Part shown: one piece after another, positions 1 through 64,000 of the stretch
How the letters are laid out: each line of letters starts with the position of its first letter
Numbering within the stretch: position 1 is the stretch's first letter
Assembly (NCBI GenBank): GCA_028689665.1
Contig: JAQVCR010000003.1
Location: 1-64,000, forward strand
DNA length: 64,000 bases
Direction: 5' to 3'
DNA from: Muribaculaceae bacterium
Lineage (GTDB): Bacteria > Bacteroidota > Bacteroidia > Bacteroidales > Muribaculaceae
Notes under the pieces: generated by a model
Told to the model about the DNA's origin: nothing
The model's database searches: none
The model's input: the letters and a program-made list of their open reading frames with translations, nothing else
Translations under genes and position numbers: made by a program

Positions 1-45
1 TATCATATAAATATTATATATAGATTTATTTTGAACAATTCTTTA

Positions 46-53
46 TATCTTTG
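46..53 (+). promoter_or_regulatory. Candidate -7 box upstream of the AraC-type regulator
   Basis: TATCTTTG matches the Bacteroidetes TAnnTTTG box. The nearest TTTG (30-33) is only 12 bases upstream, short of the usual 19-21, so the -33 element is poor. Transcription would start near base 60. That fits an ATG start at 118 with a leader of about 55 nt, or a leaderless TTG start at 61. Confidence 0.35.
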
Positions 54-117
54 CTAAATATTGAAGCTAATAGTGAATTTATCTAATGTAATAATTTTTG
101 CTAAGGGTACGTCGTTT

Positions 118-1164
118 ATGTATCTTATGATTGCATCGTTATATTTTTTATTTATAACGAAAGATCGTGTACGCAAAATTTTAGGAGTAGTTCTGGGATA
201 TTGGTTCTTGCTTGGCCTTAAAAATCTTGTTCTGATATCGTATGATGTGAGCCTTTCGCCTCAATTTGAAGACTTCCTGAAGCTAATTGATCTATTAGCA
301 GTGCCTTTAAGTACAGCTTTTTTAATAGAATTAGTAAGCCCGGGCTGGGTCAAATTACGGAATATTTTATGTATTTTGAGCCCGTTTATTGTCATTATAA
401 TATTGTTTTTATTAAATCCACATAAAAACAATTTTGAAACATTATTCATCACAAGTATCTTTTTTACTTTAATAATTTGGAGCGTATTGGTCTACAAAAT
501 ACCTCATTATCATAAATGGCTTAAAAATCGATATTCTGATGCACAATATTTGAGCATTGCATGGCTATGGTCGATTCTTTTTTCGTTTATGCTCTTTTAT
601 TTGTCTTGGCTGGCAAAGTGTTTTATTTTTAGTCCGGAAATTGAACTTTTGTTTCATTTTATGGTGCCTCTATTATGGCTTATTGTGTGCTATTTTATTT
701 ATAAACAGCAGAATGGGATTAAAAAAATAGTAGATAATGATTATATTCATTCTATTGACGAAAATGGAGATGAGGAAGTAGGGGGGAAGTGTGCCGATGA
801 CTCTATTGATCAAATATTTCAACATTGTAATTTTGAATCAAGTCTGAAGGAGCTTTTTGAAAAAGATAAAATTTACCTAAATGCAACATTGACATTATCT
901 GATTTAGCTAAATTATTAAATACTAATAGAACCTACATAAGCACATATCTTAATAATATACTTTCTACGACATTCTGTGACTATGTAAATGAATATAGGC
1001 TCGAATATGCTTCCAAATTATTATTAGAAGATGTTAATGCTAGTCTTGAGATAATAGCCGAGATGTCGGGCTTCAATTCGCTTACTACATTCAGACGAGC
1101 ATTTATCAAAAATTTTAGATGTACCCCTAAGGAATATAGAAGTAGTAATAAAATGATAATTTAG
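118..1164 (+). CDS. Membrane-anchored AraC-family transcriptional regulator
   Basis: The C-terminal ~95 residues form an AraC/XylS helix-turn-helix pair. They contain LTLSDLAKLLNTNRTYIST (first helix-turn-helix) and IIAEMSGFNSLTTFRRAFIK followed by CTPKEYR (second). Before it lie about seven hydrophobic segments and a short charged linker, so the DNA-binding domain hangs on a polytopic membrane sensor instead of a soluble sugar-binding domain. I chose ATG 118. An in-frame TTG at 61 would add 19 residues (MKLIVNLSNVIIFAKGTSF) and cannot be excluded. The gene stands alone; the next gene, a secreted 5'-nucleotidase, starts 490 nt downstream. The ligand and target genes cannot be told from sequence. 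Confidence 0.85.
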   Translation: MYLMIASLYFLFITKDRVRKILGVVLGYWFLLGLKNLVLISYDVSLSPQFEDFLKLIDLLAVPLSTAFLIELVSPGWVKLRNILCILSPFIVIIILFLLNPHKNNFETLFITSIFFTLIIWSVLVYKIPHYHKWLKNRYSDAQYLSIAWLWSILFSFMLFYLSWLAKCFIFSPEIELLFHFMVPLLWLIVCYFIYKQQNGIKKIVDNDYIHSIDENGDEEVGGKCADDSIDQIFQHCNFESSLKELFEKDKIYLNATLTLSDLAKLLNTNRTYISTYLNNILSTTFCDYVNEYRLEYASKLLLEDVNASLEIIAEMSGFNSLTTFRRAFIKNFRCTPKEYRSSNKMII

Positions 1165-1654
1165 CTGTTGAAATTATACAATTTGTAAAAATATAGACTA
1201 TGTAAACTTATAAATAGCTATATATCAGCAGAATATTCAATCTGTGTGTTTTTAAAATATAGACCAACAAACTAATAATGATGATTAACCATATTAAATT
1301 ATTGTATTTTTGAACATTTTTTTATTTTATGACACACTCTAATGTTTTTTTACTATCTATTTTTGTATCGAAATAACAATAAGCGTTGTGCCTTAGGAAA
1401 GTCTGCAATATGACTTTATTATTATTGAAATTATTATTGTTACTAATATATGATATAAAGTCTAATCCGATTAAAAAGACACTATTAGATTATATTGAAA
1501 ATTTTGAATATAATGTGATGCAACTAAGATTTAAGCACTATGGGGTTTCGAAATTGTGAAATTTTGGAGCCTTTTTTATTTAAAACCATTTTAAAATTTG
1601 GTTTCTGATTTCATTATTAGTATTTTCGTAGAATATTTTTAATATTTCTCAATC
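1165..1654. other. 490-nt intergenic stretch, possible -7 boxes, one weak small ORF
   Basis: No convincing gene is visible between the AraC regulator and the nucleotidase. TATTTTTG occurs at 1305-1312 and again at 1358-1365; both match TAnnTTTG but have no good TTTG at the right distance. The second could drive a short transcript containing the 49-codon ORF at 1410. No terminator hairpin with a T-run was found. Confidence 0.5.
1410..1559 (+). CDS. Possible small ORF, 49 aa, unrecognised
   Basis: ATG to TGA, 49 codons. It begins with a Leu-rich stretch (MTLLLLKLLLLLIYD) and continues with a polar, Lys/Asn/Tyr-containing tail. A TAnnTTTG box lies at 1358-1365, about 45 nt upstream. No family is recognised. 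Runs of Leu codons arise easily in AT-rich DNA (TTA/TTG), so this may be chance. Confidence 0.15.
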   Translation: MTLLLLKLLLLLIYDIKSNPIKKTLLDYIENFEYNVMQLRFKHYGVSKL

Positions 1655-3169
1655 ATGCAAAAACTAATTTTAATAGCATTACTAGTGCTTTCATCAGTTT
1701 TGGTAAGCGCTGAAGACCATTTAGTAATTATCCACACAAATGATACGCACAGCCAGATTGACCCGGACTATGAAGGAAAAGGTGGAATATTGCGACGTAA
1801 GACGTTAATAGATAGTGTCAGAAGCCATAATGAGAATGTCCTTTTGATTGATGCAGGCGACGCCGTACAAGGTTCATTATATTATACTCTCTTTGGTGGC
1901 AAAGTAGAATTTTCGTTGATGGATAGTTTAAAATATGATATGCAGATACTTGGTAATCATGAGTTTGACAATGGTATTGATAGTATATCTACTTTTTATA
2001 GAAAGCTAAAAGCTGTAAAATTGTCATCTAATTACTGCTTGGAAAATTCTAAGCTAAGAAACTTATTTAAAGAGTATGAGATAAAAGAATATAATGGGAA
2101 GAAAATTGCTTTCTTAGGAATAAATATTGATCCGAATGGAATTATTCAAGATTACAAATACAATGGATTAGTGTATCGAGATGCATTTGTCGTTGCCGAT
2201 TCTTTAGCTACATTACTTAAAGGAAATAAGATGGCCGACTACGTTGTCGTAATTTCGCATATAGGATATAGCAATATTGATAAAAACAAGGTTACAGATA
2301 CCGAGTTAGTTAAGCGAAGTCATAATATAGATCTTGTAATAGGAGGTCATTCACACACCTCTATAAATCCGGCTGATAGTAAAAGCGTAGCTTATAAAGT
2401 GCGAAATGCCGATAATAAAGAGATTCTGATCTGCCAAGCTGGACACCATGGAAGAACTGTAGGCATTATAGATATTGATTTAGACGATTTTGAAGCAGAA
2501 TCGAAATTATTAGTGATAGAAAAGAACTTTGATTATAATGTTGATAATAATTTAGTTAACTTTATTGCACCCTATAAGCACGTTGTAGATTCATTGATGA
2601 ATAATCCTATCGCGTATGCTAAGCAAGACTTAGGTATTGGCAGCCGAGTAAGAATCATTAACTGGGTTGGAGATGTAGCGATGGAGATAGCACCTATTAT
2701 ATATAAAGGTAAAATTGATTTATCGGTAATGAACAAAGGAGGAATTAGAGGGTCGATAAAGAAAGGTGTAGTAACCGAAGGCGAAATCGGATCTTTATTT
2801 CCTTTTGATAATGCTGTATGGATATTGAAGATAAAGGGTTCTGACTTATTAGAAGGGTTTAGCGTGATGGCAAGACGCGGAGGCGACGCCGTGTGCAAAG
2901 GCGTAAAAATTGTATATGGTAAAGATTATAAGATAAAGTCGGCAACACTTAATGGAAAAGAAATCAAAAAGAATAAATATTATGTGATAGCGACTTTAGA
3001 TTATTTGGCTAATGGTGGCGATTATATGGAATCGTTTAAACGGGCTGAAGTGTTAGCCAAAGACGATATTCGTTATGGTACGAGAATGCTCAATTATGTC
3101 AGAGAACAAGGCGAGAAAAATATAGAAATCGACTCAACCGACGAGTCAAGAATGTATTCGATTTATTAA
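1655..3169 (+). CDS. Secreted 5'-nucleotidase / metallophosphatase (UshA-like)
   Basis: Hydrolyses nucleoside 5'-monophosphates or related nucleotide substrates outside the cytoplasm. Residues 1-19 are a Sec signal peptide ending SVLVSA. The calcineurin-like metal-binding domain follows, with HTNDTHSQ (D30, H32), GDAVQG (D69), GNHEFDNG (N101, H102), SHIGYS near 200 and GGHSHT near 231. The C-terminal 5'-nucleotidase domain has NKGGIR and the segment GEIGSLFPFDNAVW. At 504 residues both domains are in one chain. It is followed after 77 nt by a GH3/beta-lactamase gene on the same strand, possibly co-transcribed. The likely role is phosphate or nucleoside scavenging; exact substrate unknown. Confidence 0.92.
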   Translation: MQKLILIALLVLSSVLVSAEDHLVIIHTNDTHSQIDPDYEGKGGILRRKTLIDSVRSHNENVLLIDAGDAVQGSLYYTLFGGKVEFSLMDSLKYDMQILGNHEFDNGIDSISTFYRKLKAVKLSSNYCLENSKLRNLFKEYEIKEYNGKKIAFLGINIDPNGIIQDYKYNGLVYRDAFVVADSLATLLKGNKMADYVVVISHIGYSNIDKNKVTDTELVKRSHNIDLVIGGHSHTSINPADSKSVAYKVRNADNKEILICQAGHHGRTVGIIDIDLDDFEAESKLLVIEKNFDYNVDNNLVNFIAPYKHVVDSLMNNPIAYAKQDLGIGSRVRIINWVGDVAMEIAPIIYKGKIDLSVMNKGGIRGSIKKGVVTEGEIGSLFPFDNAVWILKIKGSDLLEGFSVMARRGGDAVCKGVKIVYGKDYKIKSATLNGKEIKKNKYYVIATLDYLANGGDYMESFKRAEVLAKDDIRYGTRMLNYVREQGEKNIEIDSTDESRMYSIY

Positions 3170-3246
3170 CTATAAATATTGAAATATCCTGAGAAAATAA
3201 GCATAGTATCTAATATAAAATGCAATTATCTTCAAAATAATTTATC

Positions 3247-6201
3247 ATGTTATCTAAATGCAATTATATAATTTCTTTACTTTTATTTGTCGTTTTTTCG
3301 ATAGAGCTGGGTGAAGCAAAAGAGCCTACGCTTTATCGTAATGTTGATAAATCTAAAATGAACCAGTGGGTTGATTTTACATTTAATGCATTGACCCCGC
3401 GCGAAAGAATTGCACAACTAATGATGCCTGTATTATTTCCTAATGAAAGTGAAACTACTGCAGGCGATTTAGTCCAATATTTAAAAGTTGAGAAGGTCGG
3501 TGGTCTGCTTGTGTCTAAAGGAACGATCGAAAATTATGTTGAATATGTAAATAAGGCACAATCTATGAGCAGCACCCCGTTGTTGATTTCTATTGATGGG
3601 GAATATGGATTAGCAATGAGATTGAAAGAAGCCATACCATTTCCTCGTAATATGATTCTTGGAGCTATTACAGACGATCGCTTGCTTTATGAATATGGCA
3701 GGGCAGTGGCACGACAATGTGAAATGATTGGCATTAACATTGATTTTGCTCCGGTCCTTGATGTTAATACAAACCCGAATAATCCCGTAATTGGCTATCG
3801 CTCTTTTGGCGAATTACCTGAGATGGTAGGTAGAAAAGGTGTTGCTTATTCAAAAGGATTAGAAGATGGGGGCGTATTGTCTGTCGCAAAGCATTTTCCA
3901 GGACATGGGTCGACCGATCAAGACTCTCATAAGACTCTGCCGACAGTGAACAAGTCGAAAGGAGAGATACAGACTGTTGATCTTGTGCCATTTAAAAAAT
4001 ATATTAATTCGGGACTAGGAGGAGTATTAGTAGGCCATTTAAATTTGCCGGCATTTGATAAATCGGGAATTGCCTCTTCGTTAAATCCAAATATAGTAGA
4101 ACGTTTGTTGGTTAGAAAATTAAATTTCGATGGACTGATTTTTACCGATGCACTGGGAATGAAAGGTGCGAAGAGCGAAAAATCACCATCGGTTATGGCT
4201 CTCCTTGCCGGAAATGATGTTCTGCTATGTCCTTCAAATGTAACTCAAGAAATAAATGCGATAGAAAAATCGATAGAGACCGGCGAGCTTACACTCGAAG
4301 ATATAAATAAGAAATGTAAAAAGGTATTGAGCTATAAATATATTTTAGGACTAAATAAACCTAAAGTGTATGATAGTAATAATATTACTAATCGTATAAA
4401 TGATGCTTCCACTAAGGCAATTATCAATAAATTATGGGAGGCATCGATGACAGTATTTATAAACAATAATAATATATTACCGATAGGCTCGGTCGAAAAA
4501 GGAAAAATCGGTTTATATCCCACTGAGAAAGTGGATAAATTCGTTAATACTTGCAAGCTATATTCCAAAATAGAAATATTAGATGCAAATAATCTAAGCA
4601 CTACCGATGCCGAATATATCATTGTACCAATTACAGGAGATAATACCAATTCACAGAATGTGTTGTCGCAAGCAGTGTCGACAGGGAAAAAAGTGATAGC
4701 AGTGTTTATGATGAGTCCATATAAAGTACCCGGCTTTAGAGCCAGCCTTAAAGCCGATAATTTAAGCGCCGTGATGGCATTTGAAAATTGTGATATGGCA
4801 CAGTTATATGCTGCTCAAGTTGTATTTGGAGGAATCTCGGCGAAAGGTAAAATGCCGGTATCTATACTAGGAGTTGTAAAAGCCGGAGCCGGCAACACAT
4901 ATAAAGCTACACGATTAGGTTTTTGTGAGCCTGAAGAAGTAGGCGTAAACTCACGATTACTTAATTTTGTAGATTCAATAGCTCAATTAGGTGTAAATAG
5001 CAATGCTTTTCCGGGTTGTCAAGTACTAATGGCAAAAGATGGAAAGATAATTTGTAATAAGAATTTTGGACTTACAGATGCAACATTAAATGTGCCGGTA
5101 GACGACTTTACTCTTTACGATTTAGCCTCAGTATCCAAGGCCAGTGGAACATTGTCCGGAATTATGAAAGCATACGATGAAGGATTGATAGATTTAAATG
5201 CACGAATAAGCCAATATATACCCGAGTTGGCAACTACCGATAAAAAAGATATAACAGTAAAAGAATTATTGTTTCATGTTTCGGGAATACAGCCTTCGCT
5301 CAATATGTTTGATATTATGTTTGATAAGAAATCATATGCCGAACCACTATTTAAAAAGAAGCAGGATAGAAATCATACAATTTTAGTACAAGGGTCGACT
5401 TATGGCAATAAAAATGCAAGAATAAGGACAGATATAGTATCAAAAAAGAGAAGCAAAAAATTTGATATAGAATTGTGTAAAGGTGTTTTTGGCGGGCAAG
5501 TTACATACGATACAATTATGAATCGCATTTATAATAGCAAACTTCGACCTACAAAAAATTATGCTTATAGTTGTCTTAATTTCTCACTATTAATGAAAAT
5601 AGAACAAAATTGTACCGGCACACCACATAATATATATGTAGAGAATAACATTTTCAATCTACTTGGTGCTTATCATAGTGTGTATCGGCCACTCGACTAT
5701 TTCCCTTTGGCTATGATTGCTCCCACCGAAGATGACAACTTTCTAAGAGATCAAAAGCTACAAGGATTTGTTCATGACGAATTAGCTTGCTTTTCGGGTG
5801 GTATACAAGGAAATGCAGGCTTTTTTTCAAATGCAAACGACTTAGCAAAACTATGCCAAATGTGGCTAAACAATGGAGTGTATGGCGGAAAGCGAATATT
5901 ATCCGAAAAAACAGTCAAGCTGTTCACCACAACATCAAGTAACACATGTCGCCGAGGTTTAGGCTTTGATAAACCAGATAAGAAAAATGAAGATAATTCA
6001 CCTACATGCGAGTCGGCAACAGCAGAAACTTATGGACATTTAGGCTTTACGGGAACTTGTTTTTGGGTCGATCCTGTAAATAATATGTTTTTTGTCTTCC
6101 TATGTAACAGAGTTAATCCCACAAGAAACAATGAAGCTTTTAATGAATTAGACATACGGCCAAAATTGTTCCAAGCTTTATATGATAATTTAATAAAATA
6201 A
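3247..6201 (+). CDS. Secreted GH3 glycosidase fused to a class C beta-lactamase-like domain
   Basis: 984 residues. A signal peptide is followed by a GH3 catalytic domain (about 40-370) with the NagZ-type motif KHFPGHG at 215-221 and nucleophile D301 in FTDALGM. This suggests beta-N-acetylglucosaminidase activity. A GH3 C-terminal domain spans about 400-560. The last ~390 residues form a beta-lactamase/transpeptidase-like serine hydrolase with SVSK (S628, K631). Its expected YxN-type motif reads YSCLNF, and the KTG-type motif appears as HLGFTGT. The fusion is common in Bacteroidetes and is thought to act on peptidoglycan-derived or glycan substrates. The serine hydrolase half is more likely an esterase or peptidase than a resistance enzyme. 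It follows the nucleotidase and precedes gdhA by 201 nt. Confidence 0.9.
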   Translation: MLSKCNYIISLLLFVVFSIELGEAKEPTLYRNVDKSKMNQWVDFTFNALTPRERIAQLMMPVLFPNESETTAGDLVQYLKVEKVGGLLVSKGTIENYVEYVNKAQSMSSTPLLISIDGEYGLAMRLKEAIPFPRNMILGAITDDRLLYEYGRAVARQCEMIGINIDFAPVLDVNTNPNNPVIGYRSFGELPEMVGRKGVAYSKGLEDGGVLSVAKHFPGHGSTDQDSHKTLPTVNKSKGEIQTVDLVPFKKYINSGLGGVLVGHLNLPAFDKSGIASSLNPNIVERLLVRKLNFDGLIFTDALGMKGAKSEKSPSVMALLAGNDVLLCPSNVTQEINAIEKSIETGELTLEDINKKCKKVLSYKYILGLNKPKVYDSNNITNRINDASTKAIINKLWEASMTVFINNNNILPIGSVEKGKIGLYPTEKVDKFVNTCKLYSKIEILDANNLSTTDAEYIIVPITGDNTNSQNVLSQAVSTGKKVIAVFMMSPYKVPGFRASLKADNLSAVMAFENCDMAQLYAAQVVFGGISAKGKMPVSILGVVKAGAGNTYKATRLGFCEPEEVGVNSRLLNFVDSIAQLGVNSNAFPGCQVLMAKDGKIICNKNFGLTDATLNVPVDDFTLYDLASVSKASGTLSGIMKAYDEGLIDLNARISQYIPELATTDKKDITVKELLFHVSGIQPSLNMFDIMFDKKSYAEPLFKKKQDRNHTILVQGSTYGNKNARIRTDIVSKKRSKKFDIELCKGVFGGQVTYDTIMNRIYNSKLRPTKNYAYSCLNFSLLMKIEQNCTGTPHNIYVENNIFNLLGAYHSVYRPLDYFPLAMIAPTEDDNFLRDQKLQGFVHDELACFSGGIQGNAGFFSNANDLAKLCQMWLNNGVYGGKRILSEKTVKLFTTTSSNTCRRGLGFDKPDKKNEDNSPTCESATAETYGHLGFTGTCFWVDPVNNMFFVFLCNRVNPTRNNEAFNELDIRPKLFQALYDNLIK

Positions 6202-6354
6202 TAAACATCACTAAATACTATTCTCCTGTGTCGAATTAATAGGATAACGACGATATTTGTTGCAAAAATGTATAAAATGGGCAGAAAATATAATAAATTA
6301 TTACGGGAATGCAGAAAAAAATGATAAAACGCTATTCGTATTCCAAATTTTTAT

Positions 6355-6362
6355 TATATTTG
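6355..6362 (+). promoter_or_regulatory. Candidate -7 box for gdhA
   Basis: TATATTTG matches TAnnTTTG exactly, 40 nt before the gdhA ATG. No good TTTG element lies 19-21 bases upstream. This implies a separate gdhA transcript with a leader of about 35 nt. Confidence 0.45.
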
Positions 6363-6402
6363 CAGTCGAAACTAGAATTCATATAAAAATATATTATTCA
6401 AA

Positions 6403-7737
6403 ATGAAAGCAACAGAAGTATTAAACGATTTAAAACGACGTTTCCCAAATGAGCCAGAATATCTTCAAGCAGTAGAAGAAGTATTATCAACAATCGAAGA
6501 TGCTTACAATGAACACCCCGAATTTGATAGATATAATTTAATAGAGCGCCTATGTATACCCGATCGCATTTTTTCATTCAGAGTATCGTGGGTAGATGAT
6601 AAGGGGAAAGTTCAGAATAATATGGGTTATCGCATTCAGCATAACAATGCAATCGGCCCATATAAAGGAGGAATCCGTTTTCACTCATCGGTGAATCAAT
6701 CTATTTTAAAATTCTTAGCTTTCGAACAAACATTTAAAAATTCACTTACCACTCTTGCAATGGGAGGCGGCAAAGGAGGATCTGATTTTAGTCCAAAAGG
6801 GAAATCGGATATGGAAATAATGCGTTTCTGTCAAGCTTTCATTGCCGAGTTATGGCGTCATATCGGGCCTGATACCGATGTGCCGGCAGGAGATATTGGC
6901 GTAGGAGGTCGTGAAGTAGGCTTTATGTATGGAATGTATAAAAAGATGGCAAGAGAAAATACCGGTACATTTACAGGAAAAGGAATAGAATTTGGAGGCT
7001 CGCTAGTGCGCCCCGAGGCTACCGGTTATGGCAATGTTTACTTCCTATTAAATATGCTAGCCACACGCAACATTGACATCAAGGGTAAGACCGTCGCAAT
7101 TTCAGGTTCAGGAAATGTAGCAACATACACAGCAAAGAAACTTCTTTCATTAGGGGCAAAGGTGGTAACGATGAGCGACTCAAATGGAACGATTTATGTT
7201 CCCGAAGGAATCTCAGAAGAGCAACTAGACTATATATTTAAATTGAAAAATATATATAGAGGACGCATTAAAGAATTTGCCGATGAATATGGTTGCGAAT
7301 ACTTTGATGGAGGAAGACCATGGAGCGTTAAATGCGATATAGCAATGCCATCGGCAACGCAAAATGAACTAGATGGAGACGATGCAAAGATGCTACTTGC
7401 CAATGGGTGCTTTGCAGTATCTGAAGGCGCAAATATGCCATCTACACGTGAAGCAGTACACGAATTTATAAATTCTAAAATACTTTATGCGCCCGGAAAA
7501 GCAGCAAATGCAGGAGGCGTATCAGTGTCAGGGCTAGAAATGGCACAAAATTCACAGAAATTAGTGTGGACAGCCGAAGAAGTAGATTCAAAATTGAAGC
7601 GAATAATGTCGGATATACACACACAATGTGTGAAATATGGCAAAAATGAAGACGGCTACACTAATTACGTAAAAGGCGCTAATGTAGCAGGCTTTATGAA
7701 AGTAGCCAAAGCAATGATGGGACAAGGAATTTTATAA
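6403..7737 (+). CDS. gdhA: NADP-specific glutamate dehydrogenase
   Basis: Catalyses reductive amination of 2-oxoglutarate to glutamate, a main ammonium-assimilation route in Bacteroidales. The 444-residue length is right for the hexameric bacterial enzyme. Motifs include NMGYRIQHN, GPYKGGIRFHSSVNQS (substrate Lys), GGGKGGSDFSPKGKSD and PAGDIGVGGREVGFMYGMYKK. The Rossmann dinucleotide site reads GSGNVATYTAKKL. The gene is monocistronic, with its own -7 box upstream and a strong terminator at 7790-7825. NADP preference is inferred from similarity to the 445-residue class and was not tested against cofactor-loop residues. Confidence 0.96.
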   Translation: MKATEVLNDLKRRFPNEPEYLQAVEEVLSTIEDAYNEHPEFDRYNLIERLCIPDRIFSFRVSWVDDKGKVQNNMGYRIQHNNAIGPYKGGIRFHSSVNQSILKFLAFEQTFKNSLTTLAMGGGKGGSDFSPKGKSDMEIMRFCQAFIAELWRHIGPDTDVPAGDIGVGGREVGFMYGMYKKMARENTGTFTGKGIEFGGSLVRPEATGYGNVYFLLNMLATRNIDIKGKTVAISGSGNVATYTAKKLLSLGAKVVTMSDSNGTIYVPEGISEEQLDYIFKLKNIYRGRIKEFADEYGCEYFDGGRPWSVKCDIAMPSATQNELDGDDAKMLLANGCFAVSEGANMPSTREAVHEFINSKILYAPGKAANAGGVSVSGLEMAQNSQKLVWTAEEVDSKLKRIMSDIHTQCVKYGKNEDGYTNYVKGANVAGFMKVAKAMMGQGIL

Positions 7738-7789
7738 AATATAATTGCATAACAAAATTTAATTTTTACAGTTTGATTCTTTAGTATGT

Positions 7790-7825
7790 ATAGCCTTCTA
7801 GCGTGAGTTAGGAGGCTATTTTTTA
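7790..7825 (+). terminator. Intrinsic terminator of gdhA
   Basis: Eleven-base-pair stem (ATAGCCTTCTA with TAGGAGGCTAT, one G-T pair), 8-base loop, then six T. It ends the gdhA transcript. Confidence 0.85.
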
Positions 7826-8006
7826 TTATCAAGAATTAAAAAATATTTATTAAAAACAGTAGGATAGTGTACAGAGAAGATTAAGACAATCATTTTTATA
7901 CGCTACAAAATCTAGAAACAGCAATTATAAATCATCGTTTAATTAATAGATTTCTCACTAAAATAATATAAAAAACGCCCAATATCAATAAAAATAGGCA
8001 TTATAC

Positions 8007-8038
8007 GTTGCTCTATTGAAATATTTATAATACATTTG
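8007..8038 (+). promoter_or_regulatory. Promoter for the exbB-exbD-exbD-tonB operon
   Basis: GTTG at 8007-8010, a 20-base spacer and TACATTTG at 8031-8038 match the Bacteroidetes promoter TTTG-N19/20-TAnnTTTG with one mismatch. The start site would be near 8045, leaving about 260 nt of untranslated leader. Confidence 0.6.
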
Positions 8039-8082
8039 CGTTAGTTTTATGTGATTTGCTTACTGCCTACAACACTTAATTA

Positions 8083-8136
8083 ATGATGATTGGCGATAAG
8101 CAATCATTATTGACTAGATTTTACACTGGAGGTTAA
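8083..8136 (+). CDS. Possible 17-codon upstream ORF in the exbB leader
   Basis: ATG ATG ... TAA encoding MMIGDKQSLLTRFYTGG. It starts about 38 nt after the predicted transcription start and its first codons form one arm of the 7-bp leader hairpin. It could be a regulatory leader peptide or a chance ORF. Confidence 0.15.
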   Translation: MMIGDKQSLLTRFYTGG

Positions 8137-8304
8137 TACCTGATTTTACGCAGTATCTTTATCTATATCATGTTGGGTGAGATGTGCTTATTTATCATAT
8201 TATACGATGCTAAAGGTGTGATAATAAATGAGAAAGAGAAATAGATTTTACATAAACAATTAAATTATTTTTAATAATCAATTAACAATTTTATTCTTTA
8301 AATT

Positions 8305-9129
8305 ATGGAAGCTCAAAAGCCTATCACTCCACAAAAAACTGTTGCTCAAAAGCAAGAAAGCAACGTGCGTGGTATTAAAAATGCATTCTTGGTTATTGTA
8401 GCCTGTCTAGTAGTAGCAGAGTGCGTATTTCATTTCTGGTTTGGTCATGGATCACACTTTGATGAAGCAGGAAACTCAACCGACCTATGGGGTACAGTTT
8501 ATCATGGTGGTTTTATCGTGCCAGTTCTACAAGCATTGTTCTTAACAGTAATTGCATTGTCATTTGAACGTTGGTTTGCACTATCATCAGCAAAAGGAAA
8601 AGGAAGCACAGCAAAATTTGTTGCTGAAATCAAAAAAAGTCTTTCAGCTAACGACATCGCAAAAGCTCAAGATCTTTGCAAAAAACAACAAGGTACAGTT
8701 GCAGCTATCGTTTCTGCAGTATTAATCAAATACAAAGAAATGGATGCAAACACAGCATTATCGAAAGAACAAAAACTAACAACTCTACAAAAAGAGCTAG
8801 AAGAAGCAACAGCATTGGAAATGCCGGCATTGCAACAAAATTTACCAATTTTGGCAACAATGACAACTCTTGGTACTCTAGTAGGACTTTTAGGAACTGT
8901 AATCGGTATGATCAAATCATTCCAAGCTTTGGCAGCATCTGGTGCACCAGACTCAACAGAACTTTCTAAAGGTATTTCAGAGGCACTTATCAACACCGCA
9001 TTCGGTATCGCAACAGGTGCATTTGCAGTAATTTCTTATAACTTCTACACAAATAAGATTGATAATCTTACTTATGCAATTGATGAGATTGGATTTTCTA
9101 TAGTTCAAACATTCTCAGCAACTCACTAA
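8305..9129 (+). CDS. exbB: ExbB/TolQ/MotA-family proton channel subunit
   Basis: Inner-membrane proton-channel subunit that, with ExbD, uses the proton motive force to energise TonB. The 274-residue protein has an N-terminal membrane segment (AFLVIVACLVVAECVFHFWF), a second near 65-90, a cytoplasmic loop (about 95-180) and two paired C-terminal helices. The first of these contains LPILATMTTLGTLVGLLGTVIGMIKSF, the conserved ExbB/TolQ core, and the second AFGIATGAFAVISYNFY. First gene of exbB-exbD-exbD-tonB; the gap to exbD is 43 nt. Association with tonB favours ExbB over TolQ. Confidence 0.93.
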   Translation: MEAQKPITPQKTVAQKQESNVRGIKNAFLVIVACLVVAECVFHFWFGHGSHFDEAGNSTDLWGTVYHGGFIVPVLQALFLTVIALSFERWFALSSAKGKGSTAKFVAEIKKSLSANDIAKAQDLCKKQQGTVAAIVSAVLIKYKEMDANTALSKEQKLTTLQKELEEATALEMPALQQNLPILATMTTLGTLVGLLGTVIGMIKSFQALAASGAPDSTELSKGISEALINTAFGIATGAFAVISYNFYTNKIDNLTYAIDEIGFSIVQTFSATH

Positions 9130-9172
9130 TATTAAGTAAATAAATTATCAATTAAAGTAATAAACCAAAAAT

Positions 9173-9877
9173 ATGGGAAAAGTTAAAATCAAAAGGAAAA
9201 GTACACTTATCGACATGACAGCGATGAGTGACGTAACAGTACTTTTGCTTACTTTCTTCATGTTGACATCTACTTTCCTCCAGAAGGAGCCAGTTATTGT
9301 TAACACACCATCTTCGGTTTCCGAGATAAAGGTGCCCGACACTAACTTGGTAACTGTCTTGGTAAGCCCAAAAGGACAAGTTTTCTTGTCATTAGCCGGC
9401 GACCGCGATTCTACTTATTCAAGTGAGAAGATGAGGGCAGAACTTTTGAAGACTGTAGTAGCAGAATATAATAAACTTCACAAAAGCAATCCTGTAAAAT
9501 TTACAAATGCACAAGTCAATACATTCTCGAAAATTAACTCTTTCGGGTATCCAATGTCAAGACTTAGTGAATTTTTGAACCAACCACAGGTGAAACAAGA
9601 TGAATTAATAGATCCAGCAAAGAATCCTAATGCAGGTATTCCTATTTCGATTAATTTAGATCTTGATCACCCAAATGAATTCCAAATTTGGATGAAAGCA
9701 TTGTATTCGTTAGATAATGAAAATCTATCGGCAGCAATCAAAGACGGTTCGGGAATAGCAGTGAAGGCCGACAAAGACACTCCATACGAAGTTGTACAAG
9801 TTGTAATGGATAATCTGCAAACAATGAAGATGAATAAGTTTAGTTTAATGACTGCTCTAAAATCAGAAGGAGAATAA
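9173..9877 (+). CDS. exbD: ExbD/TolR-family biopolymer transport protein (first copy)
   Basis: 234 residues. A short basic cytoplasmic N-terminus is followed by a single membrane helix from about residue 17 (MTAMSDVTVLLLTFFMLTSTF). D20 is the conserved intramembrane aspartate of the proton path. The periplasmic part is longer than the ~140 residues of enterobacterial ExbD. Together with the second copy, only 2 nt downstream, it suggests a heteromeric ExbD, as is usual in Bacteroidetes. Confidence 0.92.
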   Translation: MGKVKIKRKSTLIDMTAMSDVTVLLLTFFMLTSTFLQKEPVIVNTPSSVSEIKVPDTNLVTVLVSPKGQVFLSLAGDRDSTYSSEKMRAELLKTVVAEYNKLHKSNPVKFTNAQVNTFSKINSFGYPMSRLSEFLNQPQVKQDELIDPAKNPNAGIPISINLDLDHPNEFQIWMKALYSLDNENLSAAIKDGSGIAVKADKDTPYEVVQVVMDNLQTMKMNKFSLMTALKSEGE

Positions 9878-9879
9878 CG

Positions 9880-10620
9880 ATGGCACAAATAGAACAAAGT
9901 AGCGGCGGAAAAGGAAAAAAATCTCGCCAAAAAAAGATGACTATTCACGTTGACTTTACGCCAATGGTGGATATGAATATGCTTTTGATTACTTTCTTTA
10001 TGCTTTGTACCACAATGATCAAGTCGCAAACGCTACAGATCAGTCTACCTTCTAATGAAAAAGTAGATAAAACTGAACAAAACAAAGTAAAGCAATCAGA
10101 AGCGATCACTATCATTCTAGATAGCGAACGACATGCCGATGTTAAAGACGAATTGACAGGAAAAATGTTAAAAGGTCAGGTTAAGAAAAACCTTGTATAT
10201 TATTATGAGGGACAACCAAACATCGTAGATGAGAACAAAGATGGTCTAATCGATGCAAACAATATGAATGAAACAGAATTTTTACCTAATTCGGGAGGAG
10301 TACCTCAAGGAATACGTGAAATCATTCATGACCGAAATAAGCAAGTAATCGAAAAGATTAATGTTCTTAAAGAACAATGGCGCGATAAGAAACTAAGCGA
10401 TGAAGAATATCAAAAACGAGCAAAAGAGATTCGTAATGACTCAACTCTTACTCGTCCAATCGTAATCATAAAAGCAACTCCAAATGCTTCTTATGAAAAT
10501 CTTATCGGAGCTCTCGATGAAATGCAGATAAACAGCATCAGCCGCTATCAAATAGATAGAATGAATGCTACCGATTCAGCATTGATGATGGATATTAAAG
10601 CGAAAAATTTAAGAAAATGA
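9880..10620 (+). CDS. exbD: ExbD/TolR-family biopolymer transport protein (second copy)
   Basis: 246 residues with a longer basic N-terminus (KGKKSRQKK). The single membrane helix TPMVDMNMLLITFFMLCTTM carries the conserved aspartate D31. The periplasmic domain includes a charged, Asn/Lys-rich insertion (about 75-180) not present in the short ExbD proteins, then a typical C-terminal fold (PIVIIKATPNASYENLIGAL). It starts 2 nt after the first exbD and precedes tonB by 48 nt. Confidence 0.92.
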   Translation: MAQIEQSSGGKGKKSRQKKMTIHVDFTPMVDMNMLLITFFMLCTTMIKSQTLQISLPSNEKVDKTEQNKVKQSEAITIILDSERHADVKDELTGKMLKGQVKKNLVYYYEGQPNIVDENKDGLIDANNMNETEFLPNSGGVPQGIREIIHDRNKQVIEKINVLKEQWRDKKLSDEEYQKRAKEIRNDSTLTRPIVIIKATPNASYENLIGALDEMQINSISRYQIDRMNATDSALMMDIKAKNLRK

Positions 10621-10668
10621 TGAGTAGGTCACACTATTTCAATTTTAAACACTAAAAAGTTTTTTATT

Positions 10669-11517
10669 ATGGCAAAAGATGTAGATCTTTCATCACAAGA
10701 ATGGCGCGATTTAGTATTTGAAGGCAAGAACAAGGAATATGGAGCATATTTAATGCGTAAAAATTCCGACAGTCGCCACAACAAGGCTATGGTATTAGTA
10801 ATTATTATTATTATTGTAGCGTTGGGGTTATTGTTACTTGTAAAAGCATTGCCAAATACTATAGATCAAGATATTCTCGATCAAGCGGGTCAAGAAATGG
10901 TACAATTTGATGCTACCGAAGAGGAAGAAGAACCTGAAGAAGAGCAGGCAAAAGTAGAAATGCAAGAGCCGGAAGCACTTCCCGAAGAGATTCTTAATAC
11001 AATCAAAGTAACAGAATTAGCAATTGTACCCGACGAAGAAGTTACCAAAGAAGATGAGATTAAGTCGCAAGATGAGCTTAAAGAAGCACAGACAGCATTT
11101 GGTCAAACAAACTTTGATAAAGGTACCGATGACCGTAATGTAGTACGCGAACATAAAAACGAAGTTATTGTAGAAGAAAAGAAACCTGTAAAAGAAGAAG
11201 TATTCCGCGCAGTAGAGCAGATGCCTCAATTCCCGGGTGGAGATGGTGAGCTGATGAAATATTTGAGTTCACATATCAACTATCCTACAATGGCAATGGA
11301 AAATAACGTACAAGGCCGCGTAGTAGTTCAATTCGTTGTAACTAAGACAGGTTCTATCGGAGAAGTTAAAGTAGTTAAGGGTGTTGACCGTGATCTTGAC
11401 CGCGAAGCAATTCGTGTAGTTAAGAGCTTACCTAAATTTATCCCAGGTAAGATGAACGGACAAGCTGTAAACGTATGGTATACATTACCAGTTAACTTTA
11501 AATTACAAGGGGTATAA
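10669..11517 (+). CDS. tonB: TonB energy-transducing protein
   Basis: Couples the ExbBD proton channel to TonB-dependent outer-membrane transporters. In the 282-residue protein, the N-terminal cytoplasmic part carries EWRDLVFEGKNKEYGAYLMRK, typical of Bacteroidetes TonB. One membrane helix (about 40-62) is followed by a Glu/Pro-rich spacer (about 82-110). The C-terminal TonB domain (about 185-282) has PQFPGGDGELMKYLSSHI, YPTMAMENNVQGRVVVQFVV and LPVNFKL. It is the last gene before the operon terminator at 11539-11567. Confidence 0.95.
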   Translation: MAKDVDLSSQEWRDLVFEGKNKEYGAYLMRKNSDSRHNKAMVLVIIIIIVALGLLLLVKALPNTIDQDILDQAGQEMVQFDATEEEEEPEEEQAKVEMQEPEALPEEILNTIKVTELAIVPDEEVTKEDEIKSQDELKEAQTAFGQTNFDKGTDDRNVVREHKNEVIVEEKKPVKEEVFRAVEQMPQFPGGDGELMKYLSSHINYPTMAMENNVQGRVVVQFVVTKTGSIGEVKVVKGVDRDLDREAIRVVKSLPKFIPGKMNGQAVNVWYTLPVNFKLQGV

Positions 11518-11834
11518 AAACCTTTATAATATTAGAAGAAAGGGGTGCTTTATAGCATCCCTTTTTTAATTAATGAATGTTGACGTATTACACTTTTCAA
11601 TGGCTTAATCTACTATTATTTGATACCAATAATGAAAAAATATATTCATATATTCATAATTGAAAATTATTCGTTAAGATATTATAATATAGAAGATGTA
11701 TGATGTGTTTTTTTCTTATTTTTTTATATCTTTACGTTGTGAAGAATGATAGATTGCACAAGAATAAAACAAAATCGTTTGTCGTACAACCTGATTTCTA
11801 CTTAATTTGTTATATCTTAAAAGATTAAGCATAT
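11518..11834. other. 317-nt intergenic stretch: terminator and AT-rich upstream region
   Basis: It holds the tonB terminator and about 260 nt of very AT-rich DNA before the next gene. A TATCTTTA sequence near 11727-11734 resembles the -7 box with one mismatch. Nothing else is recognisable. Confidence 0.5.
11539..11567 (+). terminator. Intrinsic terminator after tonB
   Basis: Ten-bp stem (AAAGGGGTGC with GCATCCCTTT, one wobble pair), 6-base loop, then a T-run. It separates exbB-tonB from the downstream genes. Confidence 0.85.
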
Positions 11835-12035
11835 ATGGAAGACGAAAAAAAAGAAGTGCCAAATGCAATGAAAATTATTTTTGGTGCATTTATGGTATTA
11901 ATTTATTTAGGAATGGGAATCTTGATGCTAATCAATTTCTTTGATTGGCAATGGGCATGGGCAAGATATGGATTAGGCTTATTATTTATTGTCTATGGAT
12001 TCTGGAGAGGTTATCGTGAATACAAAAAGAGATAA
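11835..12035 (+). CDS. Small two-helix membrane protein, 66 aa, unknown function
   Basis: Charged N-terminus (MEDEKKEVPNAMK), two hydrophobic helices (about 14-35 and 42-58) and a basic tail (YREYKKR). No named family is recognised. It ends 4 nt before the ATG of the phosphate-binding-like lipoprotein, so the two are probably translated together. The position after tonB and before pstS-like/TPR genes is shared by other Bacteroidales as far as I know. Its function cannot be inferred. Confidence 0.75.
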   Translation: MEDEKKEVPNAMKIIFGAFMVLIYLGMGILMLINFFDWQWAWARYGLGLLFIVYGFWRGYREYKKR

Positions 12036-12039
12036 ATCG

Positions 12040-13011
12040 ATGAAAAATATATTATATTTTTGCACAACGCTGTTAACTGCATTAATTATTTTCGTATCTT
12101 GTGATACGAAAAAGCCCGCATCAACAAGTACGACGGGACTAATGACAATAGTGTGTGATGAGAGTTTCCAAAACATACTAAGTCAAGAAATAGATGTATT
12201 TGAATATACCTATCCTAATGCAAACGTAATACCTTATTATGTCGACGAAAAGTCGGCAATCGACTCATTGCTTAAATTTAAGACAAAGATAATAATCACC
12301 GCCCATGAGCTAAACAAGAAGCAAGTAGAATATCTCAAGGAGGAAAAAGGGGCATGTCGTACACAACGCATCGCAGTCGATGCAATAGCATTAATAGTAA
12401 ACAAAGACAATCCATTAAGCGTATTGTCGATGAGCGAAATAGAAGAAATAATGAGTGGCAAGGTATCACGTTGGAATGAGTTAGCGCCATCAAAGCTCGA
12501 TTCGATACGAGTAATATTTGATAATCAAGGCTCAAGCACCGTTCAATATATGCGCGATTCTGTACTACGTGGCGCAGAATTTACAAAAAATGTGTATGCA
12601 CAGAAAAACAATGCAGAAGTTTTTAAGGCAGTATCTAAAAGAAAAGATGCCATAGGAATAATTGGAGTAAGCTGGATAAGTGGCGATATGAAAGCAAAAG
12701 AATTGTCGCTCGATGAAAAAGTGAAAGCATTGCAACACAATGACACGACTACAACAGCTTTCGATAACACAATAAAAGTACTTAAAATAAGAAGAGATGA
12801 TTCGGTAGAAGCATTCCAGCCATATCAAGCCTATATTTATGATGGAAGCTATCCATTATATAGAAATATATATGTAATTAGTAGTGGCGCCGGAGGAAGC
12901 TTAGCACACGGATTCTATTCATTCATTACAGGATTTACCGGACAAAAAATCATACAACAGACCGGAGTTCTGCCATCGGTGGTACGCCCACGTATGGTGA
13001 ATCTTAATTAG
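12040..13011 (+). CDS. PstS-like periplasmic phosphate-binding lipoprotein
   Basis: 323 residues from ATG 12040. A longer upstream reading is possible, but this start gives a clean lipoprotein signal (N-terminal hydrophobic stretch, lipobox FVSC, acylated Cys followed by DTKK). The rest resembles the PstS/PBP-like fold: IVCDESFQNIL, a hinge segment DAIALIVNKDNPLSVLSMSEI with SRWNEL, and GSSTVQYMRDSVL at the expected ligand loop. The C-terminus reads GFTGQKIIQQTGVLP. No PstCAB genes are nearby; it lies in a TonB/TPR cluster, so a role in phosphate uptake is not assured. It could be a sensor or adaptor in the envelope. Confidence 0.8.
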   Translation: MKNILYFCTTLLTALIIFVSCDTKKPASTSTTGLMTIVCDESFQNILSQEIDVFEYTYPNANVIPYYVDEKSAIDSLLKFKTKIIITAHELNKKQVEYLKEEKGACRTQRIAVDAIALIVNKDNPLSVLSMSEIEEIMSGKVSRWNELAPSKLDSIRVIFDNQGSSTVQYMRDSVLRGAEFTKNVYAQKNNAEVFKAVSKRKDAIGIIGVSWISGDMKAKELSLDEKVKALQHNDTTTTAFDNTIKVLKIRRDDSVEAFQPYQAYIYDGSYPLYRNIYVISSGAGGSLAHGFYSFITGFTGQKIIQQTGVLPSVVRPRMVNLN

Positions 13012-13058
13012 AAAAACAATAAGAAAATAATAAGTAATCAATTAAAAAATAAAAGAAC

Positions 13059-14675
13059 ATGAAATTCAAATTCGTATTATCCCTTTTTTTGTTAGGCGGT
13101 GCATTCTCAGTATTTGCACAAGGCTATAAAGACGGAGTAGAATATTATAATGTTAATCAATTAGAGAAAGCACGTATTTTACTTCAACGTAATCTAGATA
13201 AACCAGAAACAAACAAGGCTCAATCATTTTATTATTTAGGACGTATTGAGTTATCAAACGGCAAAAGCGACAAGGCAAAAGAATTCTTTGACAAAGGTAT
13301 TGCAGCCAACGAAGATGATGCTTATAACTATGTAGGTATAGGAGCAATAAGCCTTAAAGCCGGAAACAAAAAAGAAGCAGAAAGCAATTTCAAATCGGCA
13401 GTATCAAAAGGCAAGAAAGATGCAAAATTATATATTGAGATAGCTCGTATATATTATATGGTCGACCCTGTCCTTTATGCAAAAGAAATAGAAAACTATA
13501 TAAAGAAAGCAAAGAAAACCGACAAAAAAGATCCGGCAGCATATATCTTTGAAGGTGATATGCTAACAGCACAAAAAAAATGGGGCGATGCAGCAGGATA
13601 TTATGAGATGGCAGAGAGCTACGACAATAATTGCAGCGAAGCCTATGTGAAATATGCAAACACATATTTTAATGTAAGCCCTAAAGTAGCAATTAAGAAA
13701 CTTGAAGAGCTAGTAGCTGTAAATCCTAATTCGGCACTTGCACACCGCGAATTAGCCGAGAAATTATATGAAGACGATCAATGGACAAATGCAGCCAAGG
13801 TGTATGGTGAATATATAAAGAACCCAAACCACTTTAAAGAAGACGAAGAAAGATATTCAGTCCTATTGTATTTTGGCGAAAATTATCAAGAATCTTTTGA
13901 TCTTGCATCAAAGATCTTGTCGACAAATCCAAATTCGTTCTTAATGAAACGTATGGTATTCTTAAATAAGGCCGCATTAAAAGATTTTGAAGCAGCAGAT
14001 AAGTTAGCACAAAATTTCTTTGGAAGCACAAACCCTGAAAATAAATATTCATCTAACGACTTTATTACTTATAGCGATGTGTTGAAAGCTCTTAATCGTC
14101 CTGCTGAATCACTAACTCAAATAGAGAAAGCAGTCGAAATCAATCCGGAGAAGACAGAACTATTGAAAGATTTGAGCTCGGCTTATGGATCGAATGAAGA
14201 CTATGAAAAATCTGCCTTATACTATCAAAAATATGTAGATGCAGGTGATTATAGTACTAATGACTTATTCGTATTAGCAGGAAAATATCAAAATGTTATG
14301 GCAACTGCTAAAAACGACACAATAAAGACAGAAGCATTAAACAACGCAATAAAGTATATTGATATTGTAATTGAAAAAGTGCCAGAGGATTATCGTATTC
14401 AACAACGTAAAGCACGTATCTTAATGGTATCAGAAGGAACCGAGAAAAAAACCGGCAAAGCACTTAATGCATATAAAGCAATGCTTGGACTTCTCGATAA
14501 AGATGCTGAGAACAAGGTTAAAAATGCCGATGCTTATAAAGAGGCTTACAACTACATTGCAGGTTATGAGCTAGAAATGGGTAATAAAGCAGGAGCTAAA
14601 GAATTTTATTTGAAATTCTTAGAACTAGATCCAACAAATACTGCCTTAAAAGAATATATAGATAAATTGAAATAA
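13059..14675 (+). CDS. Secreted tetratricopeptide-repeat protein
   Basis: 538 residues with a signal peptide (cleavage around SVFAQ-GY). The whole mature chain is helical repeats of TPR type, for example YYLGRIELSNGKSDKAKEFF, YNYVGIGAISLKAGNKKEAE and YNYIAGYELEMGNKAGAKEFY. It is probably a periplasmic scaffold. It follows the PstS-like gene by 47 nt and is closed by the terminator at 14695-14731. Its partner is unknown; proximity to exbBD-tonB suggests an envelope transport role. Confidence 0.85.
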   Translation: MKFKFVLSLFLLGGAFSVFAQGYKDGVEYYNVNQLEKARILLQRNLDKPETNKAQSFYYLGRIELSNGKSDKAKEFFDKGIAANEDDAYNYVGIGAISLKAGNKKEAESNFKSAVSKGKKDAKLYIEIARIYYMVDPVLYAKEIENYIKKAKKTDKKDPAAYIFEGDMLTAQKKWGDAAGYYEMAESYDNNCSEAYVKYANTYFNVSPKVAIKKLEELVAVNPNSALAHRELAEKLYEDDQWTNAAKVYGEYIKNPNHFKEDEERYSVLLYFGENYQESFDLASKILSTNPNSFLMKRMVFLNKAALKDFEAADKLAQNFFGSTNPENKYSSNDFITYSDVLKALNRPAESLTQIEKAVEINPEKTELLKDLSSAYGSNEDYEKSALYYQKYVDAGDYSTNDLFVLAGKYQNVMATAKNDTIKTEALNNAIKYIDIVIEKVPEDYRIQQRKARILMVSEGTEKKTGKALNAYKAMLGLLDKDAENKVKNADAYKEAYNYIAGYELEMGNKAGAKEFYLKFLELDPTNTALKEYIDKLK

Positions 14676-14694
14676 TAGAATATTATCATTATAT

Positions 14695-14731
14695 AATAGC
14701 CCGAAGACTTAAAGTTTTCGGGCTATTTTTT
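14695..14731 (+). terminator. Intrinsic terminator after the TPR gene
   Basis: Long stem AATAGCCCGAAGACTT with AAGTTTTCGGGCTATT (one G-T pair) followed by T6. End of the exbB-to-TPR region. Confidence 0.9.
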
Positions 14732-14869
14732 AGTGTATAATATGGTTAATGCAGTATAATACTATATAAATTGTACATATTTGTATATGATCTGTGCTTA
14801 TTTCACTTAACAATCATATAATCAAATGAAAATTATAGTCAAAATAATTTTTATCATTGTAATATTTTG

Positions 14870-14877
14870 TATCTTTG
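14870..14877 (+). promoter_or_regulatory. Candidate -7 box for the subtilisin gene
   Basis: TATCTTTG matches TAnnTTTG, 25 nt before the ATG at 14903. The -33 region is only a T-tract. Confidence 0.5.
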
Positions 14878-14902
14878 AAGCCCTATTTTTAAAACAATAA
14901 AG

Positions 14903-17143
14903 ATGAAAAAGATTTTACTTTTAGTATTTATTTTATCCAGTTACTTACTTTCTGAGGCAGATAGTAAGTATTCTGCTCGATCATTAAACTTTTTTGACTA
15001 TTTAAAAAATTCAAGTTTAAATGTTGACGATAACCTTAGAGTTAATAATGCCAAGGCTCTAGTAAAAGAAATTAATGGTGAGAATTATATTGATGTTTTT
15101 ATCGAACTCAGTAAGCCTGAAGATGCAAGTTTACTAATAGAGAAAGGCGTAAAAATCGGTTTCCAATATGGCAATATTATAACAGCAAATATACCGGTAA
15201 GTAAGCTAGACGAAATATTAGATTTAGATATAGTAGAAAAAATAGAAGCTCCACATCAACTACGCAAAAAGAACGACGTAGCAAGGGTATCGGTAGGAAT
15301 TGATGATGTCCATAAAGGCACAGGACTTTCGCAGACTTATACCGGAAAGGGCGTAATATATGGCACTGTAGATGTCGGAATCGACTTCAACCATTATGCT
15401 TTTAAAAACGAAGATTTAAGCAGTCGCATAATCAAGGCATATTTACCGAGCGATTATACCGGGACTAGCCCAAAGGGTAATGTATATGATGAAAATGGAA
15501 ATATAACAAAAAATGGAACTTTTCCAGGCAGTGCATACGACAAAACTAAAATTTCTACATTATCTACCGATACAAGAAATGAAGCACATGGAACACACAC
15601 CATAGGTATCGGAGCCGGTGGCTATAAAGGAAATAACTATTATGGAATGGCACCCGAAGCAGATATTATAGCCTGTGGAACATCAAATCTAACTGATGTA
15701 AATATTATGAATTGCATCTCATATATGTTAGGTAATGCAGCCGAGCTAAATCAACCGACAGTTATAAATCTAAGTCTTGGAGAAAATATAGGATCACATG
15801 ATGGAAATTCTTTTACAACAAGATTGATAGATGAATTAGCCGGAGCCGGAAAAATATTTGTTATCTCGGCAGGAAACGAAGGCGATGTAAAACTATATAT
15901 AAATAAGGTATACCAAAACGATGGAGATGAATTAAAATCATTCTTTGCCGATTATGAAGGTGGATATTCTACTTTATCTGGCGACTTTGATGCGTGGTCA
16001 AGAACTACATCAAAATTTAAAACCAGTATCGTTGTATATAGCAATTCAACAAAAAACATTGTGTATCAATCTTCAGAATTTGTTGGTGCGGATAATGGTT
16101 CTAGCTTAACAATTAGCAGCTCCTCAGATTCAAAATTGAAATCCTACTTTAGTGGATCAATAAGTCTAAATGGTGCAGTATACCATAATAAATACAATAT
16201 GTACGGCTCGATAAAAGGAACAGCAAAGAGCGGTTATAAAGTAGGTGTAATATATACAGCCGATAGAGGAACGCAAATGGATTGCTGGACAGATGCCTAT
16301 GATTTAACATTCTCTGATGGCTCTGTTTCGGGTTGGACTGATGGAAGCACCGACTGCTCAATAAACGATATGGCAACAGGCACAAATTCGATTAGCGTAG
16401 GAGCTTACTCTTCGCGAAAAGAATATCCCGCTATCGATGGTAATACTTACGAGTTTAACTACTCTACTCTTAAGGATGTCGTTCCATTTTCCAGCTATGG
16501 CCCAGATGCTAATGGTGTAACAAAGCCCGATATTGTAGGTCCCGGCTTTTTCTTGATCTCTTCTATCAGCTATTACGATACAAGTTATGGCACAAGTGGC
16601 TCTTCTCGATCAGATTTGTCACTAGAAACCACAATAAATGGTAAAAAACAACGCTGGGGCTTGATGTATGGCACTTCAATGTCGTCGCCATGTGTAGCCG
16701 GAATAATTGCAACATGGTTGCAAGCCGACCCCACACTTACCCCACAAGCTATAAAAGACATATTTAGCAAGACAGCTAAACGCGACAACTATGTATCGGG
16801 AGGCGATCCACGCAAATGGGGCTATGGAAAGATCGATGCTTATTCAGGACTTGTAGAAGTGCTTAGAAGCTCATCGGTAGCAGGCGCAATCAGTGATACT
16901 AAACCGGTAGTAATTTATCCTAATCCATCTGAAGGCGAGTTCTCTTTTATGTTGCCATCAGAAGTGGGAGCGGTAAATGTAAATATCTACGACATCAATG
17001 GAGCATTAGTTGCTAATAGAACAATGACAGCAACAAATGATTTACAACATATTGATGTGAGAGGAGAATTATCTTCGGGAATGTATATAGTTCAAATTAC
17101 AGCTAGAAATACAAACTATACATCACGATTAGTGATTAAATAA
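14903..17143 (+). CDS. Subtilisin-like S8 serine protease with T9SS C-terminal sorting domain
   Basis: 746 residues. A signal peptide precedes a propeptide-like region (about 20-125) and the S8 catalytic domain. The triad is D157 in GTVDVGID, H229 in HGTHTIGIGAGG and S592 in GTSMSSPCVAGI. A large insertion lies between His and Ser (about 330-490). The last ~75 residues (YPNPSEGEFSF ... GMYIVQI ... SRLVIK) form a type A T9SS C-terminal domain. The protein should therefore cross the outer membrane through the T9SS and be cell-surface-attached or released. Its probable exporter component, sprA, lies 11 kb downstream. Monocistronic: own -7 box and a 13-bp terminator. Confidence 0.93.
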   Translation: MKKILLLVFILSSYLLSEADSKYSARSLNFFDYLKNSSLNVDDNLRVNNAKALVKEINGENYIDVFIELSKPEDASLLIEKGVKIGFQYGNIITANIPVSKLDEILDLDIVEKIEAPHQLRKKNDVARVSVGIDDVHKGTGLSQTYTGKGVIYGTVDVGIDFNHYAFKNEDLSSRIIKAYLPSDYTGTSPKGNVYDENGNITKNGTFPGSAYDKTKISTLSTDTRNEAHGTHTIGIGAGGYKGNNYYGMAPEADIIACGTSNLTDVNIMNCISYMLGNAAELNQPTVINLSLGENIGSHDGNSFTTRLIDELAGAGKIFVISAGNEGDVKLYINKVYQNDGDELKSFFADYEGGYSTLSGDFDAWSRTTSKFKTSIVVYSNSTKNIVYQSSEFVGADNGSSLTISSSSDSKLKSYFSGSISLNGAVYHNKYNMYGSIKGTAKSGYKVGVIYTADRGTQMDCWTDAYDLTFSDGSVSGWTDGSTDCSINDMATGTNSISVGAYSSRKEYPAIDGNTYEFNYSTLKDVVPFSSYGPDANGVTKPDIVGPGFFLISSISYYDTSYGTSGSSRSDLSLETTINGKKQRWGLMYGTSMSSPCVAGIIATWLQADPTLTPQAIKDIFSKTAKRDNYVSGGDPRKWGYGKIDAYSGLVEVLRSSSVAGAISDTKPVVIYPNPSEGEFSFMLPSEVGAVNVNIYDINGALVANRTMTATNDLQHIDVRGELSSGMYIVQITARNTNYTSRLVIK

Positions 17144-17167
17144 AGAGCAGAACACAAAATAATTTTC

Positions 17168-17207
17168 GGAGAATCGTCAATATATATTTTGACGATTCTC
17201 CATTTTT
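17168..17207 (+). terminator. Intrinsic terminator after the subtilisin gene
   Basis: Perfect 13-bp stem GGAGAATCGTCAA / TTGACGATTCTCC, 8-base loop, then ATTTTT. Confidence 0.9.
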
Positions 17208-17220
17208 ATAGGCATTATAA

Positions 17221-17251
17221 TTTCGACTATGATTAATAAATTGTATTTTTG
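17221..17251 (+). promoter_or_regulatory. priA promoter
   Basis: TTTC at 17221, a 19-base spacer and TATTTTTG at 17244-17251: one mismatch to the consensus. It sets the true priA start at ATG 17273, because the upstream TTG at 17249 overlaps the -7 box. Confidence 0.65.
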
Positions 17252-17272
17252 TATAAAAAGAAAATAAGAAAT

Positions 17273-19741
17273 ATGTTTAGTTTTGCCGAAATAATATTGC
17301 CATTGCCCCTTTATGGAACTTACACATATCATGTTCCCGAAGAACTTAACGCCAAAATTAAAATAGGTTGTCGTGTGCTTGTTCAGTTTGGACAAAAGAA
17401 ATATTATACAGGAATAGTATATACCCTTCACAATAATAAACCCGAAGATTTTGTAACAAAAGATATAGAAGATTTACTAGATGATTATCCGATATTGCGC
17501 TATCCACAATTGAAATTATGGGATTGGATTTCAGATTATTATTTATGTTCGCTTGGCGATGTCTTTAAGGCAGCTATACCGGCAGGCTTAAAAATAGAGA
17601 GTGAAACCGAAGTGAGAATCAATCCCGACTTTGAGGTGATGCAAGATGAAAACTTAAAGGAAAGAGAATTGATAGTTCTTGATTTTGTATCATCGAGAGA
17701 TAGTGTAAAAATAATAGATATAGAGAAGGCTACGGGTTTTAAAAACTTAGCAACAATAGTGATGCGGCTAATAGAACAAGAAGCCGTATTTGTAAATGAG
17801 AAGGTAATAAATAATTATAAGCCCAAAATTGAGGTATATGTAGCTCTTTGTTGTGATCGTGGAGATGAAACTTCGGTGCATTCTTACTTCGATTTGGTGA
17901 GGGCTTATAAGAAGCAGGAAACGCTTTTATTGACTTATTTAGAAATGTCGCATTGGATGCGAAAAAGTGATACGAAAGAAATATTAAAGAAAGATTTACT
18001 ATCTCGCTCGGGCATCACACAGCAAGTGCTATCGACAATGATAAAGAAAGGAATAATGAGAATCTATAAAAAGGAAATAAATAGATTTAAATTAGCCTCA
18101 ATGGAGATAGAGACATTGCCAACACTAAGCGAATCGCAGCAAAAAGCATATTGGGATATCTTAGACTCATATAAAGAGAAAAATATAACACTATTGCATG
18201 GTGTAACATCGAGTGGAAAAACCGAGATTTATATAAATTTAATTTCTGAGATGCTAAGACAGAAGAAACAAATTCTGTATTTAGTCCCCGAAATTGCACT
18301 GACTACGCAATTGACTTATCGTCTAAAGCGGGTATTTGGAGAAATGCTATTGATATATCATTCTAAATTTAGCGATAATGAGCGAGTCGATATATGGAAA
18401 AAGTTGCTTAAAAACGGTTCTCCTTGTATTGTTCTCGGTGTGAGGTCGTCGGTGTTTTTGCCATTCAACAATCTTGGGCTGGTAATTGTCGACGAAGAGC
18501 ATGAAACGAGTTTTAAACAGCAAGATCCATCGCCTCGCTATAATGCCCGAAATGTAGCAATGGTATTAGCCTCAATGCACGGAGCAAAGACATTGCTAGG
18601 TACAGCCACACCATCAATCGATAGCTATTACAATGCAACACATGGAAAATATGCGTTAGTCGAATTGAATGAAAGATATGAAGGAATAGAGTTGCCTGAG
18701 GTGAGAGTAGTAGATTTAAAGCTAGCTCGAAAGCGACGAGAAATGAAAGGCATTTTTAGCCCAGAGCTATTAAATGTAAGTCGCAAAGCACTAGAAGAAG
18801 ATAAGCAAGTAATATTATTCCAGAATAGGCGAGGGTATGCGCCAATGGTAATGTGTAAAGAATGTGCGTGGGTACCTAAATGTGATAATTGTGATGTATC
18901 GCTTACTTATCATAAATATACCAATACCTTAATATGCCATTATTGTGGCTTTACATATCAGCTTCCTCAATTATGCCCGTCGTGCAAACAGCCAACTCTA
19001 GAAATAGAGGGCTATGGGACCGAGCGTATTGAAGATGATATAGAAACAGTATTTCCCGACACTCCAATATTAAGAATGGATCTTGATACAACTAGAAATA
19101 AGAACAGTTATGAAAAAATAATTGAAGATTTCTCTAAAGGTACTTCAAAAATATTGGTTGGGACACAAATGGTAACAAAGGGGCTAGACTTTGCCGGAGT
19201 AAAAGTAGTAGGTGTGCTAAATGCTGATAGTATGATAAATTTCCCCGATTTTCGTTCTCATGAACGTGCCTTTAATATGCTAGAGCAAGTCTCGGGCAGA
19301 GCAGGTCGAAAAGATGGGCGAGGGGTTGTTGTGATTCAGACAAGTAATCCTAATCACCCTGTAATTAATTATGTATTAAATCACGATTATGCAGGCTACT
19401 ATAACAATGAGATAGAAGAGCGTGAATATTTTAAATATCCACCATTTACAAAATTGATTAACATCTATCTAAAGCATCGAGATGACAATGTGTTGACCGA
19501 AGTGTCGGTAAGATACAGCAATATGCTGAGAGAAGTATTTGGCTATCGTGTTTTAGGCCCTGAGGCTCCGATGATTGCACGCATTCAGCAGTTGCATATA
19601 CGCCAGATTGTTCTAAAAATTGAGAATGAGGCATCTATGCTAAAGGTTAAGAAAATATTGCGACAGGTATATGAGAATATAATAAAAGTCGACTCCAGAA
19701 TGAAATCGACTATACTATATTATGATGTAGATCCTATGTAA
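17273..19741 (+). CDS. priA: Primosomal protein N' (PriA helicase)
   Basis: Restarts stalled replication forks by binding forks and loading the replicative helicase. 822 residues. The N-terminal 3'-DNA-end-binding domain begins FAEIILPLPLYGTYTYHVPEEL. The helicase core has Walker A GVTSSGKT (310-317), DEEH (407-410) and TATPSIDSY. A zinc-binding cysteine cluster (CKECAWVPKCDNC ... CHYCGF ... CPSC, about 529-575) interrupts the second lobe, as in all PriA. The last motif is QVSGRAGRKDGRG. A longer ORF beginning at TTG 17249 exists, but that codon lies in the promoter. The gene ends 12 nt from the convergent outer-membrane protein gene. Confidence 0.96.
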   Translation: MFSFAEIILPLPLYGTYTYHVPEELNAKIKIGCRVLVQFGQKKYYTGIVYTLHNNKPEDFVTKDIEDLLDDYPILRYPQLKLWDWISDYYLCSLGDVFKAAIPAGLKIESETEVRINPDFEVMQDENLKERELIVLDFVSSRDSVKIIDIEKATGFKNLATIVMRLIEQEAVFVNEKVINNYKPKIEVYVALCCDRGDETSVHSYFDLVRAYKKQETLLLTYLEMSHWMRKSDTKEILKKDLLSRSGITQQVLSTMIKKGIMRIYKKEINRFKLASMEIETLPTLSESQQKAYWDILDSYKEKNITLLHGVTSSGKTEIYINLISEMLRQKKQILYLVPEIALTTQLTYRLKRVFGEMLLIYHSKFSDNERVDIWKKLLKNGSPCIVLGVRSSVFLPFNNLGLVIVDEEHETSFKQQDPSPRYNARNVAMVLASMHGAKTLLGTATPSIDSYYNATHGKYALVELNERYEGIELPEVRVVDLKLARKRREMKGIFSPELLNVSRKALEEDKQVILFQNRRGYAPMVMCKECAWVPKCDNCDVSLTYHKYTNTLICHYCGFTYQLPQLCPSCKQPTLEIEGYGTERIEDDIETVFPDTPILRMDLDTTRNKNSYEKIIEDFSKGTSKILVGTQMVTKGLDFAGVKVVGVLNADSMINFPDFRSHERAFNMLEQVSGRAGRKDGRGVVVIQTSNPNHPVINYVLNHDYAGYYNNEIEEREYFKYPPFTKLINIYLKHRDDNVLTEVSVRYSNMLREVFGYRVLGPEAPMIARIQQLHIRQIVLKIENEASMLKVKKILRQVYENIIKVDSRMKSTILYYDVDPM

Positions 19742-19753
19742 TTGCGTTTAACG

Positions 19754-20377
19754 CTACTTAAAGAAATAAGTAACTGTAAGTTTCCATGTGCGATTCTGTG
19801 CGCTGAAGTCGTCGAGTAGATTTGTCTTTAGTGCATATGTCATACCCCAGCCATAGCTCGCTGCCACTTGAATTTTGTTATACAGCTCAGCTCCAATACC
19901 AACATGAAGCTCTAAATCCATACCGGCATAGCTAATAGCATCGATTTTGTTATGAGCGGCTAGGAATGAGAATGAAGGACCGGCAAAAACAAAAGGTGCA
20001 ATTGTATTCTCAATACCATTAAGATTAGAGTATTTAAATCTTACATTTATAGGCACTTCGATATAATGAAGATAAGAGCGAGTGTTGCCATATCCTTGTG
20101 ATGCCCACACTTCTTTCTCTCCCAAGTGCATCGTAGCACCACGCTGAGTGTAAAGTAGCGAAGCATTTATCCCAAATCCTATACCCGGAATATTAAGCTC
20201 GCCCATAATACCTGCAGAGTAGCCGAGCGATTGGTCGACTGTGAAAAGATTTTGATCAAATTTAAGAGTAGAGAGGTCGGCACCAATTACAGCTCCTAAT
20301 CTACCTTGTGCTTGAGTGTTTGCAATAGGGAATAAAGCGATAAACGCTACTATACTAAATAAAAATTTTTTCATCAA
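19754..20377 (-). CDS. Outer-membrane beta-barrel protein (PorT/OMP_b-brl family), copy 1
   Basis: 207 residues with a signal peptide ending ANTQA-QG. The rest is alternating beta-strand sequence of a small eight-strand barrel (GRLGAVIGADLSTLKF, GFGINASLLYTQRG, YIEVPINVRFKYS, PFVFAGPSFSFLAAH, VAASYGWGMTYALK), ending in an aromatic-rich strand with terminal F-K. It is a paralogue of the gene just upstream at 20512-21114, sharing the order of motifs IPINxxxK, FxGPSFSFL and ASYGWG. Both have full consensus promoters. Function unknown beyond an outer-membrane barrel; relation to T9SS PorT is possible at family level only. Confidence 0.85.
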   Translation of the reverse strand: MMKKFLFSIVAFIALFPIANTQAQGRLGAVIGADLSTLKFDQNLFTVDQSLGYSAGIMGELNIPGIGFGINASLLYTQRGATMHLGEKEVWASQGYGNTRSYLHYIEVPINVRFKYSNLNGIENTIAPFVFAGPSFSFLAAHNKIDAISYAGMDLELHVGIGAELYNKIQVAASYGWGMTYALKTNLLDDFSAQNRTWKLTVTYFFK

Positions 20378-20401
20378 AAAATTATGTTACGTTTTATGTT
20401 A

Positions 20402-20433
20402 CAAAACTACCATAAAAAAAGTGTTCTCGCAAA
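20402..20433 (-). promoter_or_regulatory. Consensus promoter for barrel protein copy 1
   Basis: On the minus strand TTTG (20430-20433), a 20-base spacer and TAGTTTTG (20402-20409): a perfect Bacteroidetes promoter, 25 nt before the ATG. Confidence 0.8.
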
Positions 20434-20439
20434 AAAAAT

Positions 20440-20483
20440 CGGTATTTTAGTGATTTCTGAAAACAGTCTTCACTAAAATACCG
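20440..20483 (-). terminator. Intrinsic terminator of barrel protein copy 2
   Basis: Perfect 14-bp stem CGGTATTTTAGTGA / TCACTAAAATACCG. In minus-strand direction it is followed by ATTTTTTTT. It ends the 20512-21114 transcript just before the promoter of copy 1, so the two paralogues are separately transcribed. Confidence 0.9.
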
Positions 20484-20511
20484 ATAATATTATATATTAT
20501 TATGCTAATAC

Positions 20512-21114
20512 TTAAAATAGGTAAGCGGCAGTGATTGTCCAATATCTATTTTTACCTTCAACCTTTTCTTCCAATCCGGTAGTGGCTTTAGTGATACCCC
20601 AGCCATAACTAGCACCTACTTGTAACTTACGGAATAGCTGTAGACCAACACCTAAATTCCATGCTACATCGAAACTTTTATTTTTAAGAATTGTATTTGT
20701 ATCGCTTACCAAGAAGCTAAAGCTAGGTCCGGTAAAAAGATAAGGAGAAATGATATTACCAACGATAGGTAATCCAATTTTCCATTTCAAGTTGATAGGA
20801 ATATCAATGTAGTCGCGATCGGCATATGTCTTAGATCCTATGTTCTTAATATCAAGCTCGGAACTGCGATGCACATACATAACCGACGCATCAAAACCAA
20901 GATTCAAAACAGGAAACATTAATTCAGCAGTAAGACCACCTGTGAATCCTGCACGATTATCGTTTGATATAATCTCATTAGCGATGTCTTTGTTGAAGTG
21001 AAGATTATTCACGGCTACACCAACTTTAGGTCCCCACGAGAATTGTGCCATTGCAGGCATCGCACTTACCAATGTAAGAGCAACAATAATTAAAATTTTT
21101 CTAATAGATTTCAT
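20512..21114 (-). CDS. Outer-membrane beta-barrel protein (PorT/OMP_b-brl family), copy 2
   Basis: 200 residues, signal peptide ending AMPAMA-QF. Barrel strands include FSWGPKVGVAVNNLHF, FDASVMYVHRSSEL, YIDIPINLKWKIG, PYLFTGPSFSFLV and LQVGASYGWGITKA, and the last strand ends YWTITAAYLF with C-terminal Phe. It is a tandem paralogue of the neighbouring gene. Probably integral in the outer membrane; ligand unknown. Confidence 0.87.
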   Translation of the reverse strand: MKSIRKILIIVALTLVSAMPAMAQFSWGPKVGVAVNNLHFNKDIANEIISNDNRAGFTGGLTAELMFPVLNLGFDASVMYVHRSSELDIKNIGSKTYADRDYIDIPINLKWKIGLPIVGNIISPYLFTGPSFSFLVSDTNTILKNKSFDVAWNLGVGLQLFRKLQVGASYGWGITKATTGLEEKVEGKNRYWTITAAYLF

Positions 21115-21148
21115 ATTGATATATTTAAAATTAGATTAAAATCTTTTA

Positions 21149-21179
21149 CAAATATATAATGTTCCAATCAATAAACAAA
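21149..21179 (-). promoter_or_regulatory. Consensus promoter for barrel protein copy 2
   Basis: Minus strand TTTG (21176-21179), a 19-base spacer and TATATTTG (21149-21156): an exact match to the consensus, with a leader of about 30 nt. Confidence 0.8.
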
Positions 21180-21216
21180 CAAATAGGTGCAAAAAGTCAT
21201 ATTTCATATTCTAAGA

Positions 21217-21247
21217 GTTGATAATATTTCTAATTATATTAACTTTG
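21217..21247 (+). promoter_or_regulatory. Promoter of the DUF59 gene, implying a near-leaderless mRNA
   Basis: GTTG (21217-21220), a 19-base spacer and TAACTTTG (21240-21247). The ATG of the DUF59 gene follows only 7 nt after the box, so the mRNA would begin at or very close to the start codon. Confidence 0.65.
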
Positions 21248-21254
21248 TAGAATT

Positions 21255-21572
21255 ATGGAAGAAAGAGAATTAACGATAGAAGAAAAGGTAGTGGCGATGC
21301 TGAAAACCGTCTACGATCCCGAAATACCTGTTGATGTTTATAGTCTGGGTCTAATCTATAATATAGAGGTAGACGAACAAAAAGTTGTGCATATAGATAT
21401 GACTATGACAGCTCCAAATTGCCCTGCATCAGAATTTATAATGGAAGATGTAAGAATCAAAGTTGAGAGCATCGACGGGGTTAAGAATGCTGATATAAAA
21501 TTAGTGTTTGAGCCGGAGTGGGATAAAGAAATGATGAGTGAAGAGGCAAAACTTGAGTTGGGATTTCTATAA
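21255..21572 (+). CDS. DUF59 (MIP18/SufT-like) iron-sulfur cluster assembly factor
   Basis: 105 residues, single DUF59 domain: YDPEIPVDVYSLGLIYNIEV, then MTMTAPNCPASEFIMEDV with the conserved Cys in the TAPxCP motif, and a C-terminal FEPEWDKEMMSEEAKLELGFL. Family members act in maturation of Fe-S proteins; the exact client is unknown. lpxH follows by 8 nt and is probably co-transcribed. Confidence 0.9.
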   Translation: MEERELTIEEKVVAMLKTVYDPEIPVDVYSLGLIYNIEVDEQKVVHIDMTMTAPNCPASEFIMEDVRIKVESIDGVKNADIKLVFEPEWDKEMMSEEAKLELGFL

Positions 21573-21580
21573 TAATTACA

Positions 21581-22324
21581 ATGGAAAAAGGAATCTATTT
21601 CATATCCGATTTACATCTAGGCGCAAAATATCTTAATGATGAGCGAAAATATGAGCAGCGAGTGGTCTCGTGGCTCGATTCGATTAAGAATAGCGCAAGC
21701 GAGATTTATCTTCTTGGTGATATTCTCGACTATTGGTATGAATATAGATATGTAGTCCCGAAAGGGTTCACTCGCTTCTTTGGCAAAATCGCCGAATTGA
21801 GCGATATGGGCATAAAGATATATTGGTTTATTGGAAACCATGATATATGGATATTTGATTACTTGCCCAGTGAGCTGGGAATTGATGTGATTGACGGATC
21901 GATGGTCAAAAATATTTATGGCAAGAAATTTTTCTTATCGCATGGCGATGGCGTAGGTCATTTAAAACCAGGGTTCAGGCTTATACGTTCGGTATTTAGA
22001 AATAAATTTTGTCAATTCCTATTTAGTTCAATCCACCCGCGTTGGACAATTCCTTTTGCACATTCGTGGTCGTCAAAGAGTAGAGATTCGCACGAAGGTA
22101 AAGACCCTGCAATTGGTGATGAGATAAAATCGTTAAAACAATTTGCAATAGATTATAGTGAGCACAACGATATAGATTATTTTGTCTTCGGACATTTACA
22201 TTGTATAGTGAACGAGAAAATAAATGATAAGTCGACAATGGTAGTTCTTGGCGATTGGATTAATCTTTTTTCTTATGCTTATTACGATGGCGATAGTCTA
22301 ATAGTAGAACGACTTAATAAATAA
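21581..22324 (+). CDS. lpxH: UDP-2,3-diacylglucosamine diphosphatase (LpxH-type)
   Basis: Cleaves UDP-2,3-diacylglucosamine to lipid X and UMP in lipid A synthesis, at the cytoplasmic face of the inner membrane. The 247-residue calcineurin-like enzyme has the metal motifs ISDLHLGA, GDILDYWYEYR, GNHDIW, SHGDGVG and FGHLH. The DYW motif is typical of LpxH. It is downstream of the DUF59 gene by 8 nt. A terminator is found only 350 nt further on. A distinct UDP-sugar phosphatase remains possible, but LpxH is the best call. Confidence 0.88.
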   Translation: MEKGIYFISDLHLGAKYLNDERKYEQRVVSWLDSIKNSASEIYLLGDILDYWYEYRYVVPKGFTRFFGKIAELSDMGIKIYWFIGNHDIWIFDYLPSELGIDVIDGSMVKNIYGKKFFLSHGDGVGHLKPGFRLIRSVFRNKFCQFLFSSIHPRWTIPFAHSWSSKSRDSHEGKDPAIGDEIKSLKQFAIDYSEHNDIDYFVFGHLHCIVNEKINDKSTMVVLGDWINLFSYAYYDGDSLIVERLNK

Positions 22325-22579
22325 TTTATATAAGTGTAAATAGATTCTAAACGGAGCATTATTGATTATTTATTATCGTTTTTATTTATACTAAATGCAT
22401 AAAAGTGAAGCCGAAATATACTTTTTTCTAGTAGGTAATGCGGATTTAACAAATATTAGCTATTAACAATTTTATGCAAGCAGATGGCCTAAATAGCTGA
22501 ATATTAGGTTTGTAATAAATTTTAGTAAATTTTGTTGAAATGTTAATGTTAAAAACATATTATATAACATGTTTTTTAA

Positions 22580-22611
22580 TTTGCGGGATAGAATTTAAAG
22601 GGTGATATTTG
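22580..22611 (+). promoter_or_regulatory. Candidate promoter of a short RNA
   Basis: TTTG (22580-22583), a 20-base spacer and GATATTTG (22604-22611), which differs from TAnnTTTG only at its first two bases. A transcript from about 22618 would stop at the terminator 85-90 nt later, with no room for a gene. Confidence 0.35.
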
Positions 22612-22675
22612 CATCATAAACCTAAAACAATCTTTTTTACCTTAAAAAGTTATACCTATTTGAAAACCATAAAAA

Positions 22676-22710
22676 GGAACATTTTTGAAATAAAATGTTC
22701 CTTTTTTTTT
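22676..22710 (+). terminator. Intrinsic terminator upstream of ispD
   Basis: Ten-bp perfect stem GGAACATTTT / AAAATGTTCC, extended by A5/T5, followed by nine T. It ends lpxH read-through or a short RNA and isolates ispD. Confidence 0.85.
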
Positions 22711-22760
22711 ATTTTCGGCACTCATTTGTTTACTTTGTAGTAAAATAACAAAAGAGAGAG

Positions 22761-23441
22761 ATGGCAGCAAATAAATATGTAATAATAGTGGCTGGCGGAA
22801 GTGGAATGAGATTTGGTGCAGAGATGCCTAAACAATTTCTCGAATTGCATGGAAAGCCAATACTAATGCGAACAATAGAAGCATTCTTCAACTACGACAA
22901 CAATATATCCATAATATTAGTGTTGCCTAAGAGCCATGTTGAATATTGGCAAAATTTATGCTTGCAACATTCTTTCTCTATCCCTTATGACATAGCTTTT
23001 TCGGGTGCAACACGTTTCGATTCGGTTAAGAATGGATTATCAAAAGTAAATAATCAAGATTGCTTGATAGCAATTCATGATGGCGTGAGGCCAATGATTG
23101 ATAATGAGCTTATAGACGATGGATACAATTGTGCCGGCAAAAATGGGACAGCTATTCCGGTGATACCTATAGTCGACAGTGTGAGAGAAAGAGTAACCGA
23201 TAAAATCACAAAATCGCTTTGGCGCGACAACTTGATGAGAGTGCAGACACCGCAAGTTTTTTCTTACGATATAATAACAAAAGCATATAACCTCGACTAT
23301 AAAGATAGCTTTACCGACGATGCTTCGGTAGTAGAATCTCTTGGAATAAATATCACTACATATAAAGGCGAGGAGAAAAATATTAAAATTACTTATCCTA
23401 TCGATTTAGTGATAGCAGATTACTATCTAAGAAATGAATAA
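22761..23441 (+). CDS. ispD: 2-C-methyl-D-erythritol 4-phosphate cytidylyltransferase
   Basis: Third step of the MEP isoprenoid pathway: transfers CMP from CTP to methylerythritol phosphate. 226 residues, normal length. The nucleotide-binding N-terminus reads VAGGSGMRFGAEMPKQFLEL (GSGxR and PKQ). Also seen are AIHDGVRPM and the substrate segment LMRVQTPQVFSYD. The last residues overlap recG by 8 nt, so translation is likely coupled. Confidence 0.95.
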   Translation: MAANKYVIIVAGGSGMRFGAEMPKQFLELHGKPILMRTIEAFFNYDNNISIILVLPKSHVEYWQNLCLQHSFSIPYDIAFSGATRFDSVKNGLSKVNNQDCLIAIHDGVRPMIDNELIDDGYNCAGKNGTAIPVIPIVDSVRERVTDKITKSLWRDNLMRVQTPQVFSYDIITKAYNLDYKDSFTDDASVVESLGINITTYKGEEKNIKITYPIDLVIADYYLRNE

Positions 23442-25524
23442 TTTAGCCAGACTTGACATAAAATTTCTATCAGGCGTAGGACCAAAACGAGCAGAATTAT
23501 TATCAAAGCAATTAGATATAAGGTCGTATTATGATTTGTTGTACTATTTTCCATTTAGATACATAGATCGAAGTACGATATATAAAATTGCTAATCTGCA
23601 AGGCGATGTGCCTTATGTACAGCTAAAAGGTCGTTTTGTATCGTTTGCCGCACATGGCGAAGGTGCAAGGCGACGATTGCATGCGCTATTTAGTGATGGC
23701 ACCGGTTCGATAGAAGTGGTATGGTTTAATCGGGTAAAACAGATACAAGAGAGTTATCACATCGGCGTAGAATATATATTATTTGGAAAGCCCACATTAT
23801 TTAATGGTAGATATAGCCTAGCACATCCCGAAGTGGATATTTTAAAACCAAATAGCGAGCTGAAGGGATTGCAGGGGGTATATAATATTACAGAAATATT
23901 AAAAAACAGGTCGTTCACATCTCGAACTATACAGCAATTGGTCGATAATCTCTTATCTACTTTAAATAGAGTAGAAGAGACCTTGCCTGCGTGGCTAATC
24001 GAGAAGTATCATTTAATGGGAATAAAAGACGCTCTCTTTAATATACACAGACCGCTATCACTTGAGACGCTAGATAAAGCAAAATTTCGTTTAAAATTTG
24101 AAGAGCTATTTTATCTTCAATTAAATATTTTGAGATATTCAAAGCTGAGGAGCCTTAATATCTCAGGATTTAAATTTAATGTTGTAGGCGAGCAATTTAA
24201 TGATTTCTACAATAACTTCTTGCCATTTCCGCTAACTAATGCACAAAAACGAGTAATCAAAGAGATTAGGCTCAATATGAAGACGGGGAAGCAAATGAAC
24301 CGTCTATTGCAAGGCGACGTCGGGAGTGGGAAGACTTTAGTAGCATTTATGTCAATATTGATAGCGATAGGAAATGGCTATCAAGGGTGTATAATGGCAC
24401 CTACCGAAATATTAGCAACTCAACACTATCATTCGATAAAAGAAATGTCGGAAAAGATAGGAGTTAAAGTCGCACTGTTGACCGGATCGGTGAAAAAAAA
24501 GGACAGAGTAGAAATACATCAATCGCTACGAGATGGCTCTCTAAATGTGTTAATAGGCACACATGCTGTGATTGAAGATGAAGTTGTGTTTAAAAATCTA
24601 GGTCTTGTAGTAATAGATGAACAACATCGATTTGGAGTGGCTCAACGAGCTAAATTATGGCAGAAAAACAGCACTCCGCCACACGTATTGGTAATGACAG
24701 CCACACCCATACCGCGAACTTTGGCAATGACAGTATACGGAGATTTAGATATATCGGTAATTGATGAGCTACCACCGGGGCGTAAACCGGTGCAGACTTT
24801 ATTGCGCTATGATTCTCACCGCGAAAAGGTGAATACATTTATTGGTATGCAATTGAAAGAAGGTCGACAGGTATATATTGTATATCCGCTTATCAATGAG
24901 AGCGAAAATATGGATTTAAAGAATCTAGAAGAAGGATATTCATATATATGCGAAAAATTTCCCAAAAGAAAAGTATGCTTCGTGCATGGAAAGATGAAAC
25001 CCGCCGAGAAAGAATATCAGATGCAACAATTTGTATCAGGTAATGCCGACATAATGGTAGCCACCACAGTGATAGAAGTGGGAGTGAATGTGCCTAATGC
25101 ATCTGTAATGATAATAGAGAATGCCGAACGATTTGGCTTATCTCAATTGCATCAGCTGCGTGGTCGTGTTGGTCGTGGAGCCGACCAATCATATTGTATA
25201 TTAATGTCTAACCCTAAAATAACGACAGATACAAGGAAACGATTGGAAATAATGACCGACACCAACGATGGATTTGTTGTAGCCGAAGCCGATATGAAGA
25301 TGCGAGGACCCGGAGATATGGAAGGAACTCAACAGAGTGGGATAGCATTTGATTTAAAAATATCAAATCTCTCAACCGATGGACAAATATTACAATTATC
25401 ACGCGATGCCGCATCCGAAATAATTGTAAAAGATACTACTCTTGATACTCCAAATAATAGAATACTAAAGGAGCAATTGAAATTTTTGTTTGAGAAAACA
25501 GTCAATTGGAGCCTGATTAGTTAA
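23434..25524 (+). CDS. recG: ATP-dependent DNA helicase RecG
   Basis: Branch-migrating helicase that remodels stalled forks and Holliday junctions. 696 residues. An N-terminal wedge/OB domain (helix-hairpin-like LSGVGPKRAELL, then about 60-150) is followed by the helicase core. This has Walker A GDVGSGKT, TEILATQH, VIDEQHRFG, TATPIPRTLAM, EVGVNVPNA and the QLRGRVGRG motif VI. It overlaps ispD by 8 nt. Co-location with ispD is a compact operon and not a functional link. Confidence 0.96.
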   Translation: MNNLARLDIKFLSGVGPKRAELLSKQLDIRSYYDLLYYFPFRYIDRSTIYKIANLQGDVPYVQLKGRFVSFAAHGEGARRRLHALFSDGTGSIEVVWFNRVKQIQESYHIGVEYILFGKPTLFNGRYSLAHPEVDILKPNSELKGLQGVYNITEILKNRSFTSRTIQQLVDNLLSTLNRVEETLPAWLIEKYHLMGIKDALFNIHRPLSLETLDKAKFRLKFEELFYLQLNILRYSKLRSLNISGFKFNVVGEQFNDFYNNFLPFPLTNAQKRVIKEIRLNMKTGKQMNRLLQGDVGSGKTLVAFMSILIAIGNGYQGCIMAPTEILATQHYHSIKEMSEKIGVKVALLTGSVKKKDRVEIHQSLRDGSLNVLIGTHAVIEDEVVFKNLGLVVIDEQHRFGVAQRAKLWQKNSTPPHVLVMTATPIPRTLAMTVYGDLDISVIDELPPGRKPVQTLLRYDSHREKVNTFIGMQLKEGRQVYIVYPLINESENMDLKNLEEGYSYICEKFPKRKVCFVHGKMKPAEKEYQMQQFVSGNADIMVATTVIEVGVNVPNASVMIIENAERFGLSQLHQLRGRVGRGADQSYCILMSNPKITTDTRKRLEIMTDTNDGFVVAEADMKMRGPGDMEGTQQSGIAFDLKISNLSTDGQILQLSRDAASEIIVKDTTLDTPNNRILKEQLKFLFEKTVNWSLIS

Positions 25525-25728
25525 AATTTTTCTCGCTTTTTCGAGGCATATCGTGCAAAATAAGTTTAATTTAGCGTGAAATTATATGAAATAGCAATTA
25601 ATATGTTGTAAAACATACTATTATGTAATTAGCTGAAACATAACAAGATAAGCTAATTAATTAGAATAAAATTACATTCGTTTAAGTAATTTATTATCAA
25701 AAAAGTTCCTCGTAATAATTATTATTCC

Positions 25729-25736
25729 TATATTTG
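25729..25736 (+). promoter_or_regulatory. Candidate -7 box for ndk
   Basis: TATATTTG, with GTTC (25705-25708) 20 bases upstream as a degenerate -33. The leader would be about 30 nt. Confidence 0.45.
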
Positions 25737-25773
25737 AGAATCCAAAATGAATTAACGTAAAAAACTTAACGAC

Positions 25774-26235
25774 GTGGAGAAAACATTAGTTATTTTAAAA
25801 CCATCAGCAATAGCCAGAGAGCTTATAGGAAAAGTTATCACTAGATTTGAGGAAAAAGGTCTTTTGATTGTTGGTATTAAAATGATGAAGCTTTCGGAGG
25901 AATTACTTCGTGAGCATTATTCTCATCTTGTGTCGAAACCATTTTTTCCGTTAATTCTTGATTCTATGACTGCACTTCCCGTGATTGTAATGTGCGTAAA
26001 AGGAAAAGATGCAGTAGAGGTAGTTCGCCAGATGACTGGTACAACTAACTCTAGAAAAGCCGCACCTGGAACTATTCGAGGCGACTTTGGCATGAGCGGA
26101 CAAGAAAATATCGTTCACGCTTCCGATTCGGTCGAAAGCGCAGAGATAGAACTGAAAAGATTCTTCCGGGACGATGAGATTTTTGACTACACTCCTGCCT
26201 TAATTAAATTTATGTATGCTTCGGACGAAGTTTAA
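25774..26235 (+). CDS. ndk: Nucleoside diphosphate kinase
   Basis: Transfers the gamma-phosphate between NTPs and NDPs through a phospho-histidine. 153 residues. The start EKTLVILKPSAIAR and the active-site segment NIVHASDS (H115) are diagnostic. GTTNSRKAAPGTIRGDFG contains the nucleotide-binding loop. The start codon is GTG at 25774; no ATG or TTG fits the conserved N-terminus. It is followed after 17 nt by an M23 peptidase gene on the same strand. Confidence 0.95.
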   Translation: MEKTLVILKPSAIARELIGKVITRFEEKGLLIVGIKMMKLSEELLREHYSHLVSKPFFPLILDSMTALPVIVMCVKGKDAVEVVRQMTGTTNSRKAAPGTIRGDFGMSGQENIVHASDSVESAEIELKRFFRDDEIFDYTPALIKFMYASDEV

Positions 26236-26252
26236 CCTAAAAGAATTAAGAA

Positions 26253-27200
26253 ATGATTTTAAAGAAATTAACAGTAGCATTAACGCTCGGAATAGCAACT
26301 CTTGTGGCATTTCCAAGCAATGCTCAAAACCTCCAATCGGTAACGCATGGTAATGTACATGATGATTTATTAGCATCGCAACAACATATTCAAGATCAGA
26401 TTCGTCTAAATGAGACTAAAGAGTATATGGATATTCTTCTAAAAGAGGAAGAAGAGCCGGAACTTGATATATATAAAGAAGGTTGGGAGAGTGATAGAGT
26501 TAACTCATACAAAAATGCTTTAGTCCCCAATTCAAAAACCATAGATGTAAGCGAATTTTCAATGCCTTGTAGAGGCTATGTTACATCACCTTATGGTTAT
26601 CGCCCACGATTTCGCAGAATGCACAAAGGTATTGACTTAAAAGTGCAAGTTGGCGATACAATTAGAGCAGCATTCGATGGAAAGATAAGACTTACAAAAT
26701 ATGATAGAAGAGGATATGGATACTATGTAATAGTACGTCATGAAAATGGGTTGGAAACCGTTTATGGGCACTTATCACGCTTCTTAGTTCGTCCGGATCA
26801 ATATGTTAAAGTTGGCGACGCTATTGCGCTAGGTGGTAATACCGGACGCAGCACAGGATCACACCTACATTTTGAAACTCGTTTCATGGGATATGCAATC
26901 AATCCAAGTGCAATATTCGACTTTGCAAATCAAACCACACACACCGATAAATTTACATTCGATAAGCGCACGTATGAGAATGGTCGTGATTACAGCCCAA
27001 ATTCTTATCGCTATGCATCGAGTAAAGGTTCGAATAAATACAAATCGACAGGCTCAAAATCGACATATAAAGTTCGTAAAGGAGATAGCTTAAGTCGTAT
27101 AGCAAGCCGTCATGGTGTAACAGTAGCAAAACTTTGCAAGGTGAATAATATCTCAAGATCAACTAAGCTAAAGCCGGGTAAAGTGCTAAAAATTAATTAA
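26253..27200 (+). CDS. Secreted M23 (LytM) peptidoglycan endopeptidase with LysM
   Basis: 315 residues. A signal peptide (ending PSNA-QN) and a poorly conserved linker (about 25-105) come first. The M23 metallopeptidase domain (about 106-225) has zinc ligands in HKGIDLK and HLHFETR plus YGHLSRFL. A Ser/Lys-rich linker leads to a C-terminal LysM (about 270-315: YKVRKGDSLSRIASRHGVTVAKLCKVN). All expected zinc ligands appear present, so it is probably an active cell-wall hydrolase. It sits 17 nt after ndk and before ruvA. Confidence 0.93.
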   Translation: MILKKLTVALTLGIATLVAFPSNAQNLQSVTHGNVHDDLLASQQHIQDQIRLNETKEYMDILLKEEEEPELDIYKEGWESDRVNSYKNALVPNSKTIDVSEFSMPCRGYVTSPYGYRPRFRRMHKGIDLKVQVGDTIRAAFDGKIRLTKYDRRGYGYYVIVRHENGLETVYGHLSRFLVRPDQYVKVGDAIALGGNTGRSTGSHLHFETRFMGYAINPSAIFDFANQTTHTDKFTFDKRTYENGRDYSPNSYRYASSKGSNKYKSTGSKSTYKVRKGDSLSRIASRHGVTVAKLCKVNNISRSTKLKPGKVLKIN

Positions 27201-27229
27201 GATAAAATTTCTAATTAAAATACCTATAC

Positions 27230-27263
27230 AAGTCCATTTGAGTAATACTCAGATGGACTTTTG
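27230..27263 (+). terminator. Hairpin after the M23 peptidase gene
   Basis: Thirteen-bp stem AAGTCCATTTGAG / CTCAGATGGACTT with one T-G pair and a 5-base loop. The T-run is short (TTTT), so it is a moderate terminator. Confidence 0.65.
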
Positions 27264-27311
27264 CATATATTCAAATCAAAAAGCTTATATATGCCTTATT
27301 TTTAATTTTAG

Positions 27312-27343
27312 TGTGCTAGAATCGTTTTAATTTTTTATCTTTG
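27312..27343 (+). promoter_or_regulatory. Candidate ruvA promoter
   Basis: TGTG (27312-27315), a 20-base spacer and TATCTTTG (27336-27343): one mismatch in the -33 element, perfect -7 box, ATG 27 nt downstream. It probably also drives sprA. Confidence 0.55.
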
Positions 27344-27369
27344 TGTATAATCAAGGTATATAGAAAGAG

Positions 27370-27951
27370 ATGATAGAATATATAAAAGGAGATATAGCCG
27401 ACTTGACACCTACATATGTAGTAATAGAGACTAATGGTATAGGATATATGATTAATATATCATTAAATAGTTATTCACAACTACAAGGAAAAACGTCCGC
27501 AAAAATATACGTTTACGAGGCAATAAGAGAAGATGCACATATATTATATGGATTTGTTGAGAAAGCAGAGCGTGAATTATTTATCCTATTAATAAGCGTC
27601 TCGGGAGTAGGTGCAGGCACTGCACGAATGATACTTTCCTCATTAAAAGTAGATGAATTAAAACAGACAATAGCCACTGGAAATGCAAATTTGCTTAAAT
27701 CGGTTAAAGGAATAGGCGCAAAAACAGCGCAACGCATAATTGTTGACCTCAAAGATAAAATAAAAGTGGGTGATGATACGTTAATTATAACAGCATCTAC
27801 TAATAATGAGAATTTTGAGGAAGCATTAGCAGCATTGGTTATGCTTGGTTTTCCGCAACAACTTGCAAGCAAAGCTTTAAAGAAACTTTTCACTCAAGAT
27901 TCTACGCTAGGAGTAGAAGATGCTATAAAGAAAGCATTAAAAATGATGTGA
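27370..27951 (+). CDS. ruvA: Holliday junction branch migration protein RuvA
   Basis: Junction-recognition subunit of the RuvAB motor. 193 residues: the OB domain I (MIEYIKGDIADLTPTYVVIE, YGF near 58-61), tandem helix-hairpin-helix domain II (LLISVSGVGAGTARMILSS and LLKSVKGIGAKTAQRIIVDLKDK) and a C-terminal domain III (about 145-193) that contacts RuvB. Normal length. sprA begins 59 nt downstream on the same strand with no terminator between, a neighbourhood that I recall from other Bacteroidetes. Confidence 0.96.
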   Translation: MIEYIKGDIADLTPTYVVIETNGIGYMINISLNSYSQLQGKTSAKIYVYEAIREDAHILYGFVEKAERELFILLISVSGVGAGTARMILSSLKVDELKQTIATGNANLLKSVKGIGAKTAQRIIVDLKDKIKVGDDTLIITASTNNENFEEALAALVMLGFPQQLASKALKKLFTQDSTLGVEDAIKKALKMM

Positions 27952-28010
27952 TTTACTGCACATTTTGCAATAAATAATATTGTTGATGCAAAATGAATTG
28001 ATTTGTCTGA

Positions 28011-31000
28011 ATGAAAATACGGAGCAATAAGAATTTATTATTTATATTTTTAGTGTGTGGTTTACTAGTGTATTCTACATACAGCTTCTTAGGATATGCA
28101 CAATATGTAAAATCTACTCTTCCGGCTCCACCTCCTGTAAATCCGAGCAATGCCCCCGCCAGTGGAGATACAATACCATTGCCATATCCCGTAGCTCCAA
28201 CAGTACCGCGAAATTATCAAGAAATAGCTGAGCAAGAAACAGCCGTCGACTTAAAAACTCCATCAAATATCAAGACCGAAGCAGAATATGACCCCGTAAC
28301 AGGCTGTTATGTAATCAGAACAAAGATGGGTGATATGGAGATTGCTACCCCATTTATGCTCTCTTCTGATGAATATAATAATATGACTTTACGTCAATCA
28401 ATGATTGATTATTATAGACAGAAGAATGCCGAATTAGCTGTTAATAATGGAAAGAAAGAATTTAATTTCTTAGATATGAATTTTGCTCTCGGACCACTAG
28501 AAAAGGTTTTTGGTCCCGGTGGAGTTCAGCTAAAGACACAAGGCTCCGTAACATTGAATATGGGAATAAAGTCAAACAAGACCGATAACCCTGCAATTTC
28601 AGTTAATTCACGCCGCACAACTTACTTCGACTTTGACCAGAAGATTCAAGCAACAATAGCAGCGTCGGTAGGTGATAAGCTTAAATTTAATATGAGCTAT
28701 AACACAGACGCTACATTCGATTTCGATTCTAAAAATTTGAAACTTCAATACGAAGGAAAAGAAGATGAGATAATTAAAAATATTGAAGCAGGAAATGTAA
28801 GTATGACTACCGGTTCTAGCTTAATAAAAGGTAGTACAGCACTATTTGGAATAAAGACAAAATTGCAATTTGGTAAATTGACGGCGACAGCCCTTGTATC
28901 TCAACAGAATAGCGAGACAAAGACCGTTAATACAAAAGGCGGAGTGCAAACTACCACCTATAGTATAAATTGTGATAGCTATGACCAAAATCGACATTTC
29001 TTTTTGAGCCATTTCTTTAGAGACAATTACGACACCTTTGCCTCAAAGCTGCCAATTGTATCATCAGGAGTGAGCATTACCAGAATAGAAGTGTGGGTTA
29101 CAAACAAGCGTGGAAATTACAACGAAAGTAGAAATTTCGTTGGTTTTATGGACTTAGGTGAAAATAAAGTGTTGGCAAATTCTCATTGGGTCCCAAATAC
29201 CACATTCGATAATCCTGCTAATAATTCAAATAGCCTATTAAGCTCAATTAAAGCAGATTATCCAAATGCTCGATATATTAATCAAGTATCGCAAGCTCTT
29301 GAGCCACTATCTGCTTATGAAATTACAGGAGGAAAAGATTATGAGAAAGTAGAGAGTGCAAGATTATTATCCTCAAGTGATTACACATTAAATTCTACCT
29401 TAGGATACATAATGCTAAAGACAGCACTAAATGCCGATGAAGTGTTGGCTGTAGCCTATCAATATACATATAAAGGAAGTACATATCAAGTAGGTGAATT
29501 TTCGGGCGATATTACACAGACCGATCAATCTCTCTATTTGAAAATGCTAAAAGGTACAACCGCCTCACCAAAGGTGCCAATGTGGAAGCTAATGATGAAA
29601 AATGTATATTCCTTAGGCGGTTACCAGATACAGAAAAGCAAATTTAAATTCAATATAAAATATTTAAGTGATACCACAGGAACAGAAATTAGTTATTTGC
29701 CTGTTACAGGAATGAATAATAAGACATTACTCCAAGTAATGAATTTAGATCGCTTAGATAATAATAATCAGGCTAATTCTGATGGATATTTCGACTTTAT
29801 CGAAGGCTATACAATTATATCATCGAATGGGAAAATTATATTTCCGGTAGCTGAGCCATTTGGTTCACATCTTGCAAAGAAAATAAGCGATCCCGAATTG
29901 GCGAAAAAATTTGTTTTCCAAGAGCTTTATGATTCAACTATTGTAGTCGCTCGACAGATGCAAGACAAGAATAAATTTACAATGTCGGGAGAATATCAAG
30001 CATCTTCAGGCTCACAGATACGACTAAACGCAATGAATGTGCCGCGAGGTTCGGTTGTAGTAACAGCCGGTGGTGTTACATTAACCGAGAATAGTGATTA
30101 TACGGTCGATTATAACATGGGGACTGTAACAATAATCAATCAAAGTATAATAGATGCCGGAACCAGTGTCAGTGTATCACTTGAGAACCAATCAATGTTT
30201 AGTACACAGAGAAAAACTTTGCTCGGACTAGATTTGAACTATGCCTTTAATAAAAATTTCAATATCGGGGCAACAGTGATGCATTTCTCAGAGAAGTCGA
30301 TTACCGAGAAGGTTGGTATAGGACAGGAATCAATAAATAATACGATATGGGGCTTAAACTTGTCATATAATTCAAGTTTTATGTGGGCAACTAATTTATT
30401 GAATAAGATACCTACTGTCAATGCGACAGCTCCGTCAACAATTAGCCTGAATGCAGAATTTGCACAATTAATTCCTCACAAACAACAATCGGGAACATCC
30501 AAAGGAAGCTCCTATATAGATGATTTTGAAACTACACAGACATCAATAGATATGCGATCGCCTTATTCGTGGTTTCTTGCTTCCACACCTTACGACTCGG
30601 GAAATAATGCACTATTCCCCGAAGCCGGGCTGTCAAATAATATTGATTATGGAAAGAACAGGGCTTTGCTATCATGGTACTATATAGATAGAATCTTTAC
30701 TCAGAAAAATTCATCATTAGCGCCCGGATATATTCGTAACGATCTAGAAATGCAATCGAATCCTTATATAAGAGAAATAACATCTAGAGAAATATATCCC
30801 GATAAAGAGCTGAACTATGGAGAATCGTCGACATTACAGACTTTGAATCTTTCATTTTATCCTAAAGAAAGAGGTCCCTATAACCTAGATGCCATTAATA
30901 TTGATGAAGATGGAAATCTATTAAATCCCGAAAAACGATGGGGTGGTATCATGCGAAAAATGGATAATACTAATTTTGAAACTTCTAATATAGAGTATAT

Positions 31001-34000
31001 CCAATTTTGGCTGTTAAGTCCCTTTTTAGATCCTGAAAATCCAAATTCTGAAGGTGGTGATCTTTATCTAAACTTAGGTGAAGTGAGCGAAGACATTCTA
31101 AAAGATGGAATGAAATCGTATGAAAATGGATTACCAATTAATGATGACACAAGTTATCTTGGCGAAACTGTGTGGGGAAAAGTCTCAAAACAGACTTCGT
31201 TGACTTATGCCTTTGATAACACTTCTGGTTCGCGTATTCGACAAGATGTTGGGCTTGATGGATTAAAAAATGATGATGAATTTACATTCTCTACATATAA
31301 AGCTTATGTAGATGCGTTAAGAAGCAGGCTGCCTGCCTCGACGATAGCATTAATGGAAGCAGATAAATTCTCTCCTCTTAACGACCCGGCAGGAGATAAC
31401 TATCACTTCTATCGTGGATATGACTATGATGAGGAACGATTGACAATATTACAACGCTACAAGCGATATAATGGAGTAGAAGGCAACTCATTACCTTCTG
31501 AATTAGCCGATGATGCACTATATCAGACATCACGAAGTGTCCCCGATGTAGAAGATATTAATTATGATAACACTCTTAATGAATATGAGCGTTATTTCCA
31601 ATATAAAGTTTCTTTACGCCCTGAGGATTTAGCTGTCGGAAATAATTTTATTACCGATAAGCAGGTTTCGACTGTCATATTGCGAAATGGCAAAAGCACA
31701 CAAATGGAATGGTATCAATTTAGAATACCAATAAAAGATTTTGAAAAGACAGTGGGCTCGATAAATGATTTCTCTACTATTAGATTTATGAGAATGTTTA
31801 TGACCGGGTTTAAAGCTGAAACGCATTTGCGCTTTGCATCTCTCGAATTAGTGAGGGGTGAATGGCGACCTTATGAATATAATTTAAACACTCGTGCCGA
31901 TGTCCCTGCCGATGGTACTTTAGACGTTAGTGCTGTTAATATTGAAGAAAACTCGGGAAAAGTACCGGTTAATTATGTATTGCCTCCGGGTGTCGACCGT
32001 GTTGTCGATTCTGGACAAGCTCAAGCAACTCAGTTAAATGAACAATCTATGTCGTTGAAAATTACTGATTTAAAACCCGGTGATGCTAGAGCAGTATATA
32101 AAAATACAACATTAGATTTACGCCTCTATAAGAGATTACAAATGTTTAACCATGCCGAAGCCTTGATTAACGAAGAATCGATGCTCAGCGATGGCGACTT
32201 AGCTTTATTTGTCAGACTTGGAAGTGATGTTAAGCAAAACTATTATGAGTATGAAATACCTTTAAAAGTAACTCCTGCCGGGAAATATAATACTTATACG
32301 AGTGGCGATAGATATATTGTGTGGCCGCAAGAGAATATGCTCGATTGCGCAATTGAAGTATTTACAAATCTAAAGACCGAGCGTAACGAGGTTAAGCGTA
32401 AAGACAGCAACGTTACTTATGCAACGTTATATTCTAGTTACGACCCATCGCATCCGGCTAACAAGGTGAGCATTATTGGTAACCCTACATTGAGCGATGT
32501 GAGGGTAATGCTTGTGGGGGTACGTAATAAATCAAGCATTTCTAAAGCTGGAACTGTATGGGTGAATGAATTAAAGGTTACTGAATTTGACGAAAAAGGA
32601 GGCTGGGCTGCAAAGGGAAATATGAATATTGCGTTAAGTGATATAGCTACAATAAACGTGGGCGCACAAAAAGAAACTGTGGGATTTGGCTCGGTTGACC
32701 AAAGTTTGACAAATCGCCGAACAGATGATTTATTTAAATATAACGTAGCGGTACAAGTCGATTTAGGCAGATTCTTACCCGAAAAAGTAAAATTAAAAGC
32801 TCCAATATATTATTCAATATCCGACGAGAAGGTTACTCCGGAATATAATCCTCTTGATCAAGATATCTTGTTAAAAGATGCTTTAGATGCTTGCGCCACA
32901 AAGAGTGAACGAGATTCTATAAAGGCTTATTCTGTCGAGAGAAAACAGATCGAAAGTTTTAGTATATCAGGGCTTAAATTTGATATACAAAGTAAGAACC
33001 CAATGCCTTGGGATCCGGCAAACTTTACCCTGAGCTATTCGTCGAATAAGCAAAGGAATAGCGATCCTACAAATGCTTATGAAAACACCTCTGACTATCG
33101 AGGTAGTTTCCAATATAGCTATAATCCATATATGAAGCCATTCACGCCATTCAGCTTTATCAAGAATAAATCTAAGAACCTTAAATTTATAAAAGATTGG
33201 GATTTTAGATTATTGCCAACGTCGATAGGCTTCTATACAAACATATCAAGATATTACTACGAGCAACAGACGCGAAACGAGATAGATGTAAATATGCAAT
33301 TACCAGTGTCGGTGAGCAAAAACTTTATTTGGGATCGCCAATTCCAATTAACATGGAATTTTACAAAACAATTATCAATGTCGTTTAATAGTAATACTAC
33401 TGCGCATATAGATGAGCCTATAGGAGCTGTTAATAAGAGATTATTCCCCGATAAATATAAAAATTGGAAAGATTCTGTGTTCCAAAGCATAAAGAATCTT
33501 GGAACTCCATGGGCTTATAATCAGACTTTCAACGCAACTTACAAAGCTCCATTCTCAAAGATTCCTTGCCTCGATTTCTTAACCGGCTCGGTTACCTATA
33601 ATGCTACTTATAAATGGGATAGGGGAGCGACAATCGAAGATGTAGAGGAAGGAAATACAATAACTAGTCAATCGTCGTGGAATGCCGATGCGCGATTTAA
33701 TTTTGAACAGTTATTTAATAAGTCGAAATATCTTAGAGAGATAAATAGCCGATTTAGCTCAAATAACAGGAATGCTAATAAACGACCGGCAAAAGCCAAA
33801 AAATTTGAACGTACTTATCAATTAAAAGCCGACACGACATTCGTGATAAAGCATAATCTCAAGACAAAGAAGGTGAAGATTACTGCAATGACTACCGACG
33901 GAAAGCCATTAATAGTGAAGAGTAAAGCGGTAGATGATAACAATATTGAGATTCTGAACAGAGGCACACAAAATGTGAAATTTGTGGTAACTGAAATTCT

Positions 34001-35450
34001 GAATGAGGACAAAAATATATGGTCAGAGATGGGGCAATATACTTTACGCTTTATTATGATGCCGCGTAATTTCTCTTTCCGTTGGCGTTCTACTCAATCT
34101 TTGACTCTACCTCAATTTTCCCCTAATATAGGTGATATATTTGGGCAAAGCACTCATTATGATGCTATGGCTCCCGGTGTCGCTTTCGCTTTTGGTTTTG
34201 AAAACGAAAATTATATTACTAAAGCACGAGAACGCGGGTGGCTTATGTGCGACGAGACACAGACTTCTCCGGCTTTAAGCTCCCGTACTTCAGAATTTAA
34301 TTTTGAGCTAAATCTCGAGCCTATAAAGGGACTAAAAATTGTATTGACATCAAATCGTACGGATAGCCGTACAAGTCAAATCCAATTTATGTACGATAAT
34401 ATGCCTACTACTTATAGTGGTAGCTATACTAAAACGCACTGTGCAATCACTACTGCTCTTGGCAGCTCATCTCCCGATGATAATTATCATAGCAATGCTT
34501 TCGATTCTTTCATAAATAATATTAGTACTATCTCTCAACGTATTAATAATCAATATGTAGGAACAAAATATCCAAATAAAGGATTTATTTCGCAGACAGT
34601 TTACGCCGATCAGCCTTTCGATCCAACTGTTGGTGCTGTGAATAATTCAAGTAGCGATGTCCTTATTCCTGCTTTTGTGGCTGCTTATTCGGGTAAAAAT
34701 GCCAATACCATTACATTAAATCCATTCCCGGGACTTGCCGATATGATGCCAAACTGGAGAGTAACTTACGACGGTCTATCAAAAATTGATTTCTTAAAGA
34801 AATATTTCAAAACGGTTACACTTACACATGCTTATCAATGTACCTATTCGGTCGGCGCATTCTCATCGTTCCAACAATGGGTAGGTGTAGATGGAGATTT
34901 GGGATATACTCTTGATGAATTGACACAGCGTCCTATTCCATCATCGCCATTTAATATTTCTTCGGTATCTATTACCGAGAAATTTGCCCCACTTTTGGGC
35001 GTGGCGGTAACTATGCACAACAATTTGACATTAAATGCCGAATATCGCGATAGCCGTACGTTGACTCTTAATTCATCGGCAGGACAAATGGTCGAAGCTG
35101 CAACAAAGTCGTTGGTAATTGGAGGTGGCTATAAGATAGCAAACTTTAATACGGTGCTAAAAATGAAAGGCTCGCAACAAGGAGTCAGCAACGACTTGAC
35201 TTTCAATCTCGATTGTACATTCTCTAGTAGCCAAGCGCTCATAAGAAGAATTGAATCGAATACTTCACAGGCTACTAGTGGAACAAAAACTTTTGCGTTG
35301 AATTTAACTGCTAATTATATTTTGAGTAAAAGAATAACAGTGGGCGCATATTTTGACCATCAGATTAATACTCCTATTGTGTCTACGTCGTCTTATCCTA
35401 CGACCAATAGCAACTATGGAATATCAATTAATTTATCGCTAACAAAATAA
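28011..35450 (+). CDS. sprA: SprA/Sov, outer-membrane translocon of the type IX secretion system
   Basis: 2,479 residues, near the family's usual ~2,400. SprA forms the giant (36-strand in the solved structure) barrel through which T9SS cargo crosses the outer membrane. Seen here: an N-terminal hydrophobic segment (LLFIFLVCGLLVYSTYSFL), a Pro-rich stretch and SprA-type sequence such as FMLSSDEYNNMTLRQSMIDYY. Further on are GSSYIDDFETTQTSIDMRSPY, the GGIMRKMDNTNFETSNIEYIQFW region and long beta-strand repeats to a C-terminal strand SINLSLTK. The frame is intact through 7.4 kb. It follows ruvA and overlaps the next ORF by 1 nt. Its presence explains the T9SS C-terminal domain on the subtilisin at 14.9 kb. 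Confidence 0.96.
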   Translation: MKIRSNKNLLFIFLVCGLLVYSTYSFLGYAQYVKSTLPAPPPVNPSNAPASGDTIPLPYPVAPTVPRNYQEIAEQETAVDLKTPSNIKTEAEYDPVTGCYVIRTKMGDMEIATPFMLSSDEYNNMTLRQSMIDYYRQKNAELAVNNGKKEFNFLDMNFALGPLEKVFGPGGVQLKTQGSVTLNMGIKSNKTDNPAISVNSRRTTYFDFDQKIQATIAASVGDKLKFNMSYNTDATFDFDSKNLKLQYEGKEDEIIKNIEAGNVSMTTGSSLIKGSTALFGIKTKLQFGKLTATALVSQQNSETKTVNTKGGVQTTTYSINCDSYDQNRHFFLSHFFRDNYDTFASKLPIVSSGVSITRIEVWVTNKRGNYNESRNFVGFMDLGENKVLANSHWVPNTTFDNPANNSNSLLSSIKADYPNARYINQVSQALEPLSAYEITGGKDYEKVESARLLSSSDYTLNSTLGYIMLKTALNADEVLAVAYQYTYKGSTYQVGEFSGDITQTDQSLYLKMLKGTTASPKVPMWKLMMKNVYSLGGYQIQKSKFKFNIKYLSDTTGTEISYLPVTGMNNKTLLQVMNLDRLDNNNQANSDGYFDFIEGYTIISSNGKIIFPVAEPFGSHLAKKISDPELAKKFVFQELYDSTIVVARQMQDKNKFTMSGEYQASSGSQIRLNAMNVPRGSVVVTAGGVTLTENSDYTVDYNMGTVTIINQSIIDAGTSVSVSLENQSMFSTQRKTLLGLDLNYAFNKNFNIGATVMHFSEKSITEKVGIGQESINNTIWGLNLSYNSSFMWATNLLNKIPTVNATAPSTISLNAEFAQLIPHKQQSGTSKGSSYIDDFETTQTSIDMRSPYSWFLASTPYDSGNNALFPEAGLSNNIDYGKNRALLSWYYIDRIFTQKNSSLAPGYIRNDLEMQSNPYIREITSREIYPDKELNYGESSTLQTLNLSFYPKERGPYNLDAINIDEDGNLLNPEKRWGGIMRKMDNTNFETSNIEYIQFWLLSPFLDPENPNSEGGDLYLNLGEVSEDILKDGMKSYENGLPINDDTSYLGETVWGKVSKQTSLTYAFDNTSGSRIRQDVGLDGLKNDDEFTFSTYKAYVDALRSRLPASTIALMEADKFSPLNDPAGDNYHFYRGYDYDEERLTILQRYKRYNGVEGNSLPSELADDALYQTSRSVPDVEDINYDNTLNEYERYFQYKVSLRPEDLAVGNNFITDKQVSTVILRNGKSTQMEWYQFRIPIKDFEKTVGSINDFSTIRFMRMFMTGFKAETHLRFASLELVRGEWRPYEYNLNTRADVPADGTLDVSAVNIEENSGKVPVNYVLPPGVDRVVDSGQAQATQLNEQSMSLKITDLKPGDARAVYKNTTLDLRLYKRLQMFNHAEALINEESMLSDGDLALFVRLGSDVKQNYYEYEIPLKVTPAGKYNTYTSGDRYIVWPQENMLDCAIEVFTNLKTERNEVKRKDSNVTYATLYSSYDPSHPANKVSIIGNPTLSDVRVMLVGVRNKSSISKAGTVWVNELKVTEFDEKGGWAAKGNMNIALSDIATINVGAQKETVGFGSVDQSLTNRRTDDLFKYNVAVQVDLGRFLPEKVKLKAPIYYSISDEKVTPEYNPLDQDILLKDALDACATKSERDSIKAYSVERKQIESFSISGLKFDIQSKNPMPWDPANFTLSYSSNKQRNSDPTNAYENTSDYRGSFQYSYNPYMKPFTPFSFIKNKSKNLKFIKDWDFRLLPTSIGFYTNISRYYYEQQTRNEIDVNMQLPVSVSKNFIWDRQFQLTWNFTKQLSMSFNSNTTAHIDEPIGAVNKRLFPDKYKNWKDSVFQSIKNLGTPWAYNQTFNATYKAPFSKIPCLDFLTGSVTYNATYKWDRGATIEDVEEGNTITSQSSWNADARFNFEQLFNKSKYLREINSRFSSNNRNANKRPAKAKKFERTYQLKADTTFVIKHNLKTKKVKITAMTTDGKPLIVKSKAVDDNNIEILNRGTQNVKFVVTEILNEDKNIWSEMGQYTLRFIMMPRNFSFRWRSTQSLTLPQFSPNIGDIFGQSTHYDAMAPGVAFAFGFENENYITKARERGWLMCDETQTSPALSSRTSEFNFELNLEPIKGLKIVLTSNRTDSRTSQIQFMYDNMPTTYSGSYTKTHCAITTALGSSSPDDNYHSNAFDSFINNISTISQRINNQYVGTKYPNKGFISQTVYADQPFDPTVGAVNNSSSDVLIPAFVAAYSGKNANTITLNPFPGLADMMPNWRVTYDGLSKIDFLKKYFKTVTLTHAYQCTYSVGAFSSFQQWVGVDGDLGYTLDELTQRPIPSSPFNISSVSITEKFAPLLGVAVTMHNNLTLNAEYRDSRTLTLNSSAGQMVEAATKSLVIGGGYKIANFNTVLKMKGSQQGVSNDLTFNLDCTFSSSQALIRRIESNTSQATSGTKTFALNLTANYILSKRITVGAYFDHQINTPIVSTSSYPTTNSNYGISINLSLTK

Positions 35451-36121
35451 TGAAAGATATAAAAATATATTTAATAATATTTTCGTTAGTTTTCTTTCTT
35501 TCATTAGATGCTTCATCGGCGAGGAGAAAAAGTGCAAAGCGAGTAGCTAAAGAACTTGTCCCAACCAGAATAATGCAAGACAATAGTGCCGGAAAAATTC
35601 AATTGCAATTTGCCGACTCTTTATTGAATGTGGCTTATTCTTTTACCGGTTATCGATACGGGTTCAGAATGCCGGGATTTGGACGTTTCGATTGTTCGGG
35701 CTTTACTACTTATGTGTTTTCTCAATTTGGAATATCACTTAATCGTTCGTCCAGAGGACAATTTACTAATGGTAACCCAATTACTACATCGGCATTACTA
35801 CCCGGTGATTTAGTCTTTTTTGGTGGAAGCAGGTATTCAAAAGCTATTGGACACGTTGGTATTGTAGTGTCGGTTAGCAACGGAGGTTTCAATTTCATAC
35901 ATGCTAGCCGCACAGGAATAAGAGTAAGTAAATATCCGCAAGAAGATTATTATTCACAACGCTATGTCGGGGCAAGACGTATTTTAGACGAATTTAAGCC
36001 TAAACCGGAATTAAAGACAATTGTAAAAAGAATAGAATCTGGCGATATTGGATTGGATGTAGATCTATATAAAAAGCCACATCATTATAATTTAAATTTT
36101 GAGAATGTCTTTTCTCAATAA
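35450..36121 (+). CDS. Secreted NlpC/P60 (C40) cysteine peptidase
   Basis: 223 residues. Signal peptide or anchor (IKIYLIIFSLVFFLSLDASS), then a C40 domain. The catalytic triad is C82 in FDCSGFT, H135 in GHVGIVVS and H151 in FIHAS. The fold start AYSFTGYRYGFRMPGFGRFDCSG is typical of gamma-D-glutamyl-diamino acid endopeptidases that cut peptidoglycan stem peptides. The start codon overlaps the sprA stop (TAATG), so translation is coupled. A wall hydrolase translated with a giant translocon may help insert it through peptidoglycan; that is inference. Confidence 0.92.
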   Translation: MKDIKIYLIIFSLVFFLSLDASSARRKSAKRVAKELVPTRIMQDNSAGKIQLQFADSLLNVAYSFTGYRYGFRMPGFGRFDCSGFTTYVFSQFGISLNRSSRGQFTNGNPITTSALLPGDLVFFGGSRYSKAIGHVGIVVSVSNGGFNFIHASRTGIRVSKYPQEDYYSQRYVGARRILDEFKPKPELKTIVKRIESGDIGLDVDLYKKPHHYNLNFENVFSQ

Positions 36122-36179
36122 TAAGATTTATGTTCATAATTTTTATGGCGAGAATATCGTTTTTCTTAGAAAAAAACTC

Positions 36180-36187
36180 TAACTTTG
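36180..36187 (+). promoter_or_regulatory. -7 box of the pyrB leader transcript
   Basis: TAACTTTG matches TAnnTTTG. The -33 region is only T-rich (36160-36165). The transcript would begin about 36194, seven nt before a 35-codon leader ORF. Confidence 0.55.
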
Positions 36188-36200
36188 CTAAAGTTTATAT

Positions 36201-36308
36201 ATGGAAAATTTTATTACACATACAGCTTATTCGTCGGCTTGTCGACCGCAGTGGATCCCAAGTCGGTCTTACTGGCTGTCGGCTAATAAAATAAAGGTCA
36301 ATCGTTAA
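36201..36308 (+). CDS. 35-codon leader ORF upstream of pyrB
   Basis: ATG to TAA. The peptide begins MENFITHTAYSSACRPQW and is rich in Ser, Arg and Trp. Its stop codon (36306-36308) falls inside the terminator hairpin at 36296-36329. A ribosome that reaches the end would cover the left arm and block termination. The coding stretch is markedly more GC-rich than its surroundings and can fold (GACCG / CGGTC at 36242-36269; GTCG / CGAC at 36233-36246). A leader peptide or a purely structural RNA are both possible. Confidence 0.5.
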   Translation: MENFITHTAYSSACRPQWIPSRSYWLSANKIKVNR

Positions 36309-36335
36309 CGCATGCTGTTATGATTGGCTTTTTTT
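36296..36335 (+). terminator. Attenuator-like intrinsic terminator before pyrB
   Basis: Outer stem GGTCAATC (36296-36303) with GATTGGCT (36322-36329), inner stem TAAC/GTTA, loop GCATGCT, then seven T (36329-36335). It lies about 50 nt upstream of the pyrB ATG and downstream of the promoter box, so most transcripts would stop unless the hairpin is disrupted. Confidence 0.8.
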
Positions 36336-36383
36336 GTTCTGTATTTTGAACTCTATTTTAATGCTTCATTGTAATTTTAAATT

Positions 36384-37313
36384 ATGGAAAATAGCAGTTT
36401 AGTTTCTATTAATGCATTGACAAAAGATGAAATTGTAAGTCTTTTAGAAGATGCTAAGTATTTTGAAGAGCATCCTAATCATCGGTTTCTTGCAGGTAAG
36501 GTGGTTGCTACTTTGTTCTTTGAGCCATCTACTCGTACTCGTTTAAGTTTTGAAACGGCTGTAAACCGTTTAGGCGGACGAGTTATAGGGTTCTCCGATG
36601 CTAGTACTACAAGCTCTTCAAAGGGCGAATCGCTGAAAGATACTATAAAGATGGTGAGTAACTATGTCGATTTGATAATTATGAGGCATCATTTAGAGGG
36701 CGCGGCTTGTTATGCGGCCGAAGTGTCTCCTGTGCCGATTATTAATGCCGGAGATGGAGCAAATCAGCACCCGTCGCAGACGTTGCTTGATTTATATTCA
36801 ATCTATAAGACACAAGGACGCCTGAATAATTTGAATATAACATTAGTGGGCGATTTAAAATATGGCAGGACAGTACATTCTCTAATTATGGCAATGTGGC
36901 ATTTTAATCCTACTTTCAATTTCGTGGCAAGTGAAGAATTGAAAATGCCTAATGAATACAAAGAATTTTGTGAGGAGCATGGTATAAAATATAATGAAGT
37001 AACAGATTTCTCGGAAGATGTAATAAACAATACCGATATTATTTATATGACTAGGGTACAACGTGAACGTTTTACCGACTTAATGGAATATGAACGTGTT
37101 AAGAATCTTTACACTCTGCACAACGCAATGTTAGAAAACAGTAGAGAGAATCTGCGCATTCTGCATCCACTTCCACGTGTAAATGAAATATCTTATGATG
37201 TCGACGAAAATCCTAAAGCATACTATTTCAATCAAGCAAAAAATGGATTATTTGCTCGCCAAGCAATTATATGTAAAGTATTGGGCATAAAGATTAATAA
37301 GGAGGCAAAATAA
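36384..37313 (+). CDS. pyrB: Aspartate carbamoyltransferase catalytic subunit
   Basis: Joins carbamoyl phosphate and aspartate, the first committed step of pyrimidine synthesis. 309 residues. The carbamoyl-phosphate site [35 protein letters not shown], and the aspartate site [10 protein letters not shown] are intact. pyrI overlaps its stop codon by 1 nt, so catalytic and regulatory chains are made together. The leader ORF and terminator upstream suggest control by attenuation. Confidence 0.97.
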
Positions 37314-37774
37314 TGGGAGAATCAAAGAAAGAATTAGCAGTAGCTGCATTAGAAAATGGAACTGTGATTGATCATATTCCACCATCAGCACTATTTAAAG
37401 TTGTAAATATATTGGGCATTACTAAGCTAGATAATGGTATCACAATAGGTAATAATCTTGACAGTAGGAGATATGGCAAAAAAGGAATAATAAAAGTTGC
37501 CGATTTGTTTTTCCCCGAAGATACTCTAAATAGAATAGCTCTTATTGCGCCTAATGCAAAAATTAATGTAATTCGTGATTTTAAAATCGTTAATAAGCAC
37601 ACGGTTTCGTTGCCCGACGATATAATTGATATTGTGAAATGCAATAATCCTAAATGTATAACCAATAATGAGCCGATGAAAACTCACTTTGAAGTTATTG
37701 ATAAAGAGAATGTTACTATAAAGTGCCATTATTGTGAACGTACTACTAACAAAGATGATATTGTAATTAAATAA
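37313..37774 (+). CDS. pyrI: Aspartate carbamoyltransferase regulatory subunit
   Basis: 153 residues. The N-terminal allosteric nucleotide-binding domain (NGTVIDHIPPSALFKVVNILG) is followed by a C-terminal zinc domain with CNNPKC and CHYC, the four Cys ligands that hold it to PyrB. It binds ATP/CTP to tune the enzyme. The start overlaps the pyrB stop (TAATG). The flavin reductase gene starts 6 nt after. Confidence 0.96.
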   Translation: MGESKKELAVAALENGTVIDHIPPSALFKVVNILGITKLDNGITIGNNLDSRRYGKKGIIKVADLFFPEDTLNRIALIAPNAKINVIRDFKIVNKHTVSLPDDIIDIVKCNNPKCITNNEPMKTHFEVIDKENVTIKCHYCERTTNKDDIVIK

Positions 37775-37780
37775 AGCGAT

Positions 37781-38353
37781 ATGAAACAAAATTGGAAGCC
37801 GGGAACTATGATTTATCCGCTGCCTGCAGTAATGGTTAGTTGTGGATCTAACGAAGATGAATATAATGTATTGACTGTAAGTTGGACTGGTACAATATGC
37901 ACCAATCCTGCAATGTGCTATATATCGGTGCGCCCCGAGCGTCATAGCTATGATATAATTAAGCGTAACATGGAATTTACGATAAATCTTACTACCGAAG
38001 ATTTAGCACGTGCTACCGATTGGAGTGGTGTAAAGTCGGGAAAAGATTTTAATAAATTCAAAGAGCTCAATTTAACTCCAATATCGGGCGTGAAAGTAAA
38101 ATCTCCATATATCGAAGAATCGCCATTGTCGATAGAATGCAAGGTGAAAGAAATAATCCCATTAGGCTCGCATCACATGTTTATCGCCGATGTAGTAAAT
38201 GTGATTGCCGATGAACGCTATATCGATGCTGTATCGCAAGCATTTGATTTAGAGAAAGCTCGCTTGATTGTCTACTCGCATGGACAATATTATAAAATTG
38301 GTGAGCGTATTGGACGTTTTGGCTGGACTGTGCAAAAAAATAAAAATAAGTAA
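37781..38353 (+). CDS. Flavin reductase family protein (FMN-binding split barrel, flavoredoxin-like)
   Basis: 190 residues, single domain. Features include the start PLPAVMVSCGSNEDEYNVLTVSWTGTICTNP, ISVRPERHSYDIIKRN and EFTINLTTEDLARATDWSGVKSGKD, matching the flavin reductase-like/flavoredoxin family that binds FMN. Physiological partner unknown. The gene lies between pyrI (6 nt) and glyA (30 nt), an order known from other Bacteroidales. Confidence 0.88.
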   Translation: MKQNWKPGTMIYPLPAVMVSCGSNEDEYNVLTVSWTGTICTNPAMCYISVRPERHSYDIIKRNMEFTINLTTEDLARATDWSGVKSGKDFNKFKELNLTPISGVKVKSPYIEESPLSIECKVKEIIPLGSHHMFIADVVNVIADERYIDAVSQAFDLEKARLIVYSHGQYYKIGERIGRFGWTVQKNKNK

Positions 38354-38383
38354 TATAATATACATATAACCAACAAAGAAATT

Positions 38384-39664
38384 ATGCAGAAAGAGAATTT
38401 AATTTTCGACATCATTGAGCGTGAACATCAACGCCAAAAGAAAGGCATCGAATTAATTGCTTCGGAGAATTTTGTAAGCGATGAGGTGATGCGTGCAATG
38501 GGATCGTGTATGACTAATAAGTATGCCGAAGGTTATCCGGGACACCGCTATTATGGTGGTTGCGAAGTGGTCGATGAGGCTGAAAATATTGCTATTGACC
38601 GCTTGAAGCAACTATTCGGGGCAAAGTGGGCTAATGTTCAACCTCATTCGGGCGCACAAGCTAATATGGCTGTATTTATGGCTGTATTAAAACCGGGTGA
38701 TAAATTTATGGGATTGAATTTATCTCATGGTGGTCATTTATCTCATGGTTCGCCTGTTAACTTCTCAGGAATTGTGTTTAATCCAATTGAGTATAACGTT
38801 ACAGCAGATACTAACCTTGTAGATTACGATCAGCTTGAGGAAGTCGCTCGTCGTGAACGTCCTAAATTGATTGTGGGTGGTGCTAGCGCATATTCTCGTG
38901 AATGGGATTATGCTCGCATTCGTAAAATTGCCGATGAAGTAGGTGCTATATTTATGTTCGACATGGCTCACCCTGCTGGACTAATTGCCGCAGGACTTCT
39001 TGATAATCCCGTTAAATATGCTCATATCGTTACAAGTACGACACATAAAACTCTTCGCGGACCTCGTGGTGGGGTGATTATGATGGGAGAGGATTTTGAA
39101 AATCCATTCGGAAAGAAAACTTTAAAAGGGGAGATACGTAAAATGTCGTCGTTGCTTGATTCTGCAGTATTCCCCGGAGTACAAGGTGGCCCGTTGGAAC
39201 ACGTAATTGCGGCTAAAGCTGTTGCTTTCGGCGAAGCATTACAACCAGAATTTAAAACATATCAACAACAAGTAGTAAAAAATGCAAAAGCAATGGCCGA
39301 TGCACTAATTGCAAAAGGGTATAAAATCGTGTCGGGTGGTACTGATAACCATTGCATTCTACTTGACTTACGCACTAAATTTCCAGAATTAACCGGTAAG
39401 GTTGCCGAAAGGGTGCTTGTTGCAAGTGATATCACTGCAAATAAGAATATGGTTCCATTTGATAGCCGTTCTCCATTCTTGACATCTGGTATTCGTCTTG
39501 GAACACCGGCAATTACAACTCGAGGTGCAAAAGAACCATTGATGGGCGAAATCGTAGAAATGATCGATACAGTTCTATCTAATGTTGATAACGAAGCTGT
39601 TATTAAATCGGTAAAAGAAAAAGTAAATCAGACAATGAATGAATATCCAATGTTTGCTTATTAA
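38384..39664 (+). CDS. glyA: Serine hydroxymethyltransferase
   Basis: PLP enzyme that interconverts serine and glycine and makes 5,10-methylene-tetrahydrofolate. 426 residues. Start [34 protein letters not shown] and the PLP lysine K222 in [13 protein letters not shown]. It is the last gene of the pyrB cluster; a shared terminator hairpin lies 28 nt downstream, between it and the convergent nth gene. Confidence 0.97.
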
Positions 39665-39691
39665 GATATTGAATAGACAATAATAATTTTT

Positions 39692-39722
39692 AAAGGAGTG
39701 TACATTGTGTATGCTCCTTTAT
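39692..39722 (+). terminator. Terminator between glyA and nth
   Basis: Thirteen-bp stem AAAGGAGTGTACA / TGTATGCTCCTTT with two G-T pairs and a 3-base loop, then ATTGTTT. It lies between convergent genes and may act in both directions. Confidence 0.7.
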
Positions 39723-40360
39723 TGTTTGTTGGTGCTATAAAATTGACAGAAATCCCGTATCCCACACTCTAGACAGTTTGGCTTACGAGCCGTACAAACA
39801 TATCTACCATGAAGTATCAACCAGTGATGGGCTGTGCCGATTAGCTCTTTTGGAATATACTTGATAAGAGTCTTCTCGGTAACAAGTGGATTAGGCGAAT
39901 TCTTAGTCAGCCCAATGCGATTAGACACACGAAATACGTGAGTATCGACAGCCATTGTGGCTTGATTATAAACCACCGACAGTATCACATTAGCAGTCTT
40001 TCTACCTACTCCGGGTATTTTAATTAGCTCATCAAGACTAGAAGGAACTTCGCCATTATATTTATCTACAAGCATATTTGCCATCCCTAGCAACGACTTC
40101 GACTTGTTATTTGGAAAAGTAACACTTCTGATATATTTAAAAATTTCCTCAGCCGAGCTTTTTGCCAAGTCGTATGGCGTAGGAAATGCTTCAAACAATG
40201 CAGGGGTAACCATATTGATACGCTTATCGGTGCATTGTGCCGATAATATTACTGCAATAAGTAATTGATATGGATTTTGATAGTGTAATTCTGTTTCCGG
40301 CGATGGCATATTAATCTTAAACCATTCAATTATTCCCGTATATCTTTCTTTTATAGTCAT
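39719..40360 (-). CDS. nth: Endonuclease III
   Basis: Base-excision repair glycosylase/AP lyase for oxidised pyrimidines. 213 residues. The helix-hairpin-helix PGVGRKTANVILSV contains the catalytic Lys, and VDTHVFRVSNRIG the catalytic Asp. The C-terminal iron-sulfur loop C-x6-C-x2-C-x5-C (CTARKPNCLECGIRDFC) binds [4Fe-4S]. Third gene of pheS-crcB-nth, starting 2 nt after crcB. Confidence 0.96.
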   Translation of the reverse strand: MTIKERYTGIIEWFKINMPSPETELHYQNPYQLLIAVILSAQCTDKRINMVTPALFEAFPTPYDLAKSSAEEIFKYIRSVTFPNNKSKSLLGMANMLVDKYNGEVPSSLDELIKIPGVGRKTANVILSVVYNQATMAVDTHVFRVSNRIGLTKNSPNPLVTEKTLIKYIPKELIGTAHHWLILHGRYVCTARKPNCLECGIRDFCQFYSTNKQ

Positions 40361-40362
40361 AT

Positions 40363-40752
40363 CTAATTAAATATTTTATTACCTATTAATATACCCATAT
40401 AAGCGAGCACAATCCCTCCTACATTATTCAAAAGTATCGTGATGATAGCAGGTTGTAACCCAAATTCTTTTCCCGTTTCTATTGTTTCCAGAGCAAAAGA
40501 GGAGAACGTAGTGAAACCTCCAAGTAGTCCCACAAAGAGAAAAAGCCGAATAGCAGGGGAAAAGTAGAAATTAGAAGAAAGAGCATATAAAAATCCTATC
40601 AAGAACGAGCCAATAAGGTTAACTGTGATTGTTGATAGTCCTAAAACAGAATGTGTGCCACTATATAATAGCGACACACCATATCTTATCATTGAGCCAA
40701 TAGCGCCTCCAATGGCGACGGCAATAAAATTTATAATTATTGCAGGCATCAA
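40363..40752 (-). CDS. crcB: Fluoride-specific channel CrcB/Fluc
   Basis: 129 residues, four membrane helices. Conserved features: GGAIGSMIRYGVS, TITVNLIGSFLIG and GLLGGFTTFSSFALET (GGxTTFSxF). It exports fluoride as a dual-topology dimer. No fluoride riboswitch was seen in its short upstream gap (9 nt after pheS), so expression probably follows pheS. Confidence 0.94.
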   Translation of the reverse strand: MMPAIIINFIAVAIGGAIGSMIRYGVSLLYSGTHSVLGLSTITVNLIGSFLIGFLYALSSNFYFSPAIRLFLFVGLLGGFTTFSSFALETIETGKEFGLQPAIITILLNNVGGIVLAYMGILIGNKIFN

Positions 40753-40761
40753 ATCGTTATT

Positions 40762-41781
40762 TTAATGAGCTGGCTTAAATTCTTCTAAGAATCTAACATC
40801 ATTCTCCGAGAACATACGAAGGTCTTTTACCTGATATTTTAAATTCGTAATACGTTCGATACCCATACCAAGTGCAAATCCTGAATATTCTTTACTATCT
40901 ATTCCACAAGAATCAAGCACATTAGGATCGACCATACCACAACCAAGTATTTCTACCCAACCGGTGTGTTTACAGAAGTTACAGCCTTTACCTCCACACA
41001 AGTTGCACGAAATATCCATTTCTGCCGATGGCTCGGTGAATGGGAAATATGAAGGACGTAAGCGAATCTTTGTATCTTGACCAAACAATTCGCGAGCAAA
41101 ATATAATAGAGTTTGTTTAAGGTCGGCAAAAGAAACATTTTTATCAACATAAAGTGCTTCTAATTGATGGAAAAAGCAATGCGCACGATATGAAATAGCT
41201 TCATTTCGATATACACGTCCCGGACAGATTATACGAATCGGTGGTTGAGTGCATTCCATAACACGACTTTGTACCGATGATGTGTGAGTGCGAAGTAGTA
41301 TGTCAGGATTACTCTGAATGAAAAATGTATCTTGCATATCACGAGCTGGGTGGTCTTCGGCAAAATTAAGCGAAGAGAACACATGCCAATCGTCTTCTAC
41401 TTCAGGACCTTCGGCGATAGTAAATCCTAAACGAGAGAATATTTCAACAATTTCATTCTTAACAAGTGAAAGTGGGTGTCTAGTCCCAACAGAATAAGGA
41501 GCTGCGCTACGAGTTAGGTCGATAGCATTAGCATCATCATTTTTATCCTCAAAAATTTCTTTTAGAGAATTGATTTTTTCAGTAGCAAGATTTTTCAGCT
41601 CATTTAGTTTTTGCCCAATTTCTTTCTTTTGCTCATTAGGAACATTTCTGAAATCGTTAAATAGAGATGTAATCTCACCTTTTTTACTAAGATATTTAAT
41701 TCTAAGAGCTTCTAATGCATCAGCATTTGCCGCTTGTAAAGAAGATATCTGCTCTTTAAGATTATTAATTTTTTCTAACAT
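40762..41781 (-). CDS. pheS: Phenylalanine-tRNA ligase alpha subunit
   Basis: 339 residues. An N-terminal coiled-coil that binds tRNA (about 1-85) precedes the class II catalytic core, with TRHPLSLVKNEI, the motif 2 region YRNEAISYRAHCFFHQLE and motif 3 GFALGMGIERI. pheT is not in this window. First gene of pheS-crcB-nth, divergent from tilS. Confidence 0.96.
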   Translation of the reverse strand: MLEKINNLKEQISSLQAANADALEALRIKYLSKKGEITSLFNDFRNVPNEQKKEIGQKLNELKNLATEKINSLKEIFEDKNDDANAIDLTRSAAPYSVGTRHPLSLVKNEIVEIFSRLGFTIAEGPEVEDDWHVFSSLNFAEDHPARDMQDTFFIQSNPDILLRTHTSSVQSRVMECTQPPIRIICPGRVYRNEAISYRAHCFFHQLEALYVDKNVSFADLKQTLLYFARELFGQDTKIRLRPSYFPFTEPSAEMDISCNLCGGKGCNFCKHTGWVEILGCGMVDPNVLDSCGIDSKEYSGFALGMGIERITNLKYQVKDLRMFSENDVRFLEEFKPAH

Positions 41782-41807
41782 TTCAATCGTGTGTAAAATT
41801 ACGCTTG

Positions 41808-41815
41808 CAAATGTA
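41808..41815 (-). promoter_or_regulatory. -7 box of pheS
   Basis: TACATTTG on the minus strand, 27 nt before the pheS ATG. No clear TTTG upstream. It lies 21 nt from the divergent tilS box, so the two promoters overlap. Confidence 0.5.
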
Positions 41816-41836
41816 CGAAAAAAAGTAAATAGTTAC

Positions 41837-41844
41837 TATTTTTG
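41837..41844 (+). promoter_or_regulatory. -7 box of tilS, implying a leaderless mRNA
   Basis: TATTTTTG ends 4 nt before the tilS ATG (41849), so transcription would start at or within the start codon. The -33 element is weak. Confidence 0.45.
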
Positions 41845-41848
41845 TGCT

Positions 41849-43168
41849 ATGGAAAAATCGCATTTCCTTGAAAAGATAGGAAGTTACATAAATAAGCATC
41901 AATTAATCGACGATAATTGTCGTGTACTGGTTGCTTTGAGTGGAGGTGCCGATTCGGTGGCTTTGCTTATTTCTTTACATTCTCTAGGTTATAAATGTAT
42001 TGCGGCTCATTGCAATTTCCATTTGCGTGGTGAAGATTCTAATCGCGATGAGCAATTTGTAAGAGAGCTGACACGAAAATTCAAAATTCAGGTAACAACA
42101 ATTGATTTTGATGTCCCTGCTTATGCCAAATCGAAACACCTATCAATTGAAATGGCTTGCAGAGAATTGCGCTATGATTGGTTTGAAAACATAAGATTAA
42201 AATATAATTGCGATGCTATTGCAGTAGGACATCATAAAGATGATAATATAGAAACATTCTTTTTAAACATCCTTCGTGGCAGCGGAATTAAAGGACTGGC
42301 GGCAATAAAACCTATAAATGGAAAAATCGTTCGCCCAATGCTCGATGTTACAAGAATAGAAATAGAACAATTCCTCAAATCGTTAGAACAAAGCTATGTA
42401 ACCGACATTACAAACTTTGAAACAGATTATAAAAGAAACAAAATAAGAAATATATTATTGCCACAGATATCTGATATGTTCCCAAATTCAGGACTCACGA
42501 GAACTTTAGATAATATAACATCGTGCAACGATTTCTATCAAGGCGCAATAAAACGTGCTAAAGATGAAGTGATCAAGCAAAACACAAGCATCGTTGTGAT
42601 AGATACAAACCGTTTATTAAAAATTGAAGGCTATCAATCACTACTATTTGAGATTATAAACCAATACAATTTTAATTCCACTCAATGTGAAGAAATTATC
42701 TCCACATTGCACAACACCGGCAGCATTTATTTATCACCATCGCATCGCTTGATAATTAATAGAGATACAATAGAAATATCAAAGTCGGCAATCGACGAAA
42801 AGCAAGAATATAAATTCTATCTAAATAATTTACCCGATACTCTGCCAATAAAATTAGATATAGAAATTAAAGACATAGTTTTAAAATATGAAAACGACAA
42901 AAGAATCGCTTATTTTAATATGTCAATTTTATCAAAAGAAATAACATTAAGGCATTGGAGAGCAGGAGATAGAATGATACCATTTGGAATGAAAGGAAGC
43001 AAAAAATTAAGCGACATATTCACCGACAACAAATTGTCAATCTTTGATAAAGAAAATATATGGGTACTTGAATGCGCTAATGAGATAATTTGGATACCGG
43101 GGCTAAAACATTCTGCATCATTTAAATGCAAAGAAAATAGCGAAATAGTTGTGCTTAGAATGATATAG
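41849..43168 (+). CDS. tilS: tRNA(Ile)-lysidine synthase
   Basis: Converts C34 of the CAU-anticodon tRNA-Ile to lysidine so it reads AUA. 439 residues from ATG 41849. A longer reading from 41570 would run antisense through pheS and its promoter and is rejected. The P-loop SGGADS (LVALSGGADSVALL), CNFHLRGEDSNRDEQFV, GHHKDDNIETFFLNILRGSGI and the C-terminal TilS domain (RHWRAGDRMIPFGMKGSKKLSD) are present. Confidence 0.95.
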   Translation: MEKSHFLEKIGSYINKHQLIDDNCRVLVALSGGADSVALLISLHSLGYKCIAAHCNFHLRGEDSNRDEQFVRELTRKFKIQVTTIDFDVPAYAKSKHLSIEMACRELRYDWFENIRLKYNCDAIAVGHHKDDNIETFFLNILRGSGIKGLAAIKPINGKIVRPMLDVTRIEIEQFLKSLEQSYVTDITNFETDYKRNKIRNILLPQISDMFPNSGLTRTLDNITSCNDFYQGAIKRAKDEVIKQNTSIVVIDTNRLLKIEGYQSLLFEIINQYNFNSTQCEEIISTLHNTGSIYLSPSHRLIINRDTIEISKSAIDEKQEYKFYLNNLPDTLPIKLDIEIKDIVLKYENDKRIAYFNMSILSKEITLRHWRAGDRMIPFGMKGSKKLSDIFTDNKLSIFDKENIWVLECANEIIWIPGLKHSASFKCKENSEIVVLRMI

Positions 43169-43226
43169 CAGATACAGAAACTTTAAGCAAAGAGTCGCTA
43201 ACAGAAATAAAAATTTTATGAAAATC

Positions 43227-43257
43227 TTTGCAAATTAAATATTAATATCTATCTTTG
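43227..43257 (+). promoter_or_regulatory. Consensus promoter of tRNA-Arg
   Basis: TTTG (43227-43230), a 19-base spacer and TATCTTTG (43250-43257), an exact consensus, 12 nt before the tRNA. Confidence 0.85.
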
Positions 43258-43269
43258 CACTCACAAAAC

Positions 43270-43346
43270 GGCTCCGTGGCTCAACTGAATAGAGCATCTG
43301 ACTACGGATCAGAAGGTTACAGGTTTGAATCCTGTCGGAGTCACCA
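43270..43346 (+). tRNA. tRNA-Arg (anticodon ACG)
   Basis: 77 nt with encoded CCA. Acceptor stem GGCTCCG / CGGAGTC, D arm GCTC...GAGC, anticodon stem TCTGA/TCAGA with loop CTACGGA (anticodon ACG at 43304-43306), T arm ACAGG/CCTGT with loop TTTGAAT. A34 is normally deaminated to inosine, reading CGU/CGC/CGA. It has its own consensus promoter and terminator. Confidence 0.97.
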
Positions 43347-43384
43347 AGAGATTTTCATATAATTATGGAGGTCTCTTTTTTATT
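43346..43384 (+). terminator. Terminator of tRNA-Arg
   Basis: Fourteen-bp hairpin with three G-T pairs (AAGAGATTTTCATA / TATGGAGGTCTCTT, loop TAAT) followed by six T. Confidence 0.8.
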
Positions 43385-43464
43385 ATGCATTACGCACACT
43401 AATAAGGTATATTTTTACGTTCATATATTAAATTGATTAATAAGTTTTTATTCGATAACAAGAT

Positions 43465-44619
43465 TTGAAAGAAGTAACTGTAATAATAGTAAATTATCGT
43501 GTGAAATATTTTCTCACACAGACTCTTTATTCTGTATCCGAAGCATTACGAGATACTTCTCACGAAATTTTTGTAATTGATAATAATTCACAAGATGATT
43601 CGATAGACTATGTATCTCAACATTTTCCAGATATTAATTATATTCTAAATAAAGAAAATGTTGGTTTTGCTAGAGCAAATAATCAAGCTATTGAAAAAGC
43701 CGATTCTAAGTTTACATTAATATTAAATCCCGACACTATAATAACTCGACATGCTATAACTGCGGCGATAAGTTTAATGAATAGTGATGACAAATGTGGA
43801 GGAATAGGCACTAAGATGATAGATGGAAATGGTGCTTTTCTTCCTGAGTCGAAACGTTCATTCCCCACGCCATGGGTATCATTTTGTAAAATTTTTGGGC
43901 TGTCGAAGTTGTTTCCTTATTCTCCAATATTTGCTCGCTATCATGTAAGATATTTGTCGGATAAAGAAATCAATAAGGTAGATATATTGGCTGGTGCGTA
44001 TATGTTTATACGTACATCTCTGCTAAAAGACGTTCATGGATTTGATGAGTCCTTTTTTATGTATGGCGAAGATATTGATTTATCATACAGAATAACCGAA
44101 AAAGGATATTCAAATTATTATTTGCCTCAAGCAATAATTCACTATAAAGGGGAAAGCACGAAAAAGGATTCATATAAATATGTCAAGGTATTCTATGAAG
44201 CGATGTTAATCTTTTTCAAGAAGCATTATCCGCATTATAGCTCTCCTTATTATTTATTTATAAAAGTCGGAATATTTGCCAGGGCATTTGCATCGTTGAT
44301 TAAGCGAGCCATTTATGCTTTTTTGCCAAAGCATAAAGATGCTGATAATAGCAAATGGCTATTGTCGACTGATGATGCCGAGCCAATAAGAAAAATTTTA
44401 TTATCCGAGAATGTTGAGCAATCAAATATAGCAATATATGAATCTGCACTGTCAAATGTTTTGAACGATAAATTACTAAATATAGTATTAGACAATAGAA
44501 AATATAGCTATGAACAAATTGTAGAGTTTATCCAATTTCATACTGATGCTAACATAAGATTCCATATATACTTCAGTCAATGTAACACAATAATGACCCC
44601 TAAAATGCAAAGCTTATGA
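43465..44619 (+). CDS. Family 2 glycosyltransferase (rhamnosyltransferase-like)
   Basis: 384 residues, GT-A fold: VTVIIVNYRVKYFLTQTL, EIFVIDNNSQDDS, NVGFARANNQAI, LILNPDTII (DxD-like), GAYMFIRTSLLKDVHGFDESFFMYGEDIDLSYRI. A C-terminal extension (about 300-384) follows a positively charged helix. It would transfer a sugar to a cell-envelope glycan; donor and acceptor unknown. The start codon is TTG at 43465: a stop codon lies three codons upstream and the conserved first strand begins at residue 4. It overlaps the next gene by 4 nt (ATGA). Confidence 0.9.
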   Translation: MKEVTVIIVNYRVKYFLTQTLYSVSEALRDTSHEIFVIDNNSQDDSIDYVSQHFPDINYILNKENVGFARANNQAIEKADSKFTLILNPDTIITRHAITAAISLMNSDDKCGGIGTKMIDGNGAFLPESKRSFPTPWVSFCKIFGLSKLFPYSPIFARYHVRYLSDKEINKVDILAGAYMFIRTSLLKDVHGFDESFFMYGEDIDLSYRITEKGYSNYYLPQAIIHYKGESTKKDSYKYVKVFYEAMLIFFKKHYPHYSSPYYLFIKVGIFARAFASLIKRAIYAFLPKHKDADNSKWLLSTDDAEPIRKILLSENVEQSNIAIYESALSNVLNDKLLNIVLDNRKYSYEQIVEFIQFHTDANIRFHIYFSQCNTIMTPKMQSL

Positions 44620-45140
44620 AATCGATATTGCAAGACGATGAAATATGTCTTCGAGCGTTGGAACCTACCGATTTGGATATACTCTATGAGTGGGAAAACG
44701 ATACGTCGTTATGGGATATTGGCAATACGATAGCTCCATATTCGCGGGAGCAGCTTTGGGAGTATTTACAAGGTTATGATGGTGATATTTATAAAAGTCA
44801 TCAGTTAAGATTGATGGTAGTTTTAAAATCGAGTGGAGAGAGTATAGGTACAATCGACTTTTACGACTTCGATCCTTTTAATAGTCGAGCTGCTATAGGT
44901 ATTCTAATTGCTCCACAATATCAAGGAAAAGGCTATGGCAAGCAAGCATTGAGACTGGCTAAAGAATATGCGACCGAGTATGTGGGGCTGCGACAATGTG
45001 TGGCATTAATTCCAATTGAGAATACACATAGCTATAAATTATTTCTGTCCGAAGGATTTAGTGTGTCAGGAATATTTAAAGAGTGGTTAAGAATAGGTCG
45101 TCGATATGTCGATGTGTATATTATGCAAGCATTTAATTAA
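44616..45140 (+). CDS. GNAT-family N-acetyltransferase (RimJ/RimL type)
   Basis: 174 residues. Seen: ICLRALEPTDLDILYEWEND, IGTIDFYDFDPFNSRAAIGILIAPQYQGKGYGKQALRL (acetyl-CoA-binding QGKGYGKQA) and ALIPIENTHSYKLFLSEGF. Substrate unknown; amino-sugar or protein N-terminus both possible. The start overlaps the glycosyltransferase stop by 4 nt, suggesting a shared role in envelope glycan modification, but this is inference. Confidence 0.88.
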   Translation: MKSILQDDEICLRALEPTDLDILYEWENDTSLWDIGNTIAPYSREQLWEYLQGYDGDIYKSHQLRLMVVLKSSGESIGTIDFYDFDPFNSRAAIGILIAPQYQGKGYGKQALRLAKEYATEYVGLRQCVALIPIENTHSYKLFLSEGFSVSGIFKEWLRIGRRYVDVYIMQAFN

Positions 45141-45735
45141 GAGAAACTAGTGCCGGACATATCAGCCAAGGACGATAATCCTCACCTAGCTCCACAACGC
45201 GCTGTTCCCAATAGGCGTTACCACAGCCACGCAGATATTTATTTCTGTTGTCATCGATAGGCAACACTGCCCATGTGTTTTTTTGAATTTCCTCATGTAG
45301 TTGACTTCGATCCCAGCCACTATATCCCAAGAAAAATCGTAAATGTCCTTCAATTTTACCACCCGAATTGATATACGATTTAATAATTCTAAGATCTCCA
45401 TTAATATATAATCCGGGAACGACCTCTACCGAATCGGGTATAATATTCCCGAGAGTGTGCATATAGAACAATCTATCGTCGGATAAAGGGCCTCCTATAT
45501 ACAATGGAATTTCTGTGTCAATTTCTATTCCTTCAATAACATCATTAAGTGTGCAATCGGATTTATGGTTTAGTACTAAGCCCATAGATGTTGTATTTTC
45601 ATGATGTTCTACTAGGCAGATAGCAGAACGATGAAAGAATTTTTCGACTAAGAACGGCTCGGCAAGAAGCAAATCGCCCTTTGTCGGAAATTTCTGTTTA
45701 GCACGGAGGTGTAGTAAGTCTTTATTCACTGCCAT
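45133..45735 (-). CDS. YqgE/AlgH family protein
   Basis: 200 residues from ATG 45735. An upstream in-frame ATG at 45846 would add 37 residues but lies beyond the consensus promoter at 45755-45786, so it is rejected. The family core is GDLLLAEPFLVEKFFHRSAICLVEHHE, MGLVLNHKS, YIGGPLSDDRLFYMHTLG and FLGYSGWDRSQLHEEI. Function of the family is unclear; AlgH affects alginate regulation in Pseudomonas. The 3' end overlaps the convergent GNAT gene by 8 nt. Confidence 0.9.
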   Translation of the reverse strand: MAVNKDLLHLRAKQKFPTKGDLLLAEPFLVEKFFHRSAICLVEHHENTTSMGLVLNHKSDCTLNDVIEGIEIDTEIPLYIGGPLSDDRLFYMHTLGNIIPDSVEVVPGLYINGDLRIIKSYINSGGKIEGHLRFFLGYSGWDRSQLHEEIQKNTWAVLPIDDNRNKYLRGCGNAYWEQRVVELGEDYRPWLICPALVSLN

Positions 45736-45754
45736 AATGGTAATATTCGATAAA

Positions 45755-45786
45755 CAAAAATAGCACAAATACGAACGTTTAGCAAA
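45755..45786 (-). promoter_or_regulatory. Consensus promoter of the AlgH-family gene
   Basis: Minus strand TTTG (45783-45786), a 20-base spacer and TATTTTTG (45755-45762): perfect match, and it fixes the gene start at 45735. Confidence 0.8.
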
Positions 45787-45952
45787 ATTAAATTCAAATA
45801 GTTGCGAATAATAATACAATTTAATACAATAGATTCTAAATGGCACTCAAGTAATACACAAATTATTATTATCTTTACGTCGGAATTTATTTATATGTAT
45901 TTTCTCAATCTAGGAACATTTTTTTAATCTTTTTCAAATATTTGAAACGGTA

Positions 45953-48391
45953 ATGAAAGTATTAAAATTCGGTGGGACATCAGTAGGTACAGTAGAAAGC
46001 CTAAAAAATGTAAAAAGAATTGTTGAGGGGTGTGATGAGCAAGTAATAGTGGTCGTTTCAGCTCTTGGTGGTATCACCGACAAACTAATAAATACAGCGC
46101 AGCTAGCGTCGCAAGGCGATATTTCATATCTTCAGAATTATGAACAGATAGTAGAGCGCCACAATAATGTGATACAAGGAATTGTGCCGAGTGAAAAACA
46201 ATCAGATGTACATTCGATAACCGATCCCCTACTCGATGAGTTAGGAAATATCTATCGAGGAGTGGCTTTGATTAAAGATTTATCTACGCGAACTCTTGAT
46301 ATTATTGTAAGCTATGGAGAACGTATATCATCGGTAATAATTAGCCGGGTAATTAATGATGCAATACATCTTGATTCTCGTGATTTTATTAAAACAGAGA
46401 GCCAATTTAATAAGCATATTGCCGATATTGAGCTTACAGAGAGCTTGATACATACTACTTTTGATAATTTTAACGGCAAAGTAGTTGTCGTTCCGGGATT
46501 TATATCTTCGGATAAAAAGAGTGGCGACATAACCAACCTTGGTAGAGGGGGCAGCGACTATACAGCTTCAATTATAGCAGCGGCACTTGATGCATCGGTA
46601 TTAGAAATATGGACTGATGTTGATGGCTTTATGACAGCCGATCCACGTGTTATAAGCAGTGCTTATGTTATCGACCATCTTACGTTTATTGAGGCAATGG
46701 AGTTGTGCAACTTTGGTGCAAAAGTAGTGTATCCTCCTACCATCTATCCTGTATTTCATAAGAATATACCAATTCTAATAAAGAATACATTCAATTCCGA
46801 AGCTCCGGGTACGCGAATATGTGAGTCAACTCCCGGATTAGAAGGGAAAGCGATTAAGGGAATATCTTCGATCAATGATACATGCTTAATAACGCTTACC
46901 GGGTTTGGTATGGTTGGCGTGATTGGTATTAATTCTCGAATATTTAATGCGTTGGCACACAATGGGGTTAGTGTATTCCTTGTGTCGCAAGCATCGTCGG
47001 AACACAATACATCATTTGCAGTAAAGAATTGCGATGCAGATATTGCAGTGAGCGTATTAAAAGATGAATTTGCAATTGAGCTAGGTACCGGTGAAATTAG
47101 TGGAATCGAGCCTGAAAGAGATTTAGCTACTGTGGCGATTGTAGGAGAGAATATGAAACATACGCCGGGTATTGCCGGAAAATTGTTTAATACTCTTGGT
47201 AGAAATGGCGTGAATGTAATAGCTTGCGCACAAGGAGCGTCGGAAACAAATATATCATTTGTAATTAAGCTTGACAGTTTGCGTAAAGCATTAAATGTGA
47301 TTCACGATTCTTTTTTCTTGTCGCAAACTCAGGTCTTAAACCTTTTTATAGCGGGTATAGGTAATGTAGGGCGCGACTTATTAGAACAAATTAAAGGACA
47401 ACAAGAGAATTTACTAAAAAATAAATCACTTGAATTAAAAGTTGTCGGTATTGCTAATTCAAGAAACTGTATTTTTAATGGAGATGGACTAGATATTAAT
47501 GACTTTAAATCGGAATTAGAAAAGTCAGCGATTATTGCAACTCCTGAAGCTATAAAAAATGAAATATTAAAGATGAACATCTTTAATTCTGTTTTCGTTG
47601 ACTGTACTGCAAGTCCTGATATTGCTGCTATTTATGCCGACTTGCTCGAAAACAACGTTAATGTGGTTGCTGCTAATAAAATAGCGGCTTCTTCGAAATA
47701 TGATAATTATAATAAGCTAAAGCAGATTGCTAGTAAGAAGGGGGTAAAATTCTTATTTGAAACAAATGTAGGGGCTGGCCTGCCGATAATCAACACTATA
47801 AACAATTTGATTAATTCGGGCGATAAAATTCTGAAAATAGAGGCTGTGTTATCAGGAACATTAAATTATATATTTAATGTAATAAGTAAGGATATACATC
47901 TTAGTGATGCCATTAAGATGGCACAAAAAGAAGGATATAGCGAGCCTGATCCTCGCATAGATTTAAGTGGAAAAGATGTGATTCGTAAACTTGTAATATT
48001 AGCGCGAGAGTCGGGATATATAGTCGAACAATCTGACGTTAAACGCAATTTATTTATTCCTCAAGAATATTTTGAAGGTACTGTCGATGAGTTTATGCAA
48101 AAGATATCTAAACTTGATGCCGAATTTGAGGCTAAAAGAGATAAAGCTCAACAAGAAAATAAACATTTTAGATTTGTTGCACAATTAGTTAATGGCGAGG
48201 TTTCTGTTGGCCTTACTGAAGTATCGCCGGGACACCCATTTTATTCGCTCGAAGGTAGCAATAATGTGATTTTAATCACAACCGAGCGATATAAAGAATA
48301 TCCAATGGAAATAAAGGGTTATGGTGCCGGAGCCGAAGTAACAGCAGCCGGGGTATTTGCCGACATTATCAATATTGCAAATATAAGGTAA
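45953..48391 (+). CDS. thrA: Bifunctional aspartate kinase / homoserine dehydrogenase
   Basis: 812 residues. Aspartokinase domain (about 1-290: VLKFGGTSVGTVESLKNVKRI, GRGGSDYTASIIAAAL, WTDVDGFMTADPR), two ACT regulatory domains (about 310-460), then NAD(P)-dependent homoserine dehydrogenase (about 465-812: LFIAGIGNVGRDLL, VAANKIAAS, FETNVGAGLPIINTI, LSGTLNYIFN, GYSEPDPRIDLSGKDVIRK). It catalyses steps 1 and 3 from aspartate to homoserine. First gene of thrA-apgM-thrC; the next ORF starts 9 nt later. Feedback inhibition by threonine is expected for this architecture. Confidence 0.96.
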   Translation: MKVLKFGGTSVGTVESLKNVKRIVEGCDEQVIVVVSALGGITDKLINTAQLASQGDISYLQNYEQIVERHNNVIQGIVPSEKQSDVHSITDPLLDELGNIYRGVALIKDLSTRTLDIIVSYGERISSVIISRVINDAIHLDSRDFIKTESQFNKHIADIELTESLIHTTFDNFNGKVVVVPGFISSDKKSGDITNLGRGGSDYTASIIAAALDASVLEIWTDVDGFMTADPRVISSAYVIDHLTFIEAMELCNFGAKVVYPPTIYPVFHKNIPILIKNTFNSEAPGTRICESTPGLEGKAIKGISSINDTCLITLTGFGMVGVIGINSRIFNALAHNGVSVFLVSQASSEHNTSFAVKNCDADIAVSVLKDEFAIELGTGEISGIEPERDLATVAIVGENMKHTPGIAGKLFNTLGRNGVNVIACAQGASETNISFVIKLDSLRKALNVIHDSFFLSQTQVLNLFIAGIGNVGRDLLEQIKGQQENLLKNKSLELKVVGIANSRNCIFNGDGLDINDFKSELEKSAIIATPEAIKNEILKMNIFNSVFVDCTASPDIAAIYADLLENNVNVVAANKIAASSKYDNYNKLKQIASKKGVKFLFETNVGAGLPIINTINNLINSGDKILKIEAVLSGTLNYIFNVISKDIHLSDAIKMAQKEGYSEPDPRIDLSGKDVIRKLVILARESGYIVEQSDVKRNLFIPQEYFEGTVDEFMQKISKLDAEFEAKRDKAQQENKHFRFVAQLVNGEVSVGLTEVSPGHPFYSLEGSNNVILITTERYKEYPMEIKGYGAGAEVTAAGVFADIINIANIR

Positions 48392-48400
48392 ATAATTACA

Positions 48401-49609
48401 ATGAAATATATTATAATATTAGGAGATGGTATGGCTGATGAGCCTATTGCGGAGTTTGACGATAAAACCCCACTTCAAGCCGCCGATACTCCTACACTTG
48501 ATTGGCTGGGATATAATTCTAGACTCGGAACACTAAACACTATCCCTTATGGTTTTGAACCCGGCAGTGAGATAGCTCATCTTTCGCTCTTAGGGTATGA
48601 TGTCGCTCGCGTGTTTGAAGGGCGAGGATCGCTCGAGGCTGCAAGTATGGGCGTCGAAATTAATCCCGGAGAAATGGCTTTGCGATGCAATCTAATTTGC
48701 ATAGAAAATGACAAAATAAAGAATCACTCAGCCGGGCATATATCTACTGCTGAAGCTACTGAATTGATAAATTATCTGCAGAAAAATTTAGGAAATGATT
48801 CTGTTAATTTTTATCCGGGAGTATCTTATCGACACCTATTAAAGATAAAAGACGGGAATAAAAATATTCATTGCACTCCTCCTCATGATGTCCCTGGAAC
48901 ATTATTTAAAAATGTTATGGTGCGTACAAATGATGGAGAGGCAAAGCCTACTGCCGATTTGATTAACGAGCTGATAATAAAGTCGCAAGAGTTGCTGGCG
49001 CAGCATCCTATTAACCTAGCGCGTGTAGCTGAAGGTAAAGATGCCGCAAATAGTATATGGCCTTGGTCGCCGGGATATAAACCAACGATGGAAACTCTTA
49101 ATGAAAAATATGGAATTAAAAGTGGTGTCGTAATTTCGGCTGTTGATTTAATACGTGGTATAGGCGTTTATGCCGGGCTAAAACCAATAATTGTAGAAGG
49201 AGCAACAGGCTTATCTGATACAAATTATGAAGGAAAGGCTCAAGCGGCAATAGAAGCTCTGAAAGATAATGATTTCGTTTTCCTTCATGTCGAAGCAAGC
49301 GATGAAGCCGGTCATGAAGGCGATTATATGCTAAAAAAGAAGACCATTGAATATTTGGATTCAAGAATATGCAAACCCATTCTTGATGCTACTTTGAAAA
49401 TGGACGAGCCGGTTTCGATAGCAGTATTGCCCGACCACCCAACTCCATGTAGACGACGCACTCACTCGTCGGTGCCAGTGCCTGTAATGATTTTCCGTCC
49501 GGGACAACGCCCCGACAGAGTACCTTATTACAGCGAAGAAATGGCTCAATATGGCGATTTGGGAAAGATGAGCCGAGATGAATTTATGAAAGAATTTTTG
49601 AAACGATAA
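48401..49609 (+). CDS. apgM: ApgM-family (cofactor-independent phosphoglycerate mutase-like) protein; probable homoserine kinase
   Basis: 402 residues of the archaeal-type phosphoglycerate mutase/alkaline phosphatase superfamily: start IIILGDGMADEPIAEFDDKTPLQAADTPTLD with catalytic Asp, NLICIENDKIKNHSAGHIST, HVEASDEAGHEGDY and LPDHPTPCRRRTHSSVPVPVM (metal ligands). Most databases call it phosphoglycerate mutase. It lies between thrA and thrC, exactly where thrB is missing, with gaps of 9 and 27 nt. Members of this family have been reported to act as homoserine kinase in Bacteroides-like bacteria, and that is my preferred reading here. Confidence 0.85.
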   Translation: MKYIIILGDGMADEPIAEFDDKTPLQAADTPTLDWLGYNSRLGTLNTIPYGFEPGSEIAHLSLLGYDVARVFEGRGSLEAASMGVEINPGEMALRCNLICIENDKIKNHSAGHISTAEATELINYLQKNLGNDSVNFYPGVSYRHLLKIKDGNKNIHCTPPHDVPGTLFKNVMVRTNDGEAKPTADLINELIIKSQELLAQHPINLARVAEGKDAANSIWPWSPGYKPTMETLNEKYGIKSGVVISAVDLIRGIGVYAGLKPIIVEGATGLSDTNYEGKAQAAIEALKDNDFVFLHVEASDEAGHEGDYMLKKKTIEYLDSRICKPILDATLKMDEPVSIAVLPDHPTPCRRRTHSSVPVPVMIFRPGQRPDRVPYYSEEMAQYGDLGKMSRDEFMKEFLKR

Positions 49610-49636
49610 CCTAATTCAAGAATAACAATATTAGAA

Positions 49637-50944
49637 ATGGAATATTATAGTACTAATGATGTAAATGTCAAAGCCACGCTAAAAGAGGCAGTTGTGCGTG
49701 GTCTTGCGCCGGATAGAGGGCTTTTTATGCCCGAAAGATTAACTTCATTGCCTCAAGCGTTTTTCAATAATATTGCAAATATGTCTTTGCAAGAAATCTC
49801 GTTTGTAATAGCTAATACTTTATTTGGAGACGATATTGACTCAGAGGTGTTAAAAGATATCGTTTATGATACAATGAATTTTGAGATACCTCTAGTATAT
49901 ATTAATGAGAATCGTTATAGCCTTGAATTGTTTCATGGACCTACATTAGCCTTTAAAGATGTAGGTGCTAGGTTTATGGCTCGATTACTTGGACATTTTA
50001 ATTCAAAAAATTCGGGTACTACAGTTAATGTACTTGTAGCTACATCGGGCGACACCGGAAGCGCAGTCGCTAATGGTTTTTTAGGTGTTCCCGGTGTAAG
50101 AGTCTTCGTCCTTTATCCACAAGGCAAGGTAAGCAAGATTCAAGAAGCTCAATTTACAACGTTGGGACAGAATATTACGGCAATAGAAGTGAACGGAACA
50201 TTTGACGATTGTCAAGCATTGGTGAAAAATGCCTTTATGGATTCCGATCTTAATGCCGCAATGAAATTGACTAGCGCAAATTCTATAAATGTAGCTCGTT
50301 TCTTGCCACAGATGTTTTATTATTTTTATGCTTATGCTCAACTTGCTAAGCGTGGTCAAGACTTAAATAATATTGTTTTTTCTGTTCCTAGTGGCAATTT
50401 TGGAAACATTTGTGCCGGATTGATAGGAAAGGCTATGGGGTTGCCAATTAAAAGATTTATTGCTGCTAACAATCGTAACGATATATTCTTTAAGTATTTG
50501 CAAACGGGAAAATATGAGCCAAAAGCTTCTATATCGACCATTGCTAACGCTATGGACGTGGGTGATCCTAGTAATTTTGTCAGAATATTAGATTTATATA
50601 AACATTCTCATAGCTCTATTTGTGCCGACATTAGCGGGTGTACATATACCGATGAACAAATTTCTGAAACTTTAGCAACTACATATAGTAAAGAAGGCTA
50701 TCTTCTCGACCCTCATGGGGCGGTTGCATATAGGGCTCTGCTAGAAAATTTGAAATCTGATGAAACGGGAATATTTATTGAAACTGCTCATCCCGCTAAA
50801 TTTAAAGATACTGTTGAGCGTATAATATCAGATAATGTCGTAATACCGGCTCGCCTTGAAGCATTTATGAAAGGGAAAAAAGAAAGTGTCAAAATGCCGG
50901 CGACTTTCTCAATATTTAAAAATTATCTGTTATCAAAGGCGTAG
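49637..50944 (+). CDS. thrC: Threonine synthase
   Basis: 435 residues, PLP enzyme converting O-phosphohomoserine to threonine. N-terminus YYSTNDVNVKATLKEAVVRGLAPDRGLFMPE; LFHGPTLAFKDVGARFMARLL contains the PLP lysine (FKD). ATSGDTGSAVANGF and SVPSGNFGNICAG are the phosphate-binding loops. Last gene of the threonine operon, followed by a terminator at 51009. Confidence 0.96.
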   Translation: MEYYSTNDVNVKATLKEAVVRGLAPDRGLFMPERLTSLPQAFFNNIANMSLQEISFVIANTLFGDDIDSEVLKDIVYDTMNFEIPLVYINENRYSLELFHGPTLAFKDVGARFMARLLGHFNSKNSGTTVNVLVATSGDTGSAVANGFLGVPGVRVFVLYPQGKVSKIQEAQFTTLGQNITAIEVNGTFDDCQALVKNAFMDSDLNAAMKLTSANSINVARFLPQMFYYFYAYAQLAKRGQDLNNIVFSVPSGNFGNICAGLIGKAMGLPIKRFIAANNRNDIFFKYLQTGKYEPKASISTIANAMDVGDPSNFVRILDLYKHSHSSICADISGCTYTDEQISETLATTYSKEGYLLDPHGAVAYRALLENLKSDETGIFIETAHPAKFKDTVERIISDNVVIPARLEAFMKGKKESVKMPATFSIFKNYLLSKA

Positions 50945-51008
50945 ATTCTTTAGCCTAAATACAAAATTAACTGCAGTAAGATGCACGGAGTTTGAAAAAT
51001 AATTTCAT

Positions 51009-51038
51009 AAAAATAGCTAGTCTTGACTAGCTATTTTT
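51009..51038 (+). terminator. Intrinsic terminator after thrC
   Basis: Perfect 12-bp stem AAAAATAGCTAG / CTAGCTATTTTT with a 6-base loop; the right arm ends in T5. Confidence 0.85.
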
Positions 51039-51171
51039 ATATCTGTGTGTGCGATATGAAATCGGCTTCGTCGTTGCTAAAATTATTGTATTGTTGTTCT
51101 ATACTTTATCACAACCTCTAATAACGCTTTAATTTATATTTACTTTGATTCTGTTGATGCTTCAATAGATA

Positions 51172-51206
51172 TAAAAAGAAAGCACCTCGAATCACTTCGC
51201 GGTGCC
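51172..51206 (-). terminator. Minus-strand terminator of the small-ORF unit
   Basis: Minus strand: GCACC, CGAA, loop GTGA, TTCG, GGTGC (one internal mismatch), followed by TTTCTTTTT. The plus direction has no T-run, so the terminator serves a transcript coming from the right. Confidence 0.8.
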
Positions 51207-51277
51207 TTAGGAAAAAATAGTATGAATAAAATGTGGTATTAGGGTTAACTTTTATCTTTAATAGATAAATATTAAAT

Positions 51278-51358
51278 TTATCTTGTTATTATCTTCATAA
51301 ATCTTCCTTGGATAATAGGAAGAGTCTTGTCTGGAATTAATCTTGCAACTTCCGCCAT
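51278..51358 (-). CDS. Candidate 26-residue ORF, second in minus-strand unit
   Basis: ATG to TAA, MAEVARLIPDKTLPIIQGRF then MKIITR. The start codon lies inside a hairpin made by ACTTCCG / CGGAAGT (plus coordinates 51348-51354 and 51402-51408), with an inner 8-bp stem CACTCAGG / CCTGAGTG. Initiation could therefore be controlled by RNA folding. No family recognised. Confidence 0.35.
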   Translation of the reverse strand: MAEVARLIPDKTLPIIQGRFMKIITR

Positions 51359-51437
51359 TATGTTCACTCAGGAAATCCCTGAGTGAGATTTGTTACACAA
51401 TCGGAAGTGATAAAATATATCTTAGATATATTTAAGA

Positions 51438-51575
51438 TTACTTACCTACGTTGTTTTTAGTGTGGCAAGCCACATAACAACTTCTGCGTGCCGATGCCAT
51501 AAGTGAGGCATTCGGGTGGAACGAATGAGCCGGCATGCGTCTCAAATGTCCGTCATTGTGCATGTTCATTTCCAT
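51438..51575 (-). CDS. Candidate 45-residue Met/His/Cys-rich ORF, first in minus-strand unit
   Basis: ATG 51575 to TAA 51438. It starts MEMNMHNDGHLRRMPAHS and ends in a segment with CYVACH and a Lys/Asn tail. Five Met, five His and two Cys in 45 residues look like a metal-binding peptide; there is no signal peptide or hydrophobic helix. It is clearly richer in G+C than the flanks and lies about 115 nt after a full consensus promoter. The same bases fold into stable stems (CATTCG/CGAATG, TGCCG/CGGCA, TGTGG/CCACA), so it may be RNA and not protein. I do not recognise it. Confidence 0.4.
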   Translation of the reverse strand: MEMNMHNDGHLRRMPAHSFHPNASLMASARRSCYVACHTKNNVGK

Positions 51576-51697
51576 AATTTAATTAATTTACAACTTGCTC
51601 TCTTGCAAGTCAATCTAAAACAATCTATTATCGCAAATGCGAAATTAATAATTATAATACAAATCTAATCATCTCGATTGATTTTGTATTTGTTATG

Positions 51698-51728
51698 CAA
51701 AAATAGTTATAATATTCCATATTGCAAA
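51698..51728 (-). promoter_or_regulatory. Consensus promoter of the minus-strand unit
   Basis: Minus strand TTTG (51725-51728), a 19-base spacer and TATTTTTG (51698-51705): an exact match to the Bacteroidetes promoter. Transcription starts near 51692, divergent from the glycosidase lipoprotein gene. Confidence 0.8.
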
Positions 51729-51837
51729 TTTTATGGAGTAAAAATATATAAATTGTCCATATAAATTATTTCTCAAAATTTATTATTGATGAAAATAATT
51801 GCTTATTTTGTAGAAAATATTGAGATACTAATAAATA

Positions 51838-54510
51838 ATGAATATAAAGGGCTTATTTTTATCAGGCATTGTTTTTTGTTTATTATCCAGTTGTGATATC
51901 TTTAAACAATCAGATGATATAATATATGAAAATTCGAGCTATAACGTTACTAGAGAAAGTGTAATACAAGGCGATTATAGAGCGGTAGCAGTAAGTGATA
52001 CTGAAATTAGGACTAATTATGTAAGTCCAACAGAAAATGATATATCTTCTGTTGTGGAATTTCGTCTTTCTTTTAATTCTAAAGACAATGAGTTCTATAA
52101 TAGAAAGTCGCATTATGCAATAATTGGTGAAAGCGATAGCGTGATATATCATGTGGGCGAATCGCAAGATTATCCAACCACTGAAAATACAAAACTTGCA
52201 AAAAATGTGAAATGGGTTGTGAGAATAGACATGGCACCTGTCTTTGAAGGTTTTAGCAAAAAAGGCTTTTATGTAACTCCAAGCAATGATACTATAAATT
52301 CTGCCGATTTTAAAGGCGTTTGGATTGCCGGGAGTGTAGAGCCTTTAACGTGGGATTTTGATAATTTATACGCTAAAGATCAATTAAAATTTAAGCCTGA
52401 AAGTAAAAATTCTAAGATTTATTCGGTTGAGCTAACATTAAATCCGACTACCGACAATGATGCTGTATCAAAATCGTGGAAAATAGATAAAATTGATAAA
52501 AATTATCCGCAGGTTAATAGTGGAGCTGTATTAGTCGATGCATTATATAATATGGCTATTGAAAATTTAAAATCTAATATTAGACCTGATAGTACATTCC
52601 GTGCTGGGGCTGGTTGGGACGGTGTCTGGACTCGTGATGTTTCTTATTCTACATATTTAGCTCTTGCATATTTAAATCCCGATTTCGCTAAAAACAGCTT
52701 ATTTAAAAAGGTAAAGAATGATAGAATCATTCAAGATACGGGTACGGGGGGATCGTGGCCTATTTCCTCCGATAGAATTGTGTGGGCTACTGCCGCATGG
52801 GAGATTTATGCCTTCACCGGCGACAGAGTGTGGCTACAATATTCATATAATGTAATAAAGAATAGTATTGCCGATGATGAGAAGGTTGTCTATGATTCTA
52901 ATTATAATCTTATGCATGGCGAACAGAGTTATCTAGACTGGCGCGAACAAAGTTATCCGAAGTGGATGCAACCAAAAGACATATATGAATCTATGACTCT
53001 TGGAACAAATATATTATTCTCTCATGGTTATTTAATTCTTGCTAAGATGTCGAAGGAACTCGGTATCGTAGATAGTAATTATGAACAGAAGGCGAATCAA
53101 TTAAAACAAGCCATAAATGAAAAAATGTGGCTAAATAATGAAGGCTATTATGGTGGCTATCTTTATGGTGGTGTATATCCTTTATTATCATCTTGTATTG
53201 ACAATCTAGGACAATCATTAAGTATAATTTTTGATATCGCATCGGAGGGTAACGCTAAAAGTATTATTTCAAATACTCCTATAACTCATTTTGGCACAAC
53301 TTCAATTTATCCAATGATAAAAGATATAAAACCATATCACAACGATGCTGTATGGCCTTTTGTTCAGAGTTTTTGGAACTTGGCGGCAGCAAAGGTGAAA
53401 AATAAATCTGCCGTAAATCACGGGTTGGGTGCAATGTATAGAGCTGCAGCATTATTTGGAACTCATAAAGAATTGTTTGTAGCATCGACGGGCGACTATA
53501 AAGGCACTGCAATTAATTCGGATAAGATGCTTTGGAGCGCGGCTGGCAATGTAGCTATGATATTTAGAATGTTTGCCGGTATGAATTTTGAAACTAGAGG
53601 AATAGTTTTTAAGCCTTTTGTCCCCGAATTTTTTGAAGATGGAATTAGAATTTCAAATTTCAAATATCGGGATAGCAATATTGATGTTATTATTAATGGA
53701 TATGGCGATAAATTAGCGAGTATTACAATTGATGGGGTAGAAGTTGGTGATATGTGCTATCCGGCTAACTTTAAGGGCAGACATATTGTTGAAATAACCA
53801 TGAATAATAACATAGATTCTGATGATGAAATAAACTTAAACTATGTCGTTGAGATGCCCGAATCGCCTCGACTAAGGTGGAATAAAATGACTTCAAAAAT
53901 TGAAAATTTCTGTGATAGATGTTCTTACATGGTATATCTAAATGGTAAAAGATATGTTAAGGAGAAAACCCCAACCTATATAATGCCGGTAGCAAAAGTG
54001 CTGACTGTTGCAACGATAGAGGCTAAAGAAGGAAAATATACAGGATTTTCAAGTAAACCTTATGAACAAATTCCAATAGATAATGTTTTTTCTTTTTCCT
54101 TTAACAAATATGCTCTTTCAGGAACAATTTATATACCGGGAAATAAAAGTAATGAATTTGTAGAGACTAGTGTTTCAAAAAATACAATTATTGAAATTCC
54201 TATAAATATCGATAAAGAAGGCGAATATTTTGCCGATATTTGTTATTCTAATGGTAGCGGTCCTATAAACACCGACAATAAGTGCGCTATTCGTACATTA
54301 TTTGTTAATGGAGAAGAAGTTGGCGCAGTGGTAATGCCTCAACGTGGACTTGGAGAGTGGCAAAATACGGGCTTTAGTAATCGCTTGCGTGTGAAGTTGA
54401 ATAAAGGTAACAATATATTGAGCGTAAGGTATATTGTGCCGCAAAATATTAATATGAATGGAGAAATTAATACAGCTCTCCTTAAATATATAAGATTGAT
54501 AAAGAAATAG
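51838..54510 (+). CDS. Lipoprotein glycosidase with (alpha/alpha)6-barrel (MGH1/GH63-like) domain
   Basis: 890 residues. A lipoprotein signal with lipobox LSSC (Cys19) anchors it in the envelope. An N-terminal beta domain (about 30-220) precedes the helical barrel (about 225-615): GAGWDGVWTRDVSYSTYLALAYL, WATAAWEIYAFTGDRVWLQYSYN, SYLDWREQSYPKWM and PYHNDAVWPFVQSFWNLAAAK. These Trp/Asp-rich motifs are typical of glucosidase/trehalase/debranching clans. A further beta domain (about 620-890) may bind carbohydrate. A GH13 gene follows by 24 nt, suggesting alpha-glucan or related oligosaccharide use. The precise substrate is not known. Confidence 0.82.
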   Translation: MNIKGLFLSGIVFCLLSSCDIFKQSDDIIYENSSYNVTRESVIQGDYRAVAVSDTEIRTNYVSPTENDISSVVEFRLSFNSKDNEFYNRKSHYAIIGESDSVIYHVGESQDYPTTENTKLAKNVKWVVRIDMAPVFEGFSKKGFYVTPSNDTINSADFKGVWIAGSVEPLTWDFDNLYAKDQLKFKPESKNSKIYSVELTLNPTTDNDAVSKSWKIDKIDKNYPQVNSGAVLVDALYNMAIENLKSNIRPDSTFRAGAGWDGVWTRDVSYSTYLALAYLNPDFAKNSLFKKVKNDRIIQDTGTGGSWPISSDRIVWATAAWEIYAFTGDRVWLQYSYNVIKNSIADDEKVVYDSNYNLMHGEQSYLDWREQSYPKWMQPKDIYESMTLGTNILFSHGYLILAKMSKELGIVDSNYEQKANQLKQAINEKMWLNNEGYYGGYLYGGVYPLLSSCIDNLGQSLSIIFDIASEGNAKSIISNTPITHFGTTSIYPMIKDIKPYHNDAVWPFVQSFWNLAAAKVKNKSAVNHGLGAMYRAAALFGTHKELFVASTGDYKGTAINSDKMLWSAAGNVAMIFRMFAGMNFETRGIVFKPFVPEFFEDGIRISNFKYRDSNIDVIINGYGDKLASITIDGVEVGDMCYPANFKGRHIVEITMNNNIDSDDEINLNYVVEMPESPRLRWNKMTSKIENFCDRCSYMVYLNGKRYVKEKTPTYIMPVAKVLTVATIEAKEGKYTGFSSKPYEQIPIDNVFSFSFNKYALSGTIYIPGNKSNEFVETSVSKNTIIEIPINIDKEGEYFADICYSNGSGPINTDNKCAIRTLFVNGEEVGAVVMPQRGLGEWQNTGFSNRLRVKLNKGNNILSVRYIVPQNINMNGEINTALLKYIRLIKK

Positions 54511-54534
54511 TAAAACAATTTTAATTTAAACCTT

Positions 54535-56379
54535 ATGATTACATTTAAAAAGACATTTTTAGCTGCATTAGTATTGTGTAGCTTTACATTAATGGCGGCA
54601 AAGGATGTCCCTCCTACGGCTGAACCTGCTTTTTGGTGGACTGGCATGAATGAATCGTCATTGCAAATAATGGTTTCTAAAGCTGGAATCAGAGATGCCG
54701 AGGTGAGCATTAATTATCCTGATGTGAAATTAGATAGTGTGGTGCGCCTTGACAGCCCCAATTATCAATTACTTTATCTTAACATTTCGCAAATTGCAAA
54801 ACCGGGACGTTTTGATATTGTCTTTAAAATGGGGAAAAAGAAAAGTGTTTTATCCTATGAATTGAAAGCGCGTAAGCCTAGAGAATTTAAACCATTTAGC
54901 TCGGAAGATGTTCTTTATCTTATTATGCCTGATAGGTTTTCTGATGGAGATGCTACTAATAATAATATCAATGGTCTGCGCTTTCCTAGTGTTGTCGACC
55001 GTAATAATCCAAATGCTCGTCATGGCGGCGACCTTAAAGGAATAGAAAATCATTTAGATTATATTGACAGTCTGGGAGTTACGGCAATATGGCTTACTCC
55101 TGTGCTTGAAAATGATATGCCTCATGGATCTTATCATGGATATGCTACTACCGATTATTATAAAGTAGATCCTCGATTTGGGACAAACGATGATTATAAA
55201 TCACTTATTGCATCTGCGCATAAAAAGGGGCTTAAAGTGGTTATGGATATGATATTTAATCACACTGGCGTTGCTCATAAATGGCTCGAAGATATGCCTA
55301 GCAAAGATTGGTATAATCACCCTAAAGGAGATGTAATGACTAATTTCCGCCTTTCGACGGTTAACGACCCTTATAAGAGCGATTACGATTACGATAGATC
55401 GGTTAATGGCTGGTTTGTTCCATCAATGCCCGACTTGAATCAACGCAATCCTTATCTTTTAAAATATCTTTCTCAAAACAGTATCTGGTGGATAGAAAAT
55501 GCTCAAATCGACGGAATTAGAATGGATACGCACCCTTATGCCGACCTCGAAAAGATGGGGGAATGGCTTGCTGCAGTAGAAAAAGAATATCCGGGATATA
55601 ATATTGTAGGAGAATGCTGGTATGGCGATGTGTCGGGAACTGCATATTGGCAAAAAGATAGTAGGTTAAATAAAAATTCTAATTCTAACCTAAAGACTGT
55701 AATGGATTTCCCGACAATGATATTGGCGCGCAAAGCTTTTAATAGTGAAACCACAAGATTAACCGGATTAAATGAAATCTATGATCGCCTTTCTCAAGAC
55801 TATTTATATGAAGATTCTCAGCGTGTGTTGACTTTCTTAGAAAACCATGACAGCGATCGTTTCTTGGAGTCGCTACCTAAGTCGTTGGGATCATGGAAAC
55901 AAGCAATTACTTTTCTATTAACAACACGTGGAATACCTCAATTATATTATGGCTGCGAGTTGCTAATGAATGGAACTAAAGAAGGTAGTGATGGCTATGT
56001 CAGACGTGATATTCCGGGTGGTTTCAGTGGCGATAAAAATAATGAATTTACGTCAATAGGAAGAAGTGATATGCAGAATGAAGCATGGAATTTTTTAAGC
56101 AAAATTGCAAATTGGAGACGTGGAAATGATGTTATTGCTAAAGGTTCGTTAAAACATTTTATGCCCGAAAATGGACTGTATGTCTATCAACGGAGCTATA
56201 AAGGCAAACGAGTAGTTGTGATGATGAATGGAAATGATAAGCCGATAACAATCGATGCCTCTATCTATAATGAGATTTTGCCTCTCGGCACTAAATTGAA
56301 AGATATGCTTAGTGATAATGACATAACAATATCAGCAACAATGACATTCCAGGCACGTGCAATATATATTCTTGAATAG
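54535..56379 (+). CDS. GH13 alpha-amylase family enzyme (SusA-like neopullulanase/cyclomaltodextrinase)
   Basis: 614 residues, close to SusA of Bacteroides. A signal peptide (ending LMAA-KD) is followed by an N-terminal cyclomaltodextrinase-type beta-sandwich (about 25-115), the TIM barrel and a C-terminal beta domain (about 535-614). Catalytic regions: I DMIFNHTG, II GIRMDTHPY (nucleophile D331), III GECWYGD (acid/base E360), IV FLENHDSDRF (D439). All are intact. It cleaves alpha-1,4-glucans or cyclodextrins in the periplasm. It is 24 nt after the (alpha/alpha)6 glycosidase and closed by a terminator; no SusC/SusD pair is nearby. Confidence 0.93.
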   Translation: MITFKKTFLAALVLCSFTLMAAKDVPPTAEPAFWWTGMNESSLQIMVSKAGIRDAEVSINYPDVKLDSVVRLDSPNYQLLYLNISQIAKPGRFDIVFKMGKKKSVLSYELKARKPREFKPFSSEDVLYLIMPDRFSDGDATNNNINGLRFPSVVDRNNPNARHGGDLKGIENHLDYIDSLGVTAIWLTPVLENDMPHGSYHGYATTDYYKVDPRFGTNDDYKSLIASAHKKGLKVVMDMIFNHTGVAHKWLEDMPSKDWYNHPKGDVMTNFRLSTVNDPYKSDYDYDRSVNGWFVPSMPDLNQRNPYLLKYLSQNSIWWIENAQIDGIRMDTHPYADLEKMGEWLAAVEKEYPGYNIVGECWYGDVSGTAYWQKDSRLNKNSNSNLKTVMDFPTMILARKAFNSETTRLTGLNEIYDRLSQDYLYEDSQRVLTFLENHDSDRFLESLPKSLGSWKQAITFLLTTRGIPQLYYGCELLMNGTKEGSDGYVRRDIPGGFSGDKNNEFTSIGRSDMQNEAWNFLSKIANWRRGNDVIAKGSLKHFMPENGLYVYQRSYKGKRVVVMMNGNDKPITIDASIYNEILPLGTKLKDMLSDNDITISATMTFQARAIYILE

Positions 56380-56407
56380 AAATATTAGTCTGCTACAAAA
56401 AATATAT

Positions 56408-56449
56408 AAACAGAGTTTTTTACTAATTAAAGAAAAAAACTCTGTTTTT
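56408..56449 (+). terminator. Intrinsic terminator after the GH13 gene
   Basis: Perfect 14-bp stem AAACAGAGTTTTTT / AAAAAACTCTGTTT, 12-base loop, right arm running into T5. Confidence 0.85.
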
Positions 56450-56562
56450 ATATTTAGAATATACCTTTTTTACATAATATGGCATTTTATAATGACAGAT
56501 TATTATTAGAATTGAAAGAAATAAATTAATTTTGTATATTATTACTTGAAAATACGTGCAAT

Positions 56563-57345
56563 ATGAATAAAATCGTGAGCAAAGAGCACTTTTCTGAAAA
56601 AGTGGTTAAGCTCGTAGTTGAAGCTCCGCTGATTGCTAAAGCGCGTCGTGCGGGACATTTTGTTATAGTGAGAAGCGGGGAACATGGTGAGAGAATTCCT
56701 TTAACCATTGCCGATTCCGACACTGTAGCAGGGACAATTACGCTTGTTGTGCAAGCTGTAGGTGTGTCTACCCAGAAAATTTGCGCTCTTGAGCCGGGTG
56801 ATTATCTTACCGACGTTGTCGGACCTCTAGGACAAGCTACACACATAGAGAAAGTGGGTACTGTGGTGTGTTGTGGGGGTGGTGTAGGTGTCGCTCCGTT
56901 ATTACCAATCATTAAAGCTATGAAGCAAGCCGGCAATAAAGTGATTAGTGTATTGGCGGGACGAAGTAAAGACCTTATCATAATGGAAGATCAAGTGCGT
57001 GAAAACTCCGACGAGGTGATTATCATGACCGATGATGGCTCGTATGGCACTAAGGGACTTGTTACAAATGGATTAGAGGAGGTAATTAATCGTGAGCAAG
57101 TCGATTTGGTTGTTACTATCGGACCTGCTATAATGATGAAATTTGTTGCTCTATTAACAAAGAAATATGACATTAAGACGGTGTGTTCGCTTAATACTGT
57201 GATGGTCGACGGAACTGGTATGTGTGGCGCTTGCCGAATAACTATCGATGGCGTTACTAAATTTGTATGCATCGACGGACCTGAATTTGATGCACATAAA
57301 GTTAACTTTGATGAAATGTTGATGAGGTTGAAAGCCTATAAATAA
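56563..57345 (+). CDS. nfnA: Sulfide/dihydroorotate dehydrogenase-like FAD/NAD-binding protein (NfnA-like)
   Basis: 260 residues of the PyrK/ferredoxin-NADP reductase family. Seen: an FAD-binding beta barrel (HFVIVRSGEHGERIPLTI), nucleotide site CCGGGVGVAPLLPIIKAM, VVTIGPAIMMK, and a C-terminal cluster loop with GTGMCGACR and FVC (C221, C224, C236) for [2Fe-2S]. The gene is 9 nt upstream of an NfnB/GltA-type flavoprotein. The pair matches NfnAB, the electron-bifurcating NADH-dependent reduced ferredoxin:NADP+ oxidoreductase. Annotated elsewhere as dihydroorotate dehydrogenase electron-transfer subunit, but no pyrD is adjacent. Confidence 0.88.
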   Translation: MNKIVSKEHFSEKVVKLVVEAPLIAKARRAGHFVIVRSGEHGERIPLTIADSDTVAGTITLVVQAVGVSTQKICALEPGDYLTDVVGPLGQATHIEKVGTVVCCGGGVGVAPLLPIIKAMKQAGNKVISVLAGRSKDLIIMEDQVRENSDEVIIMTDDGSYGTKGLVTNGLEEVINREQVDLVVTIGPAIMMKFVALLTKKYDIKTVCSLNTVMVDGTGMCGACRITIDGVTKFVCIDGPEFDAHKVNFDEMLMRLKAYK

Positions 57346-57354
57346 GATTGAATA

Positions 57355-58812
57355 ATGGAAAATAATAATACTCGCGATGCCAATTGGCGCGAAGATTTAA
57401 GAAAAAGTAAATCGGCTAAAGATCGTACATCAACTCCACGTGTGAAGATGCCCGAGCTTGATGGTAAATATCGTGTCGAACATCGTCTTGAGGAGGTGAA
57501 TCAAGGGCTTACTGCCGAGATGGCTCTGATTGAGGCGACTCGTTGCCTCGATTGTCCCGATCCTCAGTGCGTAACTGGCTGTCCGGTTAATATTAATATA
57601 CCGGGTTTTATTAAAAATATCGAAAGAGGCGAATTCCTTGAAGCGGCTAAAGTGTTAAAAGAAACCAGTGCGCTACCTGCCGTATGTGGTAGGGTATGTC
57701 CTCAAGAGAAACAATGCGAAAGCCGTTGCATTCATTTAAAAATGAAAAAAGAGGCTGTTGCAATTGGTTATCTTGAACGATTTGCCGCCGATAACGAGCG
57801 AATATCAGGAAATATTGCTCTACCCGAAGTAGCTCCATCTAATGGCATTAAGATTGCTGTCGTGGGTAGTGGTCCTGCAGGACTTTCTTTTGCCGGTGAT
57901 ATGGCTAAACGAGGATATTCAATAACAGTTTTCGAGGCTTTGCACGAAATTGGGGGTGTACTTAAATATGGTATCCCTGAATTCCGTCTGCCTAATGCCG
58001 TTGTCGACGTTGAGATAGACGGACTTCGCAAAATAGGCGTTGAATTTATTAAAGATTGCATTATCGGAAAGACTCTGTCTTACGATGATTTGCACGATAT
58101 GGGATTTAAAGGAATATTTGTGGCATCGGGCGCCGGATTGCCTCGCTTTATGAATATTCCGGGTGAGAATCTTAATGGAATAATGTCGAGCAATGAGTAT
58201 CTAACTCGCGTAAATTTAATGGGTGCCGGTTGTGATGGTTGTGATACTCCCGTGCTTAAAGGGCATAATGTGGCAATAATAGGCGGTGGAAACACTGCAA
58301 TGGATTCTGTCCGCACCGCACGACGGATGGGCGCTGAAAGAGCGATAATAGTTTACCGCCGTTCGGAAGAGGAGATGCCTGCACGGCTCGAAGAGGTTAA
58401 GCACGCCAAAGAAGAAGGCATTGAGTTTATGACTCTTCACAATCCTATCGAATATATAGGCGATGAGAATGGTCGTGTAAAGGCTATGCGAGTTCAGCGT
58501 ATGGAGCTGGGCGAGCCTGATGAGTCGGGACGTCGTTCACCAATAGCCATCGAAGGCGCAATTATTGAAATTCCGGTAGATATGGTAATAGTAAGTGTGG
58601 GCGTTTCGCCCAATCCACTTGTGCCAAAGTCGATAGCAGGACTAGATGTAAGCCGACGCAATACCATAGTAGTCAACGAAGACACCATGCAATCATCTAT
58701 AAGTGATCTATATGCCGGAGGCGATATTGTACGTGGTGGCGCAACAGTAATCCTTGCAATGGGAGATGGTCGCCGCGCCGCGCAGCACATGCACGAAGCA
58801 TTATCAAAATAG
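57355..58812 (+). CDS. nfnB: NADPH-dependent glutamate synthase small-subunit-like flavoprotein (NfnB/GltA type)
   Basis: 485 residues. An N-terminal Fe-S domain with CLDCPDPQCVTGCPVNINIPGFI and AVCGRVCPQEKQCESRC would hold two [4Fe-4S]. FAD site VVGSGPAGLSFAGDMAKRGYSITVFE; NAD(P) site IIGGGNTAMDSVRTARRMG; C-terminal YAGGDIVRGGATVILAMGDGRRAA. No glutamine amidotransferase or large GltB chain is nearby, so glutamate synthesis is unlikely; with the upstream gene it forms an Nfn-type complex balancing NADH, NADPH and ferredoxin pools. Start ATG 57355. Confidence 0.9.
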   Translation: MENNNTRDANWREDLRKSKSAKDRTSTPRVKMPELDGKYRVEHRLEEVNQGLTAEMALIEATRCLDCPDPQCVTGCPVNINIPGFIKNIERGEFLEAAKVLKETSALPAVCGRVCPQEKQCESRCIHLKMKKEAVAIGYLERFAADNERISGNIALPEVAPSNGIKIAVVGSGPAGLSFAGDMAKRGYSITVFEALHEIGGVLKYGIPEFRLPNAVVDVEIDGLRKIGVEFIKDCIIGKTLSYDDLHDMGFKGIFVASGAGLPRFMNIPGENLNGIMSSNEYLTRVNLMGAGCDGCDTPVLKGHNVAIIGGGNTAMDSVRTARRMGAERAIIVYRRSEEEMPARLEEVKHAKEEGIEFMTLHNPIEYIGDENGRVKAMRVQRMELGEPDESGRRSPIAIEGAIIEIPVDMVIVSVGVSPNPLVPKSIAGLDVSRRNTIVVNEDTMQSSISDLYAGGDIVRGGATVILAMGDGRRAAQHMHEALSK

Positions 58813-58834
58813 AAATTATAACAATATAGCTATT

Positions 58835-58867
58835 ACGGAGTGGCTTTTTCGGTCGCTCCGTTTTTTA
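58835..58867 (+). terminator. Intrinsic terminator after the NfnAB-like pair
   Basis: Stem ACGGAGTGGC / GGTCGCTCCGT (two G-T pairs), loop of 7, then six T. Confidence 0.8.
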
Positions 58868-58891
58868 ATTGTAAGCAAATAATGTAATAAG

Positions 58892-59746
58892 ATGGCAGAT
58901 AATTATCTTGAAAATAAATACGAAGAATATCAAGCACGAAAGAACGGGCTAGGTAAACCCACCGTTGTGATAAAAAAACAAGTACAGACTCCTGTCAACA
59001 AGCCTAAAGAAAAGAAAGTAAGCGACTATCGAGTATTTGTAACCGGAGGAGCCGATGGAATAGGAAAAGCGATAGTCGAAGCATATACCAATCTCGGCTG
59101 CAAAGTAGCATTTTGCGATATTAACAACGGGCTTGGAAGAATGACAGCCACCGACACCGGCGCATTATTCTATTGTCTCGATGTTACATCTCGCAAAGAC
59201 CTAGAGAAATGTATAAACGATATTTTCACACTATGGGGCGATATAGATATAATAATCAATAACGTAGGAATAAGCAAAAGCGAAGACATTACCCAGAGCG
59301 ACGTCGACGATTTCGACCACATAATAGCAACCAATCTACGTCCCGTATACATCACATCTCGATGCCTTGCAATGCACAGAAAAACCGATGAAGCCCACTA
59401 TGGACGAATAGTAAACATCTGCTCCACACGCTATTTAATGAGCGAACCCGGCTGGGAAGCCTATGCCGCATCAAAAGGAGCAATACATTCACTCACCCAT
59501 GCACTAGCAATCTCCCTAGCCGAAATGCACATAACAGTTAATTCCATATCACCCGGCTGGATACAGAATAATGAATACAACAAATTGACCCCAACCGATC
59601 ACAGTCAGCACCCATCGCAACGAGTAGGGAAGCCCGAAGACATAGCGCGAGCATGCCTTTTCCTCACCGAAGAAAATAACGACTTCATCAACGGAGAAAA
59701 CATAACAATAGACGGAGGCATGACAAAAAAAATGCAATACAAATAG
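58892..59746 (+). CDS. Short-chain dehydrogenase/reductase
   Basis: 284 residues, classical SDR with an unusual ~45-residue basic N-terminal extension (NKYEEYQARKNGLGKPTVVIKKQ). Rossmann motif TGGADGIG (51-58), NNVG, catalytic Ser in NICSTRYLM, Y191-x3-K195 (YAASK), and the C-terminal NGENITIDGGMTKKMQYK. A dinucleotide-dependent oxidoreductase; substrate unknown. It stands between a terminator and the convergent restriction genes. The 3' half uses noticeably more C-ending codons than neighbours, which may be composition only. Confidence 0.9.
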   Translation: MADNYLENKYEEYQARKNGLGKPTVVIKKQVQTPVNKPKEKKVSDYRVFVTGGADGIGKAIVEAYTNLGCKVAFCDINNGLGRMTATDTGALFYCLDVTSRKDLEKCINDIFTLWGDIDIIINNVGISKSEDITQSDVDDFDHIIATNLRPVYITSRCLAMHRKTDEAHYGRIVNICSTRYLMSEPGWEAYAASKGAIHSLTHALAISLAEMHITVNSISPGWIQNNEYNKLTPTDHSQHPSQRVGKPEDIARACLFLTEENNDFINGENITIDGGMTKKMQYK

Positions 59747-59773
59747 CCAGCCACCAAGCCCCCAAACACCAAA

Positions 59774-59803
59774 GAGGCACCACCGCCAAAGCAGTAGTGC
59801 CTC
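59774..59803. terminator. Hairpin between the SDR gene and the type III res gene
   Basis: Seven-bp stem GAGGCAC / GTGCCTC with a 16-base loop between convergent genes. T-runs are short on both sides, so it is a weak terminator. Confidence 0.4.
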
Positions 59804-59874
59804 AATAATGTATATAAATCTAATCCCCGAAATTCAATAGCACTCAAAAGATTGAGAATTAACAAAAGGAATTG

Positions 59875-62646
59875 TCAAATTTCAAAATTAGCTTTCATTG
59901 CATCTTCAAACTCTTTCTTTACCGATTCTGTATAGAATGGCATACCCCAAATTTCAAAATCTTGGTTCTCTGTATGGAATTGGATAAAACCTTCTGAATG
60001 GATTCTCTTTTGAAATTCTGCTTTCCATGAGTCTGTACCACGTAATTGAGGCCCTTTTGGCTCAATGAAAATCTGAATATTATCAAAGACTCCCTCGGTA
60101 TATTTACGCCGCATAAACAGTACAAAGTCTGGTTCTGTCGCTCTACCTGTTTCAAAGTCGTATATCTTCAAATCCTTCTCGTTACGGACAAGATAGATTT
60201 CATTATACTTTTCTTCCAATTTATACATTATGCTCTCAATGTACTTGATAAGATATTTTTCTTCATCAGTTCCATAATTGTCATCGTAGGCAAACCAATC
60301 AGCTTTATCAACGTCAAAACGAAGAAGTAAATTAGTTGTTGCCTTTATTGATATTCCTTCCTCTTTCTTGTCTGATCCATCTGGAACTCTAAAAGTGTGG
60401 TCTTTAAATACATCTCTAACCATGTGCCCTTTAAAGAATTTTGTTCCTCTAGTACCAATCCCTCCTTTAGCGAGCATTGGTGTCATGTCTCTTAAAACTT
60501 GCAAAACAACATTGAGTTGTTCTTTCTGTGATAGGTTTTCTATAACATCTTTTTGACCTAACAATTTAACCCGAATTAGTGAAAGATAGGCGTCGCTTTC
60601 AATGAATTCTTTTACCGACTTCAGATTAGGGAAGAAATCGGATAGAGAACGATAGGTAAACTCAGGCAATCTATTGATAGCGGCTCTAATTATATGTTTA
60701 CTAAAATCGCCGAGTTTCATAGATCTTTGTTGAAGTATCATAGTGTCTTGCACAGTAGCTGTACTCATAGCTGAGCTTTGTTCCATATCGCCACTCTTGA
60801 TGCGAACTTGAAACTCTCTATCTAAAATATTTTGTCCAATACTTGTTATTTCCTTATTAAGTAAATATGGTTCTGGTTCATTGGCAAAGACATAGCCATC
60901 GGTATATAGACGAGTCTTTTTGAACCTGTCTTTTAGTTTCTCCGACACTTCACGACTTCTTGGAGCTATAATACCTGAGTTTGTCAACGCTGTATTAAGT
61001 TCCTGCACATATCTTGGATTTTGCGAGCTGTGATAGTGAAGAGTTTCCAATGCCCTTAATCTATTAGTGAGATCGTTATCATACTTTCGAGAGCCTACCG
61101 GTGCTGAAAGATCTACATTATCTTGTTTCGTAGATGTTGGTGTTTCAGTATCTTCTTGATTTGTCTTGTATTCCGCAGGTCCATCTTGAGCTATGCTTTT
61201 TGGTGCTACAAACGGCATATATCTAGCACCACGACCAATTAGCTGTGCTTCGGCATTCGTTGTCTTTCCCGGTGCATTTCCTTTGGAGTCACGAGTATCA
61301 TAAAGACGTACAATATCAAAAAGATTGAGAACATCCCAGCCCTCATTCAGCATATCTACTGCAAAGACTGCTCGAAATTCATTGTCCTTTTCTTCTAAGG
61401 AGTTCAAAAATGACTGTTTTTCAGGGCTGATATTGTTCCCATCTACCAAAAGCAAATTGTCTTCTTTAAAGTCTTCCTGTAATTCCAAAAGTAGATTTTC
61501 GTTTGTGATACCTTTTTCCTCAAAATAGGTAAACGCAGACAAAATATCATCATGTGCGTGAGAACGTATGCGTTGCAGTGTCTCATCAGTCAAAGTCTTA
61601 ACTGCCTGTACAAATTCGTCGTGGAATGCTTTGTTTGCAGCAATGGTCTTTGATTTGAACATCACAACTGGCTTCACGTCTTGCTTGATTGTTGTAAACA
61701 ACTTCCGTCTATATTGGCTCAGAATTATTGCTTGTATTGCTCTTTCTAATGGTGATGCGTCGCTTTGTACCACAGCAATATCTTTTGAATATCCATCTTC
61801 TCTGAATTTCTTTAATGGATAGTCAAAGATTATCTTATCTGCATATTTGTCTGCAATATTTTGGTCGGTGAAATCTTCGGTTGCTGTAAATTCAAGCAGA
61901 ATGTTGGTCTTGCAATCTTCCGGGGGGCGTTGGAATATGCGCATTACTGTTGTTTCCCAATCATCTGAAGGCTCAAAATCTTCATCATCAAACATAGCTA
62001 TCTGGGTGGCTACATCAACTCCTTTCTTGGCTGCTCCATTCATGTGGTGGGCTTCATCGGATATAAGCACCAGTCCTTTCGTACTGAAATCATTGTAGCT
62101 CACACCTCCCTCTTTCGGAGTGTTGAGATCGCTATGTAGTCCTTGAGTTGTGGTAAGACACAAGTTAATACAGTCATCGTCTACCGCTTGGAAATTATCT
62201 ACTCTGTGAATTTCAACTTGCTTGCCATCTATATTGATAGATTGAGCAAATTGATATTTAGCCGATGCAGCATTAAAGAAGTTATCTTCTGTTTTGCCTA
62301 CCACATTACTACTACCCACAAAGAACAAGAAGTTGCGATAACCGTTTTTGTAAAGATACAGTATAAGACCTGCCATGATAAGGGTCTTTCCACTACCGGT
62401 TGCCATGTGAAACAGCAAATGTGGCTTCAGTGGCTTACCTTCATAGTCATTCTCCCAAAAGTTAATGAAATATTGGAACGCTTCCTTTTGATAGGGACGC
62501 AATGGCATAAATGGATTTAGTGAGGTGCCAAAGTACTCCGGCATCTCGGTACGTTCAATAGTCTTTCTTCCAAATTCCTCTCGCAACGTACTTTGAAGGT
62601 TGTTGCGAAGGTAGTCTTCCATACTAAATGCTTGTTTCTTTGCCAT
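59875..62646 (-). CDS. res: Type III restriction enzyme, Res subunit
   Basis: 923 residues. SF2 helicase core: PLRPYQKEAFQYFINFW, Walker A TGSGKT (83-88), DEAH box (197-200), LLEFTATEDFTD, EGWDVLNLFDIVRLYDTRD and QLIGRGARYMPF (motif VI). The C-terminal PD-(D/E)xK nuclease has PDFVLF (839-840 PD) and FIEPKG (E862, K864). Complex with Mod translocates on DNA and cuts near unmethylated sites. The start is 1 nt after the mod stop codon (TGA-T-ATG), so translation is coupled. The frame is intact, with all motifs present, so it looks functional. Confidence 0.95.
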   Translation of the reverse strand: MAKKQAFSMEDYLRNNLQSTLREEFGRKTIERTEMPEYFGTSLNPFMPLRPYQKEAFQYFINFWENDYEGKPLKPHLLFHMATGSGKTLIMAGLILYLYKNGYRNFLFFVGSSNVVGKTEDNFFNAASAKYQFAQSINIDGKQVEIHRVDNFQAVDDDCINLCLTTTQGLHSDLNTPKEGGVSYNDFSTKGLVLISDEAHHMNGAAKKGVDVATQIAMFDDEDFEPSDDWETTVMRIFQRPPEDCKTNILLEFTATEDFTDQNIADKYADKIIFDYPLKKFREDGYSKDIAVVQSDASPLERAIQAIILSQYRRKLFTTIKQDVKPVVMFKSKTIAANKAFHDEFVQAVKTLTDETLQRIRSHAHDDILSAFTYFEEKGITNENLLLELQEDFKEDNLLLVDGNNISPEKQSFLNSLEEKDNEFRAVFAVDMLNEGWDVLNLFDIVRLYDTRDSKGNAPGKTTNAEAQLIGRGARYMPFVAPKSIAQDGPAEYKTNQEDTETPTSTKQDNVDLSAPVGSRKYDNDLTNRLRALETLHYHSSQNPRYVQELNTALTNSGIIAPRSREVSEKLKDRFKKTRLYTDGYVFANEPEPYLLNKEITSIGQNILDREFQVRIKSGDMEQSSAMSTATVQDTMILQQRSMKLGDFSKHIIRAAINRLPEFTYRSLSDFFPNLKSVKEFIESDAYLSLIRVKLLGQKDVIENLSQKEQLNVVLQVLRDMTPMLAKGGIGTRGTKFFKGHMVRDVFKDHTFRVPDGSDKKEEGISIKATTNLLLRFDVDKADWFAYDDNYGTDEEKYLIKYIESIMYKLEEKYNEIYLVRNEKDLKIYDFETGRATEPDFVLFMRRKYTEGVFDNIQIFIEPKGPQLRGTDSWKAEFQKRIHSEGFIQFHTENQDFEIWGMPFYTESVKKEFEDAMKANFEI

Positions 62647-62647
62647 A

Positions 62648-64000
62648 TCACTTATTTGAATAGAAGTCAGAATTCAAGTTCTTATCATTTTTGCTGATGC
62701 TAAATTCTTCATTGTTAATCTCAGAGTATGGCACATATAGCAGGTTCTTGTCAAGGCACTCCATCAAGAATCGTTTTTGATCATCGAGTGATAAATCCGC
62801 AAACTCTTTAATATTTTCATCTATCTCCTGCGGTTTTACTTTCCATGATAAGAAGCCTGTGGCTTGCATTTCAGTCCAAACAGATTGAAGCTCGGCTGTA
62901 GAAGTCGCTTTCTCGATTGAGTCAACAAATCGCTGGTTGGCTGTGGCTAATTCACAATATACAAATGAACCACCACCTTGCCAATTAACTGATTTTGAAA
63001 TTCCAGTTTTGTCTGATTTTATTACGCCGCACAGCCTATGCAAAGACTTGTCAATCATTGAATCAAGTTGCTCAATCCCAATATATTTTCTTTTTAATTT
63101 ATGAGCTACCGCTGTTGTTGTTCCACTGCCTATATGATAATCCAATACAAGATCACCAATGTTTGTAGACATTTCAATTATACGTTTAATTAATCGTTCC
63201 GGTTTTTTACCTCCCTTTAACTGTACATCTCCTTCTCTAGCAATACCTTCGTAAGGTACATCAGTCCATATATTTGAAAGCTGAATAGATGGTACTATCT
63301 CTCCTTCAATTTCTCGAAGTTTCTTCGAATAGAAAGCCATTTCTTGTGCTTTATGTACAAAAACATCATATTTATTTTCTCTTTCTACCTTTATAACTAA
63401 ATCAGGATTTTTTTCAGATTGCACCTTTGCTTTTAAAACATCTTGTCCTGCATTACTATTAATTGCTGTATATCTAAAAACTATATCTCCATGTTTTACA
63501 GCATATTCCGAAACCAACTCGTAAAAAAACATTTTGCCTAATTCTGTTTTTGCTTTGTTTTTATCTTCAAATCCTTTTTCGATTGCAACGACAGTTTCAA
63601 TATCTGTAAATTTCCAAGATTGATAGTCTTCTGTTTTGTTTATTATAACATATTTATAATTAGAGTCATAATTAGACTTTACATACTGAGTGTTATATGT
63701 CCACTTCGATTTGTTTTTAGCAAATCCAATAATATATTCTGCAGTCTCAAACAGACCCGCATTCACGCTAGCAAAACCTGAAGGAGATTTTGTCTTAATG
63801 GTAATTTTGTTGATAAAATTATTAACACCATATTTATTGAATACATCATTCATTAATCTGTGCAATTCAGCAACTCCATCATCACTGATTTGTACAAAAA
63901 TCGCTCCGTCATCACTCAATAGCTCTCGTGCGATAGTTAGTCTATTTTTCATAAAAGTCAACCACGTAGAGAGTTTGAAATTTGAATTATATAGAAAAGT
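62648..64000 (-). CDS. mod: Type III DNA methyltransferase, Mod subunit (partial; runs off the window)
   Basis: The frame is open to base 64000, giving about 450 visible residues; the N-terminus, with the expected DPPY motif IV, lies outside. Visible: FKLSTWLTFMKNRLTIARELL, IFVQISDDG, a variable target-recognition region, then the SAM-binding motif I in LDYHIGSGTTTAVAHKLKRKYIGIEQ. Motif order (IV before I) is that of beta-class N6-adenine methyltransferases. A TTG at 63961 is not the true start, because homologous sequence continues upstream. It is followed by res after 1 nt. No simple repeat suggesting phase variation is seen in the visible part. Confidence 0.92.
   Translation of the reverse strand, partial: TFLYNSNFKLSTWLTFMKNRLTIARELLSDDGAIFVQISDDGVAELHRLMNDVFNKYGVNNFINKITIKTKSPSGFASVNAGLFETAEYIIGFAKNKSKWTYNTQYVKSNYDSNYKYVIINKTEDYQSWKFTDIETVVAIEKGFEDKNKAKTELGKMFFYELVSEYAVKHGDIVFRYTAINSNAGQDVLKAKVQSEKNPDLVIKVERENKYDVFVHKAQEMAFYSKKLREIEGEIVPSIQLSNIWTDVPYEGIAREGDVQLKGGKKPERLIKRIIEMSTNIGDLVLDYHIGSGTTTAVAHKLKRKYIGIEQLDSMIDKSLHRLCGVIKSDKTGISKSVNWQGGGSFVYCELATANQRFVDSIEKATSTAELQSVWTEMQATGFLSWKVKPQEIDENIKEFADLSLDDQKRFLMECLDKNLLYVPYSEINNEEFSISKNDKNLNSDFYSNK

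Follow-up and report, generated by a model that had tools for sequence, protein, structure and literature searches.

A stretch of Muribaculaceae DNA of 64,000 nucleotides (hereafter the window) was found to carry, on its minus strand, a transcription unit that we judge rather more probably than otherwise to be an mRNA which encodes a micropeptide and ends in a 3' small-RNA module pairing with the seed of FopS small RNAs, thereby likely titrating FopS as a 3'-end sponge and relieving SusC repression. The best reading of the mRNA 3' end is thus that of a FopS sponge, or at least of a FopS partner, and it draws on elements that are evident in the sequence, namely a promoter, a coding ORF1, a conserved 3' module, a terminator, copies of FopS encoded by the same genome, and a complementarity preserved by different means from lineage to lineage. 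In the mechanism proposed, the module arm, being complementary to a portion of the FopS seed, would occupy FopS, upon which the repression of SusC-type glycan transporters would be relieved. What is presumed is that both RNAs pair in the cell, that sequestration of FopS is the outcome, that this species releases or accumulates a short form, and that SusC is linked to it. Complementarity alone carries no direction of regulation, and an action of FopS on the module RNA would represent the opposite direction.

Layout of the minus-strand transcription unit

The unit is located in an 893-nt gap between thrC, which ends at 50944, and the next gene, which starts at 51838 and is lipoprotein-like with 890 codons. 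A preliminary description of this DNA, made from its letters, had placed a complete minus-strand unit in the gap, and sequence comparison confirms that 51172-51728 represents a real, self-contained transcription unit. The Bacteroidota-type promoter reported there (51698-51728, minus strand) is indeed an exact match to TTTG-N19-TATTTTTG, a spacing that occurs only three times on both strands of the window (128 kb), and in most relatives a promoter of this type likewise precedes ORF1 by a similar distance (130-183 nt). Transcription would start near 51691 and generate a predicted full-length RNA of 521 nt, beginning with a 5' leader of approximately 116 nt (51576-51691) whose length is comparable in relatives and whose last 30 nt before ORF1 are 88% identical within the genus designated g23. 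Just 5' of the ORF1 start in g23 loci (e.g. L042), the sequence CCCATAATTTAGAGAAACTATGGG, 88% identical within the genus, folds into a short hairpin covering the start codon, a feature missing from the window.

As judged from its sequence conservation, the unit consists of two selected islands, ORF1 and the 3' module, with a linker between them that is not under selection. The higher G+C content of ORF1 relative to its flanks was likewise found as described (0.47, versus 0.24 for the leader and 0.29 for the linker). The predicted RNA fold is better than that of 100 out of 100 shuffled sequences (z -5.4). The hairpins of the linker (51253-51437) are not conserved, the identity of this region within g23 being about 20-55% and mostly below 40%. 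The linker also contains ORF2 (51278-51358), a 26-codon frame which does exist but for which no counterpart was found in any relative and which was therefore rejected as a gene. Since neither ORF2 nor the hairpin at its start codon is conserved, no two-gene operon or translational switch, as had been suggested, is supported. In the preferred reading, the unit would be a monocistronic mRNA composed of the micropeptide gene and the 3' small-RNA module.

The ORF1 micropeptide

ORF1 (51438-51575, minus strand) specifies a 45-amino acid peptide, MEMNMHNDGHLRRMPAHSFHPNASLMASARRSCYVACHTKNNVGK, and corresponds to the 45-codon frame of the preliminary description, which had proposed codon-level conservation tests for both frames. 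ORF1 behaves as a real micropeptide: in g23, the most densely sampled genus, its dN/dS is 0.14, i.e. the protein-level selection expected for the ORF of a dual-function RNA, and differences are distributed over the three codon positions as 124/124/384, a pattern that the two other reading frames over ORF1 do not exhibit. Differences in the cross-genus alignment also fall largely on third codon positions, and the family shares the motif LPxHAYHPNxxL...RxGY(V/I)AxP, of which the residues P, H, H, P, Y and A are invariant. A profile constructed without the window retrieved ORF1 from the six-frame translation of the window at an E-value of 1.2e-10, the next best match being at 0.7.

Of 297 Muribaculaceae genomes, 43 contain ORF1, and in a sample of 395 genomes from the class the window's own genome was the only one to yield it. 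No match was obtained in Pfam or NCBIfam and no credible match in phages or viral contigs, and AlphaFold produced a low-confidence model (pLDDT 63) without a confident fold. On sequence grounds, ORF1 is a true conserved micropeptide gene of Muribaculaceae type that represents a new family. ORF1 of the window is rich in Met, His and Cys, in line with the earlier proposal of an operon for a metal-binding micropeptide, controlled by a translational switch. As the cysteines differ between relatives or are missing from them and two histidines alone are invariant, metal binding is unsupported, and given furthermore that ORF2 is missing from relatives and that the linker hairpins are not conserved, we regard such an operon as very improbable.

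Standalone micropeptide genes of the genus g17 (L268, L270, L272, L274, L276-L278) are often followed by a convergent gene that by eye resembles the small subunit of glutamate synthase; in the window this gene is present at 57355-58812, approximately 6 kb from the unit.

The 3' module and its complementarity to FopS

The 3' module (51172-51252, minus strand) comprises the last ~80 nt of the unit, namely ~40 single-stranded nt, whose core is almost invariant, and then an intrinsic terminator, the hairpin and T-run of which were found at 51172-51207, essentially where they had been indicated. The unpaired stretch 5' of the terminator carries a nearly invariant UUUAUUCAUACUAUUUUU..CC, and the UUUUAUUCAUACUAUUUUUUCC segment (51210-51231) is almost identical across all lineages, which differ in T-run length. 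The architecture is that of a trans-acting small RNA, with a mostly single-stranded seed and a terminator; the alternative suggestion of a structured RNA was therefore correct as to a conserved RNA element but not as to many hairpins.

An initial comparison with relatives revealed strong cross-genus conservation for the final ~90 nt of the unit alone: the 90 nt of 51170-51259 share 94% identity with another genus (E 8e-29). The search of relatives and the structure model that the preliminary description had recommended revealed the module in 42 of 297 family genomes, spanning seven genera, with a terminator helix of 12 consensus pairs, seven of which are changed on both sides with pairing kept. 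The model search found one copy in the window's own genome, two in a few relatives and no credible copy outside the family among 393 genomes of the order, where one weak match was judged spurious by eye. The invariant word of the module was recovered from 69 contigs in a scan of 84,980 species, these being labelled as Muribaculaceae or other Bacteroidales from gut and rumen, apart from one 'uncultured bacterium' and one chance match, a sequence from Erysipelotrichaceae (L090) that lacks a terminator of this kind and coincides with the beginning of an opposite-strand ORF. Rfam gave no match in the gap at gathering scores and none that was credible at E-values up to 10. Diverged relatives of the module, with TTCATACTATATTTTTT followed by a similar hairpin, may represent additional g17 copies (L182 and L191, both at ~1500), and two contigs of one genome (C63 and C73 of G017; L004 and L016) both end within the module with about 20 bases in common, reflecting either a repeat or an assembly break.

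In the window's genus, g23, g27 and some g17 members, the module is situated 110-420 nt downstream of ORF1 on one transcript, whereas the sequence upstream of it in other long-form lineages (g18, g21 and g28) yielded no ORF1. In most g17 members the module takes the form of a free-standing small RNA of ~70 nt with its own promoter, the promoter box ending 17-20 nt, or in a few ~25-30 nt, before the invariant stretch, while in many g17 genomes the micropeptide gene is separate with no module behind it. Because the module occurs in g17 as a promoter-driven small RNA by itself, it would act apart from the ORF. These arrangements bear on the proposal that a conserved terminator region merely stabilises a micropeptide mRNA, the FopS complementarity being incidental: the module does follow the ORF in g1, g23 and g27 wherever both were read, but the separate g17 genes, a nearly invariant single strand of ~20 nt that a 3' stabiliser does not need, and a complementarity achieved through different words in each lineage make this explanation improbable.

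In gut Bacteroides, FopS small RNAs play a central part in the post-transcriptional regulation of glycan uptake: they pair close to start codons and thereby repress the translation of SusC, and the protein RbpB is the only antagonist reported in that work (PMC11697453). The R1' consensus of FopS is GTGTTTTTCATAGTATTAGATTTAAGGTTAACAAA (PMC11697453), and its reverse complement has GTTAACC and CTAATAC in common with the module arm GUUAACCCUAAUACCA (51234-51249, minus strand), which is complementary to the FopS seed in two blocks of 9 and 7 bp, between which FopS bulges out by 6 nt. The arm thus corresponds to the reverse complement of parts of R1' and not to the R1' seed in sense, and it constitutes the best FopS site within the 521-nt RNA, with a calculated arm:FopS seed energy of -16.9 kcal/mol compared to -7.7 +- 2.1 kcal/mol for shuffled sequences. 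GGUUAAC and UGGUAUUAG are the segments expected in the predicted pairing, and the arm is predicted to be about 70-80% unpaired, an accessibility that would suit a sponge. Elsewhere in 2.57 Mb, CTAATACCA and CCTTAAATC are rare words, with 7 and 6 occurrences, respectively, and neither of the longer TTAACCCTAATACC and ACCTTAAATCTAA occurs there.

Across lineages at least four arm types were distinguished whose pairing with the FopS seed far exceeds that of shuffled sequences, each using different parts of the seed (GUUAACC with CUAAUACCA, ACCUUAAAUC, AACCUUAAAUCUAA, and UUAACC with UCUAAUACC), so that complementarity to the seed of a co-occurring small RNA is conserved, as expected for a sponge, with the exception of L068, L122 and L129. 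The latter three belong to one subclade that keeps the module, in which FopS complementarity was either lost or never present, and three further genomes (G108, G122 and G691) display weak pairing with the FopS copies read. FopS from the same genome often pairs more strongly than foreign FopS (e.g. -21.6 versus -18.9 in G690, -20.0 versus -16.0 in G022 and -19.1 versus -15.7 in G132), the mean difference being just 0.7 kcal/mol.

The genome of the window contains ten RF04319 matches, seven of which, scoring 60-85 bits, exceed the curated cut-off. Of the 18 module-bearing genomes searched, each gave matches at E-values of 0.01 or better, and 13 had matches over the cut-off. FopS (RF04319) consequently reaches beyond Bacteroidaceae into Muribaculaceae; in the window's genome (G000) its seed has G instead of A (CAUGGUAUUAG), and FopS loci are located there on contigs C4, C5, C8, C12, C43, C47 and C50 (L136, L147, L156, L219, L237). 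When the R1' reverse complement was searched for, both the own genome and relatives yielded several sites. Nearly all of these are FopS genes (RF04319) on the opposite strand, and an initial reading of the CCTTAAATCTAATACCATG sites as SusC leaders was therefore wrong. Between FopS of the own genome and the regions around SusC starts the complementarity is mild (mean z -1.1), which is a weak signal. An RRM protein resembling RbpB was observed in two of seven family genomes searched (L192 and L193; G026 and G000), six of the seven carrying the module, and as FopS was found in each of the other five, genomes with FopS often have no detected RRM partner.

The part of the module that is most conserved differs from the FopS arm, and it is this UUUUAUUCAUACUAUUUUUUCC segment that would act as seed if the module were an ordinary trans-acting small RNA that base-pairs across start codons or binds a protein, with the arm as a site at which FopS regulates it. 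Such a role would be in line with the higher conservation of the segment relative to the arm, with an AUG in A-rich context in its complement, with its sense-orientation resemblance to the FopS seed (UUCAUA[G/C]UAUU) and with its retention in lineages without FopS pairing, yet no mRNA target above chance emerged for it. Complementary sites were not enriched (42 versus 48 for the control), none of the 30 own-genome sites read was at a start codon, and no target of the module recurred across 12 genomes; we thus consider this role the less likely one, if a serious candidate. With regard to specific targets of the seed, rbpB mRNA showed no pairing, SusC mRNAs gave an unconvincing mean z of -0.5, and other start codons no excess.

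Significance and relation to known regulatory RNAs

RNA sponges and small RNAs derived from 3'-UTRs are known kinds of regulator, yet to our knowledge no RNA sponge is known in Bacteroidota, and a search of open-access literature on Bacteroides small RNAs, FopS and sponges returned no description of a FopS sponge. If true, a FopS sponge would be the first in the phylum and would be joined to a new micropeptide family. A broader proposal, which we put forward tentatively, is that the first Bacteroidota RNA sponge, free-standing or attached to a 3' end, captures the FopS family and thereby sets SusC translation, and that in several genera it is joined to the mRNA of an undescribed micropeptide in the same circuit. 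As only two of the seven family genomes searched have an RRM protein, an RNA antagonist would account for the release of FopS in the remainder. Two new families are furthermore available for curation, the small-RNA module, which is not in Rfam, and the micropeptide, which is not in Pfam or NCBIfam.

SroC of enterobacteria is a 3'-UTR-derived sponge of GcvB, and the module would be like it in being the 3' portion of an mRNA that is (as predicted) complementary to the seed of another small RNA. Phylum and partner differ, the host mRNA encodes an unfamiliar micropeptide, and the module is also an independent small RNA gene. SgrS/SgrT exemplifies the dual-function type of mRNA, with which the unit shares a small ORF and a putative regulatory RNA on one transcript, although here both are encoded apart in many relatives; the regulatory activity of the module RNA is suggested by its conservation and complementarity. 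Similar to GibS (PMC7366714), the module has the extended single-stranded seed of a Bacteroides-type small RNA, but GibS has R1 in sense, whereas the module RNA has its complement. With FopS (RF04319, BTncRNA_FopS; PMC11697453) it has in common a single-stranded 5' seed followed by an intrinsic terminator, the promoter type and, for its short form, a similar length. The gap has no RF04319 match at gathering score or even at an E-value of 10, the module is single-copy in its own genome in contrast to a multicopy FopS, its 5' arm is antisense rather than sense to the FopS seed, and, unlike FopS, it is often attached to a coding ORF.
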